Assembly (NCBI GenBank): GCA_030378105.1
Contig: JAUCGL010000034.1
Span: 1-36,164 of the forward strand
DNA length: 36,164 nt
Source of the DNA: Candidatus Halobeggiatoa sp. HSG11
Lineage (GTDB): Bacteria > Pseudomonadota > Gammaproteobacteria > Beggiatoales > Beggiatoaceae
Direction of reading: 5' to 3'
Positions within the stretch are counted from its first letter, which is position 1. Every line of letters starts with the position of its first letter. The position numbers and the translations under genes were made by a program. This document shows positions 1 through 36,164 of this stretch, piece after piece. The notes beneath the pieces were generated by a model, which ran no database searches, had not been told where the DNA came from, and saw only the letters and a program-made list of their open reading frames with translations.

Positions 1-127
1 ATTCCCATCCCCATTTTCATGAGGACATGCTTTCGTGGGAATGACAATTAATTAGTTTATATTGTAATAACTATATAATTTTAATAAAATTTATACTTTA
101 TTACGTTTGTCAATGCGTAAGTCCTAT
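1..127. mobile_element. MITE copy 1, right-hand part
   Basis: This matches the right half of the element at 3842-4107: a stretch ending in a GGGAATGACAATTAATTAG block, an A+T run, and the terminal repeat GTCAATGCGTAAGTCCTAT. The left half lies outside the window. No coding capacity is seen, so it would have been moved by a transposase encoded elsewhere. Its right end runs directly into the reading frame of the next gene and supplies that frame's first codons, so the element appears to have inserted into, or truncated, that gene. Confidence 0.7.
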
Positions 128-859
128 GGTAGTAAAGGAGATGATCCTAATAACCACAGTTATTGGCCTAAAATAAGTACAAATGGTAGATATGTTGTAT
201 TTTATTCTGGTGCTTCTAATTTGGTGTATAACGATTTGAATGAAAAGGAAGATACTTTTATCTATGATTTACAAGAAAAAACAACAACTAGAATAACTTT
301 AGACAAGAACGATCCATTAGAATATACTGGAACTCCTTGGACTTCTATAAGTGGAGATGGTCGTTATGTGAAATTTATTACTAACGATTCTAATAATTCC
401 AAAATTATTGAAAAAGCTGAGAAAAATAAATACTATAATTCCAAATATCATACCTCTATTATTCATAATTGGCAAACTGGCGAAAACATTTTTTTACCAA
501 TACATGGTAGTATTAGTTTTGAAGCAGATACATCGTTTAGTAAAGACGGACGTTATATAGCTTTCGTATCCGAATCTCCATACTTAGTAGAAAATGACAC
601 CAATAATGTAGCTGACATCTTCGTCTACAACATGGGAGCCGGCTCCACCATAACCATCTCAGGCAAGATAAACTCCCCAAATAACCAACCACAAGCTAAC
701 ATTTCCCTTTGCATAAACAACAACTGTGAAACAAATACAGATACCACAGGAAACTTCACCCTAACTCGTGAATTCCGCAATGGACTCTACCTCATCACTC
801 CACAAACTTCCGAACCATTAAAATTTACCCCAAAACCGAACAACCAATTGAAAACATAA
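107..859 (+). CDS. Beta-propeller protein, 5' portion (truncated and frameshifted)
   Basis: This 250-residue frame has at least three TolB/PD40-like propeller blades, recognised by repeats such as ISTNGRYVVFYSGASNL, ISGDGRYVKFIT and FSKDGRYIAFVSESPYLV, each followed by a D-x-FIYD or D-IFVYN strand. Residues about 180-240 look like a carboxypeptidase-regulatory/Ig-like fold (SGKINSPNNQPQANISL...GNFTLT). The first codons (TTG at 107, ATG at 113) come from the end of a MITE, so the native N-terminus, probably with a signal peptide, is missing. The frame stops at 859, while the next frame is already open across this point, so a frameshift near 826-850 in a CCCCAAAA run probably splits one gene. 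Likely an exported or surface protein; function unknown. Confidence 0.6.
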   Translation: MSMRKSYGSKGDDPNNHSYWPKISTNGRYVVFYSGASNLVYNDLNEKEDTFIYDLQEKTTTRITLDKNDPLEYTGTPWTSISGDGRYVKFITNDSNNSKIIEKAEKNKYYNSKYHTSIIHNWQTGENIFLPIHGSISFEADTSFSKDGRYIAFVSESPYLVENDTNNVADIFVYNMGAGSTITISGKINSPNNQPQANISLCINNNCETNTDTTGNFTLTREFRNGLYLITPQTSEPLKFTPKPNNQLKT

Positions 860-960
860 ATTTTACTGCCACTCCTTACGACCCAAATCCACATATTTAT
901 GTCAGCACCAACGCTACCCAATTCACTGCCAAAAGACCCACAATAGATGTCAACATTCGG

Positions 961-2133
961 ATGGATTTTGAAGGCGATGAATTACTTGAAAAAACTTATG
1001 ATGTCTATGTAGTTGTCGGTGCAGTTGGTTCTTCAATAGAATCAATGCTATTTCACAACAAACAAACTGGTTTCCAAACCACCCAAACCCCATATGCAAA
1101 AAATCAACTAATAACTCCAACTGATGGTGAATGGCAAACAATTTTCACTTACTTCTTCGACAAACAAGTTCCACCGGGTAATTACTTCATACATGTTGGC
1201 TTAATGGATACAGAAAATGGTGAACTAGTAGCCGAAGACCGAGTAGAAGTTAATTACAATCCTGACCCAAAAACTTATTACTATCCCGGCATGGAAGGCG
1301 GTGTTGCCAGAATCCCTACACCAAAATCAGAGTTACCCAATAACCCTGAACATACAATAACTACAGAGCTAGAAACCTATTTATTAGAAAAAAATGATGA
1401 TGATAGTGAAGAAGCCAAAGAAATAGCTAAATTAGGAGCAGACACTACCCTTGACTTAATGATTGCCACCTTAGATCATCGTGGCTTAAAAATGTTCAAA
1501 AGAGCCAATGGTATTCTTAACGATATTTCTGGAGCTGGAATTGCTTACATGGATTTTTCGGCAGCAGCTAATACTGGACAAATAAATATTAATCAACGTG
1601 ATATGTTGTTTGGAGTTTATATACTTGGTAGCTTACTAGAAAAAGCTAGTTTATATTCAGTCGATCCAAGAGATTTGGCCGATAGTATTAAACGTATTTT
1701 TGTTGCTTCAAATGAAGGAAAACGTTTGATGGCTTCTGCTTCAACTGAGGGAAATACTAGTTTCCCCAATAATTTTAAATTTGGGCATCTTGGTTTCTTC
1801 AAAATTTTTCAACATAGTCATGAATTAAAAGTAAAATTACAAGCTCTCATTATTTACGATGATGACTTAGAAACTCCCAAGAAAGTAATGAATAAAAATA
1901 ACCTAAAAGATATGTATTCCTGTACTTTCAAAATTGATTCCGATGGTTATATATATCATGTTATGTTACCCAATCCCGGACTATACCTAATCACCGCAGA
2001 AGACCAAACCACTTACCAAGTTAGAAAACAAACTATTCTTATTGATGGTGCTGATGTTACTGTACAATTTGATTATGGAGAATATGGTACTGGTGAATGG
2101 TATTATGATGAAGTAGAGAAATGTCGTTATTAA
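961..2133 (+). CDS. Continuation of the split beta-propeller/Ig-like protein
   Basis: This 390-residue frame is probably the C-terminal part of the gene that starts upstream. It is open without stops back to about position 835, ahead of its first ATG at 961, and the extra residues (QPIENINFTATPYDPN...) continue the Ig-like segment of the upstream frame. Residues 1-105 look like a second beta-sandwich domain, a mainly helical region covers about 130-260, and the tail (about 290-390) is again strand-rich. No catalytic motif is recognised. If expressed alone from 961 it would lack a signal peptide. Either the gene is a pseudogene or the frameshift is a sequencing error in a homopolymer run. Confidence 0.55.
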   Translation: MDFEGDELLEKTYDVYVVVGAVGSSIESMLFHNKQTGFQTTQTPYAKNQLITPTDGEWQTIFTYFFDKQVPPGNYFIHVGLMDTENGELVAEDRVEVNYNPDPKTYYYPGMEGGVARIPTPKSELPNNPEHTITTELETYLLEKNDDDSEEAKEIAKLGADTTLDLMIATLDHRGLKMFKRANGILNDISGAGIAYMDFSAAANTGQININQRDMLFGVYILGSLLEKASLYSVDPRDLADSIKRIFVASNEGKRLMASASTEGNTSFPNNFKFGHLGFFKIFQHSHELKVKLQALIIYDDDLETPKKVMNKNNLKDMYSCTFKIDSDGYIYHVMLPNPGLYLITAEDQTTYQVRKQTILIDGADVTVQFDYGEYGTGEWYYDEVEKCRY

Positions 2134-2217
2134 TTGTTTGAACAAGTCATGTAGGCTATACAACGTCCTTTCGTTGCCCACCAAACACATTCATTTTAAA
2201 TAAAATTACTAGAATAT

Positions 2218-2290
2218 AGGATGTATAAGCAAAGCGTCATCCACCTGTTATATGTGGTTTGGTGTATGACGCTACCGCACAATACACCCT
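2218..2290. repeat. Imperfect inverted repeat (REP-like hairpin)
   Basis: The left arm (GGATGTATAAGCAAAGCGTC...) and right arm (...GACGCTACCGCACAATACACC) are imperfect reverse complements around a short TGTTATATGTGG loop. It lies in the 560-bp gap (2134-2694) between the propeller gene and the FIST gene. The rest of that gap is A+T-rich and non-coding, apart from a fragment near 2531-2561 (GGTTTCATTGCTCCGATCC) that resembles one at 6931-6965. No T-run follows, so a role as terminator is doubtful. Confidence 0.55.
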
Positions 2291-2694
2291 ACAATAAAAT
2301 CAAGTACATCAATATTAATTAACCCTTCTTGCCCAGCCGGGTAACTGTCATCAAGTTAAGAAAATAACAATTATTAATCAATACGTTATAATATTGACTA
2401 TTTAGCATAGCAAAATGACGTAGCTCAATAATTAATTAAAAATATTGGATTATCTATTAAGGTGCAATTTTTGCCTAACAGATAGTTTGATATGTATAAT
2501 ATTGATAATAAATATTAATTAGATTATATTTGGTTGGTTTCATTGCTCCGATCCTACCTGACTTAAAGCTGTATTTAATTAAAATGTAGTGTATATTAAG
2601 TTACACCATTATTGTTAGAATGTAGATGATAGCTCGTAACCATACTATTATTTCAAAACTGTCCAAACCACTGCTAATCACTCTTAAAAAAAAT

Positions 2695-3831
2695 ATGTCT
2701 AATCAAAATTCTTTACAAATAAAAAGAGGTTATTCTTGTTCTTTAGAACCAGCACAAGCTGTCAATGAACTTTATCAGGCAATTTATCAACCAAATATTT
2801 CCCTTATTATTTTTTATTGCTCACCCAAATATAATCTTGAACAACTTGCCACTGCTTTGCATGAAAGCTTTACTGGAATAAATATTATTGGTTGTACAAC
2901 AGCCGGGGAAATAACACCAGTAGGATATTTAAATGGTAGTATAACTGGTGTGAGTTTAGCAGCAGAAGATTTTACTGCCATGACTATGCGTATTGACAAC
3001 TTGCAAGATTTTCATATTGAACAAGGTCAAGCTCTAACTCATAAATTCTTGGCACAGTTTTTGGCATTAGATAAAGCAAAAACTTTTGCATTTTTATTAG
3101 TAGATGGCTTATCTATGAAAGAAGAAATTGTATCCTCAGTTTTATATAATGCACTGGATGGTATTTCTTTATTTGGTGGTTCTGCTGGTGATGGTTTCAA
3201 TTTTCAACAGACTTTTATCTATCACGAAGGAGCTTTTCACCGTGATTGTGCTTTATTAACATTAATTCAAACTGAATATCCATTTACAACCTTTAAAACT
3301 GAGCATTTTACTGGCTCTGATAAAAAAGCAGTTATAACGGCAGTAATACCAGAACAGCGTTTAGTGCAAGAAATCAATGGAACCTCAGCTGCTTTGGAAT
3401 ATGCTGATTTAATAGGAGTTGATGTAACAGAATTAAATCCAGCTATTTATGCTAAACATCCATTGGTGATTAAAGTTGGTGGACATTATTATGTACGTTC
3501 CGTTATGTTTGCTAATGAGGATTATAGTTTAACTTTTGCTAGTACTATAGATGAAGGTTTGGTGGTCTCAATTGCTACAGTTGGAGATTTAGTAACTGAT
3601 TTAACACAATTATTTGACCGTATCCGTAATGATATGGGTGAACCAGTTTTGGTGCTTGGTTGTGATTGCTTATTTCGCTATAAAGAGATAGAAGAAAAAG
3701 GATTATTTCCAGCAATTAATGATATTATGTGTAAAAACAATGTTATTGGTTTTAGTACTTATGGAGAACAGTTTAACGCCATGCACATTAATCAAACCTT
3801 TACCGGTGTTGCTATAGGAAAAAAGGTATGA
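2695..3831 (+). CDS. FIST domain sensory protein
   Basis: FIST proteins are signal-transduction input modules thought to bind small ligands such as amino acids, often found alone or fused to kinases or methyl-accepting proteins. The 378-residue product shows the FIST_N signature (IIGCTTAGEITPVGYLNG) and a glycine-rich SLFGGSAGDGFNF core. The FIST_C end is VLGCDCLFRYKEIEEKG...GFSTYGEQFNAMHINQTFTGVAIG. No signal peptide or membrane segment follows the chosen start. ATG 2695 (MSNQNSLQIKRGYS) is preferred over ATG 2626 because it places the usual RGYS strand close to the N-terminus; neither has a good Shine-Dalgarno. It precedes the kinase array on the same strand and may feed a signal into it, but a MITE and a hairpin separate them. 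Confidence 0.88.
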   Translation: MSNQNSLQIKRGYSCSLEPAQAVNELYQAIYQPNISLIIFYCSPKYNLEQLATALHESFTGINIIGCTTAGEITPVGYLNGSITGVSLAAEDFTAMTMRIDNLQDFHIEQGQALTHKFLAQFLALDKAKTFAFLLVDGLSMKEEIVSSVLYNALDGISLFGGSAGDGFNFQQTFIYHEGAFHRDCALLTLIQTEYPFTTFKTEHFTGSDKKAVITAVIPEQRLVQEINGTSAALEYADLIGVDVTELNPAIYAKHPLVIKVGGHYYVRSVMFANEDYSLTFASTIDEGLVVSIATVGDLVTDLTQLFDRIRNDMGEPVLVLGCDCLFRYKEIEEKGLFPAINDIMCKNNVIGFSTYGEQFNAMHINQTFTGVAIGKKV

Positions 3832-3841
3832 TTTTAAATAA

Positions 3842-4107
3842 TATAGGACTTACGCATTGACAAAGCAATCATTTTATGAATTTGTTAAGATACAAATAGT
3901 TATAAAAAATCATATCATTTATATAATTTGTATATAAACTATATTTATATATCTCTGTCATTCCCACGAAAGTGGGAATCTAGTAATCTCAAGAACCCTA
4001 GTTTCCCGTTTTCACGGGAATGACAATTAATTAGTTTATATTTAACAAATGTATGATTTTAATATAATTCACACTTTACTATATTCGTCAATGCGTTAAG
4101 TCCTATA
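3842..4107. mobile_element. MITE copy 2, complete (266 bp)
   Basis: Terminal inverted repeats TATAGGACTTACGCATTGAC and GTCAATGCG(T)TAAGTCCTATA bound 266 bp of non-coding A+T-rich DNA. Inside are two short hairpins of the type TTCCCACGAAAGTGGGAA (near 3961-3978). Related copies are at 1-127 and 32788-33093. The ends begin with TA, which would suit insertion at a TA dinucleotide, as for IS630/Tc1-driven elements; IS630-like debris is present at 33167. The driving family is inference. Confidence 0.72.
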
Positions 4108-4120
4108 ATATGTTTTTATC

Positions 4121-4203
4121 AATACCATCGCCAGTTGAATATTTGTTTCTGGAAATCCATTTTGCTCCATTCCCGAAACAACCTGTCAATTGGCGAAGGT
4201 ATT
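4121..4203. repeat. Long imperfect hairpin upstream of the kinase-cyclase gene
   Basis: Left arm AATACCATCGCCAGTTGA... and right arm ...TCAATTGGCGAAGGTATT pair over about 35 bases, with a second matched block TTGTTTCTGGAA/TTCCCGAAACAA, around a short loop at about 4157-4168. It abuts the MITE and ends 42 bases before the next start codon. It is probably a REP/MITE-type repeat; it could also fold in the leader RNA of the downstream gene. Confidence 0.55.
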
Positions 4204-4245
4204 AATTTATATGAAAAGCTAACAATCCAAAAATTATAAAATAAT

Positions 4246-6825
4246 ATGAAAGTCACTAAAATAACAGAATTAGAACAAGAAATTGTTAAATTACGCAAAA
4301 CTAATGCGGTGTTGATGCGTCAAGTAGAGCATAATATGAATGCTCAAAGTGGTACTTTTTCTCTATTCCAACAAGCAATTAGTATGGAAGGAAAAGCTCA
4401 AAGCTTGGAAACTAAAAACATCAAATTGGAAGAATTAAATAAATTAAAAGATGAATTTTTAGCCAATACCTCTCATGAATTGCGTACCCCATTAAATGGA
4501 ATTATTGGAATTGCTGAATCTTTATTGGATGGAGTCGCCGGAGAATTAAACCAGCTTACTCAAAATAATTTGACCATGATAGCTAATAGTGGCAAGCGTT
4601 TATCCACTTTAATCAATGATATTTTAGATTTTTCCAAATTAAAACATAGAGAAATCGAATTACAGTTAAAACCAGTTAGCTTACAAGCAATGGCAAAAGT
4701 AGTAATATTTTTAAGCAAAACCTCACTCGGAAAGTTGCAACTTATTAATTCTATTCCGAAAGAATTACCATCAGTTCATGCAGATGAAAATCGTTTGGAG
4801 CAAATTTTATATAATCTCATTGGCAATGCAATTAAATTTACCGAATATGGCAAGATAGAAATTACTGCCGAGTTAATTCAAGATGAGTGGATGCAAATCA
4901 CTATTTCTGATACTGGAATTGGCATCGCAAAAGATAAATTGACTAAAATTTTTCAATCTTTTGAACAAGAAGATGGTTCAACAGAAAGGAAATATGGGGG
5001 AACTGGATTAGGTCTTACTATAACTAAACAATTAGTTGAATTGCACGGAGGTAAAATTTGGATTGAATCACAAGTCGGAGTTGGCTCAAAATTCAGTTTT
5101 ACTTTACCAATATCTAAGTCAGTAGCAACACCATCCGAACTAAAACATGCTAAGGAGTCATCACTAGAAAAACCGATTGATATAATTTTGCCAACCAAAC
5201 ATGAAGGATTTTTTAATATAATGATAGTTGATGATGAACCAGTCAATATTCAGGTATTAATCAATCATTTATCATTGCAAAATTACAATATTATCCAAGC
5301 TAATTCTGGAATAGAAGTCTGTGCATTAATTGAACAAGGAGTTAAACCAGACCTAGTTTTATTGGATGTTATGATGCCAAATATGACCGGTTATGAAGTT
5401 GTACAAGAAATAAGAAAACAGTTTTTAATTAATGAATTGCCGATTTTAATGGTGACTGCTAAAAATCAAACTTCTGATCTAGTGACTGGTTTAGAAGCTG
5501 GTGCTAACGATTATTTAACTAAACCAATTTCTAAAAATGAATTATTGGCAAGAGTGAAAATGCACTTAAATTTATATAATTTGAGTACAGCATATAGCCG
5601 TTTTGTACCCCATGAATTTCTTAAGTCTTTGAACAAAGAGAGTATTGTTGATATTCAATTAGGAGATAATCTTGAACAAGAAATGAGCATTTTATTTTCT
5701 GATGTTCGTGATTTTACTACCTTGTCAGAACAAATGACTCCACAAAATAACTTTGATTTTATTAATAACTATTTGAAATACATGGAGCCAATTATAAGTA
5801 AACATGGTGGATTTATTGATAAATATATTGGTGATTCTATTATGGCCCTGTTTCCCAAAAAAGCTGATAAAGCTGTGCAAGCTGGCATTGATATGTTATT
5901 TGCTTTGAATACATACAATTCCATTCATAAGAAGCAGCCTAAAATTAAAATTGGAATTGGGATTCATACTGGCAAGTTAATGTTAGGCACAATTGGCAGT
6001 AAAAATCGTATGGATGGTACAGTTATTTCCGATGCGGTTAATCTGGCCTCACGATTAGAACATACTACCAAAGTTTATGGCAATTCATTAATTATTAGCC
6101 AAAATACTTTGGAACAATTGGATAATCCTAGTAAATATTCCATACGTTTTTTGGATAATGTTAAGGTTAAAGGTCGTTCTGAAAAGGTTAAGGTTTTTGA
6201 AGTTTTTGATGCTGATGAACCAAAGCTTAAAATAAATAAATTGGCTACCCTTACGAAGTTTGAACAAGCTGTTAATTTGTATCAAAAATATGATTTTACT
6301 ACTGTAAAAAGATTGATGACAGAATGTTTACAAGTTAATTCACAAGATAAAGTTGCGAGAACTTATGTTAAACGTTGTCAAAATTTCTTGAAAGTCAAGC
6401 AGAGTAGTGATTGGATTGAAATTGCTCAAACAGTTCAATGGACATCTGATCTATCAATCAACCATCCTATTATTGATGAACAGCATAAAGAATTATTTAA
6501 TCAGATTAAAAACTTAATTATGTCTATAGGTAGTGAAAATACAAAAGAAGTTGAGATAGCGATTAGATTTTTAGAGGATTATATTATTCACCATTTTACA
6601 ATTGAAGAAAACTATATGCAACAGCATAATCATCCTGACTATGCCAAACATAAAGCCGCCCATGAACATTTTAAAAAGAATTTTTGTTATATAAAAAACT
6701 ATTATCAAAAAAATGGTGAATCTATATATTTATCATTGTTAATTCAAGACGAGATAGTTAATTGGTTTATTTATCATATTAAAAAAATGGATCAGAAGCT
6801 GACTTTGCAAAAAGATGATAGATAA
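4246..6825 (+). CDS. Histidine kinase-receiver-adenylate cyclase-hemerythrin fusion
   Basis: This 859-residue soluble protein has no membrane segment. Order: coiled coil (1-65); HisKA with H77 ([11 protein letters not shown]); HATPase_c with N194, DTGIGI at 222 and GGTGLGL at 251-257; receiver with phospho-acceptor D374, T404 and K426; class III cyclase (about 450-655); and a C-terminal bacteriohemerythrin domain (about 730-859). The cyclase keeps metal Asp486 and Asp530, purine-contacting Lys526 and Thr593, and Asn599/Arg603, the ATP-type set, so cAMP is the expected product. The hemerythrin domain keeps all seven di-iron ligands: H747, H783, E787, H802, H806, H844 and D849. By family knowledge hemerythrin binds O2 or NO, so the protein could couple oxygen status to cAMP. 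Normally the sensor sits at the N-terminus, so this order is odd. The start has no Shine-Dalgarno; a cyclase fragment and a REC-kinase gene follow. Confidence 0.93.
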
Positions 6826-7025
6826 ATGTAGAATGTAACTCTTTTAAGGAGAATTGCATTCAAAATTTTCTGAAGTATTTCATTTTCTTGCTGCGAGACA
6901 TGGAGAGGTGAATCCGAAGTCGAGTATATTTGGGAGGTTTCATTTCATTGCACCGACCTTACCAGATTTTTATCATTAACCATTGATAATTAATAATTTC
7001 CTAAAATAGAACAAGATGGTATTTT

Positions 7026-7292
7026 GGAATCCATACTGGACCATTGATGCTTGGTATGATAGGTGGACAAAATCGTATGGATAGTACAGTTATTTTTGAT
7101 GCAGTAAATATTGCTACACGAATTGAAAATCTAACAAAAACCTATCATACTCCTTTGTTAATTTCAGAAGCCAGTTATTTAGAATTATCAACTAAAACAA
7201 AATATTCTATTCAAAAATTTAATAAGGTTAAAGTGAAAGGCAAATCTAAATATGTTAGTATATTTGAAATCAAACTAGTTGCTAATAGTTAA
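7026..7292 (+). pseudogene. C-terminal fragment of a REC-adenylate cyclase
   Basis: The frame GIHTGPLMLGMIGGQNRMDSTV...IFEIKLVANS matches the last ~90 residues of the REC-cyclase at 28404-29561 nearly residue for residue. The match starts abruptly at about 7026 and everything upstream (receiver and both metal aspartates) is gone. One otherwise conserved position reads VIFDAVN where the intact copy has VISDAVN. The fragment cannot be an active cyclase. DNA between 6826 and 7025 is non-coding and includes a dispersed repeat (about 6930-6975). It marks a former complete cyclase gene between the neighbouring kinase genes. Confidence 0.8.
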
Positions 7293-7347
7293 CTATTAAT
7301 GATAAAAATCTGGTCACAACTTATTTTATCAACCATCATTAAAAATT

Positions 7348-8448
7348 ATGAATAAACAACAAACTATCTTAATAGTAGATGACAATCCAGAAAATTTAGC
7401 TCTTTTGGGTAATATATTGACGAAAAAAGACTATATTTTAGGTTTTGCATCGAATGGTACCACAGCATTAAACATTGCTCATAAAAAATGTCCTGATCTT
7501 GTTTTATTGGATGTTATGATGCCGGATGTAGATGGTTTTGAAGTATGTAAACAATTAAAACAAGATACTATGTTGGCAGATATTCCTATTATTTTTCTCA
7601 CTGCTAAAACAGAGAAAGATGATGTAATTGCTGGACTCAAATTGGGGGCAGTTGATTATGTTACCAAACCTTTCAATGAAATGGAATTGCTCACTCGTGT
7701 CAATACACATCTTGAACTCCAAGCAACTAAGAAAGAACTCCGAGAATCTCTTGCTACAAAAGATAAATTTTTCTCCATTGTTGCCCATGATTTAAATAAT
7801 GCATTCTCTGGATTGATAGGTTTAACGTCTGCTTTAACTGATAATAATATTCAACATACAGCAGAAAGAAAAGATGAATATATTCAATATCTACATCAAG
7901 CTGCTGAGAAAGGCTACAATTTATTGACGAATTTATTACAATGGTCAAGATCACAAACTGGTAGTATACAAATTAATCCAGTAGTCATTAGTTTACAGTA
8001 CATCGTTCACAAAAATGTTCAGTTGTTGCAGGAAAAAGCCAAAGTAAAAAATATCAATTTATTTTCTCAATTAGATGAAGATGCTTTGTCAATGTTTGCT
8101 GATGTTAGTATGTTGGACACAGTGATAAGAAACTTGCTTTCTAATGCAGTTAAGTTTACAAATCCTTATGGAGTGATTAAAGTAACTTCTGAAAAATCAG
8201 ACAATATGGTTGAACTGTCAATTATAGATGATGGAGTTGGTATAGAGTTTGATGACATTGATAAATTATTTCGTATGGATATAAGTCATTCAACTATTGG
8301 AACAGATAAAGAAACAGGTAATGGTTTAGGCTTGATGTTGTGTAAGGAGTTTATTGAAAAAAATGGTGGCGTGATAGGGGTTGAAAGTGAAATTGGGAAA
8401 GGCAGTCGATTTTATGTGCGTCTTCCTATCGAATTAGAAAACAAATGA
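7348..8448 (+). CDS. Response regulator-histidine kinase (REC-HisKA-HATPase)
   Basis: The 366-residue soluble protein carries a receiver at residues 5-122 (DD at 11-12, phospho-acceptor D55, T85, K107), a short linker helix, a kinase dimerisation helix with H147 in SIVAHDLNNAFSGL, and a HATPase_c domain with N266, DDGVGIE at 294-300 and GNGLGL near 324-329. The H-box is of the HDL type but lacks the usual proline. Starting with a receiver, it probably takes phosphate from an upstream hybrid kinase and then acts as a kinase itself. It is a close paralogue of 14625-15713. The start has no clear Shine-Dalgarno. It follows a decayed cyclase gene and precedes an 8-PAS kinase gene. Confidence 0.9.
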   Translation: MNKQQTILIVDDNPENLALLGNILTKKDYILGFASNGTTALNIAHKKCPDLVLLDVMMPDVDGFEVCKQLKQDTMLADIPIIFLTAKTEKDDVIAGLKLGAVDYVTKPFNEMELLTRVNTHLELQATKKELRESLATKDKFFSIVAHDLNNAFSGLIGLTSALTDNNIQHTAERKDEYIQYLHQAAEKGYNLLTNLLQWSRSQTGSIQINPVVISLQYIVHKNVQLLQEKAKVKNINLFSQLDEDALSMFADVSMLDTVIRNLLSNAVKFTNPYGVIKVTSEKSDNMVELSIIDDGVGIEFDDIDKLFRMDISHSTIGTDKETGNGLGLMLCKEFIEKNGGVIGVESEIGKGSRFYVRLPIELENK

Positions 8449-8476
8449 GTTTAATTAATTTATGAATGAAAAATAA

Positions 8477-8610
8477 GGTATTGGGTGTCGACTATTAAGA
8501 AAAAACTAAAACTTGCTAAATATCAACTAATTACAAATATTATTGATTTTGTATAACATATTGATATTCAAGCATGTTAGTAAATTTAAAAATAGTCCAA
8601 GCCTACTACC
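8477..8610 (+). repeat. Direct repeat, first copy, in the 447-bp gap before the 8-PAS kinase
   Basis: Begins GGTATTGGGTGTCGACTATT and ends near AATAGTCCAAGCCTACT. A diverged second copy starts 255 bases downstream (8732). There is no open frame in the gap (8449-8895). It is either a duplicated leader/promoter segment or a dispersed repeat; I recognise no known riboswitch in it. Confidence 0.5.
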
Positions 8611-8731
8611 ACTTAACCGCCGGAAGTAGTTATTGGAGGTAATTTTGATTTAAACTCACTGCCACGTCATTTAATTGTTAATTGTAAACATAACTTAACA
8701 TTCACGTCTTTATTTATTATCCATAACTCAA

Positions 8732-8860
8732 GGTACTAAGTGTCGACTATTGAGAAAAACTAAAAAATGCTAAATATAAATTAGTTAGATATTTTATTAA
8801 TATAACTTACTGATATTTAAATAAATTTATAAATTTCAGAATAATCCAAGTTTACTGCCC
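8732..8860 (+). repeat. Direct repeat, second copy, directly upstream of the 8-PAS kinase
   Basis: Begins GGTACTAAGTGTCGACTATT and ends near ATAATCCAAGTTTACT, matching the copy at 8477-8610 along its length with substitutions. It ends 36 bases before the kinase start, so it would lie in or next to the promoter or leader RNA. Confidence 0.5.
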
Positions 8861-8895
8861 CAATAATAATTTAATTCATTAAACTAACAATTAAT

Positions 8896-11800
8896 ATGAA
8901 AATCCAATCCAAAATCTCCAGCATTATTTTTATCCTTATTCTAATTACTGGTGTCATAGCAACTACCACCAGTTATTTTGTTTCTAAACAGATGATTGAA
9001 CTTGAAATTTATCATCATTTAGAAAGTAATGCTATAGCAAAAGCATACCACATTGAAACCTTGTTAGATGAAGAGGTTAAATTGGTTAAAACATTTGCTA
9101 TGGATACAGCTTTTATAGACATATTTACCACAAAAAATCTTACTCCAGCTCTTCAAAAAATCAAAACTTTCATCTTATCGTCTGACGATATTTCGCAGAT
9201 AAGGGTTTTAGATAAGCAGGGCAATGTGATGGTATCAAGTCATACCAAAATTGACTTTGTTGGTAATGCTGAAATATTCGCTCATGGTAAAAAAGGTATT
9301 TATATCCGTGATGTACATATTTCCACTATGACTGGGACTAAAGTTATCAGTATCTCTGTCCCAATATTAATCAAGAATGAATTTGCTGGGATTGTGATTG
9401 TCAATGTGGAAATTGAAAAGGAATTGTATAAAATATTGTTACAAAAGCATAAAAAAACTGAAGAAATATACCTTATCAATAAAGATGGATATATGATTTC
9501 GCCCTCACGGTTTCAGGAAAATACCTTTCTTAGTCAAAAAGTCAATTCATCGGAAGCTAAAGAATGTTTTACACTATCTGCTGAAAAACATGAAATTGAA
9601 CACGCTAAAATGGATATTTATGAAGATTATCGCGGTATTCAAGTGATGGGAACCCATCATACTCTTAAAAGTATGGACTGGTGTTTATTAGTAGAGATAG
9701 ATGCTGAAGAAGCTTTTGTACCGGTTAATAAATTAGTACAACTGATGCTGCAATTTTTTCTGTTGTTATTCGCAGCAAGCAGTATCGTGGCTTTTTTTAT
9801 AGCTAAAAACATAACTCATCCTATTCAAAAATTACAACGTCAAGCTAAAGAAATAGGAAAAGGCAATTGGAATTATCAAGAAACTATTGACACAAAAGAT
9901 GAAATTGGAGAATTATCAAATATTTTCAATAATATGACAGCACTGCTTAAAAATGCCCAAGATGGACTGGAAAGACAAGTTGCTGAAAGAACAACTGAAT
10001 TATCCCAACGTTTTCAAGAAATTAAACGACAAAAATTGGGAATGACAAATTTGACTATGAATCTAGAAAAAAGTCAACAACGCTATGAAAATTTGGTTAA
10101 TTCTATTGATGGCGTGGTGTGGGAAGCTGATGCTAAAACTTTTCAATTTCAATTTGTTAGTCAACATGCCCAACGTATTTTGGGTTATCCTTTGACCGAT
10201 TGGTTAAATCAACCCACATTTTGGGCTGATCACATTCATCCTGATGATCGAGAAAAGGTAATAGAATATTGTGTTAATGAAACTAAATATTTACAAAATC
10301 ATAGTTTTGAATATCGTATGATAACTGTGGATAATCAAATTGTTTGGTTAAGGGACTTGGCGACAGTTGTGGTTGAGAATGAGCAAGCTGTGAAACTTTA
10401 CGGTGTGATGTTTGATATAACCGAACGCAAACGAGCTGAACAAGCCGTGCATGAAAGTGAAGAAAATTTACATACATTTTTTAATACTATCAATGATTTG
10501 CTTTTTGTACTGGATATAGAGGGCAATATAACCAAAGTAAATGATACTGTTGTGAATCGACTGGGTTACAGTGAAGATGAGTTAATTGGTCAAAATGTAT
10601 TGGTGGTTCACCCAAAAGAAAAATGGCACCAAGTAACTCAAAAAGTACAAAATATGCTTGCCGGAAAAGAGGAGTATTGCCCTATTCCACTTATCACAAA
10701 AGATGGTAAATATCTGCCAGTTGAAACGTATGTGCAATGCGGAAAATGGAGTGGCAAAGATGTTTTATTCGGTGTTTGCAAAGATATTTCTGCAATAAAG
10801 ATTTCGGAAGAAAAGTTTGCCGCCGCTTTCCAAATGAGTCCATCATTGATGGCTATCAGCACTTTAGAAGATGGATGTTATTTAGATATTAATAACAGTT
10901 TTTCTAAAATCTTAGGCTATGAAAAAGAGGAAGTGATTGGAAAAACATCTACTGAGTTGGGTGTTATCACAAAAGAATATCGTGACGAACTTAAGCAGCG
11001 AATAAAAACAGAAGGCTTTATACATGATATTGAAATGTCTGTACAAACTAAAGAAGGAAATTTACGCTACGGCTTATTCTCAATTGAGTTTATTGAATTG
11101 CAAAATCAAAAATGCCTGCTATCTGTGATGAGTGACATCACTGAACGCAAACAGGCTGAAGAAGCTGTTCAAAAAGAGCGTGATAAATTAATTAACATTC
11201 TAAATGCTATGCCTAACGGTATTTATATTGTTAATAAACAATATGATATTGAATACACTAATCCTGCGGTTATAAAGGAATTTGGTTCAATTGACGGACA
11301 AAAATGTTATTCCTATTTTCACGAAAGAGAGAATGTCTGCCCTTGGTGTAAAAATGAGCAAGTGTTTGCGGGAGAATCAGTTCGATGGGAATGGTATTCA
11401 TCTAAGAATAATAAGTACTATGATTTATTTGATACACCTATTCAGAACGCAGATGGTAGTATTTCTAAGTTCGAGATTTTTCACGACATCACTAAACGCA
11501 AACACGCAGAAGAAGCCTCACGCCGTTTTCGTGCTGCCCTTGATAACTCTGCCGATGCTATTTTTATCACTGATCGGCAAACCATGAAATTTGTTGATAT
11601 GAATAAAATGGCTTGTAAAGGTGTTGGCTACTCGCATGATGAATTACTATCTATGGAGTCACAAGATATTAAGCCTTATTTTACTAAAACACAATTAGCC
11701 GCTAAATTTGATAAAATAATTCATAGCCAACATCAAGGAATCATTGAAACAATCCATCGACGAAAAGATGGTACTGAATTTCCTGTTGAAATTTTGCTAC

Positions 11801-14529
11801 AATCACTTAAATTTAATGACGGCTATTTATTGATTTCCTCAGTTCGTGACATAACTAAACGCAAACAGATGGAAAATATTCTCAAGGAAAGTGAAATAAA
11901 ATATCGTGATTTGGTTGAAACCTCGAACGATCTGATATGGAAATTTGATGTGAACGGGATTTTCACATTTTTAAATGCTAGTTGGGAAAGTCAGTTGGGT
12001 TACAAACTTGAAGAAATGCTTGGCAAACCTTTTACCGATTTTCAACCACCAGAACAGGCAGCCAAAGATATTGTAAAAGTTAAAGAAATTTTAACAACTG
12101 GTATAGAACTGATTAATTACGATTCTATAGTTTTCTCTAAATCTGGACAAACCATAAATATATTGGTAAATGCCCGAATTCAAAGAGATTTGGCTGGAAA
12201 TGTTTGTGGTGTTCAAGGTACTGCCAGTGATATAACTGAACGCAAACAAGCAGAAGAAAATTTGAAAATAAGTGAGCGAAGATGGCAATTTGCTCTTGAA
12301 GGTAGTCAAGATGGTATCTGGGATTGGAATATCGTTACTAATGAAGTTTACTTTTCTTCTATGTGGAAAAAGATGCTGGGTTTTGCAGATGACGAAATCA
12401 ATAGCGATTTAAGAGAATGGGAAAAACTAATACATCCCGACGATAAGGAACAGGCTTATATTGATGTTAATAATCATCTGGCTGGAGAAACTGAGTATTA
12501 CCATAATGAACAAAGATTGTTATGCAAAGACGGCACTTACAAATGGATTTTAGATCGGGGCAAAGTCATTGAATTTACAAAAGAGGGTAAACCACTACGA
12601 TTTGTTGGTACTCACTCGGATATAAGTGACCGTAAGCGAATGGAAGAAACTTTGCAAGCAAGTGAGGAGCGTTTCAGGTCTTTAGTTGAATCGACATCGG
12701 ACTGGATTTGGGAAATTGATGATCAAGGCAACTTTACTTATGTCAGTCCTCGGATAAAAGATATTCTTGGTTATACACCTGATGAAATTGTTGGAAAAAT
12801 GACTGGTTTTGATCTTATGCCTCCAGAAGAAGCTCAAAAAATCCAAGCAGAATATGAATCGTATGTATCAACTGTTATGCCTTTTGAGCATATGGTTAAT
12901 ATGAATCTTCACAAAAATGGGGAGCTAGTGATAATGGAGTCTAGCGGTAGTCCATTCTTTGACGAATCAGGAAAATTGATGGGTTATCGTGGTATCGACA
13001 GAGATATAACCGAGCGTAAAAAGATGGAAGAACATCTTTGTCAAGCCAAAGAATCAGCCGAGGCTGCCAATCGTGCCAAGAGTGAATTTCTCGCTAACAT
13101 GAGCCATGAAATCCGTACTCCCATGAATGCAGTGATTGGTTTTAGTGATATACTTGCCTCCAAAATCACTGATAAAAAGTACAAAAGTTACCTTAACTCC
13201 ATTCAAACTGGCGGTAAAACTCTCTTGACCTTAATAAATGATATACTGGACTTGTCCAAGATTGAGGCTGGGCGGTTGGATATTCAATATGAACCAGTGA
13301 ATCCACAACAGATTTTCACCGAGTTGCAGCAGATTTTCAGTCTCAAGATAGCGGAAAAACATCTTGAATTAATATTGGAAATTGATGAAAACTTGCCTTC
13401 AGCTTTGTTTTTAGATGAAACTCGTTTGCGACAGATATTACTCAATCTGATTGGTAATGCAATTAAATTTACTGAGAGTGGCTATATTAAACTCTGTGCC
13501 AATAAAATATACACTGAGGATGATTATAGCAAAGTAGACTTAGTTATGGCGGTGGAAGATTCAGGTATTGGTGTTCCAGCCGGACAACAGGCCCTTATTT
13601 TTGAGTCGTTTAAGCAACAAGATGGGCAAAGTACTCGTCAATATGGCGGAACTGGATTAGGATTAGCCATCACCAAACGTCTGGTTGAAATGATGAACGG
13701 GAATATTTTCGTCGAAAGCAACCCCGACAAAGGTAGTAGATTTGAAATAATACTTCATGATGTTAAAGTAGCTGCCACTCAATCAAATGCCGTGCAAGAC
13801 AATACTTTTGACCCCAATCAGATAACATTTGAAAAAACATGTGTATTAGTAGTAGATGATATTGAATCTAATCGTGATTTAATAAAGGAATACTTATCAC
13901 AAGTTAATTTAGAAATTATTTGTGCGGAAAATGGTCAACAGGCATTGTTGTTTGTGAAAGAATACCACCCAGCCCTGATTTTAATGGATATTCGAATGCC
14001 AGAAATGGATGGTTATGAGGCTACTGAGAGTTTAAAAAACAACCCAACTACTGCTAATATTCCAATTATTGCCCTAACTGCCTCAGTTGCTTTGGGTGAA
14101 AAAGCTTTGATTGAAACACATGGCTTTGATGGTTATTTATCCAAGCCAGTTAATATTTTTGAGCTACTAGGTAAACTCTCTCACTATCTCAAACATACCA
14201 AAAAAGCTGACACCGACACTCCTAAAGTTGTGATTGAGAAAGTTGACAATACCATTAATCCGGCAGAAATTGCCAATCTGCCAGAATTACAAAACCGTAT
14301 TAAACAAGAACTAATGCCACTTTTGGAAGAATCAAGTGTTATGATGGAAATGGGTATGGTTGCCGAATTATCTGAAAAAATGATCCAACTTGGCAAGGAA
14401 TATAACATTCCGGCTTTTATCCAATATGGTGAACGACTCAAAGAAAGCAGTGAAACTTTTGAAATAGACTATATTCAAACAGCACTCGAAAAATTACCTG
14501 CTTTGTTATCAATTGTTAATGATAAATGA
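8896..14529 (+). CDS. Cache-HAMP-8xPAS hybrid histidine kinase
   Basis: The 1877-residue inner-membrane sensor has a first membrane helix at about 7-29, a periplasmic double-Cache ligand domain (about 35-275), a second helix at 280-303 and a HAMP domain (304-357). Eight PAS domains (about 396-1378) follow, most closed by DITERK-like linkers, then HisKA with H1404 ([12 protein letters not shown]), HATPase_c (N1521), a receiver with D1698 and a ~90-residue helical tail. The fourth PAS carries Cys804 and the pair C815-PW-C818. The tail sits where an HPt domain would be but has no histidine suited to phosphotransfer. The Cache region is nearly identical in DNA to 20828-28324, and several PAS modules are shared with it. 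The start lacks a Shine-Dalgarno. The ligand is unknown. Confidence 0.95.
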   Translation: MKIQSKISSIIFILILITGVIATTTSYFVSKQMIELEIYHHLESNAIAKAYHIETLLDEEVKLVKTFAMDTAFIDIFTTKNLTPALQKIKTFILSSDDISQIRVLDKQGNVMVSSHTKIDFVGNAEIFAHGKKGIYIRDVHISTMTGTKVISISVPILIKNEFAGIVIVNVEIEKELYKILLQKHKKTEEIYLINKDGYMISPSRFQENTFLSQKVNSSEAKECFTLSAEKHEIEHAKMDIYEDYRGIQVMGTHHTLKSMDWCLLVEIDAEEAFVPVNKLVQLMLQFFLLLFAASSIVAFFIAKNITHPIQKLQRQAKEIGKGNWNYQETIDTKDEIGELSNIFNNMTALLKNAQDGLERQVAERTTELSQRFQEIKRQKLGMTNLTMNLEKSQQRYENLVNSIDGVVWEADAKTFQFQFVSQHAQRILGYPLTDWLNQPTFWADHIHPDDREKVIEYCVNETKYLQNHSFEYRMITVDNQIVWLRDLATVVVENEQAVKLYGVMFDITERKRAEQAVHESEENLHTFFNTINDLLFVLDIEGNITKVNDTVVNRLGYSEDELIGQNVLVVHPKEKWHQVTQKVQNMLAGKEEYCPIPLITKDGKYLPVETYVQCGKWSGKDVLFGVCKDISAIKISEEKFAAAFQMSPSLMAISTLEDGCYLDINNSFSKILGYEKEEVIGKTSTELGVITKEYRDELKQRIKTEGFIHDIEMSVQTKEGNLRYGLFSIEFIELQNQKCLLSVMSDITERKQAEEAVQKERDKLINILNAMPNGIYIVNKQYDIEYTNPAVIKEFGSIDGQKCYSYFHERENVCPWCKNEQVFAGESVRWEWYSSKNNKYYDLFDTPIQNADGSISKFEIFHDITKRKHAEEASRRFRAALDNSADAIFITDRQTMKFVDMNKMACKGVGYSHDELLSMESQDIKPYFTKTQLAAKFDKIIHSQHQGIIETIHRRKDGTEFPVEILLQSLKFNDGYLLISSVRDITKRKQMENILKESEIKYRDLVETSNDLIWKFDVNGIFTFLNASWESQLGYKLEEMLGKPFTDFQPPEQAAKDIVKVKEILTTGIELINYDSIVFSKSGQTINILVNARIQRDLAGNVCGVQGTASDITERKQAEENLKISERRWQFALEGSQDGIWDWNIVTNEVYFSSMWKKMLGFADDEINSDLREWEKLIHPDDKEQAYIDVNNHLAGETEYYHNEQRLLCKDGTYKWILDRGKVIEFTKEGKPLRFVGTHSDISDRKRMEETLQASEERFRSLVESTSDWIWEIDDQGNFTYVSPRIKDILGYTPDEIVGKMTGFDLMPPEEAQKIQAEYESYVSTVMPFEHMVNMNLHKNGELVIMESSGSPFFDESGKLMGYRGIDRDITERKKMEEHLCQAKESAEAANRAKSEFLANMSHEIRTPMNAVIGFSDILASKITDKKYKSYLNSIQTGGKTLLTLINDILDLSKIEAGRLDIQYEPVNPQQIFTELQQIFSLKIAEKHLELILEIDENLPSALFLDETRLRQILLNLIGNAIKFTESGYIKLCANKIYTEDDYSKVDLVMAVEDSGIGVPAGQQALIFESFKQQDGQSTRQYGGTGLGLAITKRLVEMMNGNIFVESNPDKGSRFEIILHDVKVAATQSNAVQDNTFDPNQITFEKTCVLVVDDIESNRDLIKEYLSQVNLEIICAENGQQALLFVKEYHPALILMDIRMPEMDGYEATESLKNNPTTANIPIIALTASVALGEKALIETHGFDGYLSKPVNIFELLGKLSHYLKHTKKADTDTPKVVIEKVDNTINPAEIANLPELQNRIKQELMPLLEESSVMMEMGMVAELSEKMIQLGKEYNIPAFIQYGERLKESSETFEIDYIQTALEKLPALLSIVNDK

Positions 14530-14548
14530 TAAATGATAAATGATAAAT
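14521..14548 (+). repeat. Tandem 7-bp repeat (GATAAAT)x4 over the stop codon
   Basis: Four perfect GATAAAT units begin inside the last codons of the 8-PAS kinase; the TGA stop (14527-14529) lies within the array. Because the unit is 7 bp, change in copy number would alter the reading frame and the C-terminus only slightly. A similar 7-bp array lies at the end of the 13-PAS kinase. Confidence 0.75.
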
Positions 14549-14624
14549 GGTTAATTTTCTGGTGCTCCGCTAGCATGTGGAACTAGAAAAATTCATTAAC
14601 CATTAACCACTATTTAATTAAATT

Positions 14625-15713
14625 ATGAAAAAACAACGAACAATTTTATTGGTAGACGATAACCCAAAAAATTTGGGTATATTAGGCACTGTGCTAGCTG
14701 AAAGTGAACATAGTTTGTACTTTGCTAAAAATGGTACTTTAGCATTGGATATTGTCAAAAATAAACGTCCTGACTTAATTTTGTTGGATATTATGATGCC
14801 AGATATGGATGGTTTTGAAGTGTGTCGGCGGTTAAAGCAAGACCCTTTATCGGCAGAAATTCCAATCATTTTCCTAACTGCCAAAACAGAAAAAGAGGAT
14901 GTGGTTGCTGGGCTAGAATTGGGGGCTGTAGATTATGTCACCAAACCTTTTAATAAAAAGGAGTTGCTCACTCGTGTCAACACCCACCTTGAACTTCAAG
15001 CGACAAAAGAAGAACTGCAAGAATCCATTGCTACAAAAGATATGCTTTTCTCCATTATTGGCCATGATTTAGGTAACGTATTTTGTGGATTACAGGGTTA
15101 CACGGAATTGTTAAAAATGAATGAAAATACTGTTAAAGAAAAAGAAAATTTCCTACAACAGCTCTCACAAATAACTGATGGTGGTTATGACTTGCTAACA
15201 AATTTGCTAAATTGGTCAAAATCACAAACTGGCAGATTGCAAACCTATTCAATAATATTAGTTTTGCAAGATTTAATTTATCGAAATGTTGAATTGCAAC
15301 GCAACAAAGCTGATTGTAAAGAGATTAATATTTTTGCAGTTGTTGATGAAAACATAGCAGTTTTTGCTGATAAAAATATGCTTGATACTGTCCTCAGAAA
15401 TTTAATCTCAAATGCGATCAAGTTCACGCAAAAAACTGGCGTAATACGAGTAACTGTTGAACAAGTAGAGAACAACCAAGTTGAAATATCAGTAGCAGAT
15501 ACTGGTATTGGTATCAAACCCGAAGACCTTGACAAGCTATTTCAAGTCAACCTCACTCGTACTTTTGGCACTGCTGGCGAAAAAGGCAATGGTTTGGGTT
15601 TAGTGTTGTGTAAAGAATTGATTGAAAAATGTGACGGCACAATTGGTGTTGAAAGCAAAGTTGGGGAAGGGAGCAGGTTTTATGTTCGCCTTCCTAATGG
15701 GACTAAAAAATGA
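14625..15713 (+). CDS. Response regulator-histidine kinase (REC-HisKA-HATPase)
   Basis: The 362-residue soluble protein has a receiver with phospho-acceptor D55 (LILLDIMMPDMDG), T85 and K107, a kinase helix with H147 (SIIGHDLGNVFCGL), and HATPase_c with N263, ADTGIGI at 291-297 and GNGLGL at 321-326. It is collinear and about the same length as the product of 7348-8448, and a wrecked third copy lies at 20381-20617. It starts 95 bases after the 8-PAS kinase and probably receives phosphate from it; that pairing is inference from gene order. No Shine-Dalgarno precedes the ATG. Confidence 0.9.
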   Translation: MKKQRTILLVDDNPKNLGILGTVLAESEHSLYFAKNGTLALDIVKNKRPDLILLDIMMPDMDGFEVCRRLKQDPLSAEIPIIFLTAKTEKEDVVAGLELGAVDYVTKPFNKKELLTRVNTHLELQATKEELQESIATKDMLFSIIGHDLGNVFCGLQGYTELLKMNENTVKEKENFLQQLSQITDGGYDLLTNLLNWSKSQTGRLQTYSIILVLQDLIYRNVELQRNKADCKEINIFAVVDENIAVFADKNMLDTVLRNLISNAIKFTQKTGVIRVTVEQVENNQVEISVADTGIGIKPEDLDKLFQVNLTRTFGTAGEKGNGLGLVLCKELIEKCDGTIGVESKVGEGSRFYVRLPNGTKK

Positions 15714-15765
15714 AACCATAAAGTTTTTTATAGATATTCAGAAAAATAAATTCACAAATTTACAT

Positions 15766-15793
15766 GTAGAAACAAGGCATGCCTTGTCTCTAC
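15766..15793. repeat. Palindromic repeat with CAAGGCATGCCTTG core
   Basis: A 28-bp near-perfect palindrome, GTAGAAACAAGG...CTTGTCTCTAC, with a 14-bp perfect core. A second copy is at 20290-20317. It lies between a REC-kinase gene and the heme-sensor kinase gene; it may form a hairpin in RNA but no T-run follows. Confidence 0.7.
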
Positions 15794-15903
15794 AACGAAA
15801 TTAGTCGCTACACCTTTGAGAAACAAACTTGACAGGTTTTGAAGACTGGTTTTTGTCACGCTTTAAGTTGGAAGCCTACTTTCCTAACAAATATTATATA
15901 AAT

Positions 15904-18900
15904 ATGACTATTCAAACTAAATTATTAATATCTATAGGTATTATTTTAATCTTTTCCTTTATTGGGCTTGAGTTAATTAATTACCAAACTACAAAACAAG
16001 ATATTGAGAACAGTTTACTTGAACAAGCCGAAAATTTGCGAAATACTTTGATGGCGACCCGGCGCGTTTATCACAAACAATTTATCAACAGTGGTGTACC
16101 GTTAACTGACAAAACGCTTGGTTTTTTACCAGCTTACGCTTTGAGTAAAATTTCGGAAGATTTCTCTAATTGGGATAATTCTGGGATAAGTTTTAACAAT
16201 GTTTCTGATCAACCTCGCAACCCGAAACATGCCGCTAATAATGTTGAATTGGAAGCTATGGGCCACTTTCAGAAATATCCAGACGAGAAAATATTATTTA
16301 AACCGTTTACAAAAAATGATGGTGAACCATTTTACCTTTATGCACGCCCAATTTGGGTAGAAAAATATTGTCTAAAATGTCACGGCAAACGTGAAGAAGC
16401 ACCAGAAACTATTCGAAGACTATATGATACTGCTTGGAATTATCAAGTTGGTGATTTACGTGGAATTTTGAGTATTAAACTACCCGCATCTACTATTGCA
16501 GAAAAAGCTTGGTACTCTTTTAAACGAGGAATTATTTCACATCTTGTTATTTTTGTTGTTATTTTTATTGTTGTTATCATAGTGGTACGACGTAATGTTA
16601 TTTATCCATTAAATTATATTTCTAATTGTATGCAAAAATTTGCACAAGGGGACTATAGCCAACGTGTAGTTGAATTTAAAGGAGAATTTGGTGCGATGAG
16701 TAATGAATTTAATAACATGGCACAGCAAATATCTGAACAACAAGTGAAATTATTCGTTCTTAACTCACAATTGGAAAAACAAGTTATTGAACGTAACAAT
16801 GATATTGAAAAACGTGAACAAGTTGAACAAGCCTTAGCTAAATCAAATGCTTTACTTGAAGCAGTTATTGAACAGGCCCCTTTTGCTATCCAAATTTGTG
16901 AAGGCACAACAAACAATTGGCGGATAACTACTACTAACAAAGAGGCTCAACGCATAACTGGAGCCACTGAAGAACAACAAAGAGGATTGGGCATTTCTTA
17001 TGGGGAAATTATCCATCCAGAAAAATTGACTTGGCAGATGTTATATCCGGATGGTTCGTTATGGCCACCACAAGATGCACCTTTACCGATAGCAATGTCT
17101 CAAGGTAAAGTAACCAAAAATGCAGAAATGATAATAAAGCGTGCTGATGGAATAGAACATACGATCCTCTGCAATGCAACTCCAATCCACAATAATAAAG
17201 GAAAAACTATAGCAAGCATTATTGTTTATCCTGACATTACCGAAAGCAAACAAGCTGAACAAGCATTACAGAAAAGTGAAGAACGTTTTAGAACGCTTGT
17301 CAGCAATATTCCGGGCGTTATTTATCGTTGTGCTAATGACAAAGACTGGACAATGCTATACGTAAATGATGAAATAGAAAAATTGTCTGGTTACCCAGTT
17401 GATGACTTCATCAACAATAATGTTCGTAGTTTTGGCAGTATTATCTACCCGGAAGATCAAGAACTGGTTGACCAAAACATTCAAAAAAGTGTAAATAACA
17501 AAACTGCTTATACCATAACGTATAGGATAAATCACAAAAATGGCAATACCAAATGGTTTTCTGAAAGAGGAAAAGGAATATTTGATGAACAAGGCAAATT
17601 GCTATGGCTTGATGGTATAATTTTTGACATTACAGTTCAAAAGTTAGCAGAGGCGGCTGTCCAAAAAGAGCAAAATAAATTAATCAGCATTTTCAATGCT
17701 ATACCCAATGGTGTTTATATTGTAGATAAACAATTTAATGTAGAATATATCAACCCAGTTATTGAACAAGAATTTGGCCAGATTAATGGACGCAAGTGTT
17801 ATTCATATTTTCATGATAGAACTGAGGTTTGTCCTTGGTGTAAAAATGAGCCAGTATTTGCAGGAAACTCAGTTCGATGGGAGTGGTATTCATCCAAACA
17901 AAATAAATACTACGATGTATTTGATATGCCTATCCAAAATGCAGATGGTAGTCTTTCCAAATTTAAGATGTTACATGATACTACTGAACACAAACAGGCT
18001 GAGATAGCACTATTGGAACAGACAGAACGCCAAAAAGCACTGTTGAGTTCCATTCCAGCTTTTGTCTATTTTAAGGATCGTCAGTTAAACTATGTAGCAG
18101 TAAATCAAGCATTGGCTAACATGCTAAACGTTAATATAGACGATTTTGCAGGTAAAACTGATTACGACTTCTTTTCAAAAGAGGATGCTGAATCTTACCG
18201 CAAATGGGATTCACAGGTTATGGAATCTGGCATACCAATCCATAATTTTGAAGAAACAGTTATTGCTCCAGATGGACAAAAAAAATATGTGCTAACAACG
18301 AAAGCTCCTTACCGAGATGCTAAAGGTGTTGTTATAGGTATAGTTGGAACAACACTGGATATCACTGAACGCAAACAAGCAGAAATGGTATTAGAAAGCA
18401 GTGAAAAACGCTTCCGTGCTTTATTTGAGAAATTTCCGGTGGCATACCAATCACTTGATGAAAATGGGTGCTTTTTGGATGTCAACCCAGAAATGGAACA
18501 ACTACTGGGCTATCACGCAGATGAAATGCTTGGCAAATCCTTTGGTGATTTTTGGACTGAAGAAACCAGCAGCAGGTTTCCGAACGCTTTTTGCCAATTC
18601 AAGGAATGTGGAATTGCCAATAATGAACTGTATCTTCTGAAAAAAAATGGTGAGGAAATCACCATTATTATTAACGGTCGAGTTCAATACGATAGTAAGG
18701 GCAACTATGTACGTTCTCATTGCACACTGCACGATATAACGGAACACAAACGTATGGAAGCACAATTAATATCAGCCAAAGAAGCCGCCGATCATGCCAA
18801 TCGTGCCAAGAGTGAATTTCTCGCCAACATGAGCCATGAAATCCGTACCCCCATGAATGCAGTGATTGGTTTTAGCGATATACTTGCTTCCAAAATCACT

Positions 18901-20250
18901 GATAAAAAGCACAAAAGTTATCTCAGTTCCATTCAAACCGGCGGTAAAGCTCTCCTAACTTTAATCAACGATATACTGGACCTGTCCAAAATTGAGGCCG
19001 GGCGGCTAGAAATTCAGTATGAACCAATGAATCCACAAATTATTTTCACTGAGTTACAACAGATTTTCAGTCTCAAGATAGCAGAAAAAAATCTTGGATT
19101 AATAATGGAAATTGATGAAAACTTGCCATTGGCTTTGTATTTAGATGAAACCCGTTTGCGACAGGTACTACTTAACCTAATTGGCAATGCAATTAAATTT
19201 ACTGAGAGTGGGTATATTAAACTTTGTGCCAATAAAATATACACTGAAGATGATCATAGCAAAGTAGACTTAATCATGGCAGTAGAAGACAGTGGTATTG
19301 GTGTTCCAGCCGAACAACAGGCCCTTATTTTTGAATCGTTTAAACAACAAGAAGGACAAAGTACTCGCAAATATGGAGGAACTGGACTTGGACTTACCAT
19401 AACTAAACGCCTTGTTGAAATGATGAACGGGCATATTTTCGTTGAAAACAACCCCGGCAAAGGTAGTCGATTTGAAATAGTACTGCATGAAGTTAAAGTA
19501 GCTAACACTCAACCAACAGTCGTACAAGATAATACTTTCGATCCCAATCAGATAACATTTGAAAAAACATGTGTATTGGTAGTAGATGATATTGAATCCA
19601 ATCGTGATTTAATAAAAGAATATTTATCACAAGTTAATTTAGAAATTATTTGTGCAGAAAATGGCCAACAAGCGTTATTATTTGTGGAAGAATACCACCC
19701 AGCTTTGATTTTAATGGATATTCGGATGCCAGAAATGGATGGTTATGAAGCTACTAAGCGTTTGAAAGATAATCCAAATACTGCCAATATTCCAGTTATT
19801 GCCCTAACTGCCTCAGTTGTTGCTTTGGATGAAAAACATAAGATTGAGACACGCGGTTTTAATGGTTATTTAGCCAAACCAGTCAATATTTCTGATCTGC
19901 TAAATGAGCTATCTAATTATCTTAAACATACCATCAATGAAGTTGTTGTTCCTCAAACTACGGAAATTGACTATACCATTAATCCAGCAGAAATTGCCAA
20001 GCTCTCAGAATTGCAAAACCGACTCAGACAAGAAGTAATACCACTTTTGGAAGAAGTAGAAACTGCAATAGAAATGGGTATGGTTGCCGAATTAGCTGAA
20101 AAAATGATCCAGCTTGGAAAGGAATACAACATTCCGGCTTTTATCCAATATGGTGAACCGCTCAAAGAAAGCAGTGAAACTTTTGAAATAGATTATATTC
20201 AAACAGCATTTGAAAGATTACCTGCTTTGTTATCTATGGTTAATGTTTAA
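15904..20250 (+). CDS. Tll0287-like heme sensor, HAMP, 5xPAS hybrid histidine kinase
   Basis: From ATG 15904 the product has 1448 residues: membrane helix (about 6-25), periplasmic Tll0287-like (former DUF3365) domain, second helix (209-229), HAMP (230-283), five PAS domains (about 315-950), HisKA with H978, HATPase_c (N1095), receiver with D1272 and the same ~90-residue C-terminal tail as its two large paralogues. The periplasmic domain carries C156-LK-C159-H160, a c-type heme attachment motif, so redox potential or a diatomic gas is the likely signal. The third PAS holds C632 and the C643-PW-C646 pair. A TTG at 15829 opens the frame earlier, but ATG 15904 places the membrane helix at the N-terminus and is preferred. 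A decayed REC-kinase gene follows. Confidence 0.93.
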
Positions 20251-20289
20251 TTGTTGGTAGTCCTATAGAAAGTAGTGATAGTTTCCACT

Positions 20290-20317
20290 GTAGAGACAAG
20301 GCATGCCTTGTTTCTAC
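20290..20317. repeat. Palindromic repeat with CAAGGCATGCCTTG core, second copy
   Basis: GTAGAGACAAGG...CTTGTTTCTAC, nearly identical to the palindrome at 15766-15793. It lies 40 bases after the stop of the heme-sensor kinase. Confidence 0.7.
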
Positions 20318-20345
20318 GTAGGCATCACTACCATTTGCGTTAAGC

Positions 20346-20370
20346 AGGGCGAACACATAGGTTCGCCCCT
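20346..20370. repeat. Short inverted repeat AGGGCGAAC/GTTCGCCCCT
   Basis: A 9-bp perfect stem with a 6-base loop. It is G+C-rich compared with its surroundings and lies just before the REC-kinase remnant. Probably a dispersed hairpin repeat; no T-run follows. Confidence 0.55.
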
Positions 20371-20380
20371 ACATATTGAA

Positions 20381-20617
20381 ATTTTATTTGTAGACGATAA
20401 CCCAAAAAATCGGCTCTACAGAATTGAACACTCGTGTCAATACCCATCTTGAACTCCAAGCGACAAAAAAAGAATTGCGAGAAGTGCTTGCTACAAAAAA
20501 ACAGCTTTTCTCCATAAAAGGCCATGATTTATTAAACTGGTAATATACAAATTAATCCACTAGTCATTGATTTACAGTACATTGTCCACAAAAATATTCA
20601 ATTATTGCAGGAAAAAT
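20381..20617 (+). pseudogene. Collapsed REC-histidine kinase pseudogene
   Basis: Three pieces of a REC-kinase gene lie side by side. 20381-20410 matches the VDDNPKN start of the gene at 14625. 20421-20531 matches the receiver end, linker and H-box region (THLELQATKKEL ... FSI-GHDL). 20532-20617 matches the segment after the H-box as found in the gene at 7348 (IQINP.VI.LQYIVHKN.QLLQEK). The parts between have been deleted and the frame is broken. The remnant is cut off at its 3' end by the inverted-repeat element at 20623. It shows that the heme-sensor kinase also once had a REC-kinase partner. Confidence 0.8.
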
Positions 20618-20622
20618 CGGAT

Positions 20623-20779
20623 TTATCTCGTTCCCACATGCTATGTGGGAATGCAGAAGCACCGCACTGCGGTGCGAATACAACTATGAACTTACTGATA
20701 TATCAAGATTAATACTATTTGGTACGCACCGCCAGTGCGGTGTTATGGCGTTACCACATTGCATGTGGGAACGAGATAA
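20623..20779. mobile_element. Non-coding inverted-repeat element (157 bp)
   Basis: The ends TTATCTCGTTCCCACATG and CATGTGGGAACGAGATAA are perfect 18-bp inverted repeats. Inside are further paired blocks, such as CACCGCACTGCGGTGCG and CGCACCGCCAGTGCGGTG. No coding capacity. It sits directly against the REC-kinase remnant and 48 bases before the giant kinase start, so it may also influence that gene's promoter. A relative with the same ends lies at 29626-29931. Confidence 0.72.
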
Positions 20780-20827
20780 TAACTAACAATATCTTGATTT
20801 TATTAAATAAAATAATTAACAATTAAC

Positions 20828-23800
20828 ATGAAAATCCAATCCAAAATATCCAGTATTATTTTTACCCTTATTCTACTTACCGGTGTCATAACGACTGCCA
20901 CTAGTTATTTTGTTTCTAAGCAGATGATTGAACTTGAGATTTATCATCATTTAGAAAGTAATGCCATAGCAAAAGCATACCACATTGAGACCTTGTTAGA
21001 TGAAGAGGTGAAATTGGTTAAAACATTTGCTATGGATACAGCTTTTATAGAGATATTCACCACCAAAAATCAAGCTCCAGCTATTCAAAAAATCAAAACT
21101 TTCATTGCATTGTCTGACGATATATCGCGGATAAGAGTTTTAGATAAGCTGGGTAATGTAGTGGTATCTAGTCATAGCAAAATTAACCATGTTGGCAATG
21201 CTGAAATATTCGCTCATGGTAAAAAAGGTATTTATATCCGTGATGTACATATTTCCACTATGACAGGGACTAAAGTTATCAGTATCTCTGTCCCAATATT
21301 AATCAAGAATGAATTTGCCGGTATTGTGATTGTCAATGTGGAAATTGAAAAGGAATTGTATAAAATATTGTTACAAAAGCATAAAAAAACTGAAGAAATA
21401 TACCTTATCAATAAAGATGGATATATGATTTCGCCCTCACGGTTTCAGGAAAATACCTTCCTAAGTCAAAAAGTCAATTCATCAGAAGCCAAAGAATGTT
21501 TTACATTGTCTGCTGAAAAACATGAAATTGAACACGCTAAAATGGATATTTACGAAGATTATCGCGGTATTCAAGTGATGGGAACCCATCTAACTCTTAA
21601 AAATATGGATTGGTGTTTATTAGCAGAGATAGATGTTGAAGAAGCTTTTGTACCGGTTAATAAATTAGTACAACTGATGCTGCAATTTTTTCTGTTGTTA
21701 TTCGCAGCAAGCAGTATCGTGGCTTTTTTTATAGCTAAAAACATAACTCATCCTATTCAAAAATTACAACGTCAAGCCAAAGAAATAGGAAAAGGCAACT
21801 GGAATTATCAAGAAACTATTGACACAAAAGATGAAATTGGAGAATTATCAAATACTTTCAATAATATGACAGCACTGCTTAAAGATGCCCAAGATGGACT
21901 GGAAAAACAGGTTGCTGAAAGAACATCTGAATTATCTCAACGCATTCAAGAAATTGAACAACAAAAAGTTGGAATGACGAAGGCCGAAGAATCCTTGCAT
22001 CGTTTTCGTGCTGCCCTTGATAATTCTGTCGATGCTATTTTTATCATTGATCGGCAAACTATGAAATTTGTTGATATGAATAAAATGGCTTGTGAAAGTA
22101 CTGGTTACTCACATGATGAATTATTATCTGTTGGCCCACAAGATATTATGCCGCATTTTACTGAAGCACAATTAGTCGCCAAATTTGATGAAATAATTAA
22201 CAGTCAAAATCAGGAAAGCATTGAAACAACTCATCAACGGAAAGACAGCACCAAGTTTCCAACTGAAATTTTGCTACAGTCATATAAATTTAATGAGGAT
22301 TATTTATTGATTGCCTCAGTCCGTGACATGACTGAACGCAAACAAGCAGAAAAAAAATTAGCTCAAATAATGGAATCTCAACATCGAAAAGCTTTATCTT
22401 TTTTACAAGCAATCGTGAGTAGCATTCCAATTCCCATTTTTTTGAAAGACCAAGCTGGTAACTTTTTGGGCTACAACTCTAGTTTTGTAGAAAGTTATAT
22501 GGTATCTGAAAATGGAGATTTTGTTACTGAAGATATTGAAATTCCTGATGATAATATAAAAAATGCAGAGCTTTTTCAAACTAAAGGAGAACATATTTAT
22601 AACACTAAATTAAAACAAGTCAATGGTAATAAACATGATGTTACGATCCATAAGACCATTTTTGAAACTGTTGAAGATTCTTTATTATTATTGGGTATAA
22701 TTATTGATATTAGTCAACATAAACGACATGAAGAAATTATCCAGAAAGAACGTGATAAATTACACAGTATTTTAAATGCTATACCAAATGGTGTTTATAT
22801 TGTTAGTAAACAGTTTGATATTGAATACGTTAATCCAGTTATTGAACAGGAATATGGTTCGATTGATGGACGCAAGTGTTATTCATATTTTCATGATAGA
22901 ACTAAGGTTTGTCCTTGGTGTAAAAATAAGCAAGTATTTGCAGGAAAATCAATTCGATGGGAGTGGTATTCATCCAAACAGAATAAATACTATGATGTAT
23001 TTGATATGCCTATCCAAAATACAGATGGTAGTCTTTCCAAATTTAAGATGTTACATGATACCACCGAACGCAAACAAGCTGAACAAGCTGTGCATGAAAG
23101 TGAAGAAAATTTACATACATTTTTTAATACTATCAATGATTTGCTTTTTGTACTGGATATAGAGGGTAATATAACCAAAATAAATGATACTGTTGTGAAT
23201 CGACTGGGTTACAGTGAAGATGAGTTAATTGGTCAAAATGTATTGATTGTTCACCCAAAAGAAAAATGGCAGCTAGTCACTCAAAAAGTACAAAATATGC
23301 TTGCCGGAAAAGAGAAATATTGTCCTATTCCTCTTATCACAAAAGATGGTAAATATCTACCCGTTGAAACGCATGTGCAACGCGGAAAATGGAGTGGCAA
23401 AGATGTTTTATTCGGTGTTTGCAAAGATATTTCTGCAATAAAAATTTCGGAAGAAAAGTTTGCCGCAGCTTTCCAAATGAGTCCATCACTAATGGCCATC
23501 AACACTTTAGAAGATGGACGTTTTTTAGATGTTAATAACAGTTTTTTTAAAATCTTAGGCTATAAAAAGGAGGAAGTGATTGGAAAAACGTCTGTTGAAT
23601 TGGGTTTTATCACGAAAGAATATCGTAACAAACTTAAGCAGCGAATAAAAACAGAAGGCTTTATATATGATCTTGAAATGTCTGTGCGATCTAAAAAAGG
23701 ACATTTACGTTATGGCTTATTCTCAATTGAGTTTATTGAATTACAAGATCAAAAATGTCTGCTATCTGTGATGAGCGATATCACTGAACGCAAACAGGCT

Positions 23801-26800
23801 GAATTCGCATTGCAGAAGAGTGAAGAAAAATATCGGCGACTTGTAGAAAATATATCAGATGAGTTCTTTTTTTATAGCCATAATGCCGATGGTGTATTTA
23901 CGTTTGTTAGTAATTCTGTTCAAGATGTATTGGGTTACACACCAGAAGAATTCATAGCTCATTATACAGAGTATTTGGCAGATAACCCCATTAATGAAGC
24001 AGTTGAACGTTATTCTGAACAAAGTATACAAGGCATTGCTCAACCTTCGTATAGGGTGGAAATTTGTTGTAAAGATGAAAGGATTAAAACTCTCGAAGTA
24101 TTTGAAGTGCCAGTATTTGATGAACAAGGTAATGTTACTTCAGTCGAAGGTATTGCTCATGACATTACAGCACGCAAACAGGCTGAAGAAGCTCTGAAAG
24201 AAAGTAAAATGTTTCTCGAAAAAGCCCAGGAACTGACCAATATTGGTCACTGGAGTTTGATTCCTGCAACAGGTATAGTAACTGGTTCTAATGAACTATT
24301 CCGTATCTTTGGTTTATCTAGTGAAGATGCGGTACTCAATTCATTCTTAGAAGTTGTCCATCCCGATAATAGAGAAATGGTTGCTACTGCCATCCAGCGT
24401 GGTGCAAAATATGGTGAAAGTTGGGATATCGAACATAGACTTATTTGTTCGGATGGTAAAAAGAAATGGGTACACGCCATTGGTGAGGTTATCACTAATG
24501 AATCTGGTGATGTTGTTAAATTGATTGGAACTGTTCAAGACATCACTGAACGCAAGCAAGCAGAAGAAGCGTCACGCCGTTTTCGTGCTGCCCTTGATAA
24601 TTCTGCTGATGCTATTTTTATCATTGATTGGCAAACCATGAAATTTGTTGATATGAATAAAATGGCTTGTGAAAGTGTTGACTACTCGCATGATGAATTA
24701 TTATCTATGGAACCGCAAAATATTGACCCTCATTTTACCAAAGCACAAATAGTAGCTAAATTTGATGAAATAATTCATAGCCAACACCAAGGAATCCTTG
24801 AAACAGTACATCAACGAAAAGATGGTACTGAATTTCCGGTTGAAATTTTGCTACAATCACTCAAATTTGATGATGGTTATTTGCTGATTGCTTCAGTTCG
24901 TAACATAACTAAACGCAAAAAAATGGAAAACATTCTCAAGGAAAGTGAAATAAAATATCGTGATCTGGTTGAAACCTCGAACGATCTGATATGGAAATTT
25001 GATGTGAACGGGATTTTCACATTCTTGAATGCCACTTGGGAAAGTCAGTTGGGCTACACACCTGAAGAAATGCTTGGTAAACTTTTTACCGATTTTCAAC
25101 CACCAGAACAGGCAGCCAAAGATATTGTAAAAGTTAAAGAAATTTTGACAACTGGTATAGAACTGGTTAATTACGATTCTATAGTTTTTTCCAAATATGG
25201 GCAAGCACTTAATCTATTAGTTAATGCTCGGGTTCAAAGAGATTTAGCTGGAAATATTTGTGGTGTTCAAGGCACTGCCAGTGATATAACTGAACGCAAA
25301 CGAGCAGAAGAAAGTTTGAAAACAAGCGAGCAAAGATGGCAATTTGCTCTTGAAGGTAGTCAAGATGGTATCTGGGATTGGAATGTCGTTACTAATAAAG
25401 TTTACTTTTCTTCTATGTGGAAAAAGATGCTGGGTTTTGCAGATGACGAAATCAATAACGATTTAAAAGAATGGGAAAAACTAATACATCCCGACGATAA
25501 GGAACAGGCTTATATTGATGTTAATAATCATTTGGCTGGAAAAACTGAGTATTACCATAATGAACAAAGATTATTATGCAAAAACGGCATTTACAAATGG
25601 ATTTTAGATCGAGGTAAAGTCATTGAATTTACAAAAGAGGGTAAACCACTACGATTTGTTGGTACTCACTCAGATATAAGTGACCGTAAGCGAATGGAAG
25701 AAACTTTGCAAGCAAGTGAAGAGCGTTTCAGGTCTTTAGTTGAATCAACATCGGACTGGATTTGGGAAATTGATGAGCAGGGCAACTTTACTTATGTTAG
25801 TCCTAGGATAAAAGATATTCTTGGTTATACACCTGATGAAATTATAGGAAAAATGACTGGTTTTGATCTTATGCCTCTTGAAGAAGCTCAAAAATTCCAA
25901 GTAGAATATGCATCGTATATATTAACTGCTATGTCTTTTGAACATATGATTAATGTGAACCTTCACAAAAATGGGAAGCAAGTGATAATGGAGTCTAGTG
26001 GCCGCCCATTCTTTGATGAATCAGGAAAATTGATGGGTTATCGTGGTATCGACAGAGATATAACGGAACGTAAACAAGCAGAACAAGCCTTACAGGAATC
26101 ACACAAGAGATTTACCATCGTAACCAATAGCTTAGACGCATTCATTTATGTGAGTGATATTGAGACTTATGAACTGTTATTTGTTAATCAATATGGAACA
26201 GATATTTGTGGAAGTGATGTGGTTGGAAAAATCTGTTGGCAAGTATTACAAACTGGACAAACTGGTCCTTGTTCTTTTTGCACCAATAATAAGTTGTTGA
26301 ATAAAGAAGGAGAACCCAATAATGCTTATGCTTGGGAATTCCAAAATACAGTCAATAATGAATGGTATCTTTGTCGAGATCAAGCAATTCAGTGGCCGGA
26401 TGGACGGCTGGTGAGAATGGAAATTGCGACAAATATAACAGACCGTAAACAGGTTGAAATAGTATTAGAAAAGAGTGAAAAACGTTTCCGGGCTTTATTT
26501 GAAAAATTTCCAGTGGCATACCAATCGCTTGATGAAAATGGATGTTTTATTGACGTTAATCCAGAAATGGAACAACTACTTGGCTATAATGCAGATGAAA
26601 TGCTGGGTAAACCCTTTGGTGATTTTTGGGACCAAGAAACCAGCACCATGTTTCCGAATGCTTTTTGCCAATTCAAGGAATGTGGAATTGCTAATAATGA
26701 GCTGCACCTTCTGAAAAAAAATGGCGAAAAAGTTACCATTATTATTAACGGTCGAGTTCAATATGACAGTAAAGGCAAATTTATACGTTCTCATTGCACA

Positions 26801-28324
26801 CTGCACGATATAACGGAACGTAAACGTATGGAAGCCCAATTAATAGTAGCCAAAGAATCCGCCGATACTGCCAACCGTGCCAAAAGTGAATTCCTCGCTA
26901 ACATGAGCCATGAAATTCGTACACCTATGAATGCAGTTATTGGTTTTAGCGATATACTTGCTTCCCAAATCACTGACAAAAAACATAAAAATTATCTTGA
27001 TTCTATTCAAACCGGAGGTAAAGCTCTCCTAACATTAATCAATGACATACTTGACTTGTCCAAGATTGAAGCTGGGCGACTAGAAATTCAGTATGAACCA
27101 GTGAATCCACAACAAATTTTCACCGAATTACAACAGATTTTCAGTCTCAAGATAGCAGAAAAAAATCTTGAATTGATAATGGAAATTGATGAAGACTTGC
27201 CATTGGCTTTATTTTTAGATGAAACTCGTTTGCGGCAGATGTTACTTAACCTGATTGGCAATGCGATTAAATTTACTGATAGTGGCTACATTAAACTCTG
27301 TGCCAGTAAAAAATACACTGAAGATGATCATAGTAAAGTAGACTTAGTTATGGCAGTGGAAGATTCAGGTATTGGTGTTCCAGCTGGACAACAGGCTCTT
27401 ATTTTTGAATCGTTCAGGCAACAAGAAGGACAAAGTACTCGCAAATATGGAGGAACTGGATTAGGACTTGCCATCACTAAACGTCTGGTTGAAATGATGA
27501 ATGGGCATATTTTCGTCGAAAGCAATCCCGGCAAAGGCAGTCGGTTTGAAATTGCTTTGCATGAAGTCAAAGTAGCTGCCACTCAATCAAATGCCGTGCA
27601 AGACAATACTTTCGACCCCAATCAGATCATATTTGAAAAAACATGTGTATTAGTAGTAGATGATATTGAATCAAATCGTGATTTAATAAAGGAATATTTA
27701 TCACAAGTTAATTTAGAAGTTGTTTGTGCGGAAAATGGTCAACAGGCATTGTTGTTTGTGAAAGAATACCAGCCCGCCTTGATTTTAATGGATATTAGGA
27801 TGCCAGAAATGGATGGTTATGAGGCTACTGAGAATTTAAAAAACAACCCAACTACTGCTGATATTCCAGTTATTGCCATAACCGCCTCAGTAGCTTTGAA
27901 TGAAAAAGCTAAGATTAAGACACATGGCTTTGATGGTTATTTATCCAAACCAGTCAATATTTCTGATCTGTTAAGTGAATTATCTCATTATCTTAAACAC
28001 ACTACTAATGAAGCTGTTGTTCCTCAAACTGTAGAAACTAAGCTTACACTTAACTTAGAAGAAATTGTCAACCTTCCAGAATTACAAAACCGACTCAAGC
28101 AAGAAGTCATACCACTTTTGGAAGACGCAAATGTTATGTTAGAAATGGATATAATTACTGAATTAGCCGAAAAAATGTTACAGTTAGGCAACGAACATAA
28201 TATCCCAATTTTAATCAATTATGGTGAACAACTCCAAGAAAGCACCGAAAGCTTTAATATACCTTATATTCAAAAAGCACTCGAAGAATTGCCAGATTTA
28301 CTGAAACCAATTATTAATGGTTAA
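20828..28324 (+). CDS. Giant Cache-HAMP-13xPAS hybrid histidine kinase
   Basis: The 2498-residue inner-membrane sensor has membrane helices at about 7-29 and 280-303 around a double-Cache domain, HAMP (304-357), thirteen PAS domains (about 392-2005), HisKA with H2028 ([12 protein letters not shown]), HATPase_c (N2145), a receiver with D2322 and the shared ~90-residue helical tail. PAS 3 carries C684 and C695-PW-C698; PAS 12 carries C1803 and C1815-SF-C1818. The first ~380 residues are almost those of the kinase at 8896. PAS 3-5 and 8-11 also match modules of that kinase, and PAS 13 matches the last PAS of the heme-sensor kinase, so it is a mosaic. It is exceptionally long for a histidine kinase. 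A REC-cyclase gene follows 79 bases downstream and is the likely phosphotransfer partner. No Shine-Dalgarno. Confidence 0.95.
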   Translation: MKIQSKISSIIFTLILLTGVITTATSYFVSKQMIELEIYHHLESNAIAKAYHIETLLDEEVKLVKTFAMDTAFIEIFTTKNQAPAIQKIKTFIALSDDISRIRVLDKLGNVVVSSHSKINHVGNAEIFAHGKKGIYIRDVHISTMTGTKVISISVPILIKNEFAGIVIVNVEIEKELYKILLQKHKKTEEIYLINKDGYMISPSRFQENTFLSQKVNSSEAKECFTLSAEKHEIEHAKMDIYEDYRGIQVMGTHLTLKNMDWCLLAEIDVEEAFVPVNKLVQLMLQFFLLLFAASSIVAFFIAKNITHPIQKLQRQAKEIGKGNWNYQETIDTKDEIGELSNTFNNMTALLKDAQDGLEKQVAERTSELSQRIQEIEQQKVGMTKAEESLHRFRAALDNSVDAIFIIDRQTMKFVDMNKMACESTGYSHDELLSVGPQDIMPHFTEAQLVAKFDEIINSQNQESIETTHQRKDSTKFPTEILLQSYKFNEDYLLIASVRDMTERKQAEKKLAQIMESQHRKALSFLQAIVSSIPIPIFLKDQAGNFLGYNSSFVESYMVSENGDFVTEDIEIPDDNIKNAELFQTKGEHIYNTKLKQVNGNKHDVTIHKTIFETVEDSLLLLGIIIDISQHKRHEEIIQKERDKLHSILNAIPNGVYIVSKQFDIEYVNPVIEQEYGSIDGRKCYSYFHDRTKVCPWCKNKQVFAGKSIRWEWYSSKQNKYYDVFDMPIQNTDGSLSKFKMLHDTTERKQAEQAVHESEENLHTFFNTINDLLFVLDIEGNITKINDTVVNRLGYSEDELIGQNVLIVHPKEKWQLVTQKVQNMLAGKEKYCPIPLITKDGKYLPVETHVQRGKWSGKDVLFGVCKDISAIKISEEKFAAAFQMSPSLMAINTLEDGRFLDVNNSFFKILGYKKEEVIGKTSVELGFITKEYRNKLKQRIKTEGFIYDLEMSVRSKKGHLRYGLFSIEFIELQDQKCLLSVMSDITERKQAEFALQKSEEKYRRLVENISDEFFFYSHNADGVFTFVSNSVQDVLGYTPEEFIAHYTEYLADNPINEAVERYSEQSIQGIAQPSYRVEICCKDERIKTLEVFEVPVFDEQGNVTSVEGIAHDITARKQAEEALKESKMFLEKAQELTNIGHWSLIPATGIVTGSNELFRIFGLSSEDAVLNSFLEVVHPDNREMVATAIQRGAKYGESWDIEHRLICSDGKKKWVHAIGEVITNESGDVVKLIGTVQDITERKQAEEASRRFRAALDNSADAIFIIDWQTMKFVDMNKMACESVDYSHDELLSMEPQNIDPHFTKAQIVAKFDEIIHSQHQGILETVHQRKDGTEFPVEILLQSLKFDDGYLLIASVRNITKRKKMENILKESEIKYRDLVETSNDLIWKFDVNGIFTFLNATWESQLGYTPEEMLGKLFTDFQPPEQAAKDIVKVKEILTTGIELVNYDSIVFSKYGQALNLLVNARVQRDLAGNICGVQGTASDITERKRAEESLKTSEQRWQFALEGSQDGIWDWNVVTNKVYFSSMWKKMLGFADDEINNDLKEWEKLIHPDDKEQAYIDVNNHLAGKTEYYHNEQRLLCKNGIYKWILDRGKVIEFTKEGKPLRFVGTHSDISDRKRMEETLQASEERFRSLVESTSDWIWEIDEQGNFTYVSPRIKDILGYTPDEIIGKMTGFDLMPLEEAQKFQVEYASYILTAMSFEHMINVNLHKNGKQVIMESSGRPFFDESGKLMGYRGIDRDITERKQAEQALQESHKRFTIVTNSLDAFIYVSDIETYELLFVNQYGTDICGSDVVGKICWQVLQTGQTGPCSFCTNNKLLNKEGEPNNAYAWEFQNTVNNEWYLCRDQAIQWPDGRLVRMEIATNITDRKQVEIVLEKSEKRFRALFEKFPVAYQSLDENGCFIDVNPEMEQLLGYNADEMLGKPFGDFWDQETSTMFPNAFCQFKECGIANNELHLLKKNGEKVTIIINGRVQYDSKGKFIRSHCTLHDITERKRMEAQLIVAKESADTANRAKSEFLANMSHEIRTPMNAVIGFSDILASQITDKKHKNYLDSIQTGGKALLTLINDILDLSKIEAGRLEIQYEPVNPQQIFTELQQIFSLKIAEKNLELIMEIDEDLPLALFLDETRLRQMLLNLIGNAIKFTDSGYIKLCASKKYTEDDHSKVDLVMAVEDSGIGVPAGQQALIFESFRQQEGQSTRKYGGTGLGLAITKRLVEMMNGHIFVESNPGKGSRFEIALHEVKVAATQSNAVQDNTFDPNQIIFEKTCVLVVDDIESNRDLIKEYLSQVNLEVVCAENGQQALLFVKEYQPALILMDIRMPEMDGYEATENLKNNPTTADIPVIAITASVALNEKAKIKTHGFDGYLSKPVNISDLLSELSHYLKHTTNEAVVPQTVETKLTLNLEEIVNLPELQNRLKQEVIPLLEDANVMLEMDIITELAEKMLQLGNEHNIPILINYGEQLQESTESFNIPYIQKALEELPDLLKPIING

Positions 28325-28345
28325 TGATTAATGATTAATGATTAA
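28318..28345 (+). repeat. Tandem 7-bp repeat (TTAATGA)n over the stop codon
   Basis: TTAATGATTAATGATTAATG and its continuation begin at the TAA stop of the giant kinase (28322-28324), giving three full TTAATGA units and a partial one. The same arrangement, with a related unit, is seen at the end of the 8-PAS kinase (14521-14548). Confidence 0.7.
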
Positions 28346-28403
28346 ATAATTATGGTAATCTTTTATTATTAAGTGTTGATAATTAACAATTAATAAAAAA
28401 TTT

Positions 28404-29561
28404 ATGAAGAGAAAACAAACTATTTTAATTGTAGATGATAATCCAGAAAATTTAGCTCTTTTAGGTAATATTATGACTAAAAATGGATATAATTCTGGTT
28501 TTGCATTAAATGGTATAACAGCATTAGCTATTGCTCAAAAAAAACATCCTGATCTTATTTTATTGGATATTATGATGCCAGATATTGACGGTTTTGAAGT
28601 ATGCAAACAGTTAAAACAAGATACTAAATTAGCAGATATTCCTATCATTTTCCTAACTGCTAAAATAGAAAAAGATGATATAGTTGCTGGTCTCGAATTA
28701 GGGGCAGTTGATTATGTCACTAAACCTTTCAATGAAAAGGAATTAATTACTCGTATCAACACACATCTTGAATTGCAAGCAACTAAGAAAGAACTTCGGG
28801 ATACACTTGCCACACTTGCCAAACAAAACGATGAATTACATACCAAAAATTTAAAATTGGAACAGCTAACACAGGAATTGAAAGAAGCTCAAAAGGATAA
28901 ATTATTTAAAATAAATAAAGCTTATGAACGATTTGTACCTCATGCATTTTTAAGTTTATTAAGTAAAAAAAGTATTACCGATATTAATCTAGGTGATCAA
29001 ATTGAAAAGAAAATGACAATTTTATTTACTGATATTCGAGGGTTTACTTCAATTTCAGAGAATATGACACCGCAGGATAATTTTGATTTTATTAATAACT
29101 ATTTTGGACAAATAGAACCTATTATTCTCCAATATCAAGGTATTATTGATAAATATATTGGTGATGCTGTTATGGCTTTGTTTCCATACAGTGTGGATAA
29201 TGCTATTGATGCTGCCATTGCCATATTAAAAATGCTAGATGAGTATAATAAAATTTTACAGAGAGCTGATTTACCTGCTTTGCAAATTGGAATCGGAATC
29301 CATACCGGACCATTGATGCTTGGTACGATAGGTGGACAAAATCGTATGGATAGTACAGTTATTTCTGATGCAGTAAATATCGCTGCACGAATTGAAAATT
29401 TAACAAAAACTTATCATACTCCTTTATTAATTTCAGAAGCTAGTTATTTAGAATTATCAACTAAAACAAAATATTCTATTCAGAAACTTGACCGAGTGAA
29501 AGTTAAAGGCAAGTCTAAATATGTTAATATATTTGAAATTAAACTAGTTACTAATGGTTAA
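28404..29561 (+). CDS. Response regulator-adenylate cyclase (REC-class III cyclase)
   Basis: The 385-residue soluble protein has a receiver (D55, T85, K107), a coiled-coil signalling helix (about 125-165), a RFVPHAFLSLL linker and a class III cyclase domain (about 200-380). The cyclase has metal Asp210 and Asp254, Lys250 (DKYIGD), Thr318 (RMDSTV) and Asn324/Arg328. The Lys/Thr pair is the ATP-type substrate set, so phosphorylation-controlled cAMP synthesis is the expected role. A fragment of a near-identical gene lies at 7026-7292, and the cyclase domain also resembles that in the kinase-cyclase-hemerythrin protein. It follows the 13-PAS kinase and is the last intact gene of the array. No Shine-Dalgarno. 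Confidence 0.92.
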   Translation: MKRKQTILIVDDNPENLALLGNIMTKNGYNSGFALNGITALAIAQKKHPDLILLDIMMPDIDGFEVCKQLKQDTKLADIPIIFLTAKIEKDDIVAGLELGAVDYVTKPFNEKELITRINTHLELQATKKELRDTLATLAKQNDELHTKNLKLEQLTQELKEAQKDKLFKINKAYERFVPHAFLSLLSKKSITDINLGDQIEKKMTILFTDIRGFTSISENMTPQDNFDFINNYFGQIEPIILQYQGIIDKYIGDAVMALFPYSVDNAIDAAIAILKMLDEYNKILQRADLPALQIGIGIHTGPLMLGTIGGQNRMDSTVISDAVNIAARIENLTKTYHTPLLISEASYLELSTKTKYSIQKLDRVKVKGKSKYVNIFEIKLVTNG

Positions 29562-29579
29562 ATTATTAATTATAAAATT

Positions 29580-29612
29580 ATGAAAAAACAACAAATTACT
29601 TTAATGGCGTAG
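29580..29612 (+). pseudogene. First codons of a lost REC gene
   Basis: ATG at 29580 reads MKKQQITLMA and stops at TAG, matching the start of the REC-kinases MNKQQTILIV (7348) and MKKQRTILLV (14625). The spacer before it resembles the one between the cyclase fragment and the gene at 7348. The rest of the gene is missing, and an inverted-repeat element begins 13 bases later. Short, so the call rests on position as much as on sequence. Confidence 0.45.
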
Positions 29613-29625
29613 TGATATTACCTCG

Positions 29626-29931
29626 TTATCTCGTTCCCACATGCTATGCTCATCGTTATACACAAATATTTAAGTAGTTGAAATGAAAATATATTATGTA
29701 GGGTGGGTAGGAACAAAGTGGAAACCCACCGAACCTTCAAAATGGTGGATTTCTTAATATAACTGTAGTCTATTTAAAGGGATTACCCCTACAAATCATT
29801 ATCTTGTCGTAGGGGCAATCCTTTATGGTTGCCCTTAATGCAAATGGCAGTAACTCTATATAATATATTTTAATTTCAAGTGCTTATATACTTGTATGTA
29901 ACGATGAGACCTGGACGTTGGGAACGAGTAA
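29626..29931. mobile_element. Composite inverted-repeat element between the array and gpmA
   Basis: The ends TTATCTCGTTCCCAC... and ...GGGAACGAGTAA are inverted, as is an inner pair CTCATCGTTATAC/GTATGTAACGATGAG; the outer ends are those of the element at 20623-20779. The interior holds other repeats: a GTAGGGTGGGTAGG... block near 29698, a stem GGATTACCCCTAC/GTAGGGGCAATCC (about 29780-29821), and TTAATATAACTGTAGTC near 29755, which recurs near 33118. Together with 29932-30022 this accounts for the 460-bp gap. No gene is seen. Confidence 0.55.
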
Positions 29932-29977
29932 GAATTGTAAATTGAAAGCAAACAGTTTGTTGATATGTTATTTTTGC

Positions 29978-30009
29978 AACCTGACAGAATTTAAAAAAAC
30001 TATCAGGTT
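29978..30009. terminator. Possible terminator hairpin after gpmA
   Basis: AACCTGACAG and CTATCAGGTT form a 10-bp stem with one mismatch around a 12-base A-rich loop, 14 bases beyond the gpmA stop on the - strand. The expected U-run after the stem is weak, so this is tentative. Confidence 0.35.
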
Positions 30010-30022
30010 AATTGAATTACAT

Positions 30023-30766
30023 TTAAGCTTTACCTTGTTTAGCAACTGCATCCATTGCAGCTTTAACTGCTTCTTCGTTGCCAAGGTAATAATGTCTGAT
30101 TGGCTCTAAATTTTCATCTAATTCATACACTAAAGGCATTCCAGTTGGAATATTCATTTCGACAATATCATCATCAGAAATTTTATCAAGATATTTTACC
30201 AATGCTCTCAAGCTATTGCCATGTGCTGCAATGATAACTTTTTTACCTTGTTTGACTTGTGGTGCTATATCATCATGCCACACTTGTAAAACTCGCTCAA
30301 TAGTATAATCTAAACATTCTGTTACCGGTAATTCATCTTTGCTAAGATTTTTATAGCGTGGGTCATGACCCGGATACCTTTCATCCGTTTTATCTACAGG
30401 TGGTGGTGGTACATCACAACTTCTTCGCCAAATTTTAACCTGTTCTTCGCTATGTTTTTTAGCTGTTTCAGTTTTATTTAAACCTTGCAATGCCCCATAA
30501 TGACGCTCATTTAATCGCCATTCACGTTGAACTGGAATCCACATTAAATTCATTTCGTCCAACACAATCCATAAAGTTTTGATTGCTCTTTTTAACACTG
30601 AAGTGAAAGCAATATCAAACGTATAACCGTCTTTTTTTAAACGTTTACCAGCTTCTAATGCCTCAAATTCACCTTTTTCTGACAATTCCACATCAGTCCA
30701 GCCGGTGAAACGGTTCTCTTTATTCCAAACGCTTTCACCATGCCTAAGCAATACCAATTTATACAT
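30023..30766 (-). CDS. gpmA: 2,3-bisphosphoglycerate-dependent phosphoglycerate mutase
   Basis: This cytosolic enzyme interconverts 3- and 2-phosphoglycerate in glycolysis and gluconeogenesis. The 247-residue length is typical of the family. Visible hallmarks are the phosphohistidine motif [10 protein letters not shown] (R8, H9), [12 protein letters not shown], the catalytic [11 protein letters not shown] (E87), [11 protein letters not shown] and the second active-site histidine in [14 protein letters not shown] (H182). An AAGGA Shine-Dalgarno lies about 10 bases before the ATG, in contrast with the signalling genes. It converges on the + strand array and lies 97 bases downstream of bioB on the same strand; a functional link with bioB is not expected. 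Confidence 0.97.
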
Positions 30767-30863
30767 GTATAATATTCCTTAAATTGTTTAAGTATCCTAA
30801 ACTTAGGTAATTTTAAATAGACCTTCATTCAAAAAAACATTGTGTTAGGGTTAAAGTTAGCAT

Positions 30864-31820
30864 TTATTCATAACTTGTGACAATTCCAAGTCTTTTAAAT
30901 AATTGCTGATCATTTCTTGTTGATTGATTATCAGTAGTTAATAGCTTTTCTCCATAAAAAACTGAATTAGCCCCAGCCAAAAAACACAATGCCTGCAATT
31001 CATCATTCATTCCAGCTCTACCAGCAGATAAACGAACGTTAGAAGTTGGCATTAAAATTCTTGCTACCGCTATACAGCGAACTATTGCAAATGGATCAAG
31101 TTTTTCTGTATTTTCCAATGGAGTTCCTGCCACTGGTACTAATTGATTGATTGGAACGCTTTCTGGATGAATTTCAAGATTAGCCAAAGTTTGTAATAAT
31201 TCAGCTCGATCTTGTAAACTTTCACCCATTCCAATAATACCACCACAACAAATTTTTAAATTGACCTTGCGTACATTAGTTAAGGTGTCAAGCCGATCTT
31301 GATAGGTATGAGTGCTAACAATTTTTTCGTAATAAGCTGCCGAAGTGTCAAGATTATGATTATAATAGTCTAAACCTGCTTCCCGCAATTGTTGAGCCTG
31401 TTTAGCATCCAACATTCCCAAAGTCATACAGGTCTCTAAACCTTCAGCTTTAACTAGTTGTATTATTTCTAATATTTTCTCAAAATCTTTAGTTTTTGGA
31501 TTACGCCAAGCAGCTCCCATACAAAATCGACTTGCACCATTAGCTTTAGCCTGTTTAGCTTCTGCAATAATCGTTTCAACTGCCATCAATGGTTGTCGTT
31601 CAAGTTCAGTTTTAAATCTAGCACTTTGTGAACAATAACCACAATCTTCCGAACAGGCTCCAGCTTTTATATTTAATAAAGTGCTTAATTGTACTTGATT
31701 AGGATTAAAGTTAGCTCTATGAACGGATTGAGCCATAAAGATTAAATCATTCAAAGGGAGTTGAAATAATTCCAGTATTTCTGTCAATTGCCAATCATGA
31801 CGTATAGATTTTTTAAGCAT
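30864..31820 (-). CDS. bioB: Biotin synthase (radical SAM)
   Basis: Inserts sulfur into dethiobiotin, the last step of biotin synthesis. The 318-residue product has the radical-SAM cluster motif C56-SED-C60-GY-C63, the [2Fe-2S] ligands C100 (RFCMGAAW), C131 (ETCMTLGML), C191 ([12 protein letters not shown]) and R263 (NVRLSAGR), and the conserved YNHNLDTS segment. It starts close to the usual N-terminus ([12 protein letters not shown]). No bioF, bioH, bioC or bioD gene is in the window, so it stands apart from the rest of its pathway here. Confidence 0.97.
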
Positions 31821-31876
31821 AGTTTTAATATTTTTAGTTTTCCAATTAACAGATATGTTCTTTGAATTATGTCGTT

Positions 31877-32467
31877 TTACGAAAATAAAATTCGCTTCAA
31901 GGTTCTAAAAATTAACCTAATATCCAAATAAACTGATTGATCTCTAACATATTGCTGATGATAAGCTAATTTCAAAGGTAGTATTTTTTCAACATAATCA
32001 GCTTCCGGTCGTTGTGAGGTTGCTAACATTTCACTTTCATTACGGAATTCTATTGAAGCATAATCGGTTATTCCCACTGGTACCGATAATACATATTCCT
32101 TAATTCCATCTGGATAAAGTTCAACATATTCTGGTACTTCTGGACGTGGTCCAACTATACTCATTTCACCTCTTAGAACATTTATTAATTGTGGTAATTC
32201 GTCTAATTTATACTGGCGTAAAAAATATCCGCATTTAGTTATGCGAGTATCGTAACCTATGGTTAATTTTGGACCTTCATTATTAACATACATAGTACGA
32301 AATTTTATGATTTTAAAAGGTTTTCCAAATTGACCAATTCTGGTTTGTAAGAAAAATATCGGGCCATGGCTGTCTAATTTTATCCATAAAGCAATAAGTA
32401 TAAATATTGGTACAAATAAAATTAAACTTGGGATAACACAACATATGTCAAATATGCGTTTTTTCAT
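31877..32467 (-). CDS. Short polyprenyl-phosphate sugar-1-phosphate transferase
   Basis: This 196-residue enzyme belongs to the bacterial sugar transferase family (PglC/WbaP catalytic core). It transfers a sugar-1-phosphate to an undecaprenyl-phosphate carrier at the inner membrane to start glycan or exopolysaccharide assembly. It has one N-terminal membrane or re-entrant helix (about 8-30), then the family signature [24 protein letters not shown], the catalytic Asp-Glu pair in [13 protein letters not shown] (D89-E90) and [14 protein letters not shown]. The length fits the minimal, PglC-like form without the extra N-terminal helices of WbaP. No other glycan genes are in view, so the donor sugar cannot be named. 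Confidence 0.93.
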
Positions 32468-32509
32468 TAAAATCTTAAATAGATATAAAGTGATAGGATG
32501 ATTTTGAGC

Positions 32510-32765
32510 TTAAGCTGAATGAAATTGAATAATTTTTAATTCTGCATACTTTAACAAATTAATAACAATATAGTCAATATCTCTTTCAAATCTGCAAGTA
32601 CTCTCGTTAAAAAGAATATCAATAATATTAAAAAAGCTAACAGCATCAAATGTGCAAATACAGATGATAAATGCGGTTTGCCGTAACCAAAGTTATGTTC
32701 AAAATGATAACATTGATTTTGTGTTAAAAGTTTCGTTTTCAATTCGCCAACGTACTCGACCTCAT
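32510..32765 (-). pseudogene. C-terminal remnant of a DDE transposase
   Basis: Read on the - strand, three frames join into a typical transposase C-terminus: RVRWRIENETFNT, then QCYHFEHNFGYGKPHLSS and VFAHLMLLAFLI, then IDILFNESTCRFERD, running to a stop at 32510-32512. Two frameshifts and a small deletion disrupt it, and the catalytic DDE core is gone. The YHFEHNFGYGK...LMLLAFL pattern is common in IS4-like transposases; the exact family cannot be fixed from this piece. It is abutted by MITE material at 32788. Confidence 0.75.
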
Positions 32766-32787
32766 TTCATAACTATTTTTAATGTTT

Positions 32788-33093
32788 TAGGACTTACGCA
32801 TTGACACACGGCTTTCTCATAAAAATATAATTTATTTTTCAATGTGTTACAAAAAATCCACTCCGTCTGAAGTAAAATTTAATGCGTAAGTCATTGTTTT
32901 GTTATTATTTACGTACATTCATTCTATGAGAATCTCTACGGCAAATTTTGTAATTTATTGATTTATCACGTTATTTTTTATGAGAAAGCCGTGCGCATTG
33001 ACAAACATAATAAAATGTTAATTATATTAAAATCATATAGTTGTTAAATATAAACTAATTAACTGTCATTCCCACGAAAGTGGAAATCTAGTG
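32788..33093. mobile_element. MITE copy 3, truncated and interrupted by a second element
   Basis: The left end TAGGACTTACGCATTGAC and the block 33003-33093 match copies 1 and 2 in reverse orientation. Between them, 32806-32994 (189 bp) has its own inverted ends ACGGCTTTCTCATAAAAA and TTTTTATGAGAAAGCCGT and is flanked by the direct repeat GCATTGAC (32798-32805 and 32995-33002). This suggests a second MITE inserted with an 8-bp duplication. A further AATGCGTAAGTC end-like motif lies inside (about 32881). The far end of copy 3 is missing. Confidence 0.6.
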
Positions 33094-33166
33094 TTCTAAA
33101 AAAGTCATATTCTTGCTTAATATAACTGTGGTCCATCCAATCGGGAAATGCTATAATCAGCAATAA

Positions 33167-33312
33167 ATGCTGAAGGTGAAAACTTTATACGAGAATTAGC
33201 AAGAAGAGCAACCAGATTTAATTCTGAAAGAAATATGTGCTGAATATAATAATAATTTTGAACAGACGGTGACACATTCAACAATTGATAGGGTATTGAA
33301 AAAATGGATATA
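33167..33312 (+). pseudogene. IS630-family transposase N-terminal remnant
   Basis: The frame from ATG 33167 reads MLKVKTLYEN, an in-frame TAG, then QEEQPDLILKEICAEYN, TVTHSTIDRVLKK and a stop. The helix-turn-helix pattern is typical of the N-terminus of IS630 transposases. The DDE catalytic part is absent. A motif TTAATATAACTGTGGTC just upstream (about 33118) is shared with 29755 and may derive from an element end. Confidence 0.65.
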
Positions 33313-33325
33313 ATTAGTAATTCTC

Positions 33326-33466
33326 TTCATAGGTGTTTGGGATTTACCAGAAATGTACTATTTAATTGTGAATTGGTGAATGAAAAATGGTTAATTATTA
33401 ATGATTTTGACTTTCATTAACAATTAATTATCACAGTTAACCATTCACAATTAAATATACATATCA
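33326..33466. repeat. 141-bp direct repeat, left boundary of the ATPase cassette
   Basis: Begins TTCATAGGTGTT, continues through TTTACCAGAAATGTACTATT and ends TTAAATATACATATCA. It is nearly identical to 36023-36164, in the same orientation. From about 33360 it is an imperfect palindrome (TTTAATTGTGAATTGG.../...CCATTCACAATTAAA). Some 110 bases between it and the stop of the 146-residue protein gene are non-coding. Confidence 0.8.
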
Positions 33467-33576
33467 ATCGGTTAAGCAACGTTTATGTAGTTCAGAAATG
33501 CGTTGGAAGAATCAAGGAGCTTATAAAGATTAAGTCAATTCTGTTAAACATATATCTCGGCCACACCCTTATGTTT

Positions 33577-34017
33577 TTAGGTATGTTTCTTTTTAGATAG
33601 CCAAAATTGATGTTCTTTATCCAAAAAAACGATATAAAATGTATTTTCAACAATATATCCAGCAACTCTTTTCTTTCCATCAATACCTTCAATGACTCCC
33701 CATGCAACATGTTTATCAATATAAGAAGGATGAGCAAAGTCGGTTTTAACTGGAAAATCTCCATAAATCTTTATCTGTTGCTGGTTAATTGCTTCGTCAC
33801 GAGTTAATTTTGATAAATCTTTTATTCTTTCCAATAGAGAAGCAAGAATATTTTCTCCATCCCATAATTTAAAGGTTTGTGGTGATTTTTTAGGTTGAGT
33901 TTCATCAACATCTTTGAAGTTAAAAGTTAATAATTCTCTTATGCTGGATATTTTTTTCTCTTCCCTTGTATTTACTTGCCTAGAATACGATTTGTTTCTA
34001 TCTCTATTCTTACTCAT
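33577..34017 (-). CDS. Uncharacterised 146-residue protein coupled to the ATPase
   Basis: I cannot name a family with certainty. The N-terminus (1-45) is basic and polar (MSKNRDRNKSYSRQVNTREEKK). A helical stretch (about 50-80, GENILASLLERIKDLSKLTRDEA) is followed by a strand-rich tail with GYIVENTFYIVFLDKEHQFW (117-136). That tail recalls small hypothetical proteins ending in G...gN-F-Y-x-x-x-x-D-x-x-H, which look RelE-like in secondary structure; this is from memory and unproven. Its ATG overlaps the end of the ATPase gene by 8 bases (ATGAGTAA), indicating translational coupling and a shared function. It is not RloB, the larger Toprim partner expected for this ATPase type. Confidence 0.75.
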   Translation of the reverse strand: MSKNRDRNKSYSRQVNTREEKKISSIRELLTFNFKDVDETQPKKSPQTFKLWDGENILASLLERIKDLSKLTRDEAINQQQIKIYGDFPVKTDFAHPSYIDKHVAWGVIEGIDGKKRVAGYIVENTFYIVFLDKEHQFWLSKKKHT

Positions 34018-35284
34018 TTAATGCAATCTCCAATTCATCAATAGATTTAAACAAAGGAATTGCACCATATTTACCAGCTAAATAATCTTTACTGTAAGAA
34101 TTATTTTGTCTCGTATAATGTTCTTTGTATTCAAGCAAGGAATATAACTCACTCTCCTGTTTTGAATTCTTATCAAGAAACCAAATTTGGTCTCTCCTAA
34201 ATAAATCACGAGTCAATAAATTAGTGTCATGACAAGTAACTATTAGTTGACTCTTGTTATTGTTTTCTTTGTGATAAAGCCCTAAAATAAATTGCGAAAG
34301 TAAAGAATGAAATTTGTTATCAAACTCATCAATCAACAATATTTCTCCAGTATTTATAATATGAAAAATAGGGCCTAACAAGTAAATTAGCTTTTGAGTG
34401 CCTTGTGATTCTAAAATCAATGGAATATTATAAGCTTGCTCACTCCCTTCTATTTTTTTTACAATTTCAACTTTTTTAGACTTATTTCTAGTTTTCATAG
34501 AAACAGCACCATTGAACAATTTAGTCGTATTTTCTTGGTTTGATTCAACAATATGAATATTTTTAATTTGTAGAGAGCCAAGAATATTTAATGCCCAAGT
34601 CAGAAAAGCTGGATTTTGGTCTAATAGATTAATCGTGAATTTTTTGAAGCCTTCTTCATTGATGCCAGAGACAACATGGAGTTTTCTAAACCATTCAATG
34701 ATATGATGGGATTTTTCTCCATTAAATTGAGATAAAACTGAAACAAATGGCACATTTTCTCTAGTTTTTTCAAGATATAGTTTTCCATTTTTTTCTTTAA
34801 TAAAATCCTTAGCTTCGGTAAAAGAACGCTTATTTATTTTTATTGTCTGCCCAGTTCGTTGAAATAAAAAAATTTCTTTTGAGGTTTTAGTCCAATACAG
34901 CCACTCCTCATCTATTTTACCTTTCAATATTGATATACCGTATCGGTACATCTGACCTTGCTGGACAAAAGTAATTTCAAATTCGCTTGGTATATCAAAA
35001 ACGTCTTTTTTTAATAGAAATGGGACAACTGTTTCTAAATTATTAGCCTCTGTCAAAGAGTTTAAAATGATATTTTGTAATATACGGATGCTATTAATAA
35101 AATTAGATTTTCCACTCGCATTAGCTCCAAATATAGCAGCAGATTTCAGCAGATTATTTATACCGAATTTGTTGACCGGAAATACATTTTTTTCATTGAT
35201 ATGTGTGGAATCAGATGCCAACATATTCAATGTTTGTAGTGAGTTAAAGGAGCTATAATTTTGGACGGTAAATTCTATCAACAT
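34010..35284 (-). CDS. COG1106/AAA_15-type ATPase (RloA/AbiLi-like)
   Basis: The 424-residue protein is an SMC/ABC-like P-loop ATPase. It opens MLIEFTVQNYSSFNSLQTL, has Walker A GANASGKS (53-60), an ABC-signature-like LESQGTQKLIYLL (291-303), Walker B EILLIDEFD (314-322) and a switch histidine in VTCHDTNLL (H352). The C-terminal RRDQIWFLDKN and GKYGAIPLF segments are typical of COG1106 proteins. Members pair with a small effector in abortive-infection or restriction-associated systems (RloA-RloB, AbiL, PARIS), with the ATPase as sensor or regulator. Here the partner is a different, 146-residue protein. A macro-domain gene lies 162 bases upstream on the same strand. The defence role is inference from family and context. 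Confidence 0.88.
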   Translation of the reverse strand: MLIEFTVQNYSSFNSLQTLNMLASDSTHINEKNVFPVNKFGINNLLKSAAIFGANASGKSNFINSIRILQNIILNSLTEANNLETVVPFLLKKDVFDIPSEFEITFVQQGQMYRYGISILKGKIDEEWLYWTKTSKEIFLFQRTGQTIKINKRSFTEAKDFIKEKNGKLYLEKTRENVPFVSVLSQFNGEKSHHIIEWFRKLHVVSGINEEGFKKFTINLLDQNPAFLTWALNILGSLQIKNIHIVESNQENTTKLFNGAVSMKTRNKSKKVEIVKKIEGSEQAYNIPLILESQGTQKLIYLLGPIFHIINTGEILLIDEFDNKFHSLLSQFILGLYHKENNNKSQLIVTCHDTNLLTRDLFRRDQIWFLDKNSKQESELYSLLEYKEHYTRQNNSYSKDYLAGKYGAIPLFKSIDELEIALNE

Positions 35285-35349
35285 TTCTTTTAATAATTTA
35301 GTAGGATTAAAAATGGTATTATAGTTTTTCAGATAAATAATTTCACTTA

Positions 35350-35382
35350 AAACCTACGAGGTTTCCAAAACCTCGCAGGTTT
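35350..35382. repeat. Hairpin AAACCTACGAGGTTT/AAACCTCGCAGGTTT
   Basis: A 15-bp inverted repeat with one mismatch and a 3-base loop, lying between the macro-domain gene and the ATPase gene. It resembles dispersed AACCTCGCAGGTT hairpins seen in many genomes. It could weaken readthrough from the macro gene into the ATPase gene; no T-run follows. Confidence 0.65.
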
Positions 35383-35446
35383 CATACGAATGTATCTTAA
35401 TGAAGTCTATATGAAATAAATTGGGCTGGCGATTCTAACAGCAAAT

Positions 35447-35938
35447 TTACCAGCGAATCCAATTGAACATTTTATTATTGTTTAATGGTTTATACGTTAC
35501 TAAAGTGCAATCTTCGCCAGCTAGTTCTGATTCTATTATTTTTGAAATAGTTTCCCAATCACCACCAGCTAAACCAGCTCCAATTTTAGGAAAGCATATT
35601 TTAAGACCTGAAAATTTTTCTTTTATTTCCTTAAAACATGATTTCATTGCATCATAATCAACTTGTCTGCCACGACCTTTGTAATTGTACTGAGTATATG
35701 CGTTAACAATAATAATCTTATGATTTGCTTTCTTAATTTCTGCGTAGCCAATAGTACCAAGTTTTGTTCTACTACCTTTAACAGTTTTTAAATCTGCTTG
35801 ATAAGCTTCTGGAAAAGCTGCCTTGATACTTTTTGCAATACCAGCACCCATGTTACAAAAACAGTTACAGCCGTGTACTATTACATCTAATTTTCCTTCA
35901 ATGGCTAATTTTATTATATCACCTTTGATTTCTTTCAT
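35447..35938 (-). CDS. Macro domain protein, phage-type (Appr-1''-p phosphatase/ADP-ribosyl hydrolase-like)
   Basis: From ATG 35938 the product has 163 residues, essentially a bare macro domain. It starts MKEIKGDIIKLA, has the ADP-ribose-binding HGCNCFCNMGAGIAKSI loop (22-38), PEAY (43-46), KLGTIGYAE, a VNAYTQYNYKGRGR segment and the second loop FPKIGAGLAGGDW (116-128). Such proteins bind or hydrolyse ADP-ribose derivatives; this compact form with HGCNCFCNMGAGIA is common in phages and in DarG-like antitoxins. The frame extends to ATG 35950 and TTG 35965; 35938 is preferred because the fold begins there and AGAGGA lies 11 bases upstream. No ADP-ribosyltransferase is next to it. Confidence 0.88.
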   Translation of the reverse strand: MKEIKGDIIKLAIEGKLDVIVHGCNCFCNMGAGIAKSIKAAFPEAYQADLKTVKGSRTKLGTIGYAEIKKANHKIIIVNAYTQYNYKGRGRQVDYDAMKSCFKEIKEKFSGLKICFPKIGAGLAGGDWETISKIIESELAGEDCTLVTYKPLNNNKMFNWIRW

Positions 35939-36022
35939 TTCGGTCAACATCCTCTTGAACTCCAAGTCTTAAATTTAATATAGTGAACAAAGAGATTAGG
36001 AGCTAAAATTTTATAATGGTTA

Positions 36023-36164
36023 TTCATAGGTGTTCAAGATTTACCAGAAATGTACTATTTAATTGTGAATTGGTGAATGAAAAATGGTTAATTATTAATG
36101 ATTTTGACTTTCACTAACAATTAATTATTCACAGTTAACCATTCACAATTAAATATACATATCA
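36023..36164. repeat. Direct repeat, right boundary of the ATPase cassette (runs to the window edge)
   Basis: Matches 33326-33466 base for base with a handful of changes (for example GTTCAAGATTT for GTTTGGGATTT, and one extra T in ATTATTCACAG). It begins 85 bases upstream of the macro gene start, and the match is still intact at the last base of the window. Confidence 0.8.

Follow-up and report, generated by a model that had tools for sequence, protein, structure and literature searches.

The window, a stretch of 36,164 nucleotides from the genome of Candidatus Halobeggiatoa sp. HSG11, carries an open frame (4246-6825, + strand) for a single soluble chain of 859 amino acids, here called P0001. 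Within this chain a histidine kinase (HK; HisKA and HATPase domains), a receiver (REC), a class III cyclase, a linker and a bacteriohemerythrin (Hr) follow one another, and all five Pfam domains score above their cut-offs. Upstream lies a gene (2626-3831, + strand) for a protein of 401 amino acids with FIST_N and FIST_C domains (Pfam FIST 5.7e-42, FIST_C 6.8e-23), which we read as a NosP-type sensor of nitric oxide (NO) and the probable partner of P0001. Between the two genes stands a MITE-like palindromic repeat (3838-4111) with inverted ends, present in multiple copies. The host belongs to the family of Thiomargarita and is thus related to the giant sulfur bacteria; in another genome of the same family (G012), a stretch of 1,200 bases agrees letter for letter with a contig of Thiomargarita sp. 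RS_1_20.

All features of P0001 are given on the + strand. Its first 66 residues (4246-4443) precede a HisKA domain with H77 (residues 68-134, 4447-4647; Pfam 2.6e-19), a HATPase_c domain (residues 180-289, 4783-5112; 3.3e-33) and a receiver with D374 (residues 325-438, 5218-5559; Response_reg 1.4e-28), which together make the front of the protein a hybrid histidine kinase. As is usual in these families, H77 occupies the phospho-acceptor position of HisKA, and D374 would take the corresponding role in the receiver. The cyclase (residues 478-647, 5677-6186; Guanylate_cyc 4.3e-21) is joined through a linker (residues 661-735, 6226-6450), which is helical in the predicted model and has TPR-like matches in relatives only, to the Hr domain (residues 742-852, 6469-6801; Pfam Hemerythrin 1.1e-7, 32.8 bits against a cut-off of 25.3). 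Hydropathy over 19 residues peaks at 1.2, compared with 3.0 in a NIT-domain paralogue (C45), and a membrane span is absent. Pfam and hydropathy thus agree with the sequence-only reading, which had placed a kinase, receiver, class III cyclase and hemerythrin in one soluble chain.

The cyclase has the fold of class III adenylate cyclases and the complete catalytic set D486, K526, D530, D596, N599 and R603 (DKDDNR), including the Lys/Asp pair for ATP. Presumably the two metal Asp residues, the Lys/Asp pair and the Asn/Arg pair perform their usual roles towards metal, ATP and the transition state, respectively. A model of the cyclase-linker-Hr part (pLDDT 85.9) matches OaPAC (Z 24.4) and Pseudomonas CyaB (Z 22.9); the earlier description of the cyclase as ATP-type is borne out by these residues, and cAMP is its predicted product. 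Because a fold search with this whole model returned cyclases only, Hr was modelled separately (pLDDT 89.9). It adopts the four-helix hemerythrin fold, with DcrH-Hr as the best match (2avk; Z 19.1, rmsd 1.9, 130 aligned), followed by Methylococcus capsulatus hemerythrin (Z 18.1) and myohemerythrin (Z 15.9); the highest value for an unrelated row is Z 14.9. By sequence, Hr likewise matches DcrH and aligns with the bacteriohemerythrin of M. capsulatus (phmmer 3.9e-12), where all seven ligand residues face the same letter. H747, H783, E787, H802, H806, H844 and D849, numbered correctly before, as was D374, provide five His, one Glu and one Asp at the canonical places of the O2-binding type. The diiron site is predicted to load iron and to sense O2, NO or redox state. 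It is reasonable to read from the sequence that this site controls the cyclase alongside phosphorylation.

Cyclase-hemerythrin proteins within and beyond the family

Fusion of a cyclase to Hr is a trait of the family to which the host belongs and is also present in other bacteria. Five of the eight Hr matches in the host's own genome stand behind a cyclase, and across the family at least 28 full cyclase-Hr matches occur in 11 of 42 genomes. The fronts of the 28 listed are varied: 21 carry a NIT domain, four a Cache-like kinase-sensor domain, one solute-binding domains, one a REC-PAS pair and one, P0001, the HK-REC unit. The NIT domain is described, in the available part of PMC1592074, as a predicted nitrate/nitrite sensor. 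Among the matches listed, all seven Hr ligands are present in 26 of 27 readable rows, and 24 of 28 retain the full set of six cyclase residues. Outside the family, at least 15 loci (among the best 80 loci of a contig scan) encode short cyclase-Hr proteins, mostly of 430-570 amino acids, in Rhodocyclales, Sterolibacterium, Sideroxydans, Nitrosomonadales, a Syntrophorhabdaceae and a deltaproteobacterium.

The exact order HK-REC-cyclase-Hr is known from one genome within the searches made. It was found neither in 40 cyclase-Hr frames (31 distinct, repeat loci included) nor in 40 relatives, nor elsewhere among the 28 listed family matches from 42 genomes, all of whose fronts were examined, nor in 369 genomes of the class and 398 of the phylum, for which two candidates per genome were scored under strict E-value limits; in 72,556 plasmid records no place covers 80% of it. 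The sequence-only reading did not know of a characterised protein with this domain order, and among the proteins searched the exact order has no second example; the set of domains, however, recurs in one other chain of the family (G049:C39), where cyclase-Hr fusions are common. In the open-access literature we found no description of a class III cyclase-hemerythrin fusion, of NIT-HAMP-cyclase-Hr proteins or of a NosP system with a cyclase output; an earlier mention is possible, for instance in the figure of 56 Hr architectures of PMC4919030.

Two further hemerythrin loci of the same genome are of other kinds. One (L028, G000:C86, 2842-3966) is of the Bhr-DGC type, with hemerythrin at the N-terminus and, as read by eye from the translation, a GGDEF domain behind it. 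At the other (L016, G000:C116), a single-domain hemerythrin lies between a Crp/FNR-like regulator with a cNMP-binding match and a membrane protein that by eye resembles NnrS; this is a possible NO-stress locus.

Judging from rows that keep one module without the other, Hr and cyclase are separable in evolution. Four family proteins retain all seven Hr ligands behind a damaged cyclase (L070, G022:C363; L240, G003:C137; L251, G049:C39; L253, G016:C61); the reverse is seen in the short proteins of other bacteria, where eight of 15 loci have one or two changed Hr ligands while the cyclase residues are kept in all 15. Two of the four damaged proteins have a kinase after Hr. The chain of G049:C39 runs sensor-cyclase-Hr-HK-REC-REC-Hpt, its cyclase residues lost (NNENNS) and its Hr ligands complete, and this Hr may serve the kinase that it precedes instead of the cyclase. 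In G016:C61, with the cyclase partly lost (NKDDNF) and the ligands again complete, HisKA starts after Hr, followed by the contig end. Because of this separability, the proposed influence of Hr on the cyclase is the weakest link in our model of P0001. The same rows lend themselves to an alternative in which Hr binds iron and O2 or NO and exerts no control over the cyclase, being a structural or protective part, or the leftover of an input role to a downstream kinase. Nevertheless, the linker and Hr accompany the cyclase in at least 28 family copies with varied fronts, and, of the 119 columns of the Hr region ordered by conservation, those of the ligands hold ranks between 1 and 17; we consider a hemerythrin idle towards its cyclase unlikely.

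The NosP-type neighbour and the kinase N-terminus

The product of 2626-3831 scores 431.1 bits against the NCBIfam NosP model, below the cut-off of 450, and is for this reason called NosP-type. NosP proteins, according to the available part of PMC12570481, bind haem, sense NO and control the autophosphorylation of an adjacent sensorless kinase, NO strengthening the inhibition of the kinase by NosP in some species and relieving it in others. Haem and NO binding would be expected of the protein encoded here. P0001 has the situation of such a partner kinase, its gene standing beside NosP and its HisKA being preceded by neither a membrane segment nor a known sensor domain; with 158.6 bits against a cut-off of 400, it is not filed in the NCBIfam NahK/ErcS family (near_NosP_CTERM). 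The gene pair recurs in another genome of the family (G050), where a NosP of 454.6 bits, 78% identical to the product of 2626-3831, is followed after a 67 bp gap by an HK-REC-cyclase-linker-REC gene that is truncated by the contig end. Four other genomes of the genus were searched for NosP, with a weak match in one and none in three.

The beginning of P0001 carries a NosP-kinase signature, as defined in this analysis. Its first 66 residues align with the kinase N-termini beside five other NosP genes at z 13.8-17.9 against shuffles, and its residues 1-60 are 73% identical (43/59) to the G050 kinase versus 21% (10/47) to C63, the nearest kinase-cyclase of its own genome. A profile trained on the five NosP-linked kinases, leaving out P0001 and G050, was run over 5,624 frames and finds P0001 at E 4.4e-14 and the G050 kinase at about 1e-14. 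It also matches nine of 12 held-out NosP loci from across the class at E<=0.05, the misses being L229 (E 0.11), L232 (E 0.18) and L236 (nothing). Among 101 distinct kinases with enough N-terminal sequence, 15 match at E<=0.05 and all 15 are in NosP loci, a number that includes two rows of P0001 itself and the five training rows; outside NosP loci, none of 78 distinct kinases matches at this threshold. We therefore propose residues 1-66 as a putative NosP-docking helix or module. Since the first 60 or so residues carry the NosP-linked signature and the same gene pair is present in G050, the kinase of P0001 is probably the partner of the NosP-type sensor.

A different arrangement is seen elsewhere in the host genome (L209, G000:C286, 2623-6678), where three consecutive genes encode, as separate proteins, a FIST protein that reaches 60 bits against the NosP model, a histidine kinase and a REC-cyclase. 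This kinase, beside a non-NosP FIST protein, is without the signature (z 0.7).

It may be argued that Hr alone is the gas sensor of P0001, with the kinase answering another signal and the NosP-type neighbour being incidental. The intact Hr, the score of the NosP-type gene just under the NCBI cut-off (431 versus 450) and the multi-copy repeat separating it from P0001 would be in keeping with such an arrangement, but the conservation of the gene pair in G050 and the signature in residues 1-66 are not, and we find it quite improbable. The sequence-only reading had likewise centred on Hr, suggesting direct gas control of cAMP in addition to control through phosphorylation of D374. This is upheld in part, since the cyclase is of the ATP type, carries an intact Hr and belongs to a kinase-receiver chain; what has to be amended is that the kinase likely has a gas-sensor partner of its own next door.

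Probable mosaic origin and integrity of the locus

The closest relative along P0001 switches from the kinase-cyclase C63 to the NIT-cyclase-Hr protein C45 at about residues 591-604 (6016-6057), residues 486-530 being slightly nearer C45 than C63. In a tree of residues 443-592 P0001 groups with six HK rows (SH-aLRT 98), whereas a tree of residues 606-735 places it with C45 and L065 (95) as a part of the NIT-cyclase-Hr clade (97). An informative-site test comparing C45 with C63 places the break at 591-604, and none of 10,000 permutations is as strong; with more rows, the break falls at 591-604 (p 0.046) and 591-616 (p 0.0013). The comparison of C45 with G050 places it near residue 475 (474-476), again with 0 of 10,000 permutations as strong. 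For the second half of the cyclase, constraining P0001 to group with C63 is rejected (p 4.8e-10), as is constraining it with the six HK rows (3.9e-6), and keeping the NIT-Hr clade free of P0001 gives p 0.22. For the first half, constraint with the NIT-cyclase-Hr clade is not rejected (p-AU 0.33), the value for C45 plus L065 being 0.053; kinase-side parentage also rests on the receiver and the N-terminus, both absent from the Hr-type parents.

P0001 thus looks like a mosaic, which would have arisen when a NosP-partner HK-REC-cyclase gene acquired the 3' part of a NIT-cyclase-Hr gene, namely the back half of the cyclase, the linker and Hr. The crossover most likely went through a conserved 12-residue stretch, its position being less sure than its existence, and a mosaic of this kind implies that the catalytic residues of the cyclase come from both parents. 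With only 66% identity to the nearest gene of either parental type, the recombination would not be recent.

Such a pattern raises the question of misassembly, which the sequence-only reading had raised for the 3' end. That P0001 is an assembly chimaera or a functionless dead recombinant is very improbable: an exact order confined to one of the genomes searched, an assembly of 326 contigs and a multi-copy repeat adjoining the gene would suit this explanation, but nothing else in the genome comes close to the junction DNA (5800-6250), the best other place being 71-72% identical (best 40 of 99 candidates scored), the 66% identity speaks against a recent event, and the frame, catalytic residues and ligands are intact. 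Misassembly inside P0001 is unlikely.

The repeat at 3838-4111 matches at all 40 of 40 scored candidate places in its own genome, and its ends are also found at window positions 109-127 and 32787-32805. As several copies stand at contig ends, it probably breaks the assembly often. It may separate the transcription of nosP and P0001, and it could mislead assembly between them, but in G050 the two genes lie on a single contig and the repeat is absent.

Downstream, a cyclase relic (7020-7280) was considered as the original, displaced 3' end of P0001 and ruled out by its closer identity to another copy. The REC-cyclase gene 28404-29561 matches it with 92% identity, the best HK-REC-cyclase rows with 61%, and the relic is hence taken as debris of another copy. 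The adjacent REC-HK gene (7348-8448) has a receiver 81% identical to that of the same REC-cyclase, and by these identities both 7020-7280 and 7348-8448 are read as debris of local duplications. From 7348 to 29561 the window is rich in signalling genes: REC-HK occurs twice, together with a REC-cyclase and large hybrid kinases of the PAS type, whose sensors are dCache or Tll0287-like.

Proposed mechanism and comparison with known systems

Taken together, these observations lead us to favor, with a probability of roughly 0.55, a reading of P0001 as the effector of a NosP-type NO system, with cAMP as its output, Hr as a second input in cis and a mosaic origin. The NosP-type haem protein would bind NO and act through the N-terminal helix of P0001 on the balance between kinase and phosphatase. 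Phosphate would then pass from H77 to D374, and the receiver would set how active the fused adenylate cyclase is. The diiron site of Hr would answer O2, NO or redox state, the helical linker passing the adjustment to the cyclase. We infer the docking, the sign of the NO effect, the phosphotransfer and the control by Hr from sequence features. The cAMP so produced would find its targets among the genome's nine cNMP-binding proteins. NO made by the host itself is plausible because strong cytochrome cd1-type (PF02239) matches are present on four contigs. As a guess by analogy, P0001 might make more cAMP at low O2.

More tentatively, the cyclase may be read both by haem NosP in trans, through phosphorylation, and by diiron Hr in cis, and so serve sulfur bacteria that use nitrate as a coincidence detector for NO together with O2 or redox state. 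P0001 would then belong to a wider, undescribed family of nitrogen-oxide- and O2-responsive cyclase-Hr proteins that swap input modules, here by recombination inside the cyclase. We see this extended proposal as possible, though it remains doubtful. If true, the locus would represent a new bacterial route from nitrogen oxides or O2 to a cAMP signal via two metal-based gas sensors. The larger points are a NosP-type system ending in a cyclase and a varied cyclase-Hr family for which the open-access literature yielded no account. The family also offers natural variants in which to study how a class III cyclase is addressed by a diiron site. These are NIT-cyclase-Hr and REC-PAS-cyclase-Hr proteins, stand-alone cyclase-Hr proteins whose ligands are intact or changed, and copies that have lost the cyclase but keep an intact Hr before a kinase.

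Within the family, the NIT-HAMP-cyclase-Hr proteins C45 and C76 share with P0001 the cyclase-linker-Hr unit and all its catalytic and ligand residues, C45 being 67% identical over the aligned unit; they differ in being membrane proteins in which a predicted nitrate/nitrite sensor replaces the kinase-receiver part. The REC-PAS-cyclase-Hr protein of a Thiomargarita MAG (G012:C458) resembles P0001 in its adenylate-type cyclase, predicted to be controlled by a receiver, and its intact Hr, but the chain is without a kinase and has a PAS-like stretch between receiver and cyclase. G049:C39 is likewise a single chain that combines a kinase and a receiver with a cyclase fold and Hr, though in a different order, with a membrane-type sensor in front and the cyclase residues lost.

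The NO two-component systems NosP-NosK/NahK (PMC12570481; NosP-NahK-NarR, PMC8846402), so far as the available parts of these sources describe them, resemble the P0001 locus in having a FIST sensor gene beside a sensorless kinase, and the N-terminal signature of P0001 is common to NosP-linked kinases. In P0001, by contrast, the kinase is fused to a receiver, which is followed in the chain by an adenylate-type cyclase and then Hr. Bhr-DGC of Vibrio cholerae and Bhr-HD-GYP of Ferrovum (PMC9388753, PMC8846402, in the parts available) also join Hr to a second-messenger enzyme; unlike P0001, they are c-di-GMP enzymes with an N-terminal Hr and without kinase or receiver. The chemoreceptor DcrH, as presented in the same part of PMC9388753, has a C-terminal Hr as in P0001, for which it is the best fold match, but its output is chemotaxis. 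Thus, the NosP systems and the Hr-regulated messenger enzymes described in these parts of the sources act on c-di-GMP, whereas the P0001 locus, if our reading is true, would tie both to cAMP.
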